A stretch of DNA of 64,000 nt. It comes from Pyrodictiaceae archaeon (GTDB lineage Archaea; Thermoproteota; Thermoprotei_A; Sulfolobales; Pyrodictiaceae). Below the pieces are notes generated by a model that was not told the origin of the DNA, ran no database searches, and was given only the letters and a program-made list of their open reading frames with translations. The DNA is taken from positions 500,880 to 564,879 of the forward strand of contig JALVSY010000007.1 of assembly GCA_027036135.1 (NCBI GenBank), in the 5' to 3' direction. Each line of letters starts with the position of its first letter. Positions within the stretch are counted from its first letter, which is position 1. The position numbers were made by a program, and so were the translations under genes. This document shows, piece after piece, positions 1 to 64,000 of this stretch.

Positions 1-126
1 ACCCCGCCACCAGAGAAGGACCCCGGCCTAGGCATAGGTAGGCACTACGCCTGGCAGACACCGCTGCACCGAGAAGCGGTCAGGAAAGCCCTAGAAACAC
101 TCCACGGACAAGGAACCAGCCCCTAG
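1..126 (+). CDS. C-terminal end of an unidentified protein (5' end outside window)
   Basis: Frame 1 is open from the first base to a TAG at 124-126 and encodes about 41 residues, including GIGRHYAWQTPLHREAV. The composition (charged helix with AVRKALETL) looks like real coding sequence and reads in the same direction as the glycan genes that follow. I do not recognise the family from so little sequence. The upstream part lies outside the window. Confidence 0.45.
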   Translation, partial: TPPPEKDPGLGIGRHYAWQTPLHREAVRKALETLHGQGTSP

Positions 127-420
127 CCAAGAAGCATACAAATCAGCTAGCCCCCGGTCAAGACGAACCAGGTACACCTACACACACCCAGCACTCCATC
201 CAAAAGGCTAAGACACAGCCCCAGCACGCAGAGAACAGAGTACCAACAGAGCCTAGGCGCACACCCAGGGCACCACGACCAAGACTCTCACAAGCCATTC
301 TACGCGACACAAGCTCCGCGAGCTCAAGAGAGCCCCCGGTGAACACATAAAACCCCGAACCTCAGAGCCGCCACTAACGGCAACCTTAGCCAGCCAACGA
401 GAGAGGGCCCAGCCGGAGCC
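127..420. other. Intergenic stretch with no supported gene
   Basis: This stretch holds only antisense reading frames of poor quality. I see no RNA gene, repeat or clear promoter in it. Confidence 0.4.
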
Positions 421-852
421 ATGACACTATTAGCTGTTGCTTTAGAGAGGCTAGGATCACTATACACTGAGGCGTCGGAGGAGGCGCTACGCCTAGCCGA
501 GGATATCCTGGCCCCGGCTGGGCCCATACCCCGTAAGACTATTCGTGGTCTCCTGGGCCGCGCTCTCCGCAACGGAGCCTGGAAAACTCTACCACGGGAG
601 ACCCGGGCCCTCCTCCTAGCGGCTGCTCGCAGCCCTGTACGGGTCTATCGCTCACCGCGTTTGCTCGCGTTGCTTCGCCGTGCGTGGCTACTAGTAGAGC
701 TAGCCACGATGAGAGGCAAAGCAGTGGTGGCTGCACTAACACATCTCCTCGCGAGGGGCGTGGCTCAGGGGCTCTACTCGTTGCTCCGGAGAGGCCTAGA
801 CAAGCTCATAGCGATAGGGATCCAGGTACTAAACAACCCCTGGCTACGATAA
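421..852 (+). CDS. Hypothetical helical protein, 143 aa
   Basis: The protein is rich in Leu, Ala and Arg, and appears to be all alpha-helical, with no signal peptide and no motif I recognise. It begins with ATG at 421. Its stop is only 8 bases before the next gene, so it may be co-transcribed with the glycosyltransferases. Two other Leu/Ala/Arg-rich helical proteins of similar size occur at 21521 and 21883, but I see no alignable motif linking them. The function is unknown. Confidence 0.55.
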   Translation: MTLLAVALERLGSLYTEASEEALRLAEDILAPAGPIPRKTIRGLLGRALRNGAWKTLPRETRALLLAAARSPVRVYRSPRLLALLRRAWLLVELATMRGKAVVAALTHLLARGVAQGLYSLLRRGLDKLIAIGIQVLNNPWLR

Positions 853-859
853 TCCGGTC

Positions 860-1681
860 ATGGCCAGAGAACCCCTCGTCTCAATAGTAATACCCACACT
901 CAACTCCGAGAAAACCCTGCCACTAACGCTAGAATCCATAAAGAGGCAAACCTACAAAAACATAGAGGTAATAGTAGTTGATAGCTATAGTCAAGACAAT
1001 ACAGTAAAAATAGCAAGAAGATATGGGGCGAAAATTCTGCTAACCCGTGGAGGCTTGCTCTGGGCAAGATATATTGGCCACCTATACGCTAGGGGGAAGA
1101 TAGAACTCCTTCTCGACTCAGACCAAATACTCAGTCCCAAAACCATTGAAATCGGTGTAAATAAGTTATTGGCGGGCTATGACATGTTAATACTTGAGGA
1201 GCAGAGCTACAAGCCTCACACACTTGTACAATGGCTATTCTACATTGATAGAAAACACGTGCACGAAATAATGGATCTGAACCCGTTACACGGTGTGCTC
1301 CTGGCAAGGATGTATAAGTATTCTATCCTAGATAAAGCCTTTAAAAATATAAGACAGAAGCTTCCACTTTCAGTAATGTTTAGGTTAGTGTCTCAAGACC
1401 ATGCAATAATATACTACGAGGCCTGGAATATATCAAACAAAGTAGCATTAGTCAAGAATGCAGTCTACCACATAGAGCCCTCTACGCTAAAAAGCCTAGT
1501 AAGGAAATTCTACAGATATGGTAAAACAGAATATAGAGTGGGTAAGTACTATCACGAACTTGCTAAAAAAAGAACACCCAGAAAGATAGGGTTAACCCCA
1601 CAGTCATGGATTTCACTATTACTATGGTTTTTAAAAGCAGTACCATATATACTTGGAACACTAGCTAGTGTGGAACAATGA
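860..1681 (+). CDS. Family 2 glycosyltransferase (GT-A fold), 273 aa
   Basis: This enzyme probably transfers a sugar from a nucleotide donor to a lipid-linked glycan at the cytoplasmic membrane face. Residues 7-15 (VSIVIPTLN) open the GT2 domain, VVDSYS follows near residue 39-44, and the metal-binding acidic pair is D86-S-D88. The region near residues 242-265 is hydrophobic and could anchor the protein in the membrane. The stop overlaps the start of the next glycosyltransferase by 4 bases (ATGA), which indicates translational coupling. Donor and acceptor cannot be read from the sequence. The 3' half is more AT-rich than the 5' half, at the edge of the AT-rich block that follows. Confidence 0.85.
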   Translation: MAREPLVSIVIPTLNSEKTLPLTLESIKRQTYKNIEVIVVDSYSQDNTVKIARRYGAKILLTRGGLLWARYIGHLYARGKIELLLDSDQILSPKTIEIGVNKLLAGYDMLILEEQSYKPHTLVQWLFYIDRKHVHEIMDLNPLHGVLLARMYKYSILDKAFKNIRQKLPLSVMFRLVSQDHAIIYYEAWNISNKVALVKNAVYHIEPSTLKSLVRKFYRYGKTEYRVGKYYHELAKKRTPRKIGLTPQSWISLLLWFLKAVPYILGTLASVEQ

Positions 1682-2613
1682 CATATAATGATTATCCGCT
1701 AGTATCAGTAGTTATTCCAACTCATAATAGAAAAGATAAATTGATTAGACTCATAGATTCTCTCTTGAAATCCAATTATCCCAGAAATAAGCTCGAAATA
1801 ATAGTAGTTGACGATGCATCAACAGATGGTACATGCGATACTATTAGGCAATTATATCCGGAGGTGAAACTACGATGCAATGATGAGGAAAAATATGTTG
1901 CGGAGTCGCGTAATATTGGTATCAAGATATCTAGAGGAAAATACATATTTTTAATAGATGATGATAATATTGTAGACCCTAATACGATAAAAGAATTAGT
2001 AGAATTCATGGAAAAAAATCCGTATGTTGGTGTTGCCGCTCCGTTGATGTATTTTCTAAAAGATCCTAGAAGAATATGGTGCGCTGGAGTAAAAAGAAAT
2101 TATTGGTTAACGATTACAAAATATATTGGCTACGGTAAAATAGATGATGGAACAATAACTTCTCCTTATGAATCAGAGGATTTTCCTAATGCTTTTATGG
2201 TTAGGAAGGAAGTTATTGATAAGGTTGGTCTATTTAATTCGAAATTGTTTCCAATACATTATGAGGAGTCAGATTTTTGTCAACGTATACGAAAAGCTGG
2301 ATATAAGGTGATGCTTGTTCCTACCGCAAAAGTTTGGCATGATGTACCTTTACCAAGTACAAGATTTAATAATAGAGATAATAATAATAAATACATGAAT
2401 ATGACAAGAATATATTATACTGTAAGAAACAGAATAATATTTCATAGACTCTATAGTAAAAACATTTTGCAAAAGATAATTTCGGTATTGTCCGCTATAT
2501 CTATAATACTTCTACACTACACCCCTCGTATGTTGAGACATAATAGAAATAAGTTTAAGACATTTAGTACTATCCTGAAGGGTATTATAGATGGACTATT
2601 AATGAAATTATAA
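1678..2613 (+). CDS. Family 2 glycosyltransferase, 311 aa
   Basis: The GT2 fold is shown by VSVVIPTHN near residue 9, VVDDASTDGT near residue 42, and IDDDN near residue 87 as the DXD-type metal site. A late HYEESDFCQR motif supplies the ED catalytic base seen in rhamnosyltransferase-like GT2 enzymes. Two hydrophobic stretches near the C terminus suggest membrane association. The start overlaps the upstream stop by 4 bases. The gene is strikingly AT-rich and uses A/T-ending codons, unlike the rml operon downstream. Confidence 0.87.
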   Translation: MTYNDYPLVSVVIPTHNRKDKLIRLIDSLLKSNYPRNKLEIIVVDDASTDGTCDTIRQLYPEVKLRCNDEEKYVAESRNIGIKISRGKYIFLIDDDNIVDPNTIKELVEFMEKNPYVGVAAPLMYFLKDPRRIWCAGVKRNYWLTITKYIGYGKIDDGTITSPYESEDFPNAFMVRKEVIDKVGLFNSKLFPIHYEESDFCQRIRKAGYKVMLVPTAKVWHDVPLPSTRFNNRDNNNKYMNMTRIYYTVRNRIIFHRLYSKNILQKIISVLSAISIILLHYTPRMLRHNRNKFKTFSTILKGIIDGLLMKL

Positions 2614-2632
2614 TACAAGAATAAGATTAATC

Positions 2633-5311
2633 ATGAAAAGAAATATATTAATTAGCAAATATCATAGCATTATTATCTTGTTATTGATTAGTACTATAGC
2701 TATAATAGTAATTCATTGGAAAGTATTTGAAAGTTATGCTTGGCCTAAAGTAGTACTGATAACAGATAAAATAGGAATATTTACTAAAATAGCGCTAATT
2801 TTAGGAATTAATCCTATAAGATTTAAAGAGATTTTATATATGTTATTTGATTTTATTTCATTATTAATAATTATTTTATCTATTAGAAAATTTAATGTTA
2901 GATTTAATATATTAAGTATTATTACAATGCTGGCTGCTCTGCTCTATTTTGTGTTCTATCCATATAATAGGCTTATGGATGCGTGCTTCAGAGGCTTATA
3001 TGTATTAATGACATTAGGATCTTCATTATCAATTTATGCATTAATATCTATAATAAGCGATAAAAATATAAAACAAACCATAAAGGATTCGTTTATATAT
3101 TCTTTGTTTTTACTTATAGTATTCATTACGGTAGGACAGTGGGATCCTAGGATATTTCTTTATCCATTAATAATTATATTATCTATTACTATAATACAAT
3201 TCATAATACTGATAATCAGTAGATATGTAAAATTCTTTATTAAATCCCTAATATTTATTGTACCTCTTACTATATTGCTTTATGCAGTAGGAAAAATTAG
3301 AATGAAGCTGGCAGAGTCAATATCACCTATAGTACCGTTTAACTTAAATGCATTTCTTGGCTTCTATGATGTATTTCACTTAACTTCAGGAACTTCATGG
3401 ATTTTAGTGAATAAGCCTTCTTTAACTTTAATTCATGTGGCTTCATTATTGCTTACAGTTGATTTATTATTGATCATATTGTTCCTTACAGTAATGCATT
3501 CTGTAGATGAACAAATTTATAATATAAGAGCATATATATATGCTCTTATATTAATATATATAAGTATTATGATATTTGAATTAAATATACATAATGTAGT
3601 CAAATTTTTCTTAATGAATAGAGAAGATGGATTTTTATTTGCTAAATTATCTATTATAAAATATATATTATTAATGTTTAGGGTACCAAGATTTATGGAC
3701 TTTACTAATAAAACAATTATAACAACACTAATTATACTAGCTGGCTACCTAATATCTAAGGTAAACAAAATATCTGAATCAAGTACAAGGATAAATGCTA
3801 TATTAATACTAATTATGATAATATCATTGTCTCTAGCCTTGTGTAATGGATTTATGTTAAGGCCGCTTATAAATAGAGGAGCTATATTTAATCCAAACCC
3901 GAAATCAATAACTTTCTTAGGTATACCTAGCAAGATACTGACCAGGAGCTTTCCTATTGCTGATTGGAATAAGGAGAAAATATTGCTTAACTCTTTCTTA
4001 TTCGGTAAAATAAAGATTGGTTCATTACAGCTCTATGATCATGGGGTAATACCAATAGAGTTTAAGCCATATGCAGATAAATTTATAAGGGCTGGATTTT
4101 TTGTTAAAATTGTGCGCCTACATAAATTTTTTGCTGTTGTGCTGCTTAATAGGACATTGTTATATGGCCGACCAATTCTTATACCGCAGGGACTTTATCT
4201 AGGAAGTATTGTCTGGTCAAAAGGTTATGTACCAATATACCTGGATCAAATAATTCCAAGAAGATATGCTAAGGAACTTATAAATTTGCATTTGCCAATA
4301 GTTATATATAAAAATAAATATATTATAGAAAAGAACTTAGCCGTATGGCTTCTACTAAATAGAGTAGTAGATATTAATAACTCTAACTTGATTATATTGG
4401 TTCCTTCAAAATATACTACATGTTTTATTTCTAGCCTTACCTGTTGGAGTCCGGGCTTTATAGGGGATCCGCATCAAGGAATATTCTATGAACCAGGAAA
4501 CTATGAATATGATTATACGTATAAATTAAATTGGGGAGTTATTCAGGGAAGAGACGTTTATAAACCATTTATTATGCACTTTTTCTCCAAGAGGACAGGT
4601 AACTATATAATATTGTTAAGACTCATGAGTACTGGTAAAGGAATATTAGATATTTATATTGATAATATGAAATATAGTTTAGCTATAAATAGGACAGAAA
4701 CTATTGATTCCCGATTAGGATTTATATGGTTTAATATATCCAATGTTACAATTCAGAAAGGTATACATACTTTAAGAATATACTGGATTTCTAGAAATAA
4801 AAATCATCCAACTATATATATAAATTTAGTATTAATAATTCCGAGAAAATTATGGCAACAAGCATTTGAGTATGCCATGAAGTATATAGAGAAATATGGG
4901 ATTAATATGATAAATTTACAAAAATTCTTTAAAAAATCTCAAATACATATAAAGGAAAGTATAGAAAATTATCCATTTATTGGTAAAAAGATAATTATTA
5001 AAATAACAGTATTTAACGCAAATATTTCTCCAATAGCATTTGATACCAGAATACTATGGGGTTATACCTTAAGAGTGCATGGTAGCGGAACTCGTATCAT
5101 ACTATCAGTTCCTATAGATTACGTAAAAGCAGGTATACTGGTTGTTCCTTATTCAAAGAATTTTAGTATTTACATCGAAGGCTATGAAGGCTACACGACT
5201 CCGAAAGGCTTATTAGAGATACTTTTTGCTGATATTGCAACAGTAGTATTACTTTATTTTATCTTTACAGAAGCTTATAAGATAAAACGGTATTCGATAA
5301 AATATAAGTAG
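2633..5311 (+). CDS. Large multi-spanning membrane protein with an exterior C-terminal domain, 892 aa
   Basis: Residues 1 to about 420 form roughly ten to twelve hydrophobic segments, separated by short loops. Residues from about 430 to 860 are soluble and beta-rich with several N-x-S/T sites, and one more membrane helix lies near residue 865. This layout resembles very large membrane glycosyltransferases such as YfhO/AftD-type GT-C enzymes, but I see no decisive catalytic motif, so this is only an inference. Ile, Tyr, Asn and Lys dominate. The gene sits 19 bases after a GT2 gene and before a GT4 gene, which supports a role in surface-glycan synthesis. Confidence 0.7.
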   Translation: MKRNILISKYHSIIILLLISTIAIIVIHWKVFESYAWPKVVLITDKIGIFTKIALILGINPIRFKEILYMLFDFISLLIIILSIRKFNVRFNILSIITMLAALLYFVFYPYNRLMDACFRGLYVLMTLGSSLSIYALISIISDKNIKQTIKDSFIYSLFLLIVFITVGQWDPRIFLYPLIIILSITIIQFIILIISRYVKFFIKSLIFIVPLTILLYAVGKIRMKLAESISPIVPFNLNAFLGFYDVFHLTSGTSWILVNKPSLTLIHVASLLLTVDLLLIILFLTVMHSVDEQIYNIRAYIYALILIYISIMIFELNIHNVVKFFLMNREDGFLFAKLSIIKYILLMFRVPRFMDFTNKTIITTLIILAGYLISKVNKISESSTRINAILILIMIISLSLALCNGFMLRPLINRGAIFNPNPKSITFLGIPSKILTRSFPIADWNKEKILLNSFLFGKIKIGSLQLYDHGVIPIEFKPYADKFIRAGFFVKIVRLHKFFAVVLLNRTLLYGRPILIPQGLYLGSIVWSKGYVPIYLDQIIPRRYAKELINLHLPIVIYKNKYIIEKNLAVWLLLNRVVDINNSNLIILVPSKYTTCFISSLTCWSPGFIGDPHQGIFYEPGNYEYDYTYKLNWGVIQGRDVYKPFIMHFFSKRTGNYIILLRLMSTGKGILDIYIDNMKYSLAINRTETIDSRLGFIWFNISNVTIQKGIHTLRIYWISRNKNHPTIYINLVLIIPRKLWQQAFEYAMKYIEKYGINMINLQKFFKKSQIHIKESIENYPFIGKKIIIKITVFNANISPIAFDTRILWGYTLRVHGSGTRIILSVPIDYVKAGILVVPYSKNFSIYIEGYEGYTTPKGLLEILFADIATVVLLYFIFTEAYKIKRYSIKYK

Positions 5312-5367
5312 TGTGTGCAAACATGGTTATTAGAATATAAAATATAAAGACGATTAGGATGAAATAG

Positions 5368-6600
5368 ATGATGAGTAGATCGGGTAGAGACGAGAGTTCA
5401 TCAATATGTAGGAGGATGGTGAAGGGTCACCCTATAATTATTTATGTTTCTCCATTTAAGCCTGAACCAGGTTCTGAGTATCACGAGTATTTTGTTAGAA
5501 CACTTAGGAAACATGGAGTGCCAGTAATAGTACTTGCTGGTATACCTAGGTCTGAAGATTATAAAAAGAAATATGGTTCCATTGAAAAATACGGTAATAT
5601 TATAGTTTTTAGATCGTTCTGGGCCCCTAGGATACAGTCGATGAAAACATTTTTTTCAAGTATAAAATATGCCGTGTTATCGTTAAGATCTTTAATAAGG
5701 GTAATAGGTATTGCTAAAAAGCTCTCGTCATCTGTAATAGTTATTTTTAATTATGGAGCTACCAGGGAACCAGGTATTATATTAGGTGAGCACCACCCCT
5801 TAGGTATGCTTCTTGCAAGGCTTGCTGGCGCAAAGGTTGTATGGATTATACATAACTTTCTAACAACTACCCAATTAAAGAGAGAGGTTAGAGAACATGG
5901 CCTTCCTAGGTTAATTAGTCTCTTTGTTATACTTTATTATATTTTTATTAATAAACTTGCGGCCATATCTTCGCATAAAATAGTAGTTCTTGTAAACGGT
6001 CCGAATGCATACATAACGGAGTATTTTAAAGAGATACTAAAAGAAAAGAGAAAGGTTATTGAAGAGGTTCATCCTGTATTTATGGATAATAATATAAATA
6101 TAAATAATAGTGCTAATAGTATATTAAGTAATATATATAATAAAAAGTCTTATATATTAATAGGATGTATAGGATATATAAGACGAGGAAAAGGATATCA
6201 TGTTTTATTAGATTGGCTTAGAAAGCTTAAGAATAAAAATTATGATCTTTATCTTAAATTGAGGGTTCTTATTGCCGGATTTGTTGCAGATAAAAGAGAT
6301 ATAGCTAACTTACAGTATATTATAGAGCTTATAAAAATGAAAAAAAGATATAAATTAAATAATGTTATATTTTTATTAAATAATTTAACTGATGAGGAAT
6401 TTAAAAAGTTAATTAGTATTAGTGATGTAATCTGGTGCGCTTACGAGAAAGATTATGGTCCTAGCGGAATATTAGCATGGGCCAAAGGATACAAGAAAAG
6501 AGTTATTATAAATAACTCTTCAATTTGGGCAGGAGAAGAGCCGACTAAGATCAATACATTTAGTGAGCATGTAAGCAGAATATTAGAGAGCCTTGATTAA
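5368..6600 (+). CDS. Family 4-like glycosyltransferase (GT-B fold), 410 aa
   Basis: The protein has the two-domain organisation of GT-B enzymes. The N-terminal domain has a beta-strand opening (IIIYVSPFKPEPGSEYHEYF) and a VVWIIHN segment near residue 165. The C-terminal domain carries GCIGYIRRGKGYHVLL near residue 270 and a late YGPSGILAWAKG segment near residue 370, which corresponds to the E-x7-E donor-binding region but with degenerate acidic residues. The residues around 240-250 are Asn/Ile-rich, which reflects the local AT richness. The start is the first of two adjacent ATG codons. The last codons overlap the next gene. Confidence 0.75.
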   Translation: MMSRSGRDESSSICRRMVKGHPIIIYVSPFKPEPGSEYHEYFVRTLRKHGVPVIVLAGIPRSEDYKKKYGSIEKYGNIIVFRSFWAPRIQSMKTFFSSIKYAVLSLRSLIRVIGIAKKLSSSVIVIFNYGATREPGIILGEHHPLGMLLARLAGAKVVWIIHNFLTTTQLKREVREHGLPRLISLFVILYYIFINKLAAISSHKIVVLVNGPNAYITEYFKEILKEKRKVIEEVHPVFMDNNININNSANSILSNIYNKKSYILIGCIGYIRRGKGYHVLLDWLRKLKNKNYDLYLKLRVLIAGFVADKRDIANLQYIIELIKMKKRYKLNNVIFLLNNLTDEEFKKLISISDVIWCAYEKDYGPSGILAWAKGYKKRVIINNSSIWAGEEPTKINTFSEHVSRILESLD

Positions 6601-7738
6601 ATTTAGGCTTTCAACTTCTTCCTATAATATAAGGATTATTGTGCTTGTTGTTACTTATAATTCTGTGGGTTTTGTTGGAAGGCTTTGTGGCTCTATTCTT
6701 TCCCAGGATTATGATTTGTCGCGTGTCTTGGTCGTTGTTGTTGATAATGGATCTGTTGATGGTACTGTTGAGGAGTTTTTGAGGTGTCTGGAGAAGGGCA
6801 GTGTTAACTATGTTGTTGTTAAGCTTGGTAGGAACTTGGGGTTTACTCCTGCTAATAATGTTGGCTTGGCTCTGGCTAGCAGGGTTTTGGGCGGGTTTGG
6901 TGACAAAGTTGTTCTCTTGTTGAATCCTGATACTTATTTGCTTGATAAAGGGTTTTTCCGCGTAGTTGATAGGGTTTCCAGCGCTTTACCTGTGGTGGGG
7001 TTTGCTACTGTTTCGGGCGAGGGCGGTGAGGTTGTTGATAGTATAGGTATGTTTGTTGATTTTCTTGGGAATCCGCAGGACTTGTTCTGCTGTGTTAGGT
7101 TTACTCCTAGGCTTCGTAGGCTGGTTCTCGATGTTCTTCCTCGGCTTTGCTTGGTCCCGCTTGTTTGTTTCGCGGCTGTTGCTATACGTGGTGATGTTAT
7201 CTCTAGGCTTGGTTTTTTGAGGAATGACTACGTGATGTACTTTGATGATACTGAGTATTGTCTCCGGTTGTGGAGTAGCGGTGTTCCTGTGGCCGTGTAT
7301 AGGGGGTTTATGGTTTGGCATGCTCGTGGGGGGACGCAGAGGAGCCGAGGAGATCCTAGGGGTAGGAGCGACCAAGTATTCATGGACATACCTTATCATT
7401 TCGCGAAGAACAACTTGTTGCTAGTATATGAGTATCTTGGGCCTATTCGCTATTTTCTGCGGCTTCTGCTCTACGGAGTAATAGGAGCCATTTGGCGTAG
7501 GAGATACCTAGCGTTCGCGATCACTGATAGCATAAGACTTATAGTTAAGAGAGGGGTCCGGAGAAGGAGGCTCCCGAGGGGCCTTGTACCATTCAGTCCC
7601 AGGACGTGGACGCTCCTATGGGCGTTGAAATATTTTATAAGGTATCCGGCGAGAGGACTGAGCGAAGCAATATCCTATGGAACCAAGAGGGCCTCACTAG
7701 AATATATAAGGCTTCGTGTCTTGAAAAGACTTCGCTGA
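6593..7738 (+). CDS. Rhamnosyltransferase-like family 2 glycosyltransferase, 381 aa
   Basis: IIVLVVTYNS near residue 15, VVVDNGSVDGT near residue 49 and a NPDT metal site near residue 110 define a GT2 domain. YFDDTEYCLR near residue 217 gives the usual ED-type catalytic acid region of rhamnosyltransferase-like members. The C terminus is basic with a hydrophobic helix. The TTG start overlaps the previous stop by 8 bases. Codons end mostly in T and G (many GTT), a strand bias quite unlike the AT-rich gene just upstream. This enzyme may use the dTDP-rhamnose made by the rml operon, which is an inference. Confidence 0.87.
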   Translation: MIKFRLSTSSYNIRIIVLVVTYNSVGFVGRLCGSILSQDYDLSRVLVVVVDNGSVDGTVEEFLRCLEKGSVNYVVVKLGRNLGFTPANNVGLALASRVLGGFGDKVVLLLNPDTYLLDKGFFRVVDRVSSALPVVGFATVSGEGGEVVDSIGMFVDFLGNPQDLFCCVRFTPRLRRLVLDVLPRLCLVPLVCFAAVAIRGDVISRLGFLRNDYVMYFDDTEYCLRLWSSGVPVAVYRGFMVWHARGGTQRSRGDPRGRSDQVFMDIPYHFAKNNLLLVYEYLGPIRYFLRLLLYGVIGAIWRRRYLAFAITDSIRLIVKRGVRRRRLPRGLVPFSPRTWTLLWALKYFIRYPARGLSEAISYGTKRASLEYIRLRVLKRLR

Positions 7739-8132
7739 AGCCTAGAAGCATTTTATATTATGCTAGTTTACATGTAGACTAATGTATCTTTTGATATATT
7801 TAATACCAATTTAGCGCTGTAAAGACTTGATAAAACAAAAGGTAATAATGAAGAATATATTATGTTTTATCTTTCCATACCCCTATAATAATAATGTACC
7901 TTGTCATACTGATATTATTATTATGATTTTTATTGAAAATAAGAGAAGCAGGTGATATTTTCCCGCCCCCTCTTGTAGCCACTCATAGCAGGGATTCAAG
8001 CTTGTGGGTTTGGAGACCGAGTGTCTCTATTGTGTACTTCTACGTTGTTAAGCATGGGGTATAGTTTTGCTAAACACGGTGATAAAGGTTCTGTCATAGT
8101 TTTATATGTTCGCTGATAACAGAATAGATTAA
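7739..8132. other. AT-rich intergenic stretch
   Basis: There is no supported coding sequence here. The stretch is very AT-rich and contains several TATA-like tracts and many stops in all frames. It separates the glycosyltransferase cluster from the flippase gene. Confidence 0.4.
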
Positions 8133-8423
8133 TTAAATGGTAGACAACGTCCTCCACTATTTTTCTTAAGTGGCTTAGCCCGGGGCCGTCTGCTTCTCCT
8201 CGGCAACCACTTTTTAGGAGATGTTCTTAGAGACGTTCTTAAGGATAAGCGGATGCTATCTAGGGCAATTAGTTATGATTATGAGAAGGAGATGTTAACG
8301 AAGAGGAAGTATAAAGTCTCCTGCTCCGAAGTTGATGAAATTCTGTGTAAATACTTGGCTTGGAGAAAGATTCTTGCGAGTATTGCAATAAAACCGATAA
8401 ATATTCATCATCTAATTCTATAA
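8133..8423 (+). pseudogene. Orphan open frame with coding character, probable gene remnant
   Basis: One frame stays open for 96 codons between TAA at 8130 and TAA at 8421, yet it has no early start codon. It encodes protein-like sequence (for example GRLLLLGNHFLGDVLRDVL and a charged helical tail). It sits inside a 960-base region with no complete gene. I read it as the 3' remainder of a decayed gene, perhaps another glycan-locus enzyme, and cannot name the family. Confidence 0.35.
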
Positions 8424-8701
8424 TATTGTTTGACTAGGCGAGGGAAGGCGTGTTCAGAGCTTGAGCCTAGAGGAGTCATTCTTAATATCGACCTTATGTA
8501 GAGGTAGGTAAGGACGCGTATCTAAGCGGGAGGGAGTGATTAGTAAGCTGGACGGGGATCTAGTGATGCATGCACGGCTCATGGAGCCTCATACAGCTAC
8601 AGGATACATTTAAAGTAGAAGGGATTATCATGGCTATACAGCTGGCTTTGCAACACTGCTAAAGGGGCCCAGAGGACTCAGGAGGTGGCAAGGATTTAGC
8701 T
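8424..8701. other. Leader region of the flippase gene
   Basis: No gene is seen here. An AGGAGGTGG ribosome-binding site lies near 8680-8688, upstream of the ATG at 8702, which fixes the start of the next gene. Confidence 0.45.
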
Positions 8702-10201
8702 ATGAGCAGGGGACTCGCTACCGCACTACAGAGGATAGTTAAGGGTTCTGGATTAGTGCTTGCCGGGGCTCTCGTAGCCCTAGTTCTTAACTTCTTTAGC
8801 AAGCTTATTCTTGCTAGGGGCTTCTCGGTATCCGATTATGGTGTGTTCAACCTTGCTATAGCTGTTCTTAGCTTCTTGGGCCTCCTTGTTGCTCTGGGTC
8901 TTCCTGAGGGTGTTGCGAGAGAGGTGTCTTATTACAGGGTCAAGGATCCTGGGAGAGTAGAGAGTATTGTATCGATGTCGTTTTTCTTGGCCTTGGTTGC
9001 GGGTGTTGTTGGAGGTGTTTCTCTGTTCTTTACCTCGGGTGTGCTGGCTGGGTTTCTCCGTGTGCCTATGCTCTCGTTTGCGCTTCGTGCTCTCTCGTTT
9101 GCTCTCCCATTCCAGGCCTTGCTTACTTTGGTAGTTTCTGTTGCTAGAGGTTTTGGGAGAGTTAGAGAAAAGATATTCTTTCAAGATATCGGTGTCTCGT
9201 TGTTCTGGCTCTTGGGACTCCTTTTCGTCTATTTTGTTAGTCTTCCCTTCTGCTACGTGTTCGTGGCGTATGTGGCGGCGTATGCTTTGTCCCTTGCTGC
9301 TCTCTTGGCTTATGAGAGGAGCCGGGGGCTGCTGAGCCTTGGTCTTGTATTTGACCCAGGGCTTGCTGCTAGGCTCTTATCGTTCTCCTTGCCTCTCCTC
9401 TTCACGGGTGTCATGGGCTTTGTCATGAACTGGACTGATACCTTGATGCTTGGTTATCTTCGGGGTCCTCGCGTGGTTGGTGTGTATAATGCTGCTGCTC
9501 CTCTTGCTAGGCTTTTAACGGTGCCTATAGGGGTTGCTGGCTTCATGTTTCTCCCCGTGGTTTCCGAGCTGTATGCTCGTGGCGAGATGAGTGAGCTTCG
9601 GAGGGTTTACCAGGTTGTGGCTAAGTGGCTTTTCCTGGTTTCTCTTCCGCTCTTTGCGGCGTATGTGTTGTTCCCTGGGCTCGTTGTATCGGTGGTTTTT
9701 GGTGCTAGGTATATTGGTGGTTCTGTGGCGCTTGTTGTTCTCTCGCTGGGCTTCATATTCCATGTCTTAATGGGTCTTAATGGTATGAGCTTGGTAGCGC
9801 TTGGCGAGACTAGGCTTATAGCTCTCTATAACCTAGTGGCGGCTCTTCTCAACGTGGTACTGAATGCTCTGCTCATACCTGTCTATGGCATTGTTGGTGC
9901 TGCTGCTGCTACGGCGGCCTCATATATATTGGGGAACACGTTGTCAACATTGAGGCTCTATAAAGAGTATAGAGTTCAGCCCTTTTACGCTAGCTATGTG
10001 AAAACCTTGGGGATTGCATTCCTGTTGCTAATTGCGTTGAAGGCACTAAGTATGAGGGCGCCTGGATGGTTAGGTGCAGGCCTCTATATCTCTTTATATA
10101 TGATATTCTTTCTCTTACTCCTTGTGGTCACGAGAAGTATTGATAGAGAGGATGTAGAATTACTTCGAGTATTAAGGGGGGTCTTAGCTCAAAAGTTTTA
10201 G
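8702..10201 (+). CDS. Polysaccharide flippase, Wzx/RfbX type, 499 aa
   Basis: The protein consists of about 12-14 hydrophobic helices spread over its full length, with an N-terminal GSGLVLAGALVALVLNFFSK segment typical of the polysaccharide biosynthesis (MOP/MVF) exporter superfamily. Such proteins flip lipid-linked oligosaccharides across the cytoplasmic membrane. Its length is usual for the family. It lies among glycosyltransferases and is preceded by a strong ribosome site. Codon use is rich in T- and G-ending codons, like the gene at 6593 and unlike those at 10463-12809. Confidence 0.85.
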   Translation: MSRGLATALQRIVKGSGLVLAGALVALVLNFFSKLILARGFSVSDYGVFNLAIAVLSFLGLLVALGLPEGVAREVSYYRVKDPGRVESIVSMSFFLALVAGVVGGVSLFFTSGVLAGFLRVPMLSFALRALSFALPFQALLTLVVSVARGFGRVREKIFFQDIGVSLFWLLGLLFVYFVSLPFCYVFVAYVAAYALSLAALLAYERSRGLLSLGLVFDPGLAARLLSFSLPLLFTGVMGFVMNWTDTLMLGYLRGPRVVGVYNAAAPLARLLTVPIGVAGFMFLPVVSELYARGEMSELRRVYQVVAKWLFLVSLPLFAAYVLFPGLVVSVVFGARYIGGSVALVVLSLGFIFHVLMGLNGMSLVALGETRLIALYNLVAALLNVVLNALLIPVYGIVGAAAATAASYILGNTLSTLRLYKEYRVQPFYASYVKTLGIAFLLLIALKALSMRAPGWLGAGLYISLYMIFFLLLLVVTRSIDREDVELLRVLRGVLAQKF

Positions 10202-10462
10202 TCTCTTCGTTCTTGCAGACAAGCGTGCATAGTGTCGGAGACTGTGAGATGGTGAGACCTTGTTTCACGATTTTATCTTTTGGGAATTATATTGGGTTAT
10301 TTGTGCATTTGTGGCCTTATACTAGGCGTAAAGGTTTTCGGTTGAGGGACGGATTTTTATGCTGTCTTTAATTCTGTGCGGCGGAGGACTTGTATGGGCT
10401 GTTATGTATGTAGTGCTTAGTAGTCTTGGTGCTGGTTTGGTTATGCCATGGGGGGTGGGTTC

Positions 10463-11668
10463 ATGAGGATAGCGCATGTGGTGCAACGCTATAGGCCTGC
10501 TTCCTTAACGGGCTCTGAGCGCTATATAGATGCATTAACAATTTATATGCTGGCTAGGGGTCACAAGGTTGACGTATATACTTCCACGGCTCTAGACTGG
10601 TGCAGGCTTTTCGTCCCCTTCGGGCAAGCACTCCCGCAGGGCGTCGAGGATTATGGTTACTTGAGAATTGTGAGGCTCAAACCCAGCTACTTCAAGCAAC
10701 TCACATCAACGGCGCTCTGCCTCCTATTGAAATTACCTCTCCCCTGTTTTCTCCGCGGCCCTAGGCTATCTAGTCTATCTAGCTTGATGCTAGAGGATTA
10801 CGACATTATTGGAGTAACCCCTGCCCCTTTCCCATATTTACTGGATACGCTGCGGGCTGCGAGGAGAATCGGCGCAGGGCTTGTAGTAATGCCTTTTATG
10901 CACTTTGATCTAAGAGAATACCGTAACCCTTACCTGCTCTCAGTTATTGGTGCAGCCGACGCTGTTATTGCCGCAACTCCCTGCGAGGCAAAAATATTGA
11001 TGCGCGTATATGGCGCTAGGAGGGTCCGGGTTGTTGAGCCTGGTTTATGGATTAGAGAGTGGCTTCAAGGCATGCCGGGTAGAGAGGAGGCAAGGCTCAA
11101 GCTCGGTCTAGGAGAGGACGAATTCGTTATCTTACTTCCCCATAGGGCACGGGCTAAGGGGGCCTACCACGTGCTCGAGGCAGCAACGATCGTTGCGAGG
11201 AAGGGTATTCCAATCAGTGTCCTTGTCTTCGGCTTTGTTAAAGACAAGGGATTCGAGAGGCTAAAACGCCTAGCAACTATTAACGGTGTTAAAGTAAAGG
11301 ATCTCGGAGCCGTTGATGAAGTAACGAAGAAGATCCTATACGCGGCAAGCGATATATTAGCGCAACCATCCATAGCTGATTCCTTCGGAATAGTGTACCT
11401 AGAGGCATGGGCAGCGCGGAAACCAGTAATAGCAGCTGATACCCTTGCCATGAAGTGTGTCGTGAGGCATGGTGTTGATGGTTTCCGCGTACCTTTTGGA
11501 AACGTTAAGGCACTAGCAGAGAAGTTTCTAAGACTAGCACTTGACCCGGGGCTCAGAGAGCAAATGGGTGAAGCAGGCTATAGGAAGGTTATAAGGCGAT
11601 ACGATTGGAGGATAATTGGTAAGAGAATGGAGGAAGTATACTATGAAGTCGCATCCTCGGCTCAATGA
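10463..11668 (+). CDS. Family 4 glycosyltransferase, 401 aa
   Basis: This is a GT-B retaining glycosyltransferase. The N terminus (MRIAHVVQRYRPASLTGSE) carries the glycine-containing acceptor loop. The C-terminal domain has ILLPHRARAKGAYHVLEA near residue 220 and the catalytic E-x7-E region (SFGIVYLEAWAARKPVIA) near residue 310-325. I prefer the ATG at 10463 to the track start at 10448 because GGGGTGGG lies at the right distance in front of it and the family usually starts with this strand. It overlaps the next gene, so the two are probably coupled. Confidence 0.85.
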   Translation: MRIAHVVQRYRPASLTGSERYIDALTIYMLARGHKVDVYTSTALDWCRLFVPFGQALPQGVEDYGYLRIVRLKPSYFKQLTSTALCLLLKLPLPCFLRGPRLSSLSSLMLEDYDIIGVTPAPFPYLLDTLRAARRIGAGLVVMPFMHFDLREYRNPYLLSVIGAADAVIAATPCEAKILMRVYGARRVRVVEPGLWIREWLQGMPGREEARLKLGLGEDEFVILLPHRARAKGAYHVLEAATIVARKGIPISVLVFGFVKDKGFERLKRLATINGVKVKDLGAVDEVTKKILYAASDILAQPSIADSFGIVYLEAWAARKPVIAADTLAMKCVVRHGVDGFRVPFGNVKALAEKFLRLALDPGLREQMGEAGYRKVIRRYDWRIIGKRMEEVYYEVASSAQ

Positions 11669-12809
11669 CGTCATCGGTATGCTTGTAAACGGTGAGCTAA
11701 GAAACACTCTATCCAGTCACTATCATAGCATCCTTCACAGGGTTGCAGAGATTAGTACATCGGCTAAGGGAGCGCGCCACGTACTCCTAGGAATAGCGTA
11801 TCGCATTGCCCGTAGATTAGGGTTGCTTAGCAGCCCTGCTGTCGGCGAATTAACTTGGGAAATGAATCTCCTTGCCTTGCTCGATATCGTGTATCGTGGA
11901 CCCGAATATAAGCCGTTAATCGAGGCGCTCGACAAGGACGGAAAAGAGACATTAGCGCTATATATATCTGGGCTTGCGTGTCAGACTGGTGTCCAGCAGC
12001 TATGCGAAAAAGCGAAGACGCTCTTTGAGGAGAAATGTCGCTTGCTAGAAGCAATAAGAAAAAGAATACATGTCATACGCAAGCTAGGTGTGAGCCATAC
12101 AAGTGGCCGACCAATATTGCTAGTTAGAATATATGACCCTATAGGCCCGCCTCGCCTTCTTACAGACAGTCTTGACATATTAACAGAGAGCATAGCAACT
12201 ATTAAGCCAAACATATTTAAGAAAATTATTAACAATGCAACGTCGCTAGCAGTACTCGACGTTGGAGCATACAATGGCGAGACCAGTACCAGGTATGCAG
12301 CATTAATGCTCCGCGAAGGAATAAAAGGGACTGTATACGCTATCGAGCCTGACCCGGTATCATACAAGCTCCTAGAATATAATGCACGTCTCTTAGGGCA
12401 TCCAATAAGAACCATCCACGCCTTCCTCGCCTCGAATTATGGTTATGAGATGCTCGTTCCACGGGGTCCTTCTTCGTCCATGTCGAGTATTGCAGGGGCG
12501 GCGGGAAAAGTAAGAATCCGGGTTATACCAGCACACGTTATTGTGGAAAGGGCCTTGAACGAGTCAAACGCGGATCATCTGCACGTAAGAATAGATACAG
12601 AAGGCGCAGAGGACCTCATAATAAACGACCTAATCAATACATTTAAGAGGCTCAGAAGCTTTTCAGCTGAAATAGCTGTTTATCACCGCTTAGGGGATCT
12701 TCTTAAATTCTATAACAAACTGAAGGGCATAGCAACTGGTTTTACACTTGTATGGGCCTCATGCGATTTTCGAGACCTTATGCTCGTCGCTTATAGAGCA
12801 GCTCTCTAG
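11643..12809 (+). CDS. FkbM-family SAM-dependent methyltransferase, 388 aa
   Basis: The C-terminal half is a Rossmann methyltransferase domain. LDVGAYNGETS near residue 205 is SAM motif I, AIEPDP near residue 235 is motif II, and HVRIDTEGAEDLII near residue 310 is the FkbM hallmark. The N-terminal 190 residues are helical and unassigned. FkbM proteins O-methylate sugars or other hydroxyls, so this one probably caps or decorates the surface glycan. The ATG at 11643 overlaps the upstream stop by 26 bases, and the ATG at 11679 is an alternative. The track start at 11616 looks too early. Confidence 0.75.
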   Translation: MKSHPRLNDVIGMLVNGELRNTLSSHYHSILHRVAEISTSAKGARHVLLGIAYRIARRLGLLSSPAVGELTWEMNLLALLDIVYRGPEYKPLIEALDKDGKETLALYISGLACQTGVQQLCEKAKTLFEEKCRLLEAIRKRIHVIRKLGVSHTSGRPILLVRIYDPIGPPRLLTDSLDILTESIATIKPNIFKKIINNATSLAVLDVGAYNGETSTRYAALMLREGIKGTVYAIEPDPVSYKLLEYNARLLGHPIRTIHAFLASNYGYEMLVPRGPSSSMSSIAGAAGKVRIRVIPAHVIVERALNESNADHLHVRIDTEGAEDLIINDLINTFKRLRSFSAEIAVYHRLGDLLKFYNKLKGIATGFTLVWASCDFRDLMLVAYRAAL

Positions 12810-13024
12810 TCATGTGTAGTATATTGTTGTGCTATCTCTTATGGCAAGTAATAGTAGGCCGGAAACGATAGTAAATAAGATAACGATGTCTCATAGCGTA
12901 TAGCTTGGTGCAGCGTCTTAATAAACGATGGTCACATGGTTTACATCTTTCTTTAGCCATGTTCTTTAAATAAAAGGATGACGGGTAGTGCCTGGCTGCC
13001 AACAGTCTTACCGGTTGTCATGCA

Positions 13025-13807
13025 ATGGTCAAGGTTGTTGAGGCTACGAGGCCCCAGGTAGTATTCCACCTAGCAGCATTAACCCCAGTTTCTGAGAGCT
13101 TTTCACCAGCCAGTAACCTATGCAGAGATAAACTATATTGGACAGTAAACCTGCTCGAGGCTCTCCGGAGACACGGCTTTGAGCAACTTCGGCTCTTCGT
13201 ACTAGCTGGCACCACGGAGATGTACGATACCCCGGAACCTATTGAGGATGGCCGGGCTTTTAGCCCAAAGAGCCCCTATGCGGTCAGCAAAGTCGCTGCA
13301 ACGTACTATAACGAGTATATGTGGCATACATACAGGATGCCGACAGTAACAGTTATCCCCACAAATACCTACGGGAGGGCACATGTGGGACAGAGACACT
13401 TCTTCATAGAGAAAATAATTACCAGCATGCTCCTCGGTGCCAAGGAGATAAAACTAGGCAACCCAGAGACCATAAGAGACTGGATGTTCCGCGAAGACCA
13501 CGTCAATGCATACATAAAGGTAATGGAGGCAGCACTTAACGGAAAAGAAGTATTCGGTCAAAGATTCTACTTCGGTACAAGCAAGGACTATATAACCAGA
13601 GAGACGTTCGAAAAAGTTAAGCGGCTCATAGGCTGGGAGGGCCGTGCTATTTGGAACGTATACCTACGCCCAAATGATAGCAAAAGAATAATCGTCAACC
13701 CCGAGAGAGCAAAGAAAGTACTGGGCTGGGCTCCGCGCTACAATCTCGAGGAAGGGCTACGAAGAGCCATAAACGAGTGGAAAGAAGTACTCAGCCTAAC
13801 CTCATAG
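13025..13807 (+). pseudogene. 5'-truncated NAD-dependent sugar epimerase/dehydratase
   Basis: The 260 residues correspond to an extended SDR nucleotide-sugar epimerase/dehydratase, with VVFHLAALTPV at residue 12, the active-site YAVSK near residue 90, and NTYGRAH and RDW motifs later. Members normally begin with a GxxGxxG NAD-binding loop about 55 residues before VVFHLAA. Here that loop is missing. The open frame extends back only to 12989 after a TAG at 12986, and no Rossmann sequence is found in the other frames upstream. The protein could not bind NAD normally, so the gene is probably a remnant. It ends tail-to-tail with the sulfatase gene. Confidence 0.7.
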
Positions 13808-15181
13808 CACTTGTGTTATTATCTTGTCTAGCTCTGGGTGCCTCGCTGACCTAAGATGCCTCAGTAGTAGCTCGCGTAGCCTTTGCGCTATCTCCCTCTC
13901 CTCCTCTACGAGGTTTTGTTTTTCTCCCGGATCCCTGTCTATTTTGAAGAGCTCTCTTTGATCATGGTGCTTTGCGCCGCACCGAGGACATTTCTCTGGC
14001 CGATTGTGCATGAAACTTTCAATATACTTCCATGATCCAGCGATTATGCCGAAAAGCGTATCTAGCCCTGGCTTATCGGCCACCATCCCGAAGTAAAGAA
14101 CTCGGTTCCCATCCATGTCGGGGGCATTGGGCAATGAAAGGTCTAAGCCGTCCCATCTCCTAGAAAGCCTTCTATATAGCTCCTCGTCTATTGCACCAGA
14201 TACACGTAGGATGCCGAAAATTGTTGGCGCGACATCAACTAGTGAGACGCGATTAAGCATGATTGGTTCCTCTCTCCCTGCAGGTTTTATAGCAAGGAAG
14301 GATCTAATTACCTCCTCGTGTACTGTGTGGTGATCGAAGAAGGCGCCGTGTTCTCCTAGCGACTCGCCGTGATCAGAATAGATAATGATTAATGTGTCAT
14401 CGTATAGGCCCGTGTCACGTAACTTGTCTATGAAGAGGCGAAGCGCCTCTCCGACGCTGCATGCTGCTGCCTGGTACCTTTCAATAATGTCTTCGATTGT
14501 GTGGGCTCCCCAGGCTACTAGGTCGCGTAAGTAGCGCCTCCACTGCTCATCTATTACTTTCTCGAGGAGAACCGAGAGCGGTGTACCGGGCCGGCGTTTA
14601 GGGCTACAATGGGTTACGAGATAAGGTGTATGTGTGTCCCAGATATGCACAAATGCTAGGAATGGTTTCTTCGCCCCCTTTAGGCCACGCAATACTTGAC
14701 CAAGAATGGTGATAACGGGAGGATAAGGTGTCGGAGGATTTCGGAAAAATGCATGAGCTATCTTTCGCGAAGCCCGTAGCGCGGCGTGCTTTGCAACGTA
14801 ACTAAGCTTTATCAATCCGTGGCGCAGGGCTGGCAGCTCTATGTATCTTTTGAAGCCTCTACGATGCCAACGTCCAAGAATATCATAGGCCATTGTCTCG
14901 TAGCCATTAGAGGCAAGCACTTCGGGTAGCCAATTATCCCTTGTCCTAAGCCTAAGTAACATTGTCTCGGTTCCTGTAACCCATGGTCCATGGCGTAGGA
15001 TGCCGTGCCTTACCGGGTACATGCCAGTAAAAACCGTTGTAACTACGGGATCCGTTCCGTAGAGAGGTGTGTAGACCTCTTTGTAGACTAGCCAGTCAGA
15101 GCCAAGTGCACTAGAAACGTATCGGGCATAGTCGCTTCGTAACGCATCTATGTGAATAATCAATATATTGGGTCTAGCCAT
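13802..15181 (-). CDS. Sulfatase/phosphodiesterase-type hydrolase of the alkaline-phosphatase superfamily, 459 aa
   Basis: This is a metal-dependent hydrolase of sulfate or phosphate esters. D12 in NILIIHIDALR is the first metal ligand. The nucleophile region reads YGTDPVVTTVFTGMYP around residues 41-56, and YSDHGESLGEHG supplies the second metal-binding set. The position where true arylsulfatases have Cys or Ser for formylglycine is Thr43, so a phosphodiesterase or phosphoglycan hydrolase is as likely as a sulfatase. A CPRCGAKHH pair near the C terminus may bind zinc. It is transcribed against the glycan genes. There is no signal peptide, which suggests a cytoplasmic role. Confidence 0.75.
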   Translation of the reverse strand: MARPNILIIHIDALRSDYARYVSSALGSDWLVYKEVYTPLYGTDPVVTTVFTGMYPVRHGILRHGPWVTGTETMLLRLRTRDNWLPEVLASNGYETMAYDILGRWHRRGFKRYIELPALRHGLIKLSYVAKHAALRASRKIAHAFFRNPPTPYPPVITILGQVLRGLKGAKKPFLAFVHIWDTHTPYLVTHCSPKRRPGTPLSVLLEKVIDEQWRRYLRDLVAWGAHTIEDIIERYQAAACSVGEALRLFIDKLRDTGLYDDTLIIIYSDHGESLGEHGAFFDHHTVHEEVIRSFLAIKPAGREEPIMLNRVSLVDVAPTIFGILRVSGAIDEELYRRLSRRWDGLDLSLPNAPDMDGNRVLYFGMVADKPGLDTLFGIIAGSWKYIESFMHNRPEKCPRCGAKHHDQRELFKIDRDPGEKQNLVEEEREIAQRLRELLLRHLRSARHPELDKIITQVL

Positions 15182-15495
15182 ATCTTACCCCATTAATCGT
15201 GTCGTATTATCCAAAACATAGCACTTGACTACGTGCCTTCCTTAATATGAGTTGAGTACCTGTAGCTATGTAGCAACGAGCCTAGTATAGTTACGACGGA
15301 GGATATACGAGAGAGGCACTTGCTCCGCCTAGCTATGGCTTAATTAAGGCAATGATTCAATCAAGTCCAGCATGAGGTATCTTTGTTACTAGTGATATTA
15401 GATCCATCATGAAGCTCGCTTTATATTGTGAAATATCCCACCTTAACTATAATGTTGATGACCATGTGACCATGTTGGCCACCTCATCGTCTGCA
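15182..15495. other. Intergenic stretch, nothing supported
   Basis: This 314-base stretch between two minus-strand genes has no credible reading frame, RNA gene or repeat. It must hold the promoter of the sulfatase-type gene, but I cannot place a confident TATA box. Confidence 0.35.
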
Positions 15496-16119
15496 TTATT
15501 GTTTTCTTAGCTCTGCGTATAGCTTGTATAGCTCGTCTATTCTCTTATTTGTCCCGTCAATTCTCTTGTTTATTTCCTCTATCTTGACTAGCAGGGTTTC
15601 TTGAACTCTATCAATCCTCCTATTAGTCTCCTCAATCTTGGCTAGCAAGGCTTCTTGTACCTTGTCGATTCTCCTATTAGTATCGTCTATTCTTCGGTTA
15701 GTCTCCTCGATCTTTGCTAGTAGGGTGGCTTGGACGGAATTTATTCTTGCTGATAGAGTTTCTTGTACCTTGTCTATTCGTTTATTTGTTTCCTCTATCT
15801 TGGCCGATAGCGTCTCATGTACCTTGTCTATTCTCTTGTTAGTCTCATCTATTCTCTTGTTTGTTTCATCTATTCTCTTATTGGTTTCCTTTATTTCGTC
15901 TCCTAGCTCTCTCCTTGTCTCCCGTATCTCTTCCCTTAGCTCCCGTGTCTCCTTATGGGTTAGGTCTAGGTAGAGGAGCAGAATATCCTCTGTGCTAAGC
16001 TTTTGCTTCTTCTCAAGCTTCTCTAGAATCCTCTTAGAAACCTGGCTAAGCACAGTAGACAATACCGCTTCCTCGGCCAAGCGCCTTGCCCCGGGGGTAC
16101 CTATTAGTTGTAGGACCAT
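15496..16119 (-). CDS. ETNKRID-repeat coiled-coil protein, copy 1, 207 aa
   Basis: The conserved N-terminal helix region (AEEAVLSTVLSQVSKRILEKLEK, then LSTEDILLLYLDL) is followed by a long coiled coil made of ETNKRID heptads and 18-residue units of the KVQETLLAKIEETNKRID type. It ends in a conserved IDELYKLYAEL cap. The 18-residue unit equals a heptad plus a hendecad. It has two paralogues at 20317 and 31935, all on the minus strand. There is no signal peptide or membrane segment. It is divergent from rmlA. The function is unknown; a structural or scaffold role is an inference. Confidence 0.8.
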   Translation of the reverse strand: MVLQLIGTPGARRLAEEAVLSTVLSQVSKRILEKLEKKQKLSTEDILLLYLDLTHKETRELREEIRETRRELGDEIKETNKRIDETNKRIDETNKRIDKVHETLSAKIEETNKRIDKVQETLSARINSVQATLLAKIEETNRRIDDTNRRIDKVQEALLAKIEETNRRIDRVQETLLVKIEEINKRIDGTNKRIDELYKLYAELRKQ

Positions 16120-16319
16120 AATTACTTTATTAGGGGATGCCTCGGCTGGCTTAGGGTTTTTCGTTTTCCTCGGCGGCTCCGAGGGTGTGGTTCCCTAGTG
16201 CTGTTCCTGGCTTTTCTTCCTGGTTCCTGGCTGTGTTCCTGGAGCGGCTGCACGGTGATGGCTGGGCACTATTTTCTACCTCCCGGGTGTTCACCCTAGG
16301 TGGCAGGGGTGGTTCTTGT

Positions 16320-17399
16320 TTGAGGGGTGTCTTGCTTCATGGGGGGCTTGGTACCCGGTTGAGGCCTTTGACTCATACTGGTCCTAAGCAGCTTATCCGT
16401 GTCGCTGGTAAGCCGGTTTCTCAGTGGGTGTTGGAGGATCTCCGTGACGCTGGTGTAAGGGAGATAGGAGTGGTTCTTGGCACAGTGTCTCCTCTCCGTG
16501 TCGTGGAGTACTATGGTGATGGCTCGTGGCTAGGGGTTGAGCTGACCTATATTTATCAAGGATACCCGTATGGCTTGGCTCACGCCGTTTATCTTGCCAG
16601 GGACTTTGTCGGGGATGAGCCCTTCGTGGTGTATCTCGGCGATAATATCCTGGCTGGTGGTATCAGGGAGTACGTGGAGAGGTTCTTGGAGAGCGGCGCC
16701 GACGCCATGGTCTTGCTCGCGGAGGTTGAGGACCCGCGGCGCTTCGGGGTAGCAAAGTTCGATGAAGGGGGCCGTCTCGTTGGGCTTGTCGAGAAGCCCC
16801 GTGTACCGCCGAGCAACTACGCGCTCGTCGGGGTCTACATGTTCCGCCCACCCCATATCTTCCGAGCTATTGAGGGCCTTAGGCCTAGTTGGCGCGGGGA
16901 GCTCGAGATAACCGATGCTATCCAGCGCCTCATTGACTGGGGCCTAAGGGTAGACTACGCCGTCGTGGAGGGGTGGTGGAAGGACACAGGGACTCCCGGT
17001 GACATTCTCGAGGCTAACCGGTTGCTCCTCGACGAGAAGATACCCGGGGCCCGTCTAGAGGGCGTGGTGGAGCCCGGTGCCCGTGTAGAGGGGAGAGTGG
17101 TTGTCGAGGAGGGTGCCCGTGTAGAGAGTGGCGCGGTTGTCCGTGGCCCCGCCTATATTGGCCGGGGGAGCAGGGTTGGGCCGGGCACCTACGTGGGGCC
17201 TTACACGAGTCTGGGCTGGAACACCGTGCTCGAGAACGTGGAGATAGAGAACAGTGTGGTAATGGATGGCGCTAGGCTGGTCAACGCTGGCCGCGTCGTG
17301 GATAGCCTCGTGGGAGCCGAGGCAGAGATAGCCACGAGCACCGGGCTGCCGAGCGGTCACCGGTTCATAGTCGGCGAGAAGGCGAGGATAAGGCTCTAG
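16320..17399 (+). CDS. rmlA: Glucose-1-phosphate thymidylyltransferase (long archaeal type)
   Basis: It makes dTDP-glucose from glucose-1-phosphate and dTTP, the first step to dTDP-L-rhamnose. The nucleotidyltransferase signature GGLGTRLRPLTHTGPKQL starts near residue 8, and WWKDTGTPGD near residue 220 is characteristic of RmlA. From about residue 240 a left-handed beta-helix of hexapeptide repeats follows, as in the long archaeal forms. I choose the TTG at 16320 instead of the track start at 16185: AGGGGTGG precedes it at proper spacing, and the resulting 359 residues begin right at the signature, as the family does. It is first in a four-gene rml operon. Confidence 0.9.
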   Translation: MRGVLLHGGLGTRLRPLTHTGPKQLIRVAGKPVSQWVLEDLRDAGVREIGVVLGTVSPLRVVEYYGDGSWLGVELTYIYQGYPYGLAHAVYLARDFVGDEPFVVYLGDNILAGGIREYVERFLESGADAMVLLAEVEDPRRFGVAKFDEGGRLVGLVEKPRVPPSNYALVGVYMFRPPHIFRAIEGLRPSWRGELEITDAIQRLIDWGLRVDYAVVEGWWKDTGTPGDILEANRLLLDEKIPGARLEGVVEPGARVEGRVVVEEGARVESGAVVRGPAYIGRGSRVGPGTYVGPYTSLGWNTVLENVEIENSVVMDGARLVNAGRVVDSLVGAEAEIATSTGLPSGHRFIVGEKARIRL

Positions 17400-17415
17400 G
17401 AGGGCATGGGTAGCC

Positions 17416-18432
17416 GTGAGGGTGCTGGTTGCTGGCGGCGCGGGGTTCATGGGTAGCAACTTTGTCCGCTACCTCCTAGGGCGCTACCCGGACGCCGAGG
17501 TACTGGTCTATGATAAGCTTACGTATGCTGGCCGCCTGGATAACCTAAGGGACGTGTACTGGGACAAGAGGTTCAGGTTCGTCCTCGGAGACATTGGTGA
17601 CGAGGAGCGACTAATGGAGGTTATAAAGAGCTTTGAACCGGACGTGATAGTTAACTTCGCGGGCGAGACCCACGTAGACCGGAGCATCAATGAGCCAGCC
17701 CCCTTCCTGGAAACCAATGTTGTTGGCGTGTTCCACCTACTCGAGGTTGCTAGGAGGCTCGAGGTGCCCCGCCTAGTACATATAAGCACCGACGAGGTCT
17801 ACGGCGACCGATGGAACCTCCCCCCGGCCAGTGAGGATGATTGTTTCAGGCCGAGTAGCCCCTACTCTGCTAGCAAGGCCTCCGGGGACCTACTATGCCA
17901 AGCTTATTGGAGAACCTATAGACTACCAGTAATTATTCTACGGCCCTCTAACAACTATGGCCCATACCAGTACCCGGAGAAGCTCATACCACGGACAATT
18001 ATCCGCGCACTACACGACAAACCGATACCGCTCTACGGCGGGGGATGGCAGAAACGGGACTGGCTATACGTAATGGACTTCGCGGAGGCCCTGGATACTG
18101 TTATGAGGCGGGGCTCCCCGGGGGAGGCCTACAACGTGCCAGGCTTCAACGAGAAGACCAACCTGGAGGTCGTGAGGGACATACTGAGGCTCATGGGCAA
18201 GCCAGAGACACTGATAAAGACGGTGGAGGATAGGCCTGGTCATGACCGCCGCTACGCAATGAGGGGCGAGAAGATACTCTCCCTGGGCTGGCGCCCAAAG
18301 ACACCGTGGCACAAGGGACTAAGGGAGACCATTGAGTGGTACCTGGGGAATGAGTGGTGGTGGCGCCCCCTCCTAGGCGACGAGTTCTTCGCCGAGGACA
18401 CGCCCTGGGAAACGAGGCGACAAAACGGCTAG
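17416..18432 (+). CDS. rmlB: dTDP-glucose 4,6-dehydratase
   Basis: The enzyme converts dTDP-glucose to dTDP-4-keto-6-deoxyglucose with bound NAD. GGAGFMGS at residues 7-14 is the NAD loop, STDEVYG near residue 124 contains the Thr-Asp-Glu catalytic set that distinguishes RmlB from epimerases, and YSASK near residue 149 is the Tyr/Lys pair. NNYGPYQ and ETIEWY are further family motifs. At 338 residues the length is normal. It starts with GTG at 17416, 16 bases after rmlA. Confidence 0.95.
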   Translation: MRVLVAGGAGFMGSNFVRYLLGRYPDAEVLVYDKLTYAGRLDNLRDVYWDKRFRFVLGDIGDEERLMEVIKSFEPDVIVNFAGETHVDRSINEPAPFLETNVVGVFHLLEVARRLEVPRLVHISTDEVYGDRWNLPPASEDDCFRPSSPYSASKASGDLLCQAYWRTYRLPVIILRPSNNYGPYQYPEKLIPRTIIRALHDKPIPLYGGGWQKRDWLYVMDFAEALDTVMRRGSPGEAYNVPGFNEKTNLEVVRDILRLMGKPETLIKTVEDRPGHDRRYAMRGEKILSLGWRPKTPWHKGLRETIEWYLGNEWWWRPLLGDEFFAEDTPWETRRQNG

Positions 18433-18444
18433 GAGGTGTAACCC

Positions 18445-19347
18445 GTGGCGCGCGTACTCCTGACCGGAGCCGGGGGCCTCCTCGGCCAGAAACTGGTAAA
18501 GGTACTAGCGGATAGGGGCCACGAGGTAGTAGCTGTTTACCGTGTCCACGAGCCCCCAGCGGCCCAAGGCGTTAAGCCGGTTAGGCTGGACGTGACTGAC
18601 TGGGTTAGGCTAGAAGACCTAGTGCTAAAGACCCGGCCAGGCACAATAATACATGCAGCGGCCTACACTGATGTGGATGGCTGCGAGAAGGACAAGCAAT
18701 GGGCGTGGAGAGTAAACGTCGCCGCCACTAGGAGCATAGTAAGGGCAGCAAGGGTCGTCAACGCGCACCTAGTCTACGTCTCCACTGACTACGTGTTTGA
18801 CGGCGAGAAGGGGATGTACAGGGAAACCGATACACCGAGCCCCGTGAACTACTACGGGTTAACAAAGCTCGTAGCAGAGGAGCTTGTGAGGAGCAGCGAG
18901 CTACTATACACAATCGTTAGGCCGAGCGCGATATACGGTATAGGGGGCTCCAAGAAGAGCTTCGCCGAGTACGTAGCAGAAAAACTAGCCCAAGGGGAAC
19001 AAGTCAAGGCACTCACAGACCAATACGTGTCACCGACCCACAACGAGCTATTAGCGGAGGCCCTAGCCGAGATAATAGAGCTCAAGCCACTAGGCACGCT
19101 CCACGTAGCAGGCCCCAGGATGAACCGATACGAGTTCGCCAAGAAAATAGCAGAGACACTAGGCCTACCAACAAGCCTAGTAAAGCCAGCAACCATGGAG
19201 GAGATGCAGGGGAGATGGGTAGCGAGGAGACCCAGGGACTCAAGCCTAGACACGGGCAAGGCGCAAAACCTACTAGAGACACCTTTCAGCGACATAGACG
19301 AGGCAATGAAGAGACTAAAGAGAGACTGGGAGAACAAGGGTAGGTAG
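18445..19347 (+). CDS. rmlD: dTDP-4-dehydrorhamnose reductase
   Basis: It carries out the last step, reducing dTDP-4-keto-L-rhamnose to dTDP-L-rhamnose. GAGGLLGQ near residue 7 is the cofactor loop, and YVSTDYVFDG near residue 111 and YYGLTK near residue 135 are hallmark RmlD motifs carrying the catalytic Tyr and Lys. A clear AGGAGGTG ribosome site precedes the GTG start. The gene is 12 bases after rmlB and 2 bases before rmlC. Codons here end more often in A than in rmlA. Confidence 0.94.
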   Translation: MARVLLTGAGGLLGQKLVKVLADRGHEVVAVYRVHEPPAAQGVKPVRLDVTDWVRLEDLVLKTRPGTIIHAAAYTDVDGCEKDKQWAWRVNVAATRSIVRAARVVNAHLVYVSTDYVFDGEKGMYRETDTPSPVNYYGLTKLVAEELVRSSELLYTIVRPSAIYGIGGSKKSFAEYVAEKLAQGEQVKALTDQYVSPTHNELLAEALAEIIELKPLGTLHVAGPRMNRYEFAKKIAETLGLPTSLVKPATMEEMQGRWVARRPRDSSLDTGKAQNLLETPFSDIDEAMKRLKRDWENKGR

Positions 19348-19349
19348 CG

Positions 19350-19904
19350 ATGCCCTTCGAGTTCCAGAGACTAGAGATACCCGACGTAGTACTGGTAAAG
19401 ATAAAGATGTTTAGCGACGAGCGCGGCTTCTTCGCGGAGCTCTACAAGAGAACACCGTTCCTAGCCAGCGGCATACCCTATGACTTCGTCCAGGTCAACC
19501 TCTCCTACTCCAGGCGGGGCGTGGTTCGGGGGCTTCACTACCAGCTCAAGCCCCACGAGCAGGGCAAACTAGTGTATGTTCTACGGGGCCGGGTAGTGGA
19601 CGTGGCCCTCGACATTAGGAAGGGGAGCCCCTGGTACGGGCGACACGTCATGGTTGAGCTTACGCCGGGTACTGGTCTCTGGGTTCCGCCGGGCTTCGCG
19701 CACGGGTTCCAGGCGCTCGAGGACACGTTGTTCCTCTACCTAGTAACCAAGGAGTATAACAGGGAGGCGGAGAGGTGCATACGCTGGGACGACCCAGGGC
19801 TAGGAATACAGTGGCCCATCAGAGACAACGTGGTGATCAGCGACAAGGACAAACAATGCCCAGGGTTCAGGGAGGCGGAGACAAACTTCGAGTACCCAAT
19901 ATAA
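19350..19904 (+). CDS. rmlC: dTDP-4-dehydrorhamnose 3,5-epimerase
   Basis: It epimerises C3 and C5 of the 4-keto sugar before reduction by RmlD. It is a cupin with RGVVRGLHYQ near residue 55, which holds the catalytic His, and PPGFAHGFQAL near residue 112, both standard RmlC motifs. The 184 residues match the family length. It is the last gene of the rml operon, whose order is A-B-D-C. Confidence 0.94.
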   Translation: MPFEFQRLEIPDVVLVKIKMFSDERGFFAELYKRTPFLASGIPYDFVQVNLSYSRRGVVRGLHYQLKPHEQGKLVYVLRGRVVDVALDIRKGSPWYGRHVMVELTPGTGLWVPPGFAHGFQALEDTLFLYLVTKEYNREAERCIRWDDPGLGIQWPIRDNVVISDKDKQCPGFREAETNFEYPI

Positions 19905-20316
19905 ACAGTGATACGCGGAACTATGAGACATGCCTTTGGCTAGGCAACTACTCCTCGCCGAGGGTATGGGTTAGCGATTCCCCAAGGGAGCCTATGCTGG
20001 CCAGGGATCAGGGCTTTTTCCCGGGCACTGGCCAGGGCCTAGGCGCGTTATAGCAACGTCTCGCTGTAAAGGATGGTCTCCCCAAGGGTTGGTGCCTAGG
20101 CGTGGAGGCCGTGCTCGGCGGTGGTCTTACTAGCCCGGGGTTGAGCCATAAACCGGGCCGGGGATAGCCACTATGCAGCGCACAGAGTCAATAGGCTCTC
20201 CTCGAGGAGCCCCTGGGCCTCTATGTGTGATTTGGCCAGCGCTCTACAAGTAGGGAGACACTGAGTCACCACACCCTCTCCGCTACGCATCAATTATAGG
20301 TTATAATTTAGTGTTT
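19905..20316. other. Intergenic stretch between convergent genes
   Basis: No supported gene occurs between the end of rmlC and the end of the coiled-coil gene. The sequence is GC-rich with several CCAGGG/GGCC inverted words near 19990-20040 that could form a terminator hairpin for the rml operon. The assignment is weak. Confidence 0.3.
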
Positions 20317-20955
20317 TTACCGCCCTCTTAGCTCTGCGTATAGCTTGTATAGCTCGTCTATTCTCTTATTTGTTTCCTCGATCTTAGCAAGTAGTGTTTC
20401 CTGAACCCTATCAATCCTCCTATTTGTCTCTTCTATTTTTGCTAGTAATGCTTCCCGTACATGATCTATCCTAGCCGATAGAGACGTCTGTATAGAATCT
20501 ATCCTCTTGTTTGTCTCATCTATTCTCTTATTGGTCTCCTCTATTTTTGTTAATAGTGTTTCTTGTACTTTGTCTATTCTTTTATTGGTTTCATCTATGC
20601 GTTTATTTATCTCCTCTATTTTGGCCAAGAGGGTCTCTTGTACGCGGTCTATCCTCTTATTGGTATCGTCTATGCGCTTATTTGATTCATCTATTTTAGC
20701 CAATAATGTCTCCTGCACGTTACCAATTCTCTTGTTCGTCTCGTCGATGCGTTTGTTCGTCTCATCTATTCTCCTATTGACCTCTCTGATCTCTTCCCTT
20801 AGCTCTCTCCTTGTCTCCCTTATCTCCCTATGGGTGAGATCAAGGTACAATAATATCAGATCTTCTGTGCTGAGCTTCTTCCCCTTCTCCAGCTTCTCCA
20901 ATATCTTCTTAGAGACCTGGCTAAGAACAGAAGACAATACAGCCTCCTCGGCCAA
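20317..20955 (-). CDS. ETNKRID-repeat coiled-coil protein, copy 2, 212 aa
   Basis: This is a paralogue of the genes at 15496 and 31935. It keeps the same N-terminal AEEAVLSSVLSQVSKKILEKL region, the LSTEDLILLYLDLTH segment, ETNKRID heptads mixed with 18-residue units, and the IDELYKLYAEL terminus. It has the most ETNKRID units of the three. The ATG at 20955 falls exactly at the conserved AEEAVLS, whereas the other copies have a few residues before it, so the true start could be slightly further upstream at a non-ATG codon. Confidence 0.8.
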   Translation of the reverse strand: MAEEAVLSSVLSQVSKKILEKLEKGKKLSTEDLILLYLDLTHREIRETRRELREEIREVNRRIDETNKRIDETNKRIGNVQETLLAKIDESNKRIDDTNKRIDRVQETLLAKIEEINKRIDETNKRIDKVQETLLTKIEETNKRIDETNKRIDSIQTSLSARIDHVREALLAKIEETNRRIDRVQETLLAKIEETNKRIDELYKLYAELRGR

Positions 20956-21520
20956 AGCCCAGAACCCCGGATACCCTCTTCACTCCCTAAGCCAGGCAAT
21001 ATAGCTACCCCGCGAGGCCCCCTCTCCGGCACAAGTAACCAGGGAAAAGAAGACTGCACTACAGAAGGCACAGGGAAGCACTGCCCTAGTAGAACTGAAC
21101 CCCGGTCTCTTCCTGAGCAATATATGGTAGCAAGCGACGCTATTCCCGAGGCAGGGAACCAAGTACAGCGTATAGAGACGCGACACGGCAGTTACATGAT
21201 GCGTATAGAGAAACGAATAGTGACCCGCTGGAACAGTGCCTCATAATCACCCCGAGAGGCGTGTAATGAGCAAGAACCAGGAGAAGCAATACCAGCGCGC
21301 AAGGGAGAAGAGATGGTCCCCGTCTCTAGGAGCTTTCTTAACTCAGAGAGTACAAGGAGCGATCCTAGTGAGATGCCTCTACTTAGGCGGCAAAAATGCA
21401 GGAGTGTCTCATCCAGATATTAGATAGCATAAACGCGGTAAAGGTTGTCCTGGTTGTGTTTGCTAGAAGTCTCATAGTGTAGACTAGGTTTTAATAATCA
21501 TTAAATAGATCTGGGTACAT
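20956..21520. other. Intergenic stretch with promoter for the 21521 operon
   Basis: The reading frames here (for example 21236-21427) lack convincing protein character. A TTTTAATAATCATTAAATAG tract at 21490-21509 lies just upstream of the next gene and may hold its TATA element. Confidence 0.35.
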
Positions 21521-21886
21521 GTGGGTAAACTGCGCAACGTTTTGCTCACAGCACAAGTAGCTTTGGCTCCCTCTGTGCCTGAGAGGTACTTGGCTCCCAT
21601 TAAGGTGTATTGGGGAAGGAAGCTCGCGATGTCCGTCGCTTTGGAGTTTAACCCTGTGACGATAATTAATAGGGCTGTCGACGAGTTACCTAAAGCTATT
21701 GATGCAGGAGCTGAAGTTTACCGGGTTCTCGAGAAGGGTACTAGGCGGCTTAGGAGCTTCTACGAGCTATTGGTCGGTGGAGCTGATATAGAGGCTGTTG
21801 CCGGCAAGGCCCAGGCACTGAGGCGGGATGAGCTTAGCCGCCTACTCCGCACCGAGATACACCTGCTCTCCGCAGAGCCGGGATGA
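21521..21886 (+). CDS. Hypothetical protein, 121 aa
   Basis: It is helical with a hydrophobic N-terminal third and has no motif I recognise. It starts with GTG at 21521 and overlaps the next gene by 4 bases (ATGA), so it is the first gene of a small operon that also contains the 143-residue protein and the broken PIN gene. Confidence 0.5.
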   Translation: MGKLRNVLLTAQVALAPSVPERYLAPIKVYWGRKLAMSVALEFNPVTIINRAVDELPKAIDAGAEVYRVLEKGTRRLRSFYELLVGGADIEAVAGKAQALRRDELSRLLRTEIHLLSAEPG

Positions 21887-22314
21887 CGAGAATAGTTCAG
21901 AGGCTTGCGGGTAGACAAGCAGTAGCGACGCTGCAAAGGCTCCTATGGAGCGCTACTAGAATCCTACACCTAGCCTACCTCGCTACCGGGAGAAGCGATG
22001 CGAGAGACACGGCAATGCTGCTCTACTCCCTCGAGAAAGTAGCGGGGAGAGAGATGGTCGAGAGGCTTGGCTACTTACTCGCATCAGCTACTCTGATGAC
22101 CCGCGGGAGGAGAGAGGAGGCACTAGCACTGGCAGCATACGCTACCAGAGACCTACTAGTCACCGCGCCCAAGTCGCCGCTGAGAAACACAGAGGCCTGG
22201 AGGAGTGCTCTCCAATTAACATACCTGCTTGAGGTGGGCAGCGACGTGGATGGAAGACTCCTCGAGACGTGGGGCCTCGGCAGGGCCCTAGAACAAGTCT
22301 ACATGGAGGGCTAA
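21883..22314 (+). CDS. Hypothetical helical protein, 143 aa
   Basis: This Leu/Ala/Arg-rich all-helical protein lies between the 121-residue protein and a PIN-domain gene. The coupled ATGA overlap upstream and the 46-base overlap with the PIN frame downstream suggest a co-transcribed three-gene unit. It could be a partner or antitoxin of the PIN protein, but no antitoxin motif is visible, so its function is unassigned. Confidence 0.5.
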   Translation: MTRIVQRLAGRQAVATLQRLLWSATRILHLAYLATGRSDARDTAMLLYSLEKVAGREMVERLGYLLASATLMTRGRREEALALAAYATRDLLVTAPKSPLRNTEAWRSALQLTYLLEVGSDVDGRLLETWGLGRALEQVYMEG

Positions 22315-22994
22315 GGGGGGCAACCGTAGAAGAGACGCTAAGAGTACTCATAGACACTAATATCCTGGCCCACATTTTCGCCAAGGGCTCGGGTAGGCTT
22401 AGCTTCTGGGCTAGAGCCCTCCTAGTAAGAGAACTCCTTGGGAGAAACGACACGATTATTGTGGTATACGAGGAACAAGTAGAGTACGAGATAAGGCGTG
22501 CACTAGACAACATGATAGTAACCGGTGCTATAACAGTTGAGCCAAAGCTCGAAGCCATAAGGAACATTTACAGAGACTACAGTGACCTTATAAATAGCTG
22601 CGTAGAGCTCGGCAAGTGCAAGGTAGCAAAGAGACAAGAAAGCCACATCGCACGAGCGGCAAGCTTAAACAGGTAGCTAGAGGCATGTCGTCTAAGACTA
22701 AGAGGGAACATAGGCAGCGACTTAATACTAATAGCAGCGGCGGAGGAACAAGAAGCGGTAATACTGACTAGCGACGTATCCACAATGTACCGAGCCTACC
22801 GCGAATGCCTACACAAAAGAGTAAGAATACCCTCAATGTACCTACTCGAAGTAGACGAGAACACTAGGACACTGAGGTACCACGTATGTGGACAAACTAT
22901 ATCCCCGCTGGAAGAGGCCCTCAATAATACAGCCAAAAACACTAGGCATAAACCGGGACACAACAATACGAGAGTGCTAGGTGAAACAAACTAA
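22269..22994 (+). pseudogene. PIN-domain nuclease gene interrupted by an in-frame amber codon
   Basis: The frame encodes the PIN start (RVLIDTNILAHIF) and continues to AASLNR, where a TAG stands at 22674-22676. The same frame then runs on for about 105 codons and contains the expected second half, GSDLILIAAAEEQEAVILTSD. The two track frames at 22269 and 22785 are therefore one gene broken by a single nonsense codon. PIN proteins of this kind are toxin RNases. The true start is probably near 22320, although GTG at 22269 is the first available. The truncated product would lack the last acidic residues. Confidence 0.75.
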
Positions 22995-23069
22995 CCGTAA
23001 ACAAGTAGACACGATTCTCCTGAAGCCTCTAGAGTAAGAGTATGTTCTTGTTAATGCACTATTATCCTA

Positions 23070-23089
23070 TACCTATAGGTGGTATAAGG
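23070..23089. promoter_or_regulatory. Candidate VapB operator, copy 1
   Basis: The site contains the perfect palindrome ACCTATAGGT within the 16-base word TACCTATAGGTGGTAT. An outer TATACC/GGTATA inverted repeat surrounds it. The same 16 bases occur before the second VapBC locus at 24123. Ribbon-helix-helix antitoxins usually bind such palindromes at their own promoter. That role is inferred. Confidence 0.5.
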
Positions 23090-23128
23090 AACGTACTGCG
23101 GCTTGGGTAGGCTTATTGGTGGTTATCC

Positions 23129-23401
23129 GTGGCTCCCTTGATAGAGGGTATGGGCTTGGGTAGTTATGTGACTGTCTCTGTGAAGGTGAGGCGGGAACTT
23201 AAGGATGAAGCTGAGAGACTGGGTATCAAGCTATCTGAGGTTCTTCGACGGGCGCTTGAGGAGGAGGTTGAGAGGCGTAGGCTGGAGATGCTTAAGAAGG
23301 AGCTTGAGGAGCTAAGCGATGCCCTAGAGAGGATAGACGTGGAGCGATTTGTGAAGTATATTAGGGAGGATAGGGAGAATGACCGAGAGGTTATTGTTTG
23401 A
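23129..23401 (+). CDS. Ribbon-helix-helix antitoxin, VapB type
   Basis: YVTVSVKVRRELKDEAERLGI followed by a LSEVLRRALEEEVERRR helix is the ribbon-helix-helix plus linker pattern of crenarchaeal VapB antitoxins. The acidic C-terminal tail would wrap the toxin. The track starts at GTG 23129, and ATG 23150 fits the family better. It overlaps the start of the toxin gene at 23379. The partner toxin is a pseudogene, so this antitoxin may be an orphan. Confidence 0.75.
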   Translation: MAPLIEGMGLGSYVTVSVKVRRELKDEAERLGIKLSEVLRRALEEEVERRRLEMLKKELEELSDALERIDVERFVKYIREDRENDREVIV

Positions 23402-23786
23402 CGCCTCCTCCCTAATATACGCTCTTAAGCTTAGAAGACTAGATGTACTTCGTGATAACCATGTTCAATGGCTTACAATTTACGAGGCCTTGAACGGGCT
23501 TTGAAGGGAAGCTAGCCTAGTTAAATCAATTAGCGCTGAGAAGGCAGTGGCCCTAGCCAGGGTGTTTGGCAAGGTACTAGGACATATGAGTATTCTTAGC
23601 CCCCGCGGCCTTGAAGAGGAAATCCTAAGGACTGCACTAGAGCATGGAGTAACCGTATACGATGCATCCTATATAGTATTGGCAAGGAAAATGGCCTCAT
23701 ACTCGTAACAGAGGATAAAAAGCTAAGAAACAAAAGCAGCGGAAATAATCACTGTAAAAAGCCTAGAAGAAATCGTCAAGAAATAA
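23379..23786 (+). pseudogene. VapC PIN toxin, inactivated
   Basis: From ATG 23379 the frame reads RLLFDASSLIYALK, a PIN start, then hits TGA at 23502-23504 where the intact copy at 24389 has Trp (NALWKE). Later a one-base loss near 23685 and a one-base gain near 23740 shift the frame and then restore it, and the reconstructed protein ends at TAA 23784-23786 after 136 codons. It aligns along its whole length with the intact 133-residue toxin downstream, including VYDASY and TEDKKLRNK. Three separate lesions make sequencing error an unlikely explanation. Confidence 0.8.
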
Positions 23787-24122
23787 TAAGGTACTAGGTT
23801 CTTGCCAGGGTCTTAAAGAGTACAGAGACTAGTAGAGAGTATGTCATCAATGATAAGGACGTGGCAAGGACACCTCAATGCTTAGCAGCGACACGGGAAC
23901 CTGACGGCTTTAATCGCAGTTGATCTGATGCTGTTCCATATCCCTATGCCTCTAATTGCAGCGATAATTGGAGTTGTTGAAGAGTATCATCTTGTGGTTT
24001 AGGCGGTGGCTGCCTGGGAGCTGGAGGGCTTGGGAGTGATTGGTTGAGGACTTGGCGGCTTTCTTGGCTGTGGATGGGGGCTGCGTTGGTGAACTGGTGG
24101 CTGGTAGACCTTATATGTGGTC
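23787..24122. other. Intergenic stretch between two VapBC loci
   Basis: No complete gene occurs here. A short open stretch near 23910-24000 encodes hydrophobic residues (LMLFHIPMPLIAAIIGV) and may be a scrap of a membrane protein gene. A TATA-like CTTATATG at about 24109 precedes the second operator-like word. Confidence 0.3.
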
Positions 24123-24138
24123 TACCTATAGGTGGTAT
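24123..24138. promoter_or_regulatory. Candidate VapB operator, copy 2
   Basis: The word TACCTATAGGTGGTAT is identical to the one at 23070-23089 and includes the ACCTATAGGT palindrome. It lies immediately before the second antitoxin frame. Cross-regulation by the intact antitoxin at 23129 is possible. Confidence 0.5.
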
Positions 24139-24139
24139 T

Positions 24140-24380
24140 TTGGCGGTGGCTGTGGGCTATGTTACTGTTTCTGCTAAGATTCCTCGCAAGCTGAAGGAGC
24201 TGTCTTGACATGTATGGGATTAAGCCTGGCCCGGTGATCCGGAAGGCTCTGGAGGAGGAGGTTAGGAAGCGCATGCTTGAGGAGATCGAGGCCCGGGCTA
24301 GGGAGCTGGGCAGCAGGGTCTCCCATATACCTGACGAGGAAATCGCTAAGCTGATACGCGAGGATCGAGGAAAGAGGTAG
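24140..24380 (+). pseudogene. VapB-type antitoxin with a one-base frameshift
   Basis: The first part reads GYVTVSAKIPRKLKELS and then stops at TGA. If one T of the TCTTGAC near 24204-24209 is dropped, the frame continues as LSDMYGIKPGPVIRKALEEEVRKR and runs to TAG 24378-24380, 8 bases before the toxin start. The whole reconstructed protein is a normal ribbon-helix-helix antitoxin. An internal ATG at 24210 could still give the C-terminal toxin-binding half. Its toxin is intact, which is the reverse of the neighbouring locus. Confidence 0.7.
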
Positions 24381-24388
24381 GCAGGGGG

Positions 24389-24790
24389 ATGTATTTATTC
24401 GACGCGAGCGCCTTGGTGAACCTGGTTAAGAAGGGCAGGGTTAAACCACTCGCCAAGGGGGCTACACTAGATCTGGCACTCTATGAGTCCCTGAACGCCC
24501 TGTGGAAAGAGTACAGACTGCTGGAGAGGATCGACGAAGAGACAGCACTGAGGTTCGTGGACATTATCAGCGACGTGTTCAGCGTTATAGATGTGTTGTC
24601 GGTGAGGGGCCTTGAGAGAGAAGTCTTTGAGCTAGCAGCTAGGGATGGCTTCACGGTGTACGATGCATCCTACCTATACGTGGCGATGAAGAATGGCTAC
24701 ATGCTCGTAACCGATGACAAGGAGCTTAGAAACAAGGCCTCAAAATACGTAGAGACAGTCTCCAGTAACGAGCTAGCAGATAGACACTAA
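24389..24790 (+). CDS. VapC-type PIN-domain toxin, 133 aa
   Basis: The PIN domain starts with YLFDASALVNLV, where D5 is the first metal ligand. The conserved YESLNALWKEY, VYDASY and VTDDKELRN segments supply the remaining acidic residues. Such proteins cleave RNA. All catalytic positions look intact. The cognate antitoxin gene just upstream is frameshifted, so either the antitoxin C-terminal part suffices or the antitoxin from 23129 protects the cell in trans. Confidence 0.85.
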   Translation: MYLFDASALVNLVKKGRVKPLAKGATLDLALYESLNALWKEYRLLERIDEETALRFVDIISDVFSVIDVLSVRGLEREVFELAARDGFTVYDASYLYVAMKNGYMLVTDDKELRNKASKYVETVSSNELADRH

Positions 24791-25126
24791 GTTTATGGAA
24801 GAGGGGTTCTCGCAGAGCAGCTACACCGCTACCTCCGAGCCCGAGAAGAGATATCTGGGACTTTCTACCCGAAGAGGCAACACTTAGTAGTTAGCGATTT
24901 AGCACTTGTTGTTGCCTGGCTGGGAATGACTTCTCAACGTTTCACGGCCGAGTTTCTTCTTCAATGCCCGGTATAGTGCATGCCGCGGCAACTGCTTTTG
25001 GGCATTGCTGACGCGTTTTAAAGCCTTGCCCCCGGGTCTTGTTTACATGCAATACAATTATAAGTACAGAGGGATACAATCTATAGTTCTCGGTTCTGCT
25101 TCCATCTTGGTTTAAGGTAAGAGGCG
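24791..25126. other. Intergenic stretch with promoter-like AT tract
   Basis: No gene is supported here. A CAATTATAAGTA tract near 25055 could be the TATA element for the gene at 25127. Confidence 0.35.
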
Positions 25127-25678
25127 TTGCCTGTGACGTACAAGGTGCTTGTTCCGAGGAAATTTGTGCTGGAGACCGGTGACGTGGTAGCTCTTACCGA
25201 GAAGGATGCCGAGAGGCTTGCTAGGGATACTGTATTTAGGCTCTGGGTTCCCGACATCGGTTCCGTTCACGAGTATCTTGTAGAGGCCCAGGGCTTTGAA
25301 AAAGCTCTCCCAGCGATGCCGAAGGGAGAGAAGTATAGCCTACGTAGAGCCATAGATAATGCTTGGGAACTCCACCTAAGACTCTATGATGACGGCTTTA
25401 TTGATGCCGAGGTCGAGGTTAGGAGAGAATACATAGAGCACTTGACATCGGGTCAGAGACTCAACATAGTATACGAAGCGTATGACTCGTACAAAGGCGT
25501 ATACGATAAGCTTCACTTATGGTACGCGCCTTCGCGTAGCTGGGTGATAGGCATAATTGATAACTTCAGCCTGGAGTTGCACGAGCCGGGCAGACTGATT
25601 CCCTGGAAACCCATAGTCCTCGGCGTGGCAGCAGGCATACTAGTTACATATAGGTTGTTAAAGCCGCGAAAACACTAG
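25127..25678 (+). CDS. Hypothetical protein with a C-terminal membrane helix, 183 aa
   Basis: Residues 1-155 are soluble and mixed alpha/beta, with no motif I recognise. Residues 158-175 (PIVLGVAAGILVTYRLL) form a single membrane anchor followed by a basic tail, so the bulk probably faces one side of the membrane. The start is TTG at 25127 or GTG two codons later. It precedes an MFS transporter gene with no tight coupling. Confidence 0.6.
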   Translation: MPVTYKVLVPRKFVLETGDVVALTEKDAERLARDTVFRLWVPDIGSVHEYLVEAQGFEKALPAMPKGEKYSLRRAIDNAWELHLRLYDDGFIDAEVEVRREYIEHLTSGQRLNIVYEAYDSYKGVYDKLHLWYAPSRSWVIGIIDNFSLELHEPGRLIPWKPIVLGVAAGILVTYRLLKPRKH

Positions 25679-25893
25679 GGTCAATACCCTCCCTTAAGCC
25701 ATGAAGCCTTGTAGAAATGGCTTCCCGTAGAGGATGGTTCCCGGCTCTTCCTATATGGACTCCTTTGGCTAAGTAGTACTGTCTCTGGTAGGCCGGCCTA
25801 CCTAGCTTATGGTAAGTGTTAAAGCAGGGATACCCGGTCCTCGCCGGGAAGAGTGGCGAGGTGAGGGATAGAATTACTGGCTCGAAGCGATCC

Positions 25894-27198
25894 ATGAGGA
25901 ACTTCACGGAGGTTCTTGACTCTGCTAGGTGGGGGCCGCTTCATTGGAGAATATTCGCTGTGATTGCCGACAATTATTTCTTTGACGGTATCCTGTTTTC
26001 TATTGCGCCTCTTCTCCTCTACCTAGTGGCACCGCCAAGCGTTGCCTCGCTAATATTTGCCCTAAACCTGTTAACCGAGTCCCTCGGAGCCATTGTTCTC
26101 GGGAAGCTCTCCGACACGTATGGTAGGCTAAAGATATTCGCCGTCTCAATGGCCCTGGAGGCTGGCAGCCTTGTAGCATTATTCTTCCTCTACAGAGATG
26201 TCGTTGCACTAGCAGTACTTACCAGTATAATAACGTTCAGTATAGGGGGAGAGTTCGGCTCATCCTATGCAATGATGGCCGAGTTGTCACCAGCCAATCA
26301 TAGGGGGAAGGCAATACTCCTAGCAACCAACTTCTGGAACCTAGGTAGCATGCTCATAGCTGCTCTCAGCATACTGTATGCTAGGCTATCCTCCTCGCCA
26401 ATACTACAAGTCAGGTATCTCCTCGTAACCGCCCTAGGCGTCGCGATAGGAGCTGGTCTTGCTAGGCTCCTTTTACCGGAATCGCCTAGGTGGCTCGTGC
26501 TAAGGGGGAGGATAGAGGACGCAGAGAAGGTAGTCAAGAAGATAACTGGCTACAAGGGTGAGATAGGCTTCTACCTCCCAAGGGAAAGCGGAATCGGCGT
26601 CAAAGAGGCGCTTAGCAAGTACCTCTTTAGATTCATAATACTAGCAATCGTTACTATATCAATATACATAACCTACGACATAACAGCGTTTTATATACCT
26701 TATGCTCCTCACTTCAGCTTCGGGGAGAGGATAGTCAGCTATGTTATCCTCTACTCGAACCTGGGCTCATTCATTGGCGCATTTATGCTAGTACCATTAA
26801 TAGATAGGAGTCGGAGGATATCCATAACCTCTAGCCTCCTAGGAGGCCTAGTCACGTCGATATTCCTCCTCATAGCTAATGAGACGAGGAATATACACCT
26901 CTTCTATGCGATGCTTTTCCTCAACATGGTCTTCAATGAGTGGGCCTGGGCCAGCCTAAGCGTCCTTGAGAGCGAGCTATTCCCGACTGGTACGAGATCC
27001 AGCGTCATAGGGCTCCTAGTCGCGCTCCAAGGAATAAGCGGTGCACTAATCGTCTATCTTGGCCTCAGGGCAAACGTCGTGGCTTTATTCGCATCAGTAA
27101 TCACTCTATGGGCTCTAGGCCTAGCAGCATCAATAATGTGGCACATAAAGGGTGTTGAGAGCGCGAGGCGCGGGATAGAGGAACTGGTGAAGCAGTAA
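25894..27198 (+). CDS. Major facilitator superfamily transporter, 434 aa
   Basis: The protein has twelve hydrophobic helices with the MFS loop motif GKLSDTYGRLKIF between helices 2 and 3 and LPESPRWLVLRGR after helix 6, both typical of the sugar-porter/metabolite-symporter branch. It would move a small organic solute across the cytoplasmic membrane, and the substrate cannot be deduced. I prefer ATG 25894 over the track start at 25816 because it leaves a short cytoplasmic N terminus, as the family shows. Confidence 0.8.
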   Translation: MRNFTEVLDSARWGPLHWRIFAVIADNYFFDGILFSIAPLLLYLVAPPSVASLIFALNLLTESLGAIVLGKLSDTYGRLKIFAVSMALEAGSLVALFFLYRDVVALAVLTSIITFSIGGEFGSSYAMMAELSPANHRGKAILLATNFWNLGSMLIAALSILYARLSSSPILQVRYLLVTALGVAIGAGLARLLLPESPRWLVLRGRIEDAEKVVKKITGYKGEIGFYLPRESGIGVKEALSKYLFRFIILAIVTISIYITYDITAFYIPYAPHFSFGERIVSYVILYSNLGSFIGAFMLVPLIDRSRRISITSSLLGGLVTSIFLLIANETRNIHLFYAMLFLNMVFNEWAWASLSVLESELFPTGTRSSVIGLLVALQGISGALIVYLGLRANVVALFASVITLWALGLAASIMWHIKGVESARRGIEELVKQ

Positions 27199-27230
27199 TG
27201 AAAATCCTTCCACGCACTAAGAACAGAGAG

Positions 27231-27440
27231 CTATATATAGCCTAGCGCTCTTAGTCTCTCCTTCACCTTTTCTTCGTCCTCTTTGCTCATTTCAGGGGTT
27301 TCTTCCTCTGTTCCAAGGGCTTCCTGTAGTAGGAACTCTACTAGCTCCTCTACCGTGTTAAAGCCTCCCTGTTCCTCTATGAATTGCTTTGCTTTCTCGT
27401 AAAGCTCCTTGCTTATAGCTATGGTTACTTTCTCGGCCAT
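27231..27440 (-). CDS. Small ribbon-helix-helix protein, 69 aa
   Basis: VTIAISKELYEKAKQFIEEQG followed by FNTVEELVEFLLQEAL is a MetJ/Arc/CopG-type DNA-binding domain. The tail ends in VKERLRALGYI, closely resembling the end of the related protein at 30442 (IIERLKRLGYL). Both flank the sulfate-activation genes, so they are probably regulators of this module. It lies 20 bases downstream of the phosphodiesterase gene and is probably co-transcribed with it. Confidence 0.75.
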   Translation of the reverse strand: MAEKVTIAISKELYEKAKQFIEEQGGFNTVEELVEFLLQEALGTEEETPEMSKEDEEKVKERLRALGYI

Positions 27441-27460
27441 GTCTCGTTCCCTGGTCTTGG

Positions 27461-28819
27461 TTATTTGTGCTGGGTTATTATTTGTTCTAGGTGACTTCTT
27501 ATCTTCTCTATCCTTATCTCGCCACGGTTACCCTTCTCTAGGGTCTCCTCTGGGTCGTAGACTGTGTAGACGCCATGCCAATCATGCACCGCGTCGTCTG
27601 GTCCTCGGTCGTTCTCCTCTAGGTAGTTGGTTGGCCAGCCCAGGGTCCCGGCTGGGCGCCACCATAGGTCGTCTAGGTAGAGCATGAGGTCTGGCGGATC
27701 CCCATTGACCTCGGGGTATATCTCGGCTGGGCGGTAGGCCTTGTTTAGCCATTGCTCGTTGCTTGGGCCCTTGATTTTCTCTAGGTCTCTGCGTAGCTGC
27801 TCTAGTGTCTCCTCGTAATACTTGGGCTCAACGGCGCCCTTTTTCTCCCTGCCCTTGAGGTTTATGAATACTCTGCTATAGTATCCTCCCCACGCCCAAG
27901 CAATAGTATGCTCCCAGTCCACCATGTCCTCGCGTAAGTCGGTGCCCGGTTTCAGCCCAGCCGGGTCTACTTTTAGCTTGAGGTAGCCTTGCTCGATTAG
28001 CCACTGATTTAGGAGGAAGGCCCCCTTCATTGCCTTTATCCCGTGGTCGCTCACTATAACGATTACCGTGTCTCTTGGCAGTTTCCTGTGTAGTTTCTCG
28101 AACCACTCGTCTATCCTTCGGTAAACCTCTGGTACTACCTTGCTGTATTCGGGGTGGTGCTCGTACCTTGGGTGGGTTTTGTCAAAGTATCTCCAGAAAG
28201 CGTGGTGGGCGCGGTCAACGCTTATCTCTACGTGGATGAATATGTCCCATTGCTTCCTCGTAGCAAGGTACTCTACTTGGCGCAAGTGGTTGTCAAGCAT
28301 CTGTAGTAGCTCTCTAGCCACCCGGGACTTGTCGTGGCTCCGATAAACTATGTCGAACCTTGTCGGCCCAGTCGCGGCCTCTAACTCCTTTCTCAGCCAT
28401 GGGGGGAAGGTGTAAGGCTTCTCCGGCCCAGGCGTAGTGAAGTCCGTGACCATGAAGCCATGGACAGGCTTCGGAGGGTAAGTCGGGGGTACTCCGTAGA
28501 GGCCTACTCTTAGACCCCTCTTCCCCGCCCAGTCCCAGATGGTCTCGGCCCGTATGCTCCTGCTATTCACTATATAGTAGCTGAACTCCCCTGGGCGGCG
28601 GTGTCTGAACCCGTAGACGCCTAGCTCTCCCGGCGTCTTGCCCGTGAACATGGTCATCCAGGCGGGAACCGTTATGGGTGGGTGGCAGCTCCTCATAATG
28701 TATCTCTGCGACTCTGCTACTAGGCCAGAGATGTAGGGGAAGTAGCGCTCACCAAGCTCGGTATAAAGCACGCTAGGAGGCAACGAGTCCAGCCCGAGGA
28801 CGAAGACTCTTCTAGTCAT
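27461..28819 (-). CDS. AlkP-superfamily phosphodiesterase/nucleotide pyrophosphatase, 452 aa
   Basis: The metal ligand D11 lies in VFVLGLDSLPPS. HPPITVPAWMTMFTGKTPGE near residue 45 has the Thr nucleophile typical of type I phosphodiesterase/nucleotide pyrophosphatases, and IVSDHGIKAM and HDWHG provide the other metal-binding residues. Such enzymes cleave phosphodiester or pyrophosphate bonds. The position next to APS kinase and ATP sulfurylase suggests it acts on an adenylylated sulfate compound or another nucleotide of that pathway, which is an inference. There is no signal peptide. Confidence 0.8.
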   Translation of the reverse strand: MTRRVFVLGLDSLPPSVLYTELGERYFPYISGLVAESQRYIMRSCHPPITVPAWMTMFTGKTPGELGVYGFRHRRPGEFSYYIVNSRSIRAETIWDWAGKRGLRVGLYGVPPTYPPKPVHGFMVTDFTTPGPEKPYTFPPWLRKELEAATGPTRFDIVYRSHDKSRVARELLQMLDNHLRQVEYLATRKQWDIFIHVEISVDRAHHAFWRYFDKTHPRYEHHPEYSKVVPEVYRRIDEWFEKLHRKLPRDTVIVIVSDHGIKAMKGAFLLNQWLIEQGYLKLKVDPAGLKPGTDLREDMVDWEHTIAWAWGGYYSRVFINLKGREKKGAVEPKYYEETLEQLRRDLEKIKGPSNEQWLNKAYRPAEIYPEVNGDPPDLMLYLDDLWWRPAGTLGWPTNYLEENDRGPDDAVHDWHGVYTVYDPEETLEKGNRGEIRIEKIRSHLEQIITQHK

Positions 28820-28907
28820 CTTGGTTAATACACCCCGCAGGACAACAACCTGGTGAGGAGCCCTAGGACTGGATAATAAATTGAGAAGATGTCTTGACTC
28901 TACGCCT

Positions 28908-29465
28908 CTACTTGCTTACATAGTTTATCTTCTCAAGTATTAAGCCTAGGAGCTTCTCAGTGTTCTCCTCAACGGTATTGTTAACAGTGTCTAGGACTAT
29001 GTCCGGGTTCTCGGGTGGCTCGTAGGGGTCGCTTATCCCGGTGAAATGCTTAATCTCCCCCCTCAGCGCCTTCTTGTACAAGCCCTTCGGGTCCCGTTTG
29101 ATGCACTCTTCCAGGGGGCACTTAACATAGGCCTCTATGAAGGGAGCCTCCTCCTCAACAATCCTCCTAACCTCTGCCCGGACATCGCGGTAGGGCGAGA
29201 CGAAGCTACACAGGACTATCACGCCGTTCCTAGCCAGTAGCCTGGCTATCCACGCGACTCGTAGGAGGTGTCTTCGGCGCTCCTCCCTGGTATAGCCGGC
29301 ATCGGGGTTAATGGTTCTCCTAACCCAGTCGCCGTCAAGAACCTCTACGCGGTACCCCATGGCTCTCAGCTTGTCGGCAACTCTAGTAGCTATTGTGGTC
29401 TTCCCGCTACCGGGCAGCCCAGTGAGCCAGACAACGAGGCCACGGTCAAGGCACTTAGCAGGCAT
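28908..29465 (-). CDS. cysC: Adenylyl-sulfate kinase
   Basis: It phosphorylates APS to PAPS. GLPGSGKTT near residue 16 is the P-loop, LDGDWVRRTI near residue 43 binds the nucleotide, and ARNGVIVLCSFVSPYRDVR and KCPLEECIKRDPKGLYKKA are signature APS-kinase segments. The 185 residues match the family. It lies 88 bases downstream of the TauE-like permease and upstream of the phosphodiesterase on the same strand. Confidence 0.93.
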   Translation of the reverse strand: MPAKCLDRGLVVWLTGLPGSGKTTIATRVADKLRAMGYRVEVLDGDWVRRTINPDAGYTREERRRHLLRVAWIARLLARNGVIVLCSFVSPYRDVRAEVRRIVEEEAPFIEAYVKCPLEECIKRDPKGLYKKALRGEIKHFTGISDPYEPPENPDIVLDTVNNTVEENTEKLLGLILEKINYVSK

Positions 29466-29537
29466 GTCTTAGCAACCCCTCCAACTATGCACTTCCAAAG
29501 GGGACTAAGTATCCATTGCTCACTGTTAGAGGCCTCT

Positions 29538-30326
29538 TTATAGCCCTGCCAGCACCTGGGCTATCTTCATGAGCGCAACTATTACCATGGTTGCTGCCAG
29601 CGCCCTTTGCGCTAGTACTGTCCGTGTCCTTCGGAGCAAGTGGGCTGCGAGAGGCGTAGCTACGAGAGCACCAAGGGCAAGTACAAGGGCCATTAATGGG
29701 TCTAGGTGCCCTGATAGTGTGTATACGAGGGCTACGAGCACAAATGCCGGAAGCTTGACCAGTGGTGTAACGGCTATAGCGCTTCGGAGATCAAGGCCTA
29801 TTTTCCTCTGAGCAAGCACTACTACCGCGCTGTAGCCCCCGCCTATGAGCGCCTTGTATGCCCCGGCGAGCACGCCATAGAACACTGCTACCCAGCTCAT
29901 ACTCGTCGGTGAGGGGTCTTCTCTGTGACTATGTATGCTCATGTACAGCATCGTTGCTAGGGCTAAGAGGAGTACAGAATATGATGAGACCACTACGCTA
30001 CGAGGGAGCTTGGCAGCTATGGTAGAGAGCCCTAGTGCTGCTATGAGCGACGCGGACGCGAATAACGCTAGTGCTCTTCTAGCCTCGATTGCTTTAGGGG
30101 AAATATTGCCTAGCCTATGATGCATAGCTAGCACCGGCAACGCGGAAACAACTTGTGCTAATGCGGCGGCGCCAGCCACGCTGCGCGGATCATAGCCCAG
30201 TACACCGCAGAGGACTAGGCTAGCTACTAGCCCGAACCCCGCGGCAAAGGAGTAATCGAGGAGCGCTGCCACGAACCCTGTGACGAGCCAAAGCGTTACC
30301 GAGGCATAGCTCATTACTAGTTTCAC
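29538..30326 (-). CDS. TauE/SafE-family (TSUP) anion permease, 262 aa
   Basis: It has about eight hydrophobic helices with the internal duplication typical of the sulfite exporter TauE/SafE family, which carries sulfite, sulfonates or other small anions. A GGGYSAVVVLAQRKIGLDLRSAIAVT segment opens the second half. The location between cysC and a divergent regulator/sat pair supports a sulfur oxyanion substrate. Its promoter region faces the regulator gene at 30442 and contains two copies of an AT-rich repeat. Confidence 0.8.
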   Translation of the reverse strand: MKLVMSYASVTLWLVTGFVAALLDYSFAAGFGLVASLVLCGVLGYDPRSVAGAAALAQVVSALPVLAMHHRLGNISPKAIEARRALALFASASLIAALGLSTIAAKLPRSVVVSSYSVLLLALATMLYMSIHSHREDPSPTSMSWVAVFYGVLAGAYKALIGGGYSAVVVLAQRKIGLDLRSAIAVTPLVKLPAFVLVALVYTLSGHLDPLMALVLALGALVATPLAAHLLRRTRTVLAQRALAATMVIVALMKIAQVLAGL

Positions 30327-30336
30327 CGGAGTAGTT

Positions 30337-30401
30337 ATTAATTAGATTTAATTATGTCTCCCTACGTGGCCTAAGAGGCAGGCATTAATAAGATTTAATT
30401 A
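30337..30401. promoter_or_regulatory. Paired AT-rich repeats in the divergent sulfate-module promoter
   Basis: Two 18-base words matching ATTAATWAGATTTAATTA lie at 30337-30354 and 30384-30401, 47 bases apart, between the divergent permease and regulator genes. Only one position differs. They may be operator sites for the ribbon-helix-helix proteins or paired promoter elements. The repeat is directly visible, and the role is inferred. Confidence 0.5.
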
Positions 30402-30441
30402 ATCAGCTACGTATTGCTCCCTTCCCGGGGCGCTAGGAGAC

Positions 30442-30678
30442 ATGGGCGAGCAGGCTAGGCGCGCCAAGTACACCACTGTCTCGATACCTGTCACTCTCTA
30501 TGAGAGGATTAAGCGCCTCATAGAGGGAACAGGCTTCACGAGCGTATCCCAGTTCGTCGCCTATGTTTTGAGAGAAGTTGTCGCGGAGATGGAGGAGGAG
30601 AAGTTAAGGAGCGAGACTGTTACCGAGGAGGAGAAAAGGGCTATTATTGAGAGGCTTAAGCGCCTAGGCTACCTCTAA
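30442..30678 (+). CDS. Ribbon-helix-helix transcriptional regulator, 78 aa
   Basis: TTVSIPVTLYERIKRLIEGTGFTSVSQFVAYVLREVV is a complete ribbon-helix-helix domain, followed by an acidic linker and the IIERLKRLGYL tail shared with the protein at 27231. It directly precedes sat (32 bases), so it probably controls that operon and its divergent neighbour. There is no toxin partner nearby, which argues against an antitoxin role. Confidence 0.8.
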   Translation: MGEQARRAKYTTVSIPVTLYERIKRLIEGTGFTSVSQFVAYVLREVVAEMEEEKLRSETVTEEEKRAIIERLKRLGYL

Positions 30679-30710
30679 TCCCAAGGGTTATAAGCAAGGG
30701 GTGAACTGCC

Positions 30711-31871
30711 GTGGTGTCCAGACCCCATGGCGGGAAACTAGTTGACCGGACAGTCTCTCCTCGCCGAGCCGAGAGGCTAAGGGAAGAGGCAAAGGAACTC
30801 CCAAGGATAGAGCTCGGCTCCGGGCTAGCAGCCGATGTAGCCAACATCGCTCACGGAGTCTATAGCCCGCTTGAAGGCTTCCTCGTACAAGAGGACTATC
30901 TGAGCGTCCTCGACGATATGAGGTTGAGCAACGACTTGCCCTGGACAATACCGATAGTCCTAGACGTTGACCCAGGAGAGATAAGCGGGGTCAAGGAGGG
31001 AGATGATGTGGCACTCTATTACCGGGGCGAGCCCCTTGCACTAATGCGCGTTGAAGAGATATATGGCTGGGACAAGAAGGAATACGCCCAAAAAGTCTTC
31101 AAGACAACCGACCCTCGTCACCCCGGTGTGAAGAAGACCTTTGTACGGAAAGAGCTACTAGTAGGAGGCCCAATAGACCTAGTGGGAGAGATGCCGGAGC
31201 CCTTCGAGAAGTACCGGCTATGGCCCAAGGAGACAAGGGTACTGTTCGGGGCACGTGGCTGGAAGACCATAGCAGCGTTTCAGACGAGGAATGTGCCTCA
31301 CCTAGGCCACGAGTACGTCCAGAAGGCCGCTCTAACGTTTACAGATGGCTTGTTCATAAACCCGCTCGTGGGGTGGAAGAAGCCAGGCGACTACCGCGAC
31401 GAAGTCATAGTAGAGGCCTACCAGGCACTAATCAAGCACTACTACCCACGGGACAGCGTTGTCTTCAGCGTACTCCGCATGGAGATGAGGTACGCGGGGC
31501 CAAGAGAAGCGATACACCATGCAATAGTTAGGAAGAACTTCGGAGCAACACACTTCATAGTAGGCAGAGACCACGCAGGAGTCGGGAACTACTACGGCCC
31601 CTATGAGGCATGGGACTTGTTCAAAGAGTTCCCAGACCTGGGCATCACGCCGCTCTTCGTCCGCGAAGCCTTCTACTGCAAAAAGTGCGGCCAAATGGTA
31701 AACGAGAAAATATGCCCTCACAGCGAGGAATACCGAGTAAGAATAAGCGGGACAAAGCTACGCGCGATGATAAAACGAGGAGAAAAACCACCAGAGTACA
31801 TGATGCGACCAGAAGTCGCAGAAGTAATCCTAAGACACCCTAACCCCTTCATATCAGAGGATGAACTATAG
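30711..31871 (+). CDS. sat: Sulfate adenylyltransferase (ATP sulfurylase)
   Basis: It makes APS from ATP and sulfate. The N-terminal PUA-like domain precedes the catalytic domain with QTRNVPHLGHEYVQ near residue 187 (the HxxH nucleotide-binding motif) and GRDHAGVGNYYGPYEA near residue 287. CKKCGQMVNEKICPH near residue 325 is the zinc-binding loop found in archaeal and some bacterial ATP sulfurylases. The 386 residues are normal. It starts with GTG at 30711. Confidence 0.94.
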   Translation: MVSRPHGGKLVDRTVSPRRAERLREEAKELPRIELGSGLAADVANIAHGVYSPLEGFLVQEDYLSVLDDMRLSNDLPWTIPIVLDVDPGEISGVKEGDDVALYYRGEPLALMRVEEIYGWDKKEYAQKVFKTTDPRHPGVKKTFVRKELLVGGPIDLVGEMPEPFEKYRLWPKETRVLFGARGWKTIAAFQTRNVPHLGHEYVQKAALTFTDGLFINPLVGWKKPGDYRDEVIVEAYQALIKHYYPRDSVVFSVLRMEMRYAGPREAIHHAIVRKNFGATHFIVGRDHAGVGNYYGPYEAWDLFKEFPDLGITPLFVREAFYCKKCGQMVNEKICPHSEEYRVRISGTKLRAMIKRGEKPPEYMMRPEVAEVILRHPNPFISEDEL

Positions 31872-31934
31872 TAGATAATATGGCCGGATCTGCGACGGTG
31901 CCAGGTCACGACGCCTAAAGAAAGATAACACATG

Positions 31935-32417
31935 TTATTGTTTTCTTAGCTCTGCGTACAGCTTGTATAGCTCGTCTATTCGTTTGTTTGTCTCCTCTAT
32001 TTTAGCCAAGAGAGTCTCCTGCACCTTATCTATCCTAGTCGATAGGGATTCCCGCACCTCATCAATTCTTCTATTAGTCTCCTCTATCTTTGCTAATAGG
32101 GTAGCTTGTACAGAATCTATTCTAGCTGATAGAGTCTCTTGTACTTTATCGATTCTCTTATTGGCCTCATCTATTTTTGTTAGCAAAGTTTCTTTTATCT
32201 TGTCTATCCTCTTATTAGTATCGTCTATTCTCTTGTTTGTCTCTTTTATCTCTTCTCTTATTTCCCTCATTTCTTTGTGCACGAGGTCAAGATACAATAG
32301 CATCAAGTCCTCTGTGCTTAGCCGCTTTCCCTTCTCAAGCTTCTCCAAGATCCTCTTCGATACCTGGCTAAGCACCGTAGATAGTACTGCTTCCTCGGCC
32401 AAACCCGCAGAGCCCAA
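31935..32417 (-). CDS. ETNKRID-repeat coiled-coil protein, copy 3, 160 aa
   Basis: This is the shortest of three paralogues. It shares the AEEAVLSTVLSQVSKRILEKLEKGK start, the LSTEDLMLLYLDL segment and the IDELYKLYAELRKQ end, but has fewer internal units. DNA identity is very high across the end encoding ELYKLYAEL, suggesting recent duplication or gene conversion. It lies tail-to-tail with sat. Confidence 0.8.
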   Translation of the reverse strand: MGSAGLAEEAVLSTVLSQVSKRILEKLEKGKRLSTEDLMLLYLDLVHKEMREIREEIKETNKRIDDTNKRIDKIKETLLTKIDEANKRIDKVQETLSARIDSVQATLLAKIEETNRRIDEVRESLSTRIDKVQETLLAKIEETNKRIDELYKLYAELRKQ

Positions 32418-32551
32418 GTACTTACTAGCACTAAGTAACCATTATTACTTTATGAGAGCATTGGCTCCTGAAAAAGAAGCGATCTTTCTTAACAAGGCAT
32501 ATTGATTAATCTTATTCAGAAAGGCTTGAGGCTGGGCTACTTTTTCATAGA

Positions 32552-32662
32552 ATGTGGGACGACCTAGTAATAGCGGTGCAGATACGGAGGCTAGGGATAA
32601 GCGAAATATACTCAAACGACCGAGATTTCGACAAAGTGTCTCATATACGTAGGCTTTTCTAG
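32552..32662 (+). pseudogene. 3' remnant of a PIN-domain toxin gene
   Basis: The frame reads WDDLVIAVQIRRLGISEIYSND and ends in DFDKVSHIRRLF, a clear C-terminal third of a VapC-type PIN protein with its last two acidic positions. The frame continues upstream for a few codons, but no N-terminal half or antitoxin is present. It is a 5'-truncated relic within the otherwise empty 32418-32779 interval. Confidence 0.65.
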
Positions 32663-32779
32663 GGTCTTGGAGCGAAGCACTGAGATAGCGCTATGCTTAT
32701 CTCTAAGTCGACTCCTCGTTCATTAGAAACAAGGTTTCCCTGAATTAAATTGTTAGGGTCAGAGGCCCGGCTCTAGTAT

Positions 32780-33835
32780 GTGGGAGGGTGGTGCTATGTG
32801 CATATATGCACAGAGGTAGCGGAGAAGCTACTACGTATACCTAGGCTCTATGTTGTCTATCACTGGGATGCTGATGGTGTTGCCTCGGCTGCGCTCGTCC
32901 TGCGCCACTTGGGCTCAAGGGTTAGGGGGCTTGGGGTGCCACGTATAGGCGTCTATGCTGCTGACGCAGTTCCCTTACCCGGTAGCGGTGCTGCATTGTT
33001 GGTGCTTGATTATGGTCTCCCGGGCTCTGTGTACGAGGAGCTTGCCCGGAGACATGGTGGGGAAGTACTGGTTATTGATCATCACAGGGTGGCTCCTCCT
33101 AGTGGGGGAGGCGTTGTTTATTGTAACCCGGTTGCAGTGGGTCTTGGCGGGGAGGAGGACTATCCTGCTAACAGTGTCCTCGTTTACAGGCTCCTCAAGT
33201 CACCACGTGACCCGGGTGACCGTGTCCTAGCGGCTCTAGGTGTGGCTGGCGACTTGGCGCCGTACATCGATGCTGGGAGGCCTCATCCTGGGCTCCGAGT
33301 TGCCTCGGAGCTGCTAAGGGGCACTGGGATCTCCCTTAGAGAGCTCCGCCGCGTAGCGGAGTCTATTGATTCTTGTTACCGCTTACTGGACGAGGACTGT
33401 CTACGCTATGCTCCGCGGAGGGCAGCAGAGGACCCCGCTGGGCTAGTGAGTGATGAAAGGCTGCTCGGGGCCCGGGAGAGGGCTGAGAGGCTCGTGGAGG
33501 AGGCCATGGAGAGGGCTCAGCTGCTCTCGGAGACCGGGAAGGTACTGGTCTACTTCCTTGAGATGGATGCCTATGTTACGAGCGCTGTTGGTAGGAGACT
33601 AGCGGCTAGGAACCCGGACAAGGTGGTTGTATTGGTGCATAGCTTGCCTAGCCAGGGCCGGGGCACTATATATGCGAGGAGTATATCCCATGGGCTCAGC
33701 AGCGTGGCTGATCTGCTGAGGGCTAGGGATGTGAGGGTCGCGGGTAAGACAAACGTACTCGTAATAGAGTACAGCGGCGAGGAGTACGAGGAGCCACTAA
33801 GGATTCTCCTCGAAGCGATTAAGGTGGCACTATAA
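32780..33835 (+). CDS. DHH-family phosphoesterase, 351 aa
   Basis: YHWDADGVASAALVL near residue 25 (DxD), VLDYG near residue 77 and DHH near residue 98 are the metal-binding motifs of the DHH superfamily. A DHHA1-like C-terminal part with GRGTIYARSISHG and a GKTNVLVIEYSGEEY end follows. Archaeal sulfate-activation clusters often contain such a gene. Here it could hydrolyse pAp, the by-product of PAPS-using reactions, or short oligoribonucleotides. That role is inferred from context. It starts with GTG 32780, or at a slightly later GTG. Confidence 0.8.
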   Translation: MGGWCYVHICTEVAEKLLRIPRLYVVYHWDADGVASAALVLRHLGSRVRGLGVPRIGVYAADAVPLPGSGAALLVLDYGLPGSVYEELARRHGGEVLVIDHHRVAPPSGGGVVYCNPVAVGLGGEEDYPANSVLVYRLLKSPRDPGDRVLAALGVAGDLAPYIDAGRPHPGLRVASELLRGTGISLRELRRVAESIDSCYRLLDEDCLRYAPRRAAEDPAGLVSDERLLGARERAERLVEEAMERAQLLSETGKVLVYFLEMDAYVTSAVGRRLAARNPDKVVVLVHSLPSQGRGTIYARSISHGLSSVADLLRARDVRVAGKTNVLVIEYSGEEYEEPLRILLEAIKVAL

Positions 33836-33971
33836 TTCCTTCCATGATATCTTCATACCCCCGTATCATTTTATATACAAGTTATTATCTATGTAATAAT
33901 CTAGGAACAACTCTTCCAGAGCAATTCTATCGGGTACAATCAAGACTAATGCTGCCTAGGTGTAGCTCGCT

Positions 33972-34589
33972 ATGGCTAGGAGGCGTAGAAGGAAGGAGAG
34001 AGAGTGGTGGGAGTATTATAGCCCGAGGCCCGAGGAGTACGAAGTAGTCGGCCGCCCCGGCAAGCTCGTTGAGAAGCCTAGTCACCTCTACCTAAAAGGC
34101 GGTCTTGCCAGGTTTCGGCGCGTGGAGCGCATCTGCACAAACTTTGGTATCTACCAGGGGTTTCCGCCGCGTAATGCCTTGGAGAGGATGCTTGTCGAGA
34201 TGCTCGTCCTTGTTCCCGCGGAGTATGTTCTCCCGGGTAGTGGTTCCCGGTTCTGGCTAGTACGCCTAGTCTTCACCAGGGTTCCCGTGAACTGGCGCTA
34301 CCGCATACCAGCATGGCGCGCAGAGCCCTGCTACACGGGTGACGAGTGGATACTGCGCCTATGTTTAACCGATAAGGAGGCATGGCTACTGGCCCGTAGC
34401 GCTAGGAGCGTTGCTCATTGTGTAGAACCCCTAATAGCCCATGCAAAGATCTATGCCGGCGTAGAGCTCCTGGATAAGAGGCTCCAACTAGTAGCCCCAC
34501 TACAAGTACTAAAGAGGAGTGTGAAGGGCTATAGGCTGGTATACGAGAAGCCCTACCCCTGGTACTACAAAATAGAGAAACTAATCTAA
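33972..34589 (+). CDS. Hypothetical basic/aromatic protein, 205 aa
   Basis: The N terminus is highly basic (MARRRRRKEREWWEYY), and the rest is rich in Arg, Trp and Tyr with no signal peptide or membrane segment. Positive charge suggests nucleic-acid contact, but no known domain is recognisable. It is convergent with the nickel/cobalt transporter gene. Confidence 0.6.
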   Translation: MARRRRRKEREWWEYYSPRPEEYEVVGRPGKLVEKPSHLYLKGGLARFRRVERICTNFGIYQGFPPRNALERMLVEMLVLVPAEYVLPGSGSRFWLVRLVFTRVPVNWRYRIPAWRAEPCYTGDEWILRLCLTDKEAWLLARSARSVAHCVEPLIAHAKIYAGVELLDKRLQLVAPLQVLKRSVKGYRLVYEKPYPWYYKIEKLI

Positions 34590-34680
34590 TTCTTTAAATC
34601 TAAGAAATGAATATAAAATTTTAACATTAAATATGTAATAAAAAATATTTATTAAAATCTATGTACTAATGCTGAGCAGA
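34590..34680. terminator. AT-rich bidirectional termination region
   Basis: The stretch between two convergent genes is almost pure A and T, with T-runs on both strands (AATAAAAAATATTTATT near 34637). Archaeal termination depends on T-rich tracts, so this probably serves both genes. Confidence 0.4.
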
Positions 34681-35802
34681 TTAAGTGCTCGTTATCCCCC
34701 TTCTAGTCCTCCTTCCAAGGCCTATACTTTCAGCGCTTTTCTCCACCCTAGTCTTATAAACTATGTATGATACCGCCCACGTTATAGCGAACGTGAATAC
34801 TATTATAATGCCTATATTGGTCCAAGCAGATTCTCCGTTAATCTCAGCTATCCAGTTCCAGAAGGCACCCTTAAGATTAAATTCTGATTGGATAAGCCCT
34901 AGTAATTCCATAGTACCCACAGCATAGGCAACCATTACCGATATTAGTGTCATTGTCAAGTTGTACCAAAGCTTCCTGATAGGGCTTCCAAGAAAGGCCC
35001 AGTTATAGGCAGTGTTCATGAAGAAGCCATCAGTGGTATCTAGTAATGTCATTCCCGCTGTGAAGAGGAAGGGGAATACCAGTAGCTCCCAGAAAGGTAT
35101 CTTCATGAACACGCCAGCAGCTGCTGCAGATATAGCTAGTAGAGCTGTTTCCGAAGCTGTGTCAAAGCCTAGGCCGAAGAGGAATCCTATCGGGTACATG
35201 TAGTATTGATTATCAATTATCTTAAATAATTTCCTAAAGTATCTGCTCATGAATCCTCTTTCTAGTAATGCTTTTTCCAGTCTTTTTTCATCTAGGTTTC
35301 TTTCCTTGGAAAATTGTTTATATATTTCATATATCTCGAGTAATACGAAGAAATTTAAGGCACCTATGAGGTAAAGGAAGCCACCACTAACAAGTGTACC
35401 CACTATTGTGCCTATATTCTCTAACGTAGGAAGGCTTGACACGACCTTCCTTGTAGCAACCATTAAAGCTATTGCTAACAGTATAACTACCGTGGAATGT
35501 CCTAGTGAGAAGAATAAGCCCGTAAAATATGCAGGTTTTCCTTCTTGAACTAATTTCCTTGTTGAATTATCTATGGCTGCCAAGTGATCAGCATCAAGTG
35601 CGTGTCTCAAACCAAAGACATATGCAAGGACGCCCAGAGTGAGAAAAGTTGCCGCAACATGGAGATCTTTAACACGTATCATATAATTACCTACTGCCCT
35701 TGACGCTGAGAAGAGCCAGTAAAAAAGCAAGGCAGTAATTACGGCTTCAGCACTATAGAATAAGATTATTTTCCGCTTAGGTATTGGGCCTTTCTCGGCC
35801 AA
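34681..35802 (-). CDS. Nickel/cobalt transporter, NiCoT family (HoxN/NixA type), 373 aa
   Basis: The signature RHALDADHLAAIDN in the second membrane helix region binds the metal, and LFGLGFDTASE near residue 195 is the second NiCoT motif. About eight membrane helices are present. It imports Ni2+ or Co2+, needed for hydrogenases or cobalamin. The TTG start at 35802 is preceded by GAGGTGA. A perfect inverted repeat lies between the TATA element and the start, pointing to metal-dependent repression. Confidence 0.9.
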   Translation of the reverse strand: MAEKGPIPKRKIILFYSAEAVITALLFYWLFSASRAVGNYMIRVKDLHVAATFLTLGVLAYVFGLRHALDADHLAAIDNSTRKLVQEGKPAYFTGLFFSLGHSTVVILLAIALMVATRKVVSSLPTLENIGTIVGTLVSGGFLYLIGALNFFVLLEIYEIYKQFSKERNLDEKRLEKALLERGFMSRYFRKLFKIIDNQYYMYPIGFLFGLGFDTASETALLAISAAAAGVFMKIPFWELLVFPFLFTAGMTLLDTTDGFFMNTAYNWAFLGSPIRKLWYNLTMTLISVMVAYAVGTMELLGLIQSEFNLKGAFWNWIAEINGESAWTNIGIIIVFTFAITWAVSYIVYKTRVEKSAESIGLGRRTRRGITST

Positions 35803-35818
35803 TAAAAATCACCTCTTT

Positions 35819-35848
35819 GGTGCACCGAGAAAGGTAATAAAGTGCACC
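35819..35848. promoter_or_regulatory. Inverted-repeat operator in the nickel/cobalt transporter promoter
   Basis: GGTGCAC at 35819-35825 and GTGCACC at 35842-35848 are perfect 7-base inverted arms separated by 16 bases. On the coding strand a TATA-like CTTATAAAGG element overlaps the outer arm, and the translation start lies about 17 bases beyond the inner arm. NikR-type repressors bind widely spaced dyads of this kind, although their usual half-sites differ. The identity of the regulator is unknown. Confidence 0.55.
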
Positions 35849-36057
35849 TTTATAAGAGTTTCTATTATGTGAAGATAAATAATCTGAAATAATAATTAAT
35901 GAGGAGAACAAGTTCTAATAAACACGATACATTGAGCACATTAGTGTTTATACATCTTTATAAGAGTTCTAAGAAGTTGTCGTCCAAGAAGCCAAGAGTA
36001 CAAGTCAAGGAGGCTAGGAAAAGGTTCAAATAATTAAACTCAGTAATTGGTCTTGTA

Positions 36058-36444
36058 GCCGACAGAATCCGTGAGCTTCCCGCCGATGCTGCCCGCTTAG
36101 CTGGCTATCTCTAGGAGAGTATTCCTAGAAGGCTTTGGGCTAGATGGAAGTATATGTGAGTGCTGAACCTGGCCAGACTCATTATTAAGCTGAGCCGCGA
36201 GGCAGGAGTTGATTCCTACTCTGTTGACTGAGCCAAGGAGCTAGACTGGAGCCTGAATTACAGCGAGCTTAAAGACTATGTATCTAAGAGGCTTGTGGTG
36301 AAGACAGCTCTTGAGCTTAAGGGGGTTAAAGTATACATGGAGTATCTTGAGGAGTCGGCTGCTCCCGTAGTGGGGCTTCCCGGGGGACGGGTTACAAAGA
36401 CTCTGCGAGGAGTCCGTGAGGTAGGTCTACGCGCTCCAGAGTAG
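36058..36444 (+). pseudogene. Decayed coding sequence, family unknown
   Basis: A single frame shows protein-like sequence (for example LARLIIKLSREAGVDSYSVD and YVSKRLVVKTALELKG) but is interrupted by TAG near 36112, TGA near 36157 and TGA near 36229. It ends at TAG 36442-36444, overlapping the end of the opposite gene. I cannot name the family. It looks like a gene that has lost function through nonsense changes. Confidence 0.45.
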
Positions 36445-36972
36445 CCCGTATTGCTTGGCCTTCTTCTTTACCCAGTCTATTAGGCTTCGTATTATCTCCG
36501 CAGCCGTTTTCTCGCTTATCTCTGCTATGTCGGGGCCGTGGTAGAAGAATACGTGCAAAAGCGCGGCTTGTGCCCTCCTCTCCGCTATCTCTCTGTCACT
36601 TGTAGCCTCCACCACCTTCTCTACGATGGTGTCGAGCTTCTGTCTCGTTGAGGGTATCAAGAGCCCTTGTGTTATCCACCACTCTATGTACTCCCCGGCT
36701 TTCTCAGCGCCCTTCTTCTCTGCTATCCTTTTTGCCTCCTCCTCTATTACTGGTAGCAGCTTCTTAGCCACTAGGAGGCCTAGTAGGCTCTTGTATGCTG
36801 CCCAGGCCTTCTCAGCAGCATCCCTCACATCATCTTTGGAGAGAAGTCTTAGAGCCTCTTCAGTAAACAATAAGAGGTTCTCATGGTGAACCCTCCCAGC
36901 AACCTCTGCGGCGGCCCTCAGCCTAGCAAGAAGCTCCTCCAACGATACAGCTACAGCAGCCACCAAGGGCAC
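36427..36972 (-). CDS. PaREP1-like helical protein, 181 aa
   Basis: The segment FTEEALRLLSKDDVRDAAEKAWAAYKSLL near residue 36-65 is the pattern of the archaeal PaREP1 family (repeat-gene family expanded in Pyrobaculum and other crenarchaea). The protein is all alpha-helical and lacks a signal peptide. The biochemical function of the family is not known to me. Family assignment rests on the one motif. Confidence 0.6.
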   Translation of the reverse strand: MPLVAAVAVSLEELLARLRAAAEVAGRVHHENLLLFTEEALRLLSKDDVRDAAEKAWAAYKSLLGLLVAKKLLPVIEEEAKRIAEKKGAEKAGEYIEWWITQGLLIPSTRQKLDTIVEKVVEATSDREIAERRAQAALLHVFFYHGPDIAEISEKTAAEIIRSLIDWVKKKAKQYGLLWSA

Positions 36973-37118
36973 TCCTAGTGGCTTAGAAAATGGCTCCAGG
37001 GTATTAAGGACTAGAGAATCGTTATTCGGAACTAATTGCGTTCCCTTAAGGTGCTCCTTGTAGAGCGGGATAGGCTCTACTAGCTCGTTGCTCCTGGGCT
37101 CAGGAGTAACTATTGTGG

Positions 37119-37202
37119 CGCCGGGGGCGGGATTTGAACCCGCGCGGCCGTGCGGCCACCGGCTCTCCAGGCCGGCCCCTTAGACCGCTCGGGCACCCCG
37201 GC
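37119..37202 (-). tRNA. tRNA-Ser (anticodon GGA)
   Basis: Read on the minus strand, the gene has a 7-bp acceptor stem (GCCGGGG with CCCCGGC), a D arm, a CCGGC/GCCGG anticodon stem with loop CTGGAGA giving anticodon GGA, a long variable arm typical of serine tRNA, and a T arm with GGTTCAAATCC. The discriminator is G, and a CCA end is encoded next to it (to 37116). No intron is seen. Confidence 0.95.
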
Positions 37203-37311
37203 GCCCAGGACACTCCCGGAACAGCTTAGGAGAGTCCCCTGGGGCCCTATATTCCCTTGTATCCCGAGAGAAGAACGTATCACCTAGTACCCGTTACCTA
37301 TACTCTACGAG

Positions 37312-37836
37312 GTGTGTTCCTCCGTGTTGTTTCGTAGGCGCCGAGAATACGTAGTGAGACGCGGCGTGGAGTTCGTTCTCCGCTCACCGAGCTTCGAGAA
37401 CGGAGCCCGTATACCAGTTCGTCATACGTGTGACGGCGAGGATGTATCACCCCGGCTTGAGTGGAGCAACGCGCCCCACGGAGCCAAGTCTTATGCATTG
37501 ATAATGTTTGACCCGGACGCCCCGGTTGGCACCTTTATTCACTGGGTGCTATACGATATACCTGGTAACCGGAGCTACATAGACGAGAACGTCCCCAGGG
37601 CTCCGCGTGTCCCTGGCCTAGGCCTCCAGGGTGTCAATGACTTCGGGTTCCACGGCTACGGCGGTCCCTGCCCACCGCCAGGGCACGGGGAGCATCGGTA
37701 CTTCTTCGCGCTACACGCCCTCGATATAGACGATGTAGGGCTTGGGCCAGGAGCCAGAGCAACACAGCTTATAGATAGGATAAAAGACCACGTAATAGGC
37801 TACGCCGTGCTCATGGCTCGGTATAGCAGAGGATAA
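37312..37836 (+). CDS. Phosphatidylethanolamine-binding protein family (YbhB/Raf-kinase-inhibitor-like)
   Basis: FDPDAPVGTFIHWVLYDIP near residue 64 and YGGPCPPPGHGEHRYFFALHALD near residue 123 are the two conserved PEBP motifs that line the anion-binding pocket. The biological ligand of archaeal members is not established. The track start at 37312 (GTG) gives an unusual basic N terminus. GTG at 37354 or 37366 would start closer to the family norm (VEFVLRSPSFENG), and the choice is uncertain. Confidence 0.85.
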   Translation: MCSSVLFRRRREYVVRRGVEFVLRSPSFENGARIPVRHTCDGEDVSPRLEWSNAPHGAKSYALIMFDPDAPVGTFIHWVLYDIPGNRSYIDENVPRAPRVPGLGLQGVNDFGFHGYGGPCPPPGHGEHRYFFALHALDIDDVGLGPGARATQLIDRIKDHVIGYAVLMARYSRG

Positions 37837-37948
37837 TAAGGCAAAATAGCCACGCTAACCTAGCTACATTTGTCCTAATATACTCGCGGCTCCTTGGCCC
37901 CGTTACACGGTGCTTCGGGGCTCTCATGGACTCGCTCCACACTTCTTT

Positions 37949-38376
37949 CTAGAACCCGTCCCTGTCTAGGGCCTCCATCTCCTCAACTTACCTTACTAGC
38001 GCGGCTAATAGGACGTGATGCAGCTTCTCATCCTCTAGTACTGCTTCTAGGGGAAGGACCAGCCTGGGATTACTTGTCTCCTCAAGGAGCCTTGTTACTA
38101 GCTCTATCGTTTTCTCCTCCTCTATTGAGTGCTTATCTTCTTAAGCTCCGTTAGCTCCTCTCTGGTCAATAAGCCTTGCTTTCCAGAGGCTATCTCGGCG
38201 GCAGCGATGTAGAATCAAGCCATGCTTCCTCAAGTCACCCGCTATCCCCCCTTATTATTGCGTGGAGTATTGGTGAGGAAGCTTCTCAGCTAACTATTCT
38301 AGTTCCTCAGTGTAGCGCTTCTCATCGGATGAGGCATTCAAAAAGGCATCTATGAGCCCCTCTGGCAAAACACTTT
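37949..38376 (-). pseudogene. Ferritin-like/rubrerythrin-type gene remnant
   Basis: Conceptual translation of the minus strand in two shifted frames gives IAAAEIASGKQGLLTREELTELK, then HSIEEEKTIELVTRLL and LEDEKLHHVLLAALVR. The E-x-x-H and DEKxHH pattern is that of ferritin-like di-iron helices. TAG and TAA codons and at least one frameshift interrupt it. Upstream residues (PEGLIDAFLNASSDEKRYTEEL) belong to the same relic. The 37837-38495 interval has no other gene. Confidence 0.5.
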
Positions 38377-38495
38377 CTCCCCGCTCTCGTAGTATTTTGT
38401 GGCCAGGTACTTCAGCTAGGTGTTGAAAATAAGCTATTGAGTAGCTATTCCTGGGTAAGAGAGAAAGACCCCAGGGTCTTCTTCCTCACTGCTAG

Positions 38496-39602
38496 GTGGT
38501 GAGGATAGGCTTGAGTCGCGCAGCGCTCTTCCTCGTAACGGCCCTCGTCATACTTGTGATAATAGGCGCAATAATCTACTATGGTTACACCCATATCGGG
38601 AAGGAGACAGCCACACCCACAGTAACAGGTGCAGCGGCGAGCGCATCACCGGTCTCCACGACAACCCGGACGGCTGCAGCGAGCACAACTACTCAGCAGG
38701 CCCAGAGCGTGATAAAGATAGGCACACTGAGGGGCGGCGTATCGAGTCTAGACGTGATATTAGCCAAGCACCTTGACTCCGTGAACGGGTTCAGAGTCAA
38801 GCCCTTGTTCTTCACCACTACCCTTGACCTAGCAAACGCTATTGCGCATGGAGACATAGACGTAGCGATTATACCCGCGGAGTTCGTGGCTAAGCTGAGG
38901 GAACAAGGTTCGGACGTAGTAATAATAGCTGTTGACTTCTACCAGAACCAGGCAATAGTGGTGCAAGGAAAGGAGAACATAACGAGTATTGAGCAACTAA
39001 GGGGCAAGAAGGTAGCAGTATTCAAGCCGACAGGTACCTACGCTATGTTCAAGGCATACATGGAGGCAGTGTACGGTATTGATCCCGAGAAGGACTTCGT
39101 ATTGGTGAACGCGCCGCCTCCGCAGATAGTGCAGGCCTTCGCGCGGGGCGATGTTGACGCGGCTGTTATCTGGGAGCCTTTTGTCTCAAAACTAGTAGCT
39201 GATTATGGGGGTAAGATACTAGTAACATATCAGGAGCTGTGGAGGAAGTGGAGCGGGCACGTAGGCGATAACGGTGTGATGATAGTCTATGCTGCCCGGG
39301 CCAAGTGGGCCCAGAAGCACCCGGGCCTAGTGGAGAAACTATTAACGGCTAGGAGTATGGCAGCAAAGCTCTGGGACGAGAACGAGACGCTCGCGGAGAA
39401 GATACTCGAGAAGAACTATGGCCTAAGCCCAGAGGCGGCGAAGCTTTGCTGGAAGAGACTAAGAATGGAGACGGCCAAGACCCTAGACGAGCAACTAGTA
39501 AGGAACATACTGGCGGTATGGGAGCTGGCCCGGGAGGGAGGCTACATATCCTCGAGTCCGGAGTCCCTAGCAAAGGGCGCATTCTGGCAGGCTGGGCGAT
39601 AG
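38496..39602 (+). CDS. ABC transporter substrate-binding protein, SsuA/TauA/NMT1-like, 368 aa
   Basis: An N-terminal membrane helix at residues 10-30 is followed by a Ser/Thr/Ala-rich linker (about 35-68), a common way to tether and glycosylate archaeal binding proteins on the outside. The domain that follows (KIGTLRGGVSSLDVILAKHL, GKKVAVFKPTGTYAMF, ARGDVDAAVIWEPF) matches the sulfonate/taurine/nitrate/thiamine-precursor binding fold. Given the sulfate-activation genes nearby, a sulfonate is plausible, but the ligand is not determined. Confidence 0.85.
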   Translation: MVRIGLSRAALFLVTALVILVIIGAIIYYGYTHIGKETATPTVTGAAASASPVSTTTRTAAASTTTQQAQSVIKIGTLRGGVSSLDVILAKHLDSVNGFRVKPLFFTTTLDLANAIAHGDIDVAIIPAEFVAKLREQGSDVVIIAVDFYQNQAIVVQGKENITSIEQLRGKKVAVFKPTGTYAMFKAYMEAVYGIDPEKDFVLVNAPPPQIVQAFARGDVDAAVIWEPFVSKLVADYGGKILVTYQELWRKWSGHVGDNGVMIVYAARAKWAQKHPGLVEKLLTARSMAAKLWDENETLAEKILEKNYGLSPEAAKLCWKRLRMETAKTLDEQLVRNILAVWELAREGGYISSSPESLAKGAFWQAGR

Positions 39603-40318
39603 CCCTCCTAGCGATACTTGTCACCTGGTATGCCTTACACCTGGTTTTTCCCCGCCAGATACCTGGCATAGTAGCTACAATGGCTTTCATAGCAGAGGAG
39701 GGCCCCGAGAAGATCCTCTACAATACGGGATTGACGCTCGCGAGGAGCACACTAGGCTTCTTAATAGGGTTCCTATGCGCTCTTCTCCTAGGCTTTCTCT
39801 ATACCCTTCACCCAGTGCTTCGGGAAGCTGTAAGGGCTCTTAACACGATTCTCCAGAGTATATCGGTTCTCATCTGGATAGTTGTGCTCGTAATGGTGTT
39901 CGGTGTTCTAAGCCCATTGCCACCAGTCCTCGTTGCTAGCCTAGTGGCTCTCCCAATAGTATTGGCGGCGGTTGTGGCAGGGCTTGATTCTTCCAGCAGG
40001 AAGCTAGCAGAGCTGGCAACGATGCTCGGGGCGAACAAGCTCCAATACTACCGGGACTTCTTGTTACCGAGCCTGGCTCCCTCTCTAGCTGGTGCTACTC
40101 GCTCGGCGCTTGGAGCAGCTCTGAGGATAAGCGTCGTAGCCGAGGCCTTTGGGAGTAGTGGGGGCATAGGATACATGATAGCCAATTACTATAACTTGGC
40201 GGAGCCGCGCGGGGTATTTGCTTGGGGAACCATACTAGTCATAGTGATGATTCTCGTGGATAAGCTGTTGCTAGAGCCCTTGGAGAAGAGGGCTGCGAGA
40301 TGGAGCATAGAGGCATAG
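39518..40318 (+). CDS. ABC transporter permease, SsuC/TauC-like
   Basis: Six hydrophobic helices and the ATPase-contact loop (LAELATMLGANKLQYYRDFLLPSLAPSLAGATRSALG) identify a BPD-type inner-membrane permease of the sulfonate/nitrate/taurine class. The translated part overlaps the binding-protein gene. The track start at 39446 would overlap by over 150 bases, and the ATG at 39518 is a more modest choice. The stop overlaps the ATPase start by 19 bases. Confidence 0.8.
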   Translation: MGAGPGGRLHILESGVPSKGRILAGWAIALLAILVTWYALHLVFPRQIPGIVATMAFIAEEGPEKILYNTGLTLARSTLGFLIGFLCALLLGFLYTLHPVLREAVRALNTILQSISVLIWIVVLVMVFGVLSPLPPVLVASLVALPIVLAAVVAGLDSSSRKLAELATMLGANKLQYYRDFLLPSLAPSLAGATRSALGAALRISVVAEAFGSSGGIGYMIANYYNLAEPRGVFAWGTILVIVMILVDKLLLEPLEKRAARWSIEA

Positions 40319-41050
40319 CGCTTCGGGCAATGAGTATCTACAAGAGCTTCGGCGACCGCCTCGTCCTCAGCGGCGTTAGCATAGAGGCTTACAGGGGGGA
40401 AGTAGTGGCTATTGTTGGGCCCAATGGTAGCGGGAAGACAACACTGCTACGAATAATAGCTGGGCTCGAGAAACCCGACAAGGGCCGAGTAGATCTCCGT
40501 GGCAGAGCTCTTCTTGTTTTCCAGGAGAACCTCCTGCTTCCCTGGAAAAAGCTAAGAGACAACATAGCCCTAGGTCTTGTCTATGCTGGGCTGCCTCGCA
40601 GGGAAATAGAGAGGAGGGTGAGCGAGGCAGCTAGGCTACTAGGACTTACAGAGTATCTTGACAAGTATCCTTGGCAGGTAAGCGGGGGGCACTGCGAGAA
40701 AAGCCGCGATAGCGAGGATACTCGTTCTTGACCCTGATATCCTTCTCTTAGATGAGCCACTAGCAGGCCTCGATACTAGGACGCGGCGCGCATTACTGGA
40801 GAGAATCGTGACAATAGCGCACGAGAGGGGCAAGACAGTGATACTTGTCGACCACAGTGTTGAGGCTGTGGCGCCCTACGCTGACAGGATATACATTATG
40901 AGCTACCCGCCTACACGGGTAGAAGCGAGCATTGACTTAAGAAAAACCGAGCCGGGGAAACGCCTCTCCCTAGTATATAGTATCTTGAGCGAGCTAGGCC
41001 GTAGAGAAGCCCTGGGCGCTACCCGGGGAGAGCCTGGGACGGGTACGTAG
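40300..41050 (+). pseudogene. ABC transporter ATPase, SsuB/TauB-like, frameshifted at the signature motif
   Basis: The first frame carries Walker A GPNGSGKTT near residue 40 and the Q-loop VFQENLLLPW, then reaches VSGG and diverges. In the +1 frame the sequence continues as ARKAAIARILVLDPDILLLDEPLAGLD (Walker B) and VILVDHS (H-loop) to TGA-free end at TAG 41048-41050. One extra base in AGCGGGGGGCAC at 40681-40692, right in a run of six G, causes the break. The transporter is inactive unless ribosomes slip or the run is a sequencing error. Confidence 0.75.
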
Positions 41051-41275
41051 TCTCCGCCTATGGCGGGGCACTTGCTCCTTTACGTACACGGCGAGGTAGG
41101 CGTGAACAAGCCCGGCCAGCTGGGAGGCCTTCTCGGGCTCGTCTCGTAAGAGCTCGTAGAAGTCCTTACCGTGCCTCTTGGCCGAGAGAGCTGTGAGCAC
41201 GGAGTAGTTACCCGCGCCTATCCTCTGCGTACACGGTTTTTTGCATAGAAGGGGCCTTGTACCGAGACTTATCAC
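40994..41275 (-). CDS. Possible small protein, uncertain
   Basis: Residues about 25-68 (TALSAKRHGKDFYELLRDEP then KASQLAGLVHAYLAVYVKEQV) look like a genuine two-helix small domain, but the rest of the frame, which runs under the ATPase gene end, does not. It may be a shortened or decayed small gene occupying 41060-41240. The remaining part of the 41051-41466 interval shows nothing else. Confidence 0.28.
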   Translation of the reverse strand: MISLGTRPLLCKKPCTQRIGAGNYSVLTALSAKRHGKDFYELLRDEPEKASQLAGLVHAYLAVYVKEQVPRHRRRLRTRPRLSPGSAQGFSTA

Positions 41276-41466
41276 CCCTTAGGAGTAGCCAAGAGGCCAT
41301 GAAGGGGTATTACTGTTCTTAAGTGTTTTCCTAATACCTTTTCCCGTGTTATGGAGTGTTATTCCCGGAACCGTACCATATATAGTTGCTAGGCGCCCAG
41401 AACCGATGACTGGGGGACGGGATCAGCACCACTCCCTGCGAGTAATACTGTGGAGAAGGAGAGGCC

Positions 41467-42927
41467 TTGCCTGCTCCCCGAAGCCTAAGAGAGTACCTAG
41501 ACAAGCTAGAGCAGGAAAATATGCTGAGGAAGATAAGTACACCTCTAAGCCCGGTTCTCGAGATACCAGCTGTGCTCCGCCATGCTATGAGGGCTCGTGG
41601 CCCCGCCCTGCTCTTCACGAACGTGAAGGGCTATCCTGGGTGGAGGGTAGCTGGCAACCTCTTCGGCTCCCTTGAGAGGGTAAAGCTAGCCCTGGGGACA
41701 GAGAGGCTTGAGGAGATAGGTGAGAGACTAGTCTCGTTTGCCTGGAACCCGCCACCCTTGGGGCTTGGGGAGAAGATCCGGGGACTTCGCCAAGTACTCG
41801 ATATGGCCCGCTATGCTCCTCGTAAGACAAGGAGGGCTGGTTTCGAGGAAAACGTGCTAGAGAGCGACGAGGCGGTGCTAGATAAACTACCGTTGTTCAA
41901 GACCTGGCCGCGTGACGGGGGCCGCTACATAACCTTTGGCCAAGTATACGTGAGGGATCCCGAGACTGGTGTCACTAATATAGGCGTGTACAGGGTCATG
42001 GAGAAGGCCCCCCGCGAGGCAGTTATTCACTGGCAGCTCCACAAGAGGGGGAGACATGCCTACCTATCGGCGCTGGAGAAGGGGGAGCCCCTGCCAGTAG
42101 CCATTGTTATCGGGGCTGAGCCAGCAGCGATGCTCGTAGGAGTCATGCCTATTCCTTACCCGCTTGATAAGCTCTTATTCGCTGGGATAATGGCTGGCCG
42201 CGGCATAGAGGTCTACGAGCTGCCTAGCGGCTTGCTGGTCCCGGCCTCCGCAGAGATAGTAGTGGAGGGAGTGATTGAGCCCGGCAGGGAGTCAGAGGAG
42301 GGCCCCTTCGGCGATCACTGGGGCTACTACGATAAACCCGTTCACCGCTTCCCGGTTATGCGTATTGAGAGGATATGGGTGAGAAGGAACCCAGTCTACG
42401 TTGGAACCGTTGTCGGCAAGCCGGTCATGGAGGACGCGTATATAGGTAAGGCTGTTGAGAGGATATTTCTCCCTGTTCTCCGAACCCTTCTCCCAGAGAT
42501 AGTCGATATAAACTTCCCGGTGCACGGCATGTTCCAGGGCCTAGCAATAGTCTCTATAAGGAAGACCTACCCGGGCCAGGCAAAGAAAGTAATGATGGCG
42601 CTATGGGGCCTCGGCCAGACCTCCCTAACAAAGATAATCATAGTCGTTGACCACGACATCGATGTCCACGACATGGACCAGGTAATATGGGCGGTCTCGG
42701 CCAATGTTGATCCTCAGAGAGACGTAGTAGTGGTTCCTGGCACGCATACAGACCACCTTGACCCCGCGACGCCGGTTCCTGGCTATGGTAGCAAGCTCGG
42801 GATAGACGCTACGCGTAAACTACCAGAGGAGAATAACTGGCAAGAATGGCCAGAGGAGCTAGAGGAGCCACCCGAGCTAGCCAAGCTCGCGGAGACGGTG
42901 CTGCGGAGAGAAGGGGTGCTGCAATGA
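41467..42927 (+). CDS. ubiD: UbiD-family decarboxylase, 486 aa
   Basis: UbiD enzymes decarboxylate aromatic or alpha,beta-unsaturated acids using prenylated FMN. SLREYLDKLEQENMLRKI opens the family N terminus. WQLHKRGRHAY (near residue 178), GDHWGYYD (near residue 281) and LTKIIIVVDHDIDVHDMDQV (near residue 385) are conserved segments that carry cofactor and catalytic Glu/Asp residues. Its TTG start follows GGAGAGG. The stop overlaps ubiA by 4 bases, so the two work together, probably in quinone-like lipid synthesis. Confidence 0.9.
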   Translation: MPAPRSLREYLDKLEQENMLRKISTPLSPVLEIPAVLRHAMRARGPALLFTNVKGYPGWRVAGNLFGSLERVKLALGTERLEEIGERLVSFAWNPPPLGLGEKIRGLRQVLDMARYAPRKTRRAGFEENVLESDEAVLDKLPLFKTWPRDGGRYITFGQVYVRDPETGVTNIGVYRVMEKAPREAVIHWQLHKRGRHAYLSALEKGEPLPVAIVIGAEPAAMLVGVMPIPYPLDKLLFAGIMAGRGIEVYELPSGLLVPASAEIVVEGVIEPGRESEEGPFGDHWGYYDKPVHRFPVMRIERIWVRRNPVYVGTVVGKPVMEDAYIGKAVERIFLPVLRTLLPEIVDINFPVHGMFQGLAIVSIRKTYPGQAKKVMMALWGLGQTSLTKIIIVVDHDIDVHDMDQVIWAVSANVDPQRDVVVVPGTHTDHLDPATPVPGYGSKLGIDATRKLPEENNWQEWPEELEEPPELAKLAETVLRREGVLQ

Positions 42928-43847
42928 CAGAGGCTAAGCCCTACTGGGACCCAGGGAGGGTATCGCGCTATACCCGGTTCTCTGCCCTAATGCGCCTAGT
43001 ACGCATAGAGCACACCTTGTTCAGCCTCCCCTTCGCCTATGCTGGCGCAGTCCTAGCCTACGCGGCGGGGCTTGGATGGTGGCAAGCACTCTGGATAGGC
43101 CTCGCGGTCCTCGGGCTCCGGACAGCCGCTATGAGCTTCAACAACATAGCCGACCTAGACATTGACCGGCTTAATCCCCGCACAGCTAAGCGCCCCCTCG
43201 TAACCGGGGCTGTTAGGCTACGCGACGCCTGGCTCCTCGTGATAATCGGTAGCCTGCTCTACTACGCCTCGGCAGCGGCTCTGAACAGGTACGCGCTCGT
43301 CCTTAGCCCAGTACTATGGCTACTAGCCATGACGTATCCCTATGCTAAGCGGGTTCACTGGCTCCCACACATCCACCTAGGCCTAGTACTTGGATTCGTT
43401 GTGTTCGGCGGCGCAGTCGCGACCTATGGCGCGGTGGCGAGGAGCCTCGGCGATGTCCTCGCCCACATTCCGTGGGTCTATGTTGTCGCTGTTGCTCTCT
43501 GGGTGGCTGGCTTCGACACCTACTACGCAATAATGGACATGGACTTCGACAAGAGGATGGGGCTCGGAAGCATACCGGCAAGACTTGGCGCGAGAGGGGC
43601 TCTCTGGGCTAGCCGAGTAATGCACCTAGTCACAGCAGTGCTACTAGTAGCGAGTATACCACTATACCGCCTAGGAGCGATAGGCGCAGCAGGCATAGCG
43701 ATCGGCGTACTGCTCCTCATGTACCAGCACGTTCTCCTAGCACGCGGAGGCCTAGAAGCAATACCTAGGGCCTTTAACACGAACCTTGCCCTGGGCCTCG
43801 TGATAGGCCTGAGCGTGCTCATTGATAAGCTACTACTAATTCTCTAG
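42924..43847 (+). CDS. ubiA: UbiA-family prenyltransferase, 307 aa
   Basis: It attaches a polyprenyl chain to an aromatic acceptor in the membrane. The first Asp-rich motif NNIADLDIDRLNPRTAKRP follows helix 2, and the second, FDTYYAIMDMDFDK, lies between later helices. About eight to nine membrane segments are present. I choose ATG 42924, coupled to the ubiD stop through ATGA, instead of the track start inside ubiD. The pair suggests a 4-hydroxybenzoate-like prenylation and decarboxylation step. Confidence 0.92.
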   Translation: MTEAKPYWDPGRVSRYTRFSALMRLVRIEHTLFSLPFAYAGAVLAYAAGLGWWQALWIGLAVLGLRTAAMSFNNIADLDIDRLNPRTAKRPLVTGAVRLRDAWLLVIIGSLLYYASAAALNRYALVLSPVLWLLAMTYPYAKRVHWLPHIHLGLVLGFVVFGGAVATYGAVARSLGDVLAHIPWVYVVAVALWVAGFDTYYAIMDMDFDKRMGLGSIPARLGARGALWASRVMHLVTAVLLVASIPLYRLGAIGAAGIAIGVLLLMYQHVLLARGGLEAIPRAFNTNLALGLVIGLSVLIDKLLLIL

Positions 43848-43893
43848 CTCAACGACATCCAGCTATATTAGGCAAGGGCTCCTCTTCTAACAA

Positions 43894-45024
43894 GTGCCCG
43901 GGATAAGCACCTTGGCGGATCCTCGTGCATCTAGGCTGGCTCGCCTCATAGCAGAGTACTGTGTCTCCATAAGGAAGGGTGATGAGGTAGTAATAAACGC
44001 GGGGCTAGAGGCGCTCCCGCTAGTGAGAGAAGTATACAGAGAAGTCGTTACACGTGGTGGCTATCCGCTCCTAGTGAACCTGGGCGATGAGGTACTGGAT
44101 GAGATAATGTATCGCTACGCGCCCGACGATGTATTGGAGCACGTTAGCCCGGTAGAGGAGGAGCTAGTCAAGCGCATAGACGTGACGATAAACATACTGG
44201 CGCCGAGCCACACAAAGCACCTCACCGGCGTAAACCCTGAGAGAATAGCGAAGAGGAGCAAGGCGAGATTCAACCTAACAAGGATATTCATGGAGAGAAG
44301 CGCTAAGGGGGAGCTACGCTGGACAATAGCGCCTTACCCGACCCGGGCTCTCGCACAGGAAGCAGGTATGAGTATCCTTGAGTACGAGGAATTCGTCTAC
44401 CACGCGACAATGGTTGACCGAGAGGACCCTGTCAAGGCCTGGCAGGAGCAAGCAAAGTGGCAGCAGCGCATAGCGGACTTCCTAAACCGGGTGCACGAGC
44501 TACGCTACCAGGGCCCAGGCATAGACTTCTACATAAGAGTTGATGGCAGGAAGTGGATAAACGATGATGGTCGCTACAATATGCCGGGAGGAGAGGTCTT
44601 CACAGGGCCAATAGAGGATAGTGCAGAGGGCTACATAGAGTTCGACTACCCAGCTATATGGAGAGGCCACGAGGTGGAGGGCGTCAAGCTAGTATTCAAG
44701 AAAGGCGTCGTTGTGGAAGCCCATGCCCGCCGCGGAGAGGACTTCCTCCGCAAAATGCTCGAGACAGACGAGGGGGCAAAGAGGCTAGGAGAGCTAGCAT
44801 TCGGCCTAAACTACAACATAACAAGATTCACTAAGGAGATACTATTCGATGAGAAAATAGGCGGAACAATGCACATTGCCCTTGGAGCATCCTATCCAGA
44901 GACAGGTGGAAAGAACCAGTCAAGCATACACTGGGATATGATAAAGAGCCTACGAAGCCACAAAGTCTACGCAGACGGCGACCTAATATATGAGAACGGC
45001 AAATTCATCGAGGACGTTATATAG
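43894..45024 (+). CDS. Aminopeptidase T-like metallopeptidase, M29 family, 376 aa
   Basis: The M29 pattern is visible in ARLIAEYCVSIRKGDEVVINAG at the N terminus, GGEVFTGPIEDSAEGYIEFDYP near residue 230, GELAFGLN near residue 299 and SIHWDMIKSL near residue 353, which provide the Glu, His and Asp metal ligands of thermophilic aminopeptidases. It trims peptides in the cytoplasm. It starts with GTG at 43894. Confidence 0.88.
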   Translation: MPGISTLADPRASRLARLIAEYCVSIRKGDEVVINAGLEALPLVREVYREVVTRGGYPLLVNLGDEVLDEIMYRYAPDDVLEHVSPVEEELVKRIDVTINILAPSHTKHLTGVNPERIAKRSKARFNLTRIFMERSAKGELRWTIAPYPTRALAQEAGMSILEYEEFVYHATMVDREDPVKAWQEQAKWQQRIADFLNRVHELRYQGPGIDFYIRVDGRKWINDDGRYNMPGGEVFTGPIEDSAEGYIEFDYPAIWRGHEVEGVKLVFKKGVVVEAHARRGEDFLRKMLETDEGAKRLGELAFGLNYNITRFTKEILFDEKIGGTMHIALGASYPETGGKNQSSIHWDMIKSLRSHKVYADGDLIYENGKFIEDVI

Positions 45025-45299
45025 TCTTGTTAACTAAAAAATCTTTATAAATAACAACACTTTTCTTTCCTTCTTAAGGCCTCTAACCCCATATATTTCT
45101 GGCCTAGGGGGCTCAGAGAAAGCGTTATCAAGGAAGGACATGGCTTCAGTAAACACGTAGCCTAGCACTATCCCATGAATGGCCCCGGACGCGGCTACTG
45201 GTTCCCGGGGCTCCACTAGCTACAGCTTACCCGTCCCGGCCACGTGGCTGGCTAATGATTGGTAATACTCATGAAGGTGTACTATAGGAGGTGAGAGGA
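45025..45299. other. Intergenic stretch with T-rich terminator and ribosome site
   Basis: A pyrimidine-rich CTTTTCTTTCCTTCTT tract at 45061-45076 follows the M29 gene and may terminate it. GGAGGTGA at 45287-45294 is the ribosome site of the HD gene. The frame 45034-45216 on the minus strand is not convincing. Confidence 0.4.
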
Positions 45300-46091
45300 A
45301 TGTCGGCTATAAAGGTGTCACAAAGCCTTATAGAGAAGTATATAGAGAGTTCTCCCCTCTTGCTTAAGGCCTATAGATTGCTTGAGGAGGATGAGGAGGT
45401 CAACGAGTTACTAAGGGTTAGTAACATAATGGCTGTTGGTAGGCTAAAGTACAATGATCATGGCATTGTACATGCAAGGATAGTATCTGGTACAGCTCTT
45501 CACCTCCTCGACCTCTTGGTGAAGGCTGGTAGGGAGCCATCAACCCTTCGCGACGGTACCGCTAAGAGCATGGATGATGTAAGGCTCATAGTGTTGTTCT
45601 CTGCTTATCTACACGATATTGGCAATTCTGTCCACAGAACGTTTCACGAGTACCTCGGCGCCCTCCTCGCCAAGGATATACTGAATAGGTTGTTACCTGA
45701 GCTGGGTATCCGTGGTAGGAGACTCTATGATATAAGACAAGAGGTCATGCACACGATATTCGCTACAGAGTACAATACTCGCTGCTTAACAATGGAGTGC
45801 GGCATAGTAAAGATAAGCGATGGACTGGACATGGCTGAGGGAAGAGCCCGCGTACCATACAAGATGGGCAAGCTCGATATGCACGCAGTCTCAGCGATAA
45901 GCATTAAGAAGGTAGAGGTTGAGCCCGGAGAGAAGCCAATAAAGATAACAGTGTATATGAGCGATATGGCTGGCCTCTTCCAGGTAGAACAGGTATTAAT
46001 GCCCAAGATAGTGACTAGCTCAATAGACGGCGACGTAGAGGTATACATAAACGTGGATGGCAAGACCCGGAAATACTATCCCAAGGACTAA
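45300..46091 (+). CDS. HD-domain metal-dependent phosphohydrolase, 263 aa
   Basis: NDHGIVHARIV near residue 55 contains the first His, AYLHDIGN near residue 104 is the HD motif, and HEYLGA and RQEVMHTIFA add the other metal ligands. A KISDGLDMAEGRAR segment and a C-terminal beta domain follow. Such archaeal HD proteins hydrolyse nucleotides or cyclic nucleotides, and the substrate is unknown. ATG 45300 directly follows a GGAGGTGA site, which decides the start. Confidence 0.85.
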   Translation: MSAIKVSQSLIEKYIESSPLLLKAYRLLEEDEEVNELLRVSNIMAVGRLKYNDHGIVHARIVSGTALHLLDLLVKAGREPSTLRDGTAKSMDDVRLIVLFSAYLHDIGNSVHRTFHEYLGALLAKDILNRLLPELGIRGRRLYDIRQEVMHTIFATEYNTRCLTMECGIVKISDGLDMAEGRARVPYKMGKLDMHAVSAISIKKVEVEPGEKPIKITVYMSDMAGLFQVEQVLMPKIVTSSIDGDVEVYINVDGKTRKYYPKD

Positions 46092-46147
46092 GCTCCCCAC
46101 CACCAACACCTAGCTCTCTGAAGGAACAACAGCTGGTACAAGGGGCT

Positions 46148-46831
46148 ATGAAGAAGCTCAGAATAGTCCTGGTAGAGTCGCCGCTTGAGCTAGTACCCCG
46201 GGAGATATGGAGTCATCCACAGGTAAGGAGATATGCTAAGCGATTCGAGATAGAGCCAGGCGAGACCCTGCTAGACAAGACCTACCATTATTACGCTATG
46301 GCCGGGCTAGAGGAGAAATGGAAGCGCGGTAGACCCGACATAGTGCACTTCTCCCTACTCCTGCTACAGGATAGCCTGCTCAACCAGAGAGGCCTCCTAG
46401 AGACCTATGTACACGTGAGGGATGGACGTGTCTACTACGTTAGGCCCGAGACCAGGCTACCAAAACACTACGATAGGTTCAAGGGGCTCATGGCCCAGCT
46501 ACTAATCCACGACAAGCTCCCACCCGGTAGCGAGGAGCCACTCATAGAGAAAACCGCTGATAACCTAGAGGAGCTAACGAGACGCCTAGGAGGCCTCATA
46601 CTACTCTGGGAGAGAGGCGAGCCAAAGCCCCTCAGCCACATAGTAGAAGAGGCAATTCAGGAAGAACTCCCCATAGGCGTGGGGATGTTCCCGCGAGGAG
46701 ACTTCAGCAAGAAAGCGCTCAGGCTCGCCACGCGCAGGTACCGGCTAAGGGTAAACATGTCCCTCAAGGCATGGAGTGTGCTCCACTACGTCCTCTGCGA
46801 GGCAGAGAAGCAACTAGGAATAAGGCTATGA
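46148..46831 (+). CDS. nep1: 16S rRNA pseudouridine N1-methyltransferase Nep1 (EMG1)
   Basis: It methylates a pseudouridine in helix 35 of 16S rRNA and helps small-subunit assembly, within the SPOUT superfamily. RGRPDIVHFSLLLLQDSLLNQRGLLETYVH near residue 59-88 is the Nep1 signature, and the SAM knot region near residues 160-200 includes IGVGMFPRGDFS. The 227 residues match archaeal members. Confidence 0.92.
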   Translation: MKKLRIVLVESPLELVPREIWSHPQVRRYAKRFEIEPGETLLDKTYHYYAMAGLEEKWKRGRPDIVHFSLLLLQDSLLNQRGLLETYVHVRDGRVYYVRPETRLPKHYDRFKGLMAQLLIHDKLPPGSEEPLIEKTADNLEELTRRLGGLILLWERGEPKPLSHIVEEAIQEELPIGVGMFPRGDFSKKALRLATRRYRLRVNMSLKAWSVLHYVLCEAEKQLGIRL

Positions 46832-46852
46832 CAGAGACAATAAGGAACCCAG

Positions 46853-47080
46853 TTATACAACGACAGGTATCCGGGCCCTTCTCAGCAGCTCGCGGAACTC
46901 TTCCAGGGAGAGGCCAGCGAGCCTAGCAGCAGTTCTTATATCGCCCTTCTCTATGTAGTATTTGAGTGCTTCTTTTATCCTTGGTGGCTGCTTCTCTATG
47001 AAGTCCCAGTCGGCCATACTCCTCCTAATCCTCCTAGCTTCTTCCTCTTCCTCGAGAATTTCTGCTAGCTCTGCTTGCAT
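46853..47080 (-). CDS. Antitoxin of a PIN-like toxin, copy B, 75 aa
   Basis: RRIRRSMADWDFIEKQPPRIKEALKYYIEKGD is almost identical to copy A at 47618, and a helix-turn-helix-like LAGLSLEEFRELLRRARIPVV ends it, similar to UPF0175-type antitoxins. It overlaps the toxin gene stop by 16 bases, so here the antitoxin follows the toxin. 91 bases are identical to copy A. Confidence 0.75.
   Translation of the reverse strand: MQAELAEILEEEEEARRIRRSMADWDFIEKQPPRIKEALKYYIEKGDIRTAARLAGLSLEEFRELLRRARIPVVV
46948..47038. repeat. 91-base perfect direct repeat, copy B
   Basis: These 91 bases are identical to 47713-47803. Both copies encode the core of the antitoxins on the minus strand. Perfect identity, including synonymous positions, indicates recent duplication or gene conversion. 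Confidence 0.85.
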
Positions 47081-47628
47081 AGCTTCTCTACCTCCTCTAC
47101 TGCTTTGTTTAGCGCCTTAGAGGGGAATATGTGTAGCGTATCATTGCTATACTCGTCGAAAATGCTGCGAGGGTTATCGCAATCCGGTCGTAGTATTCCT
47201 CGCTTTGTTGCCTCCAGGAGTATCTCTAATGCCCTCCACACCTTTACGCCTCTTAATTCTCGTAGAAGCCGTGGCGCTAATAGGGCTGCACGATTCTCGG
47301 TCAATACTATGTAGCCTCTCCTTCTTCCAATAACTAGGCATAGGGCCTCCGGGAGATCCATTGACGGCATTTGTGGGTGGAGGTGGCTCAGCTCGATGAG
47401 TCTACGCGCTTCCTCGATCTCGTCGGGCGAGGGTGTGTAGAGTGCTAGGGCTCCCTGTGCAAGCCCATGCGCAATCCATGCTATTGTGTTTTCGGATTTA
47501 ACCTCGTTCAGTACCTGCTCCGGGACGAATACTGCACGGAAGAGTTGGAAGAGAATGTCTCTACGCCTATAGCGGGCCCAGTCTATAAGGAAGCAAGTAT
47601 CTGCTATCGCGAACATGTTACGCGACAT
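47065..47628 (-). CDS. PIN-like toxin (DUF3368-type), 187 aa
   Basis: FAIADTCFLIDWARY near residue 5 with D9 and D15 begins a PIN fold. FVPEQVLNEVKSE provides the conserved Glu, DLPEALCLVIGRRRGYIVLTEN near residue 92-113 provides the later acidic residue, and a C-terminal extension follows. The gene is flanked and overlapped by two antitoxin genes (11 and 16 bases). It is likely a nuclease toxin. Confidence 0.8.
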   Translation of the reverse strand: MSRNMFAIADTCFLIDWARYRRRDILFQLFRAVFVPEQVLNEVKSENTIAWIAHGLAQGALALYTPSPDEIEEARRLIELSHLHPQMPSMDLPEALCLVIGRRRGYIVLTENRAALLAPRLLRELRGVKVWRALEILLEATKRGILRPDCDNPRSIFDEYSNDTLHIFPSKALNKAVEEVEKLCKQS

Positions 47629-47845
47629 TAGGTATCCTCGCCTTTATGCGTAGCTCGTTGAACTCCTCTATGGTCAGGCCAGCTATGCGGGATGCTACGT
47701 AGAGATCACCGGTCTCTATGTAGTATTTGAGTGCTTCTTTTATCCTTGGTGGCTGCTTCTCTATGAAGTCCCAGTCGGCCATACTCCTCCTAATCCTCCT
47801 AGCCTCCTCGGCGCTAACCACGTAGACGTTCTCTGAAGCAGACAC
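47618..47845 (-). CDS. Antitoxin of a PIN-like toxin, copy A, 75 aa
   Basis: It has the same core as copy B at 46853 (RRIRRSMADWDFIEKQ) and ends in ASRIAGLTIEEFNELRIKARIP, a helix-turn-helix-like region in UPF0175-type antitoxins. It starts with GTG and overlaps the toxin start by 11 bases, the normal antitoxin-toxin order. Confidence 0.78.
   Translation of the reverse strand: MSASENVYVVSAEEARRIRRSMADWDFIEKQPPRIKEALKYYIETGDLYVASRIAGLTIEEFNELRIKARIPNVA
47713..47803. repeat. 91-base perfect direct repeat, copy A
   Basis: This is the partner of 46948-47038. The two copies bracket the toxin gene, so recombination between them would delete the toxin and leave one hybrid antitoxin. Confidence 0.85.
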
Positions 47846-47957
47846 GCTTGCCCCCTAACTTGTTTAAGAACCTTGTAGCGGGTTTTAGCCTTATAGCGGA
47901 AAAGGAAGGAGCCATGCTCTGCTTGGGCATCGCTGTGGTTTACTAGGTTCTTGTATG

Positions 47958-48977
47958 CTATGGCCTTAGTCTGGGTACTCTCGTGGCTAGCTCGGAAAGA
48001 ATAGCCTCGCCGACCTCTCTCGTTGAGTGGTTCCCGCCTAGGTCGGGTGTCGTCATCCTCTTCCCCCATATCACCTTTTCTATTGACTCGCTGAGCGCCT
48101 CAGCAATGACCAGTAGTTCTTGGTCGCCATGCTCTTGGCCGAGGTATTCTAGGAGGTACTGTGTAGCTCTTAGAGCCGATACGGGGTTAGCTATCCCCTT
48201 ACCAGCTATATCCATGCCTGTTCCATGGATGGGCTCGAATAGTGCTCCTCTCTCCCCGAGCTGTGCGGAGGCGAACAAGCCTATGCTGCCAGCAATGGCT
48301 GCTGCTATATCGCTCAGTATGTCTCCGTACTGGTTGAGCGCGACAAGCACGCCGAGCCCACTAGGGTTCTTGACAATATGGTAGGCAGCGCTATCGACCA
48401 GCAAGTCCGTGGCCTCTACGCCGGGGTAGTTTCTCGCAGTGTTGTAGAACTCTTCGAGGAATAATCCATCAGTTGCACGGAGAACAGTAGCCTTATGTAC
48501 AGCTATTACCCTTTTATACCCTAGTCTCTTTGCCTGCTCGAACCCGGTCCTAGCTATTCTCCGTGCAGCTCTCCGCGTAACAATCTTCAGCGCTACAGCA
48601 ACGTCGCCGAACACGCCCTCGACTCCAGAGTATATTCCTTCGGAGCTCTCACGCACAATTACTAGGTGTGTGTTCTCTGTCTCGAATCTCCGGATATCAG
48701 CGTAGATTCCTAGCAGTCTCCTTAGCTGGAGAGTTATGCTCCTATACCCGCCCCGGCTAGGGGTAGCCAATGGCCCCTTAATGACGGCGTCGGCGCTTAG
48801 CACTAGTTCCTCGAACTCACTTGGATAGGGCTGCCCCGTCTCCTTATAGTAGGCTAGCCCCGCCTCTACGCGGACAAGCTCTATGCTATCTATACCCGAG
48901 AGCAACTTCTCAGCGAAAACCATTATCTCGGGGCCGACACCGTCGCCGGGGATCAGTACTACACGGTACCGGGGCAT
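47958..48977 (-). CDS. NAD-type isocitrate/isopropylmalate dehydrogenase family enzyme, 339 aa
   Basis: It is a beta-decarboxylating dehydrogenase with GDGVGPEI at residues 11-18, and NQYGDILSDIAAAIAG for metal and substrate binding. The substrate-recognition helix reads YRSITLQLRR (S80, T82), closer to isocitrate dehydrogenases (RSLNVALR) than to isopropylmalate dehydrogenases. HGTGMDIAGKGIANP with DI at the cofactor site indicates NAD. It is the last gene of an operon with an aconitase-like pair and a Re-citrate-synthase-like enzyme, so isocitrate is the likely substrate. Homoisocitrate or isopropylmalate remain possible. Confidence 0.8.
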   Translation of the reverse strand: MPRYRVVLIPGDGVGPEIMVFAEKLLSGIDSIELVRVEAGLAYYKETGQPYPSEFEELVLSADAVIKGPLATPSRGGYRSITLQLRRLLGIYADIRRFETENTHLVIVRESSEGIYSGVEGVFGDVAVALKIVTRRAARRIARTGFEQAKRLGYKRVIAVHKATVLRATDGLFLEEFYNTARNYPGVEATDLLVDSAAYHIVKNPSGLGVLVALNQYGDILSDIAAAIAGSIGLFASAQLGERGALFEPIHGTGMDIAGKGIANPVSALRATQYLLEYLGQEHGDQELLVIAEALSESIEKVIWGKRMTTPDLGGNHSTREVGEAILSELATRVPRLRP

Positions 48978-48983
48978 CGCTTC

Positions 48984-49496
48984 TCACCATGGTAGCCTCC
49001 CATGCCTCTTAACGTACTCAACGAGTCCGCCTGCCCTAAGTATGCTGAGCAACGGCTCCTCTAGCCCAGCGACTCGCTCCACGACGCCCCGTGTAACATT
49101 AGTCACTATGCCCTCCTCAATCCTGACCTCAACGATGTCTCCCTGCTCCGTGACATCGGGGACCCTCTTAGCAACTATGACGGGCAGCCCAGAGTTAATA
49201 GCATTCCTATAGAATATCCTGTGAAAGCTCTTAGCCATGACCGCCCCGATGTCAATCATTTTTAGTAGCCTAGCGGCGTGCTCCCTGCTACTTCCATAGC
49301 CAAAGCCCTCGCCAGCAACAATCACGTCACCGGGGCGCACCTTCTCGTAGAACCCGGGAATGACGTCAGCAAACACGTAGGGGAGCATGTCTTCTAAGCG
49401 CCCCATCTTACTATACTTGTACTTCCCGCTAATGATGTGATCCGTGGTAATGTTGTCTCCCAGGACCCATGCCCTGCCACGAACAACAAGGCTCAT
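48984..49496 (-). CDS. Aconitase-like small subunit (LeuD/LysU/HacB family), 170 aa
   Basis: GDNITTDHIISGKYKYS at residues 14-30 starts the swivelling domain, and EGFGYGSSREHAARLLK near residue 66 is the conserved substrate-binding loop. The specificity loop after the DHI motif reads YKYS, unlike the YLVY or YLRT loops I remember for isopropylmalate isomerase and homoaconitase of methanogens. It pairs with the large subunit at 49528, 31 bases upstream. Confidence 0.88.
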   Translation of the reverse strand: MSLVVRGRAWVLGDNITTDHIISGKYKYSKMGRLEDMLPYVFADVIPGFYEKVRPGDVIVAGEGFGYGSSREHAARLLKMIDIGAVMAKSFHRIFYRNAINSGLPVIVAKRVPDVTEQGDIVEVRIEEGIVTNVTRGVVERVAGLEEPLLSILRAGGLVEYVKRHGRLPW

Positions 49497-49527
49497 AGCC
49501 TGCTCATCCCTAGGGCAATGATTGGTC

Positions 49528-50796
49528 TTAGATGAGGCTTCTTGGGTCAGTTATTCTACCCGTTACCGCCGCCGCGGCAGCAGTTAACGGGCTAGCCAGG
49601 TAGACCTTGGAGTCGCGGTGCCCCATTCTCCCAACAAAGTTCCGGTTACTAGTACTGATAGCAGTCTCGCCCTCGCCTAGTAGGCCGAAGTGGGCACCGA
49701 GGCACGGGCCACATGTACCATATGTTACTACACACCCAGCTTCCGCGAGAACATCTATTATCCCATCCCTAGATAGTTCTTGGAAGACGCGCCTAGATGC
49801 TGGCACAGCTATGCATCTCACACTCTCCCGTACATGGTGCCTCCTAAGTATGCGCGCAGCGGCCACGAAGTCCTCGTAGCGCCCATTAGTACAGCTCCCA
49901 ATGAACACCTGGTCCACCTCTATCCCCTCTACCTCGGCTACTGCTTTGACATTGTCTACCCTTGGCGGCGCAGCGACGAGGGGCTCTAGGCTACCCAGCT
50001 CCAGTTCTAGCTCATCACTGTACTCCGCGCTGGCATCAGGGTAGAGCCTTGGAGCCTCAACATCATATTTCTCTAGGAGTGTCTTGGCGGTGAGCTCGTC
50101 TACTGGGAAGAGGCCGAGCTTAGCCCCGGCCTCAACAACCATGTTGCTAACTGTGAGCCTTGCCGCGAGGCTGAGTGCCTCCAAGTCGCCCTGAAACTCG
50201 AGAGCCTTATAGATGGCACCGTTAGCGCCCAGCACGGATACGAGTTTCAGGGCGACATCCTTTCCCATAACGCCTCGCGGTAGCTCAGCACCGCTAAGCC
50301 TTACACGCACCTGCTCGGGTACACGTATCCAAGCCTTACCGGAGACAGCTGCTACAGCAGCATCAGTGCTACCGACACCGGTAGCAAAGGAGCCAACTGC
50401 GCCAAGGGTAACTGTGTGGCTATCAGCGCCAAGGATTATTCTCCAAGGCCGTGCATAGCCCTCCTCAACCATCACCTGGTGACTAATACCCCGGCCAACA
50501 TCGTGTAGCCTAACTCCATGCTTCTTGGCGAATCTTCTCATCTCTTGGTGGACCAGGGCAGCAGCCACACTAGGAGCAGGCGCTGCATGGTCTATGAATA
50601 GTATAAGCCTTCCCGGATCGACCTGGTCCTCCATGCCCATTTCCCGGAGAACACGTAGCGCCAAAGGAAAGGTACCATCATGCATATAGACGTAGTCGAT
50701 AGGAACCACTACATGTTCCCCGGGTGACGGCGCCTTACCCAGCCTCTTAGCCAGAATCTTCTCAGTCATAGTAAGGGCTGGCAACGCAGTGCTCAC
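49528..50796 (-). CDS. Aconitase-like large subunit (LeuC/LysT/HacA family), 422 aa
   Basis: DSHTVTLGAVGSFATGVGSTD near residue 122, GSCTNGR near residue 293 and CGPCLGAHFG near residue 358 hold the three [4Fe-4S] cysteines and substrate residues. Together with the small subunit it isomerises a 2-hydroxy tri- or dicarboxylic acid. It overlaps the citrate-synthase-like gene by 4 bases. In this operon citrate/isocitrate is the most coherent substrate, which is an inference. Confidence 0.88.
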   Translation of the reverse strand: MSTALPALTMTEKILAKRLGKAPSPGEHVVVPIDYVYMHDGTFPLALRVLREMGMEDQVDPGRLILFIDHAAPAPSVAAALVHQEMRRFAKKHGVRLHDVGRGISHQVMVEEGYARPWRIILGADSHTVTLGAVGSFATGVGSTDAAVAAVSGKAWIRVPEQVRVRLSGAELPRGVMGKDVALKLVSVLGANGAIYKALEFQGDLEALSLAARLTVSNMVVEAGAKLGLFPVDELTAKTLLEKYDVEAPRLYPDASAEYSDELELELGSLEPLVAAPPRVDNVKAVAEVEGIEVDQVFIGSCTNGRYEDFVAAARILRRHHVRESVRCIAVPASRRVFQELSRDGIIDVLAEAGCVVTYGTCGPCLGAHFGLLGEGETAISTSNRNFVGRMGHRDSKVYLASPLTAAAAAVTGRITDPRSLI

Positions 50797-52064
50797 TCCC
50801 CCATCGTTATCTCGGGGAAGTACCTGGTAGCTATCTCGTAGAGCTCCTCGTCGCTAAGCGAGCCCTGCTTCTCCCCCCTCTCATAGAGCCCAACAATCTC
50901 CTCGTGCATAGCTGCTACACGTGGATCATTCTTGTCAACTCTCTTCCCCACCTCAGGGAACCTGAGGCGGAGCCAGGCAACAATCGCTGCACGGCCACCA
51001 TACGCGTTAACCTCTATGCCGGGACGGCGCCCGACAAGACTAGGGTTGAAAGGCAAGTATATCTCCGGGTTCTTGAGCAAACCATCAATATGTATACCGG
51101 CCTTGGTGTTGAACACGTTACGGCCAACAATCGGCTGAAACTCTGGGACACGGTACCCGATCTCCTCAAAGAACCTAGCTACCCGGGGCAACACGGAGAG
51201 ATCTACATCGCCGCTACGCCCGGTCAAGCCAACGTAGTGAACAAGCATTACCTCTAATGGGCAGTTCCCAGCCCTCTCGCCTATACCGAAGAGCGTGCAG
51301 TTACTGTAATCGGCGCCGTAAATCCACGCAGCAAGGTGATTGGCCACGACGAGGCCGAAATCGTTATGCCCATGAAACTCTAGCTGGTGCGAGCCAAGCC
51401 CCAGCTCCCTGAGCCTCCTTATGAGCGCTGGTATTCCCCGTGGGAGGGGAACATCCGGGTACGGGAGGCCAAGCCCAAGGGTATCGGAGAGTCTGAACCG
51501 GATAGGTGTCCCGTACTCCTCGCTAAGCCTCAGAAGCCTCTCCACAAGAGGCCTAATGTTTGTCTCGAAGCTGGCCCGCGTCACGTCCTCGAGGGCGCAG
51601 CGAACAGTTATTCCCCTGCGAAGGGCCTCACCAATAACACTAACATACTTCTCCAACGCCCGCTGTCGATCAACGCCGAGCTTGTAGTAGATATGGTAAT
51701 CACTTATACTAGCAAGGATAATTGTCTCGTCAAACCCTGCCTCAAGCACGAGCCTCAAGTCATTAAAACTAGACCTTATCCACGCCACCGGCCTAGGCCT
51801 CTCAGCGCCATACTCTTGTATACGCCTAGCTAGCTCCCTGTCACGACTAGTATAGAGAAACAACTCCGTAGACTCTATAGCGCCCCTGCCGCCGAGCTCT
51901 ACGAGGAACTCGTATATCCTCAACCCCTCCTCGACACGCAGCGGCCTCCAACCCTGTTGCCCATCCCTAAGCGTGGTATCGGTAACAGCGAGCCTACGCC
52001 CAGCAAGTAACCCGTCAACGGGTATACGGGGGAAATCACTGTACGGAAAAACATCGTGGAACAA
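50793..52064 (-). CDS. Re-citrate synthase / homocitrate synthase-like enzyme, 423 aa
   Basis: DTTLRDGQQ at residues 29-37 and HGHNDF near residue 237 are the DRE-TIM metallolyase motifs. Internal segments (ISDYHIYYKLG, EDVTRAS, DTLGLGLPYP, LPRGIPALIRRL, GIGERAGN) match what I recall of the Re-citrate synthase of Clostridium kluyveri better than those of LeuA or LysN. Re-citrate synthases condense acetyl-CoA with oxaloacetate. The following three genes could then carry citrate to 2-oxoglutarate. A homocitrate synthase of lysine biosynthesis is the main alternative. Confidence 0.75.
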   Translation of the reverse strand: MFHDVFPYSDFPRIPVDGLLAGRRLAVTDTTLRDGQQGWRPLRVEEGLRIYEFLVELGGRGAIESTELFLYTSRDRELARRIQEYGAERPRPVAWIRSSFNDLRLVLEAGFDETIILASISDYHIYYKLGVDRQRALEKYVSVIGEALRRGITVRCALEDVTRASFETNIRPLVERLLRLSEEYGTPIRFRLSDTLGLGLPYPDVPLPRGIPALIRRLRELGLGSHQLEFHGHNDFGLVVANHLAAWIYGADYSNCTLFGIGERAGNCPLEVMLVHYVGLTGRSGDVDLSVLPRVARFFEEIGYRVPEFQPIVGRNVFNTKAGIHIDGLLKNPEIYLPFNPSLVGRRPGIEVNAYGGRAAIVAWLRLRFPEVGKRVDKNDPRVAAMHEEIVGLYERGEKQGSLSDEELYEIATRYFPEITMGE

Positions 52065-52429
52065 CCTAGCTTCTCCAAGCCTATCCCTATGCCGACTTAA
52101 TGCAGAGCCACCCCGCTCACATCTAATCCGATGCGAACTCTATGCGGCAAGAAGCGCCCAGTGCAGGGAATAAAGACACAAACCGTGATAGAGGGTACGA
52201 ATCCAAGTAAAATCTCTAAGAAAAACCGTACCAGAAACGTACACCGAGCATGAAACGCAGAGGAAGAAATTCACCCGGATTAATGAAACAATACGAAGTA
52301 GATCCGCACCACTCCACAAGCACGCAGCATATAGGATGAATTAATAACGTATTAGCATCGGCTAGAGGAAAGAGAACTAGAGAACAAGAAAGAAGATACA
52401 AAAGATCCCGGAAACCTTACTAGCTCTAC
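52065..52429. other. Upstream region of the citrate-type operon
   Basis: No supported gene occurs here. The stretch must contain the promoter of the minus-strand operon. The A-rich tract 52376-52402 separates it from the structured element that follows. Confidence 0.35.
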
Positions 52430-52520
52430 TAGTTAAAGGGATGAAGAACTTTCGGTCGCCCCGAGGCAGTGCCACGGGGCGTATATGTGGTGAGGAATTT
52501 TCCTCCCCCTGACCCTTTGT
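52430..52520 (+). ncRNA. Candidate structured small RNA
   Basis: AAAGGG at 52435-52440 pairs with CCCTTT at 52513-52518 and encloses two hairpins: CGCCCCG (52457-52463) with CGGGGCG (52475-52481) plus an inner GGC/GCC, and GAGGA (52492-52496) with TCCTC (52501-52505). ATGA and CTGA stand just inside the closing stem, reminiscent of C/D boxes, but the spacing is too long for a standard guide. The strand is assumed. The folding is visible, and the RNA identity is not established. Confidence 0.33.
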
Positions 52521-52661
52521 TTCCAATTCACTATACTTCATAACTGTTGATATTATGGTGCGGCAGTAAACTAGAATGAGTGATGTGTTTCTTGATCAGC
52601 GTTATTATTGTCCTATTATATTAATTAGTGTGGGTCCCTCTCCGACTAAAATGGTGGGGCT

Positions 52662-52934
52662 ATGGCTCTTCGTGTTAAGGTCGATGAGAAGGGTAGGATA
52701 ACGTTACCTAAGGAAGTGCGTGTGGCACTTGGTATAAGACCGGGGGATGAATTGTCAATAGATATTGTTGGAGAGAAAATAGTTATTGAGAAGAGTACTA
52801 ACCCCTTTGAGAAGCTAGGCAAGCTCCTCGGCGATATATCGTTTAGTAGGAAATTACGTCTCGTGGCTGAGCAAGAGGCTCTGAAGAGCATTAGGGAGAG
52901 GCTGAGTAAAAATGCCGAGGAAGTATCTGCTTGA
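52662..52934 (+). CDS. AbrB/SpoVT-type antitoxin, 90 aa
   Basis: LRVKVDEKGRITLPKEVRVALGIRPGDELSI is a complete swapped-hairpin AbrB DNA-binding domain, followed by a helical tail that would bind the toxin. Its end overlaps the PIN gene by 23 bases. This is the common archaeal VapB(AbrB)-VapC arrangement. It probably represses its own promoter. Confidence 0.88.
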   Translation: MALRVKVDEKGRITLPKEVRVALGIRPGDELSIDIVGEKIVIEKSTNPFEKLGKLLGDISFSRKLRLVAEQEALKSIRERLSKNAEEVSA

Positions 52935-53328
52935 GACGGGCTTCCTATTAGCTCTTAACCCCAATGATAGGAATCATGATTGGGCTATGGAAGTCCTTAA
53001 CAAAGCCAGGGAAGGAGGATTCAAAATCTGTATATCGCCAGCTGCACCGATAGAGATTTCGCTGATGTTAAGAAGCAGAGGAGTGAGTGATGACATTATA
53101 GCAGAGGTGTTCAAGGCAATGGATGACGCAATAAGTCTTTATACAGAACCAGAGTATTGTAGCCTAACGCTAAGACACCTTGCTTATGCCGCGGAGCTAC
53201 GATCGAAGTACCGAGGCTTGACCTTCTTTGATTCAGTGCATGCTGCGATAGCCATTACTAATAGGCTAATATATCTTGATCTAGACACTGTCGTACGAAA
53301 AGTAGTTGAGTCTGAAATGGGGCACTAA
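52912..53328 (+). CDS. PIN-domain toxin paired with AbrB antitoxin, 138 aa
   Basis: KYLLETGFLLALNPNDRNHDWA begins a PIN fold, but the usual first Asp is Glu8. The later SPAAPIEISLML and TFFDSVHAAIA supply Glu and Asp positions. The Glu substitution could still bind metal or may weaken activity. Translational coupling to the antitoxin is strong. Confidence 0.82.
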   Translation: MPRKYLLETGFLLALNPNDRNHDWAMEVLNKAREGGFKICISPAAPIEISLMLRSRGVSDDIIAEVFKAMDDAISLYTEPEYCSLTLRHLAYAAELRSKYRGLTFFDSVHAAIAITNRLIYLDLDTVVRKVVESEMGH

Positions 53329-53392
53329 TGTAGAGCTTGTATAGCCTCCTATATGTTGGGAGCGCAAAAGTAAGCAATTGTGGCACAAGATC

Positions 53393-54187
53393 TTAGCTTC
53401 CAATTATTAGTGGGTCTGTACTCGTTATCCTCCTTAGGAGCTCTATTACTGAGAGTGCTGCTAGCCAGCTCGTCCTCGGATTAGTCTTGCTGGGCACATT
53501 CTCTACCCTTATCTCTATCCGTGAAGCCTTTGACTCGACTAGTATTATGTGAGTGTTCCTCTCGACACTGGGGTCAACTATTACTTCTACTTCGGCTTCT
53601 TTGCCCGCTGCTAGGCTTAGGGCTGCAGCGACGTTGACGTTGAAGGGGAATCGCTTCACGGCCTCCCTCGCGGGGCCGTGGTAGAGTACTTTTCTCTCCT
53701 TGGCCTCGATGCCTAAGCTTCTCGGCGGCTTAATAGTCCTCAGCACTACCCTGTCTATGCCTACTGTTCTTAGTGCCCTCACAGCGTCTAGCCCAGCTAT
53801 TGCCCCCGTGGGCGCGTATATCTTGGCCCCGGTCTTCTTAGCGGTGGCTACGAGTTTTTCTCTTAGCTCGTCGTCGAGTAGTGCTCCAACGCTTAGGATC
53901 ACGAGGTTTATCCCGTGGGAGAGTATCTCTTCGCCGTACTGTCTTACTGCTTCCTGGCTAGCAGCCTCTATTACATAGTCCATGCTGTGTTCTAGGAACT
54001 CTTTGAGCGAGGTAGTGATCGGTACTTCTTTCCCTAGCCTCTCTTTTAGCTTCTCGCACTTCTCGGGATAAATATCCATCATTACTACTAGGTCTGCGTC
54101 CACAATGCCGCTGCCGAGGGCCCCGACGATCTCTGAGGCTATTGCGCCGCACCCTATGAGGCCTATGCAGGGCCTAGCATTGTTCAA
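53393..54187 (-). CDS. nadX: L-aspartate dehydrogenase
   Basis: It oxidises aspartate to iminoaspartate for quinolinate synthesis. GLIGCGAIASEIV at the N terminus is the NAD(P) loop, and GAIAGLDAVRALRTVGIDRVVL near residue 127 is the conserved active-site segment of NadX. The 264 residues match. It overlaps nadC by 14 bases and is the last gene of the nadA-nadC-nadX operon. NadX replaces NadB (aspartate oxidase), as in other anaerobic thermophiles. Confidence 0.9.
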   Translation of the reverse strand: MNNARPCIGLIGCGAIASEIVGALGSGIVDADLVVMMDIYPEKCEKLKERLGKEVPITTSLKEFLEHSMDYVIEAASQEAVRQYGEEILSHGINLVILSVGALLDDELREKLVATAKKTGAKIYAPTGAIAGLDAVRALRTVGIDRVVLRTIKPPRSLGIEAKERKVLYHGPAREAVKRFPFNVNVAAALSLAAGKEAEVEVIVDPSVERNTHIILVESKASRIEIRVENVPSKTNPRTSWLAALSVIELLRRITSTDPLIIGS

Positions 54188-55055
54188 CTCTCTTCATCTC
54201 CGCGGAGAGATCGATTCTCTCCGGGTGGTAGAAGGGATAACTGGTACTAATCACGTCTACCCCGCTCGCGGCGTACACGGCTATGTTCCAGGGCCCTATA
54301 CCGCCACTAGCCTCCACCAATACCTTGTCGCGTAGCCCGCTCTCCTCGAGCAAGCGGAGAGCCTGCCTAACCTCGTCCGGGGACATGTTGTCCAGCATGA
54401 CTATGTCTGCTCCGAGCCTCGCAGCAAGCACGGCATCCTCGGGCCTAGACACCTCAACCTCTAGTTTGTGTGCAAAGCTCTTCCTCTCAACAGCTCTCCT
54501 CAGGGCTTCCTCGAGGCTACCTATTATCTCCACGTGGCTATCCTTGACTATGAGTGCATCGCTTAGTCCCCAGCGGTGGGTGTCGCCTCCACCGTGGCGG
54601 AAGGCTAGCTTGGCGCAGAGCCGGAACCCTGGGGGAGTCTTGCGAGTAGCGGCTACTCTTACCCTACTGTTAAGCCTTCTAGCCATTAGTACGAGGCGCT
54701 GCGTAGCAGTAGCAATACCCGAGGCATACATGAGTAAGTCGAGCAGAGTTCTCTCAAGCAACAAGAGGTCGCGCGCACTCCCGCGTATGCGCATAACTAC
54801 GTTTCCTTCGTGGAACCATTGCCCGCTCTCAACGTGCTCGAGTACCCGTAGGCCGAGAAGCTCCAGGGCCTCAGCGGCCTCGGAAGTACAGGAGGCGACA
54901 CCACTGCTCTTAGCCCTTATAATCATCTCTGCACAGTCATCGCGTATGCCGAGAGCCTCGGTGGTAGCATCAATGTAGGGCGCGTCCTCCTTTATCCAGT
55001 GAAGCAGCTCCTCCGCTATCCTCCGGGACCAGAGCCCCGGGGACAGCCTCGTCAA
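54174..55055 (-). CDS. nadC: Nicotinate-nucleotide pyrophosphorylase (quinolinate phosphoribosyltransferase)
   Basis: It makes nicotinate mononucleotide from quinolinate and PRPP. TRKTPPGFRLCAKLAFRHGGGDTHRWGLSDALIVKDSH near residue 136-173 is the family signature, with the Arg/Lys/His residues that bind quinolinate. EVEVSRPEDAV and MLDNMSPDEV are the later TIM-barrel motifs. It lies between nadA and nadX on the same strand. Confidence 0.93.
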   Translation of the reverse strand: MTRLSPGLWSRRIAEELLHWIKEDAPYIDATTEALGIRDDCAEMIIRAKSSGVASCTSEAAEALELLGLRVLEHVESGQWFHEGNVVMRIRGSARDLLLLERTLLDLLMYASGIATATQRLVLMARRLNSRVRVAATRKTPPGFRLCAKLAFRHGGGDTHRWGLSDALIVKDSHVEIIGSLEEALRRAVERKSFAHKLEVEVSRPEDAVLAARLGADIVMLDNMSPDEVRQALRLLEESGLRDKVLVEASGGIGPWNIAVYAASGVDVISTSYPFYHPERIDLSAEMKRVEQC

Positions 55056-55124
55056 GGCTGCGGCACCACCTAGCGGGCAAGGAGACCTTCAGTGGAGAGA
55101 CGCGCATGTGTGGAATCCACCGTG

Positions 55125-56072
55125 TTATTTCCTCGGCTTCTTGCCTACTAGCTCTAGTCCCCTCTCAACAGCTTCCCGTGCCCTCTTCGCTATATTGCTT
55201 GGTATCTCTACTTGGGGCTTCAGTGTCTCTAAGCTGTGGACTATCTTCTCTAGAGTGATCTTCTTCATGTCTATGCAGACTGTCCGTACTGATACAGGAT
55301 AGATAGTAGCCTCTGGGTAGAGACGCTTAGCCCGGTAGGCGAGGCCCTCCTCGGTCCCAATTATGTAGGAGCCCTTGGGGTCTGTGCGGCCTATGTAGCG
55401 GAGCATCTGGCTAGTACTACCAATATACTCTGCGAGCCTGCGAGCTTCGCGAGGCGCCTCGGGGTGTACTAGTACTCGTGCCTCGGGGTGCTGCTCCTTC
55501 GCGAGTCTAACGTAGTACCCGCTCACAAGGTACTCGTGAACCGGGCAACGACCATGCCTCGGTACCGGGATTACTTGTTTCTCGGGCACGTTTTCCTGGA
55601 CCCATTCGGCGAGGTTCTTATCGGGCGCGAAGAGTACCTTCTCAGCCTCGAGCCTCTTCACGGCATCTATGGCCGAGGCACTGGTGACCACGTAGTCTGC
55701 CTCCGCCTTGGCCTCCACATAAGAGTTCACATAGATAACGAGGGGCGCACCGGGATGCTCCTGCTTAGCCTCGCGGAGCAGCCTAGGAGTCGCGAAGCTG
55801 GCTAGTGGGCACCCAGCAGCGGGCTCGGGGTGAAGAACTATGCGGTCAGGGTTAAGGAGCTTAGCAACCTCTGCCATGAAGCGTACCCCGGCCAAGACTA
55901 TTACGTCTGCCTCGGTCTCCATAGCCTTTATCGCTAGCTCGAGGCTATCCCCAACATAATCAGCGGCATCCTGTATCTCCGGGAGCATATAGTTATGTGC
56001 AAGGATTACTGCTCGTCGCTCACGCTTAAGCTTCTCAAGCCTGTCAAGGAGCATTTTAACATAAGTACTCAC
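55125..56072 (-). CDS. nadA: Quinolinate synthase
   Basis: It condenses iminoaspartate with dihydroxyacetone phosphate using a [4Fe-4S] cluster. The three cluster cysteines appear in AAGCPLASF, GRCPVHEYL region and VRTVCIDMKKI. Family motifs include ILAHNYMLPEIQDAADYVGDS near residue 23, and VYVNSYVEAKAEADYV in the middle. The 315 residues are normal. It is first in the NAD operon. Confidence 0.94.
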   Translation of the reverse strand: MSTYVKMLLDRLEKLKRERRAVILAHNYMLPEIQDAADYVGDSLELAIKAMETEADVIVLAGVRFMAEVAKLLNPDRIVLHPEPAAGCPLASFATPRLLREAKQEHPGAPLVIYVNSYVEAKAEADYVVTSASAIDAVKRLEAEKVLFAPDKNLAEWVQENVPEKQVIPVPRHGRCPVHEYLVSGYYVRLAKEQHPEARVLVHPEAPREARRLAEYIGSTSQMLRYIGRTDPKGSYIIGTEEGLAYRAKRLYPEATIYPVSVRTVCIDMKKITLEKIVHSLETLKPQVEIPSNIAKRAREAVERGLELVGKKPRK

Positions 56073-56176
56073 TATTTACACCCAAGTTAAACACGCAGCC
56101 CAGGCCCAATAATAAGAACGGCGGTATCTAAGCCTGCCAACTAGATGAGGACCATTCACGGAGGAGGCGATTAGCC

Positions 56177-56479
56177 ATGGATGCGATAAGCCGCCTAGTA
56201 GACACCGTGTATACTGCCCTCAGCGTGGTGAGGAATGCCTGCAGAGACCCATGTACTAGGACTATTTGCGAAGAACTAGAGGATGCACTAATGCTCCTCC
56301 TAGACGAGGCTGGCGACACGGAGCAAGTAGCACCAATGGCTCTCCGCGCCGTGGAGCAAGCGGCAACGGCTCTTACAGAGGCAGCAGAGAAGGCTAGGAG
56401 GAATGGCTGTAGCCGCGCAGCAGTATTGTTCGAGCAGGCCGCGGAGCTTCTACGCAGCATAATACATAGTACCGTATAA
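56177..56479 (+). CDS. Small helical protein, 100 aa
   Basis: This is an acidic all-helical protein with four cysteines (CRDPCTRTIC near residues 22-31 and one near residue 83). I do not recognise its family. The CxxxCxxxxC group could bind metal or form a disulfide. It lies upstream of the radical SAM cassette but is separated by a promoter-like region and has normal base composition, so it is probably independent. Confidence 0.55.
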   Translation: MDAISRLVDTVYTALSVVRNACRDPCTRTICEELEDALMLLLDEAGDTEQVAPMALRAVEQAATALTEAAEKARRNGCSRAAVLFEQAAELLRSIIHSTV

Positions 56480-56493
56480 TTGAATACTATGGG

Positions 56494-56510
56494 GATAGGC
56501 TTATATAGAA
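56494..56510 (+). promoter_or_regulatory. TATA-box promoter of the radical SAM cassette
   Basis: GATAGGCTTATATAGAA contains a clear archaeal TATA element about 75 bases before the ATG at 56575. GGTGAT at 56564-56569 is the matching ribosome site. No other promoter is seen before the end of the four-gene unit. Confidence 0.45.
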
Positions 56511-56574
56511 GACTATAACCTATACTAGCCAGGAATACAGAGTAGCAATACTCCGCATATAATGGTGATATAAA

Positions 56575-57107
56575 ATGGTAGATGATATATATATATATCT
56601 AGGAGAAAATTTCTAAGCGGCCTCATTGCCTCATCAGCTTTAGTATTTCTATCCCCTATAGTTTCAACCGCTAGAAGTCTTAAGCCGCAAGAAAACGCTG
56701 GCCTAAAGATTGAAACCTCTATCGAGGGTGTGAAGGAATTTAACTTTGACCTCTATAAGCTACTCTACATAAAAAGCCATACCATAGTATCCCTTAAGGG
56801 ATTAAAGAAATATGATGCCAAGGTATCAGCTTTTACTCTAAGAGGCATTGTAAATGGTATGATGGAGCCTTCTATATTGTTTATAGATGAGAGCACTAGT
56901 GGTAAAACAACTATAATAGCCTATGCTGATGATGAGGAATACATGATAAAAAGCATTAATAAATCACAGCCTACCACTAAGAAAGTAATACTATCATTAC
57001 TAAACTCTATAGAAAGTGAAGCATCAAATAAAGGATTTAAAAAGCTAGTTAGATACATTGATATAATAAAGAAAAGTATAGAAGTAATTAAAGGTGATAC
57101 CCTATGA
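56575..57107 (+). CDS. Tat-like exported small protein, frame interrupted at an AT repeat
   Basis: From ATG 56575 the frame runs MVDDIYIY and then meets TAA because of an AT dinucleotide run. Removing one AT unit joins it to the long downstream frame, giving MVDDIYISRRKFLSGLIASSALVFLSPIVSTA, a twin-arginine-like signal (SRRKFL, hydrophobic core, small residues). No ATG, GTG or TTG is available in the long frame until GTG 56730, which would lose the signal. The mature part of about 140 residues is unknown. It overlaps the next gene by 4 bases and starts the radical SAM cassette. Confidence 0.55.
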
Positions 57108-57364
57108 CAAGCAAGGACGAGTTAAAAGCATTTTATATCGAAGAAAAAGATGTAGATGCCTATAATACACTATTTAGTAGAATTAGTGATATTGATGATC
57201 TTGATAAGAGTCCTAATATAGAGCCGGAGACATTTGTTGCACCAGTTACGGCAATTGTCTATGTAATAGGTCTTCATGATGTGATTATTGCTTTGAACTA
57301 CGGATTTTATGTTAACGCAGCCGTATATGAAAACTTATATAAATGGGTTCATGTATGGGGATAA
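57104..57364 (+). CDS. Small Cys-free peptide next to radical SAM enzyme, candidate precursor, 86 aa
   Basis: Residues 1-42 are charged and acidic like a leader. Residues 43-86 are rich in Val, Ile, Tyr, Trp and Asn, with ALNYGFYVN and YENLYKWVHVWG near the end. Aromatic-x-Asn triplets (YVN, YEN) resemble substrates of cyclophane-forming radical SAM enzymes, and the NYG resembles splicease sites. There are no cysteines. It overlaps the upstream gene by 4 bases and ends 3 bases before the radical SAM gene. A modified-peptide precursor is an inference; a chaperone-type partner is the alternative. Confidence 0.6.
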   Translation: MTSKDELKAFYIEEKDVDAYNTLFSRISDIDDLDKSPNIEPETFVAPVTAIVYVIGLHDVIIALNYGFYVNAAVYENLYKWVHVWG

Positions 57365-57367
57365 GCT

Positions 57368-58387
57368 ATGATCCCTCGGCAAATTTCAATTATTTTCACG
57401 TATAAATGTAATTTCTTTTGCGATCATTGTTCCATGATGGCGTCTCCTAGCGAAAACATGGTTTTTGATTTTAGTCTATTTAAGAAAATTATTGATGAAG
57501 CGCGTGAAATCCCCTCAATATATACTATAGTGTTTACTGGTGGAGAACCAACACTTTATTTCAAGAAACTTTTACGATTTATAAACTATTCTTATGAGAA
57601 CGGTTTCAATACCCGCTTAATCACAAATGCTTGGTGGGCGTATTCGTACTCTTCTGCACTATCTATGGTACGTGAGCTAAGAAAGTCTGGCTTAAGAGAA
57701 ATTAACATAAGTTTTGATGATTTCCATTATTATTGGCTTAAGAAATATTATAAAGGCGAAGAAAATCTAGTAAATGCCGTCAAAGCCTCTCTTGAAGAGG
57801 GGCTTCGTACACTAATTGCTATAGCACGCTATAGTAGTGGTCAGAAAATAACAAAAAGTTATGTAGTAAATCTATTAAAGAAAGAAGGAGTGGATTTCAA
57901 AAGGATAATAATTTCTGAGGGGTATATATCGAAAATAGGACGAGCACTAAATGTACATACGACGTTCAATAGAGATGACTTAAATATTTTAAGAAACGAG
58001 GTTAGGAAACCATGTACCGAAATAGGTACTACAATAACGATTAAGCCGGATGGTAAAATACTTGCGTGTTGTGGGCATATAATTAGAACCAAAGCAGCTG
58101 ATCTATTTGAGGTTGGTAACGCGTATAACGATAGTCTTCGTGAAATCATTAAACGTCTATGGAGAAATATTCTCTTTTGGACAATTTATCTTAAGGGACC
58201 ATATTATGTACTAAAGAATATACTAGAGACAAATGATAATATAGAGGATAATTTTATCAGTAAATGCGAGATATGCTATCTTCTAGGAACAAAATTTAAA
58301 TCTAAACTTATTAATTATTTCTATAAGAATAAATATAATATAATTAATAGTCTAAGGATATATTATAAGGGATATAAAGATGAATAA
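57368..58387 (+). CDS. Radical SAM protein with SPASM/twitch-like C terminus, 339 aa
   Basis: CNFFCDHC (C14, C18, C21) is the CxxxCxxC cluster motif, and FTGGEPTLYF near residue 56 binds SAM. The C-terminal part has further cysteines in RKPCTEIG, ILACCGH and KCEICYLLG, suggesting an auxiliary iron-sulfur cluster as in peptide maturases. Base composition is AT-rich. The neighbours are a small peptide gene and membrane or exported proteins, which argues for peptide modification over central metabolism. The stop overlaps the next gene by 8 bases. Confidence 0.85.
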   Translation: MIPRQISIIFTYKCNFFCDHCSMMASPSENMVFDFSLFKKIIDEAREIPSIYTIVFTGGEPTLYFKKLLRFINYSYENGFNTRLITNAWWAYSYSSALSMVRELRKSGLREINISFDDFHYYWLKKYYKGEENLVNAVKASLEEGLRTLIAIARYSSGQKITKSYVVNLLKKEGVDFKRIIISEGYISKIGRALNVHTTFNRDDLNILRNEVRKPCTEIGTTITIKPDGKILACCGHIIRTKAADLFEVGNAYNDSLREIIKRLWRNILFWTIYLKGPYYVLKNILETNDNIEDNFISKCEICYLLGTKFKSKLINYFYKNKYNIINSLRIYYKGYKDE

Positions 58388-58961
58388 GAAAGAAATATTC
58401 TTTATTTTAAGTTCTCTGGATGTTGGTAAGTATATGTATACAAATGCTAAGGTTTTATTATTTGCTATTATACCGATGATTGTAATAGCGGTAATAGTTT
58501 TTGTTACGGGCTTGCTTCAGTCTCCCGCGCTTCTGCATAACTTGGAAGCTGTTGTAACCTTTTTTGCTATTTTTGCTTTTATTGTTATTTTCCCTTTTAT
58601 TACCGTCTATATTAGTAGTGGGCATCGGTATATAGGTTACTGGGCCGAAGATTGTACTCTTTACGTAAGAACCATGGGTACTCTGAAGATTCCGCTTGAT
58701 AAGGCAGAGGTTCGTCTTGTGCCTTATGAGGAGTATAAGCCGGTGCTTCGTACGTGGGGTGTTGGTGTTCCTGGTATGGTGTATGGAAAGGTTATTCTAC
58801 GTGGTGGGAGAAAAGGGATAGCTCTTGTGTTTCGGCCGCAAAAGGACGCGATACTAATAACGTATCAGAACATGACTATTGTTATATCGCATCCAGGTAT
58901 TAGGGAGAGCTATGAGAAGTTGTTGAGATACCAGGAGGCGTGTATTAGGCGTGGTGGTTAG
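58380..58961 (+). CDS. Membrane protein with PH-like C-terminal domain, 193 aa
   Basis: Two hydrophobic helices at about residues 25-47 and 58-80 are followed by a cytosolic beta-rich domain (LYVRTMGTLKIPLDKAEVRLVP, GKVILRGGRKGIALVF, ILITYQNMTIVISHP) of the bacterial PH-like type. It is translationally coupled to the radical SAM gene. It might help export, sense or give immunity to the modified product, which is speculative. The 3' half is less AT-rich than the 5' part. Confidence 0.65.
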   Translation: MNKKEIFFILSSLDVGKYMYTNAKVLLFAIIPMIVIAVIVFVTGLLQSPALLHNLEAVVTFFAIFAFIVIFPFITVYISSGHRYIGYWAEDCTLYVRTMGTLKIPLDKAEVRLVPYEEYKPVLRTWGVGVPGMVYGKVILRGGRKGIALVFRPQKDAILITYQNMTIVISHPGIRESYEKLLRYQEACIRRGG

Positions 58962-60303
58962 TTTTTCTCCAGGCTCCTTTCAGTATGTAGGCTAGGGCCT
59001 CCTCCCGGCTAACTCCCTGCTCCTGTGCTATCCGCTCGGCTAGTCTATGGAACCAGTCCCGGTGGAGCTTGTAGGATATGTGGAGCTCGTAGAGATGCAT
59101 AGCTGGGCAAGCCATACAGCCTATGCGGACAAGGCCCTCGTGGTACAATTGGTTTACCGGGAGGTTGCGCTCAAGCAAGAATAATTGGACGACGAGGCGC
59201 GGCCAGTGATAAATCGGCAACGCCCGGATAACGCCGGGTATCAAGGGGTTCTCGCCCAGCCTCGGGGTCTTTGCCCTGGTGGTGCTCTCCCATTTACGCG
59301 CACCATCGAGTACCAGCTTGACTCTCCTCTTCTCGTAGAATTCTCTCAGCGGGTTGAGCTTTAGGAGCCTCGTGCACCACCGGTTATCACGAGTCATGAA
59401 CCCTTTCTCGGCTATGAGCTCTACCGGGTCTAGCCCCGAGCCGATAATCTCCAGGTCAACGCCTATTATCGAGGCTATCTTCTCCACATAGGCCCTTGTC
59501 TCTGGATGCTCCATCCCAGTGTCGACGTAGACTGCGACAACGTTTTCCTGGCCAACAGCCTCGCGGGCAAGCTCCAGTAATGCCGTGGAGTCGGCGCCAC
59601 CGCTGAAAGCCACGTATAGCTTGCCCCTACTGGCTTGGTAGCGGGCATAGACTCTCCGGATGAACTCCCGGGCCTCGGAGGCGAGGGCCCCTGTTACCTC
59701 CTCGTTAGCCCTAACAAGGTCCTCAATGCTAGCCGGGCTTAGTGGTCTGAATCCCCGGGGCGCCATGTCCCGGACACGGGCGATGCACAGCTCTTGGCTC
59801 CTCTCCACTATGCTCGCGGGCCCGACCCAGCCTCTGCTTGCTACCAGTGCGCAGCCGTGCCGGGGGCAGTGCCTTAGTCTGAGCTTCTTCCCCTTGAGCC
59901 TGCCACGTACATTGACCTCCTCCACCACTGCTCCCAGGGACTCGGCGAGGCTAGCAGCAGCACCGCTAGGGTATAGGAGCCAGCCACTAGTCTCGCTGTA
60001 CTCTACTACGCCGAGCCTAGCGGCGTGTGCGAAGACTTCTGCCGCGTACTCGCCCCGGGGCGCGGGGATGCGGTGAAAGACTACGAGGTGGTCGCGGAGA
60101 CCGGGGCCCACGCCGAAGCAGCGCCTCGCGAGGCAATCAGTGATGTGTTTCTCGAAGCGCCCAGCTAGCCAGTAATCACCTCTCATTCTCCAACAAGTAC
60201 TCGTCCTCCTGCAACCAATCACTGGTACTGCTGGCTCCCTCCAGAACCCTAGCTGCTCCAGCACCCTCACTACCGCGTCGAACCCAGCCACAGCACCTAG
60301 CAC
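58945..60303 (-). CDS. PAPS-reductase/ATP-pyrophosphatase family protein with N-terminal extension, 452 aa
   Basis: The C-terminal domain has the PP-loop FSGGADSTALL near residue 235, VYVDTGMEHPET near residue 258 and RWCTRLLKLNP near residue 308, as in PAPS/APS reductases. RIGCMACPA near residue 400 gives a late cysteine pair. The first 190 residues contain cysteines (GCRRTSTCW, DCLARRCFG, HCPRHGC) that may bind zinc or iron-sulfur. It may reduce PAPS made by Sat and CysC, but many archaeal members thiolate or modify other substrates. Confidence 0.78.
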   Translation of the reverse strand: MLGAVAGFDAVVRVLEQLGFWREPAVPVIGCRRTSTCWRMRGDYWLAGRFEKHITDCLARRCFGVGPGLRDHLVVFHRIPAPRGEYAAEVFAHAARLGVVEYSETSGWLLYPSGAAASLAESLGAVVEEVNVRGRLKGKKLRLRHCPRHGCALVASRGWVGPASIVERSQELCIARVRDMAPRGFRPLSPASIEDLVRANEEVTGALASEAREFIRRVYARYQASRGKLYVAFSGGADSTALLELAREAVGQENVVAVYVDTGMEHPETRAYVEKIASIIGVDLEIIGSGLDPVELIAEKGFMTRDNRWCTRLLKLNPLREFYEKRRVKLVLDGARKWESTTRAKTPRLGENPLIPGVIRALPIYHWPRLVVQLFLLERNLPVNQLYHEGLVRIGCMACPAMHLYELHISYKLHRDWFHRLAERIAQEQGVSREEALAYILKGAWRKTNHHA

Positions 60304-60398
60304 CCAGCGCCCCGGCTAGGCCCCTTTCTCATGTGTCCTAGTACTCTTACACCGCTCCCCTTATCCACCAATATACCTAGCCTGGAGGCCCTGGAGCA

Positions 60399-61817
60399 AT
60401 GATTGATCCGGTGAAGCACTATCTGCGCGGAGAAGTGGTCGCCGAGATGGCTGAGTGGCTGCGTGGCAGATGGGTGGCTATCGCTGGTAAGAAGGCCGGG
60501 GAGCAAGTATTCATAAGGCATAGTGGCCCGGGTAGGCCTCTACGCGTCCGTGGCCCAGATGAGCTCCGCAGAATAGTCCTCCGGTACAAGGGCTCTCTGC
60601 GCACCATCTATGGCTCAGTAAACATCTATGCCAGGCTGGAGACTGATAGGGACCTAGAGGATCCAGGAAACATAGTTGCTACGACGCCGTCATGGGACAT
60701 AGACACGGTTCTCGAGAAATGGAGCTACGCCCTGGAGGCGGCGAGAGTAATTATTGAGGCCCTCGAGGCCCACGGTGTTAGGCGCTCAGTCTACCTCCTG
60801 TGGAGCGGCGAGGGAGTCCACATACATATCAACGAGAATGCTTTCTCCGAGGATCTCCGTCGCCGCATACACCCCTTCAACGCCGCCTACGCGGTGGTTG
60901 AGTACATCTTGCTCGAGACCAGGCACCGGATAATAGAGTTGTCCAAGAAGAGCGGTGGCGTGCTGAAAGCGGAGAACATAATGGATGTGAAAAGAGTATT
61001 CACAGCCCCACTCTCGCTTCACCGCGAACACGACCTAGTAGCAGTGGTCTTCCCGCCAGAGAAGCTCGACGAATTCACACTGGACTGGGCCCGGCCCGAG
61101 ACAATGAAGCACTACCCCTATGCTTGGAGACGCTACGAGACGGGCGAGGCCGACGCGCTCGCAGAGGAGGCTGTCCGGAAGCTAGGACTACGCTACCAGC
61201 TATGGCGCGGCATACACGTGAAGAAAAGCGTCGTGACGGCACAGCCAGCGAGCACAACAAGCGCAGCGACTAGCACTAGTGGCGAGGAGAAGCCGAGGAT
61301 AGGGCGCTTCGAGACAATGGCCCTACTCCAGGCAGCAAGGTACTACGTGCTAACCGGTGACCTTGACAAGGCCAAGAGCTTTGGGCTCAACCGCGCAATT
61401 TTCTACGCCTGGGCAAAGTACTATGGCCCAAGCGGGCGCTACGCCAGGGTAGCAGCGACGAGGCAGAGCAACAGCGAGAAGAGATTCGTCAAGGTATTCG
61501 AGGAAGAGGTGCCGGTAGGCCCTAGCGGCTACTTCGAGATGGGAGGCAAGGAGCAGAGACCCGAGGACTTTGACCGGCAGATACGCTCTCGCTTCGAGCA
61601 GCTCATGTCATGGGAACAGGTCTGGAAGAAGACCATAGAGTATGTCTCCAAGTTCCCTAGGAGCGTCCTACGCGACCCACAGAAGTTCTACGAGGAAGTC
61701 TACCTCCCAGTAAGGGACAACTTCGTTGAGAAAGTATTGCTCGGGAAGGGAGAGGCACGGGGCCCGACACTACTAGACTTCCTAGGAAAAGAAAGGAAGG
61801 AGAAGAAGACCAAGTAA
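60399..61817 (+). CDS. Archaeo-eukaryotic primase superfamily protein, 472 aa
   Basis: SWDIDT near residue 98-103 is the catalytic DxD, WSGEGVHIHINE near residue 134-145 is the sxH motif, and DVKRVFTAPLSLH near residue 200 supplies the third acidic/basic motif of the AEP fold, as in PriS. The rest is unlike the standard small primase subunit, so it is a separate branch. The C terminus has GPTLLDFLGKERKEKK, which resembles a PCNA-interacting tail. A role in DNA repair or replication priming is inferred. Confidence 0.72.
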   Translation: MIDPVKHYLRGEVVAEMAEWLRGRWVAIAGKKAGEQVFIRHSGPGRPLRVRGPDELRRIVLRYKGSLRTIYGSVNIYARLETDRDLEDPGNIVATTPSWDIDTVLEKWSYALEAARVIIEALEAHGVRRSVYLLWSGEGVHIHINENAFSEDLRRRIHPFNAAYAVVEYILLETRHRIIELSKKSGGVLKAENIMDVKRVFTAPLSLHREHDLVAVVFPPEKLDEFTLDWARPETMKHYPYAWRRYETGEADALAEEAVRKLGLRYQLWRGIHVKKSVVTAQPASTTSAATSTSGEEKPRIGRFETMALLQAARYYVLTGDLDKAKSFGLNRAIFYAWAKYYGPSGRYARVAATRQSNSEKRFVKVFEEEVPVGPSGYFEMGGKEQRPEDFDRQIRSRFEQLMSWEQVWKKTIEYVSKFPRSVLRDPQKFYEEVYLPVRDNFVEKVLLGKGEARGPTLLDFLGKERKEKKTK

Positions 61818-61857
61818 CGCCTACTAATACCCTAGTCCTTGTTTCCCTCCTTCCCCG

Positions 61858-63099
61858 CTACTCTATGGTCAGCGCCTCTACGGCGTCAACAAGCTCATCC
61901 TCATCAATGGAGCCGTGCTTCTCAACGATATAGCGGACACTCATGCCGCAGGACTTCAGTATGTTTTCGAGCCTCTTACCAGCAGCTCCTCCCCAGCCAT
62001 AACTAGTGAGTATAACAACCCTCTGCCCGGCGCCAGTCTTGTCGCATAGGAGTTCGGCGATGTATTTCATCAGGGGGACTACGGAGGCCTCGTAAGTAGG
62101 TGCACCCACTACTAATAAGCTGGAGTCAATAGCGTCGCCGAGGACATCTGATACAAGGGCTCGCTCAGAGTCATTAAAGCCATAGACGCTTACCCGGTAG
62201 CCCTTCGAGGCAAGTAGCTCAGCAGCCCTCCTAGCAGCCTTCTCAACGCCGCCATACATGCTGACATATACCACAGTGGCCTTCGTAGCTATTGTGTGCT
62301 TCTCTCCCCAGAACCGATAAAGCTCAATAGCCCGGTCAACGTTCTCCTCCAGGACTAGGCCGTGTAGAGGCGCTACCGTGTTGAACAGGTTTCTATAGTC
62401 CTCTAGCTTATCCGTGCCCTTGACTACCCAGTCACGATAAGAACCTATAACGGTGGCGAAGTACTTCTTCATAAACCACGCATACTTCTCGAAATCAACG
62501 CCCCTATCACTTAGCTGGCTTGGCACCGAGTAGGCTCCGAAGACGTCACCGCTAAAGAGGACACCAAGTGGCTCAAGGATACTCATATATGTATCGGGCC
62601 AATGGAGCCAAGGAGTAGCAATGAACTCCAGTACATAGTCTCCTCCAAGCTCTAGCCGGAGCCCATTCCGCAGAGGACGATAATTATTGAGCTTCACGCC
62701 ATAAGTCTTCTCAATAATATTCCTAGCAACCGGGTGCGAATGAACAGCTATCTTCTCGTTCCTCTCTAGCAGCCGAGGTATAGCCCCGCTATGGTCAGGC
62801 TCGCTATGATGAACAACAAGGTCACTAATAGACCCAATATCAGTAATAGATTCAAGAGCCTCTAGAAAACAGTCAGCAAACCCAGCCTTAACAGTGTCCA
62901 GGAGCATAGTCTTCTCGGGCCCAGTAACTAGGTAGGAGTTATACGTTATGCCCTCCGGTATCTCCCACAAAGCCTCAAAGAACCTTATCCCCTTATCATT
63001 GACGCGGAGAACATAGAGATTGTCACGAAGCTTATCAACCAGTACCTCGCCATCATGGCCACAGGGATAGGTCTTCAGCACGGAGCACTCAACCCTCAA
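61858..63099 (-). CDS. Flavodiiron protein (A-type, oxygen/nitric-oxide reductase)
   Basis: The metallo-beta-lactamase domain has HHSEPDHSG (H98, E100, D102, H103) and later SGDVFGAYS for the di-iron site, and residues 265-410 are the flavodoxin-like domain (VVYVSMYGGVEKAARRAA, VGAPTYEASVVPLM, TSYGWGGAA). It reduces O2 or NO to protect an anaerobe, taking electrons from a rubredoxin or similar partner, none of which lies nearby. The length of 413 is typical. Confidence 0.92.
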   Translation of the reverse strand: MRVECSVLKTYPCGHDGEVLVDKLRDNLYVLRVNDKGIRFFEALWEIPEGITYNSYLVTGPEKTMLLDTVKAGFADCFLEALESITDIGSISDLVVHHSEPDHSGAIPRLLERNEKIAVHSHPVARNIIEKTYGVKLNNYRPLRNGLRLELGGDYVLEFIATPWLHWPDTYMSILEPLGVLFSGDVFGAYSVPSQLSDRGVDFEKYAWFMKKYFATVIGSYRDWVVKGTDKLEDYRNLFNTVAPLHGLVLEENVDRAIELYRFWGEKHTIATKATVVYVSMYGGVEKAARRAAELLASKGYRVSVYGFNDSERALVSDVLGDAIDSSLLVVGAPTYEASVVPLMKYIAELLCDKTGAGQRVVILTSYGWGGAAGKRLENILKSCGMSVRYIVEKHGSIDEDELVDAVEALTIE

Positions 63100-63160
63100 T
63101 TAACAAGAAGGAAGCCCCTGGAAAATTAATACAATACTCCTAGAAACACGCACGAAACCC

Positions 63161-63490
63161 CTAGCCCCCATCATCGCGGCCCTCTGGGTAGAGCCTTACG
63201 CGGTAAACACCATCAGTGACCGTGACATGTCTCTTGCCGCGATAAACCCTTAATCCCTTCTCACGAGCAATCCTAGCAACAACTTCAATATTGCTGCACT
63301 CAAGCTCAACATAATCTGGGTGATAATCTATGAGCAGCAAATGCCCCTTCTCAACAGCCCTACGCGTATAGCCCGTAGGGCGGCAATAATCGAGGAGAAA
63401 TCCCATATACTCGGGAACCGCGATCCCAGGAACAATCACTATCATCCTAGCGCCTAGCGGGCTTGGCTTCCTCTGCTTCTTAGGCGCCAA
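63161..63490 (-). CDS. Hypothetical basic protein, 109 aa
   Basis: The N terminus is basic (MAPKKQRKPSPLG), and the remainder is mixed alpha/beta. I first considered SRP19 because of size and a charged C terminus, but its conserved motifs are absent. It overlaps the nucleotidyltransferase-like gene by 11 bases and is probably co-transcribed with it. The family is unknown. Confidence 0.55.
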   Translation of the reverse strand: MAPKKQRKPSPLGARMIVIVPGIAVPEYMGFLLDYCRPTGYTRRAVEKGHLLLIDYHPDYVELECSNIEVVARIAREKGLRVYRGKRHVTVTDGVYRVRLYPEGRDDGG

Positions 63491-64000
63491 TCCTGACCCC
63501 CATTCTTCTAAGTATCTTTGTTAATTCCTTTTCTAGTCCTGCTTCGCTGGCCCGCTTGAGCAGGTAGTTTAGATCTATGTTTTTCACCTGGGCTATTACT
63601 CTCTTGACATCGCTTATATCCTTCTTTTCGCCTGACATTAGCTTAAGAATTACTAGGTCCTCTAGGCTGGGTAAGTACACGTTATCACATATGTCCTTGG
63701 AGCGCTTAATCCATTCTTCATCGAGAATTAGTGGAGCATAGTTTATGTCAACGTGTATGTCGTCCTCTACTAGTAGTCCCCATTTCCTCCATTGTACTTT
63801 GAACCCCTTACTCCGAAGCACATTAGTGATAGTGTCTCTAACATCCTTTGTGAAGGGCGAAGTTATGGTTAGATTCCAGTCTCGGGTCTCTCTCCCTATA
63901 TTTATGCCGTGTAGAAGTAATGCTCTTGCGCCTATTAGGAAAACTTTCATTCCAATACTTTCAAGTAAGTTTGCTATCTTAATTAGCGTAGATGGTAGGA
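63480..64000 (-). CDS. Nucleotidyltransferase-fold protein, 5' end probably beyond the window
   Basis: VFLIGARALLLHGINIGRETRDWNLTI and VDINYAPLILDEEWI with a SLEDLVILKLMSGEKKDISDV segment match the minimal nucleotidyltransferase/AbiEii-like fold. The catalytic DxD reads D-W-N, so activity is doubtful. The track starts at the internal ATG 63950, but the same frame is open to the window edge and encodes PSTLIKIANLLESIG, the helix that normally precedes the first strand. The gene is therefore likely truncated by the window. Confidence 0.7.
   Translation of the reverse strand, partial: LPSTLIKIANLLESIGMKVFLIGARALLLHGINIGRETRDWNLTITSPFTKDVRDTITNVLRSKGFKVQWRKWGLLVEDDIHVDINYAPLILDEEWIKRSKDICDNVYLPSLEDLVILKLMSGEKKDISDVKRVIAQVKNIDLNYLLKRASEAGLEKELTKILRRMGVRIGA

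Follow-up and report, generated by a model that had tools for sequence, protein, structure and literature searches.

A four-gene operon of a Pyrodictiaceae archaeon, predicted to serve lysine synthesis, begins with a gene of the Re-citrate synthase lineage

Operon structure and gene families

The window analyzed here is a 64,000-nucleotide stretch (C7:500880-564879) of the 2.2-Mb genome, in 40 contigs, of a hot-vent archaeon, which is 99.6% complete and has Pyrodictiaceae archaea as its nearest named relatives. At window positions 47958-52064, four ORFs, all on the minus strand, form one tight operon. The first gene (50793..52064; 423 aa, TTG start) encodes an acyl transferase of the Re-citrate synthase (Re-CS) lineage and is a predicted homocitrate synthase (HCS), based on its Pfam matches (HMGL-like and HCS_D2), its position in the tree, residue columns, and a lysine-cluster neighbourhood in relatives. 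It overlaps by 4 bp with the gene for the large subunit of a predicted homoaconitase of the IPMI/HACN family (49528..50796; 422 aa, GTG start; Pfam Aconitase), which scores above cut-off with TIGR02086, TIGR01343, and PRK00402 and is the conserved next gene in relatives of the operon. After a gap of 31 bp follows the predicted small subunit (48984..49496; 170 aa; Aconitase_C), assigned by TIGR02087 above cut-off and by loop comparison. Another 6 bp downstream lies the gene for a predicted NAD-type homoisocitrate dehydrogenase (47958..48977; 339 aa; Iso_dh, PF00180), which carries Ser80 and Thr82 and falls into the HICDH clade. ORFs, spacing, and Pfam matches all show the genes to be real, and the families, coordinates, and operon structure given in the initial annotation were borne out. 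Among NCBIfam subfamily models, PRK00402, IPMI_arch, hacA_fam, and LEUD_arch were passed by the isomerase subunits; no NCBIfam equivalog cut-off was reached by any of the four operon proteins.

Upstream of the operon and on the same strand, an NAD synthesis cluster (aspartate dehydrogenase, NadC, and NadA; window 53393-56072) was found, separated from it by a PIN-domain ORF on the opposite strand (window 52912-53328). The NAD synthesis cluster also adjoins the operon in genomes G002 and G004.

Lineage and active-site residues of the first gene

Judged by its sequence, the first gene is of the Re-CS lineage and is neither a LeuA nor a usual HCS. Its product belongs to a Re-CS-like clade of 97 rows with 100% support, which is separate from LeuA/HCS, in agreement with the initial annotation, where the protein had been placed nearer to Re-CS than to LeuA. 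In a comparison set that held no experimentally verified bacterial Re-CS sequence, it shares 41-50% identity with the citrate-type Re-CS clade (41-44% with the bacterial Lachnospiraceae among these) and approximately 27-37% with LeuA or canonical HCS paralogues. A clade designated His-type (100/100) contains G035, which we take to be Ignicoccus hospitalis, together with Methanomethylicota, Nitrososphaeria, Zixibacteria, and Lachnospiraceae; the first protein falls outside it.

In HCS, residues Ser135 and Arg133 hold 2-oxoglutarate by its distal carboxylate. The Ser135 column contains His in 47/47 rows of the citrate-type clade and Ala, Ser, or Thr in 38/38 rows of the operon type, a descriptive split, since the row sets were picked after the first tree by tree position and context and the column was chosen from many that separate them. 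From these sequences, we infer that a single residue, His versus Ala/Ser/Thr in this column, may separate citrate and homocitrate types. The first protein has Ala157 at this position (a small residue, although not Ser/Thr) and Arg155 at the position of Arg133. Its metal ligands Asp34, His231, and His233 are present. However, Asp34 sits at the position of Glu13 and Trp95 at that of His72, so that two canonical HCS residues are replaced, and the protein lies outside the canonical HCS clade (LysS/NifV/6ktq type). The non-His group was paraphyletic in the best tree, but its monophyly was not rejected by the AU test (p 0.32), a result compatible with either direction of evolution between the non-His and His types.

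Motifs and phylogeny of the downstream enzymes

The dehydrogenase was recovered in a 33-row HICDH clade (100/97) together with lysine-cluster dehydrogenases, apart from the IPMDH and ICDH clades. Phylogeny, proposed as a check in the initial annotation, gave a split result: the synthase stays in the Re-CS lineage, but the dehydrogenase groups with homoisocitrate-type enzymes.

The dehydrogenase carries Ser80 and Thr82 in KGPLATPSRGGYRSIT, i.e., Ser80-Ile-Thr82, and the small subunit carries a YKYS loop (Y26-S29) in GKYKYSKM, a variant of the YK[FY] seen in lysine clusters. Both features were thus described correctly in the initial annotation, but they are not specific for citrate. The lysine-cluster members L063 and L136 have Ser-Val-Asn in the dehydrogenase and YKF in the homoaconitase small subunit, and dehydrogenases partnered with canonical HCS have Ser-Val-Asn, Ser-Ile-Thr, or Ser-Val-Thr. 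IPMDH-clade proteins and the small subunits of leucine sets differ from the Ser-Ile-Thr and YKYS motifs of the operon. Because the same or equivalent residues are found in lysine-cluster homologues, neither the YKYS loop nor Ser80/Thr82 was accepted as a marker of citrate. The predicted homoisocitrate dehydrogenase is possibly active on isocitrate too.

Citrate and lysine genes of the host

The initial annotation had proposed that the operon makes 2-oxoglutarate from oxaloacetate and had asked whether the genome encodes an ordinary citrate synthase, aconitase, and ICDH. All three were found in one cluster (C16:310910-316469): a single Si-citrate synthase (Si-CS; C16:310910-312100), beside it ICDH (C16:312297-313610, minus strand), and aconitase A (C16:313689-316469), which scores above the AcnA cut-offs.

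A lysine gene set in the order LysK-J-X-W <> Y-Z is located at G000:C7:598379-603765, approximately 45 kb from the operon and not around it. NCBIfam cut-offs were passed by LysX, LysW, the LysW-aminoadipate/glutamate kinase, and the ArgC-type reductase. The LysW C-terminus is EDWGE, and LysX carries WITNTARGG, like TtLysX (3vpd) and TkLysX (5k2m); PMC10433800 explains what the LysX/ArgX signature motif does. A second, separate LysX paralogue of the host resembles the ArgX of 3vpb.

DapB, the only gene by which the DAP lysine route was probed, was not detected in the host genome, which therefore gives no sign of this route. Consequently, lysine would be either taken up or made through the alpha-aminoadipate (AAA) pathway, and the latter needs homocitrate. 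The first gene of the operon encodes the sole HMGL-like protein over cut-off in the host genome, where no other HCS was found, and its partners are the only genes of the HACN/IPMI and HICDH/IPMDH types. IlvC remained below cut-off in this genome (27 versus 226 bits), giving no sign that the operon serves leucine synthesis.

Linkage to lysine genes in relatives

In G049, the genes are arranged as LysK-J-X-W<>Y-Z-ReCS-HacA-HacB-IDH, with no further HMGL-type match in that genome. The order in the Brockarchaeota locus L063 is LysW-X-ReCS-(2 ORFs)-HacA-HacB-IDH-LysY-Z-J-K; L064 has LysW-X-ReCS, and L051 has LysY-Z-ReCS-HacA-HacB-IDH. The location of the operon genes inside lysine clusters places the family in lysine synthesis. 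Relatives also carry a separate leu set.

We typed paralogues of the synthase family as canonical HCS or IPMS from residue columns. Four genomes (G006, G007, G009, and G019) have HICDH orthologues of the operon's clade and LysN/LeuA-type paralogues without a Re-CS-like gene. The canonical HCS was recognized by sequence in the first three (Glu13, His72, Arg133, and Thr135, as in 6ktq); in G019, where the dehydrogenase and both isomerase subunits are of the operon's groups, it was judged from match length and identity. A dehydrogenase of the same clade beside canonical HCS suggests that the downstream enzyme is constant while the first enzyme differs.

Among relatives with at least 90% completeness, tabulated by hand, a close LysX was present in 22/24 genomes with the non-His type and in 25/59 without it (Fisher p 2.5e-5, a value that overstates the independence of the data, as the genomes are related). 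Si-CS was also found in 6/24 near-complete genomes with the non-His type and in 0/4 with the His type. Two bacterial His-type members lie near citrate enzymes: L120 near NADP-ICDH and L103 near aconitase and an ICDH-like ORF.

Relatives with divergent gene content

Several relatives fit less well. Three Pyrodictium-like genomes (G005, G011, and G014; L132, L130, and L131 with L153, L145, and L159) carry a canonical HCS in addition to the Re-CS-like operon, and no match to Si-CS or ICDH was found in them. The 99% complete genome G094 has a complete operon (L137:9412-13437), and no close LysX was found there. In G055 (L144:7754-12100), the gene for an NADP-isocitrate dehydrogenase (NF006156 above cut-off) immediately precedes a Re-CS-like gene of the non-His type and the genes for HacA and HacB; Si-CS was not found in this genome. 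The operons L068:9630-13813 and L069:9926-14126 combine a His-type Re-citrate synthase, HacA, HacB, and an isocitrate-like dehydrogenase. Their HacB loop is FFH/YFH instead of YKF, and their dehydrogenase lies outside the HICDH and IPMDH clades. These two operons come closer than the window operon to an oxidative half-TCA route, which looks to be realized in a few relatives, namely G055 and the bearers of L068 and L069. In view of these exceptions, the operon may have a dual or switched citrate/homocitrate role in some lineages. The Ignisphaera-like genome G021 (L134) has a second, lone Re-CS-like copy of the Ser type in addition to its operon copy.

Proposed function of the operon

We consider it very probable that the operon represents the upper half of the AAA lysine pathway, begun by a homocitrate synthase of the Re-CS lineage. 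A lysine role is suggested by the LysWXYZJK set, the failure to detect DapB, the sole HMGL-like candidate in the host, the linkage to lysine clusters in relatives, and the Si-CS/ICDH/AcnA cluster located elsewhere. Further points in its favour are the same-clade dehydrogenases of genomes with LysN/LeuA-type paralogues, the residues other than His in the Ser135 column, and the higher share of genomes with a close LysX among those that have the non-His type. This most likely reading draws on sequences, phylogeny, genome content, and neighbourhoods, from which we infer substrate specificity and flux, and it explains best the gene content of the host's own genome. The first enzyme would convert 2-oxoglutarate and acetyl-CoA to homocitrate, the two-subunit homoaconitase would convert homocitrate to homoisocitrate, and the dehydrogenase would oxidize and decarboxylate homoisocitrate to 2-oxoadipate. 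After transamination, LysX would load alpha-aminoadipate on LysW, and LysZ-Y-J-K would complete lysine. The Re-CS-lineage homocitrate synthase would thereby replace the canonical archaeal HCS, which is absent from the host genome. Against a lysine role stand the missing Glu13 and His72, the Ala at the Ser135 position, the distance of 45 kb to the LysW cluster, and the gene content of G005/G011/G014, G094, and G055.

Two related proposals extend the operon to citrate. It is doubtful that, in crenarchaea after the loss of Si-citrate synthase, one operon runs two successive elongation cycles, and that the citrate-type Re-CS arose within the lysine-type family together with an active-site change from Ala/Ser/Thr to His. 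For the host itself, we regard a dual use as unlikely, in which the four enzymes would first extend oxaloacetate to 2-oxoglutarate and then take 2-oxoglutarate on to 2-oxoadipate, in the way that AksADEF lengthen 2-oxoacids iteratively in methanogens. The steps are chemically homologous, the Ser-x-Asn/Thr motif of the HICDH clade resembles that of ICDH, and some operon-bearing relatives lack Si-CS and some lack a close LysX; however, such dual use would be superfluous in a host with a separate cluster leading from citrate to 2-oxoglutarate.

Still less probable is the role put forward in the initial annotation, in which a Re-citrate synthase, an aconitase, and an isocitrate dehydrogenase constitute an oxidative half-TCA route that turns oxaloacetate into 2-oxoglutarate. 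The lineage of the first gene, the compatibility of Ser80-x-Thr82 with isocitrate, the Pyrodictium-like relatives in which the operon occurs without Si-CS and ICDH, and the coupling of a family member to NADP-ICDH in G055 would agree with it. However, the host already has its ordinary Si-CS/ICDH/AcnA cluster, its LysWXYZJK pathway would be left without an HCS, relatives link the family to lysine clusters, the first gene lies outside the His-type Re-CS clade, and the motifs cited for this role are common to lysine-context genes. The initial annotation had itself named a complete ordinary citrate synthase/aconitase/ICDH set and clustering of the operon proteins with LysN/HICDH as findings that would speak against it, and this is largely what we observed. 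A leucine (2-isopropylmalate) operon, which would use the same enzyme families and agree with the IPMI_arch match, is extremely improbable and was rejected, since IlvC was not above cut-off in the host genome, Arg155 occupies the dicarboxylate-binding position (Leu/Glu in IPMS-type rows), the dehydrogenase is outside the IPMDH clade, and relatives have their separate leu set.

Significance and comparison with known systems

If the lysine role is right, homocitrate synthase activity is not confined to one side of the HCS/Re-CS divide, and many Re-CS-looking genes of Thermoproteota would wrongly be taken to indicate a citrate route although they make lysine. His versus Ala/Ser/Thr in the HCS Ser135 column offers a concrete residue for telling both types apart, and the operon provides an entry point to the question of how Re-citrate synthase evolved. 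In the literature searched, coverage of which was partial, we found no report of a Re-CS-type homocitrate synthase. According to PMC12016533, Ignicoccus is reported to use Re-CS.

Three known systems resemble the operon. The methanogen system AksA/AksD/AksE/AksF comprises the same four enzyme families and performs one such elongation cycle, but the operon proteins score below the AksF, HacA_Meth, and HacB_Meth equivalog cut-offs and are linked to LysW lysine genes instead of coenzyme B. The Re-citrate synthases of Clostridium kluyveri, C. difficile, and Heliomicrobium are the nearest characterized lineage by tree and share with the host protein the Trp at HCS His72 and the Asp at Glu13. The host protein differs from them by Ala157 in place of His, by its position outside the His-type clade, by the presence of Si-CS in the host, and by its operon with predicted homoaconitase and HICDH. 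With the LysW-mediated AAA pathway of Sulfolobus, Thermus, and Thermococcus, the host has in common the complete LysWXYZJK set, the HACN/HICDH-type partners, and the gene linkage in relatives; it differs in that its candidate for homocitrate formation comes from the Re-CS lineage and not from the canonical HCS clade (PDB 6ktq/2ztj type).
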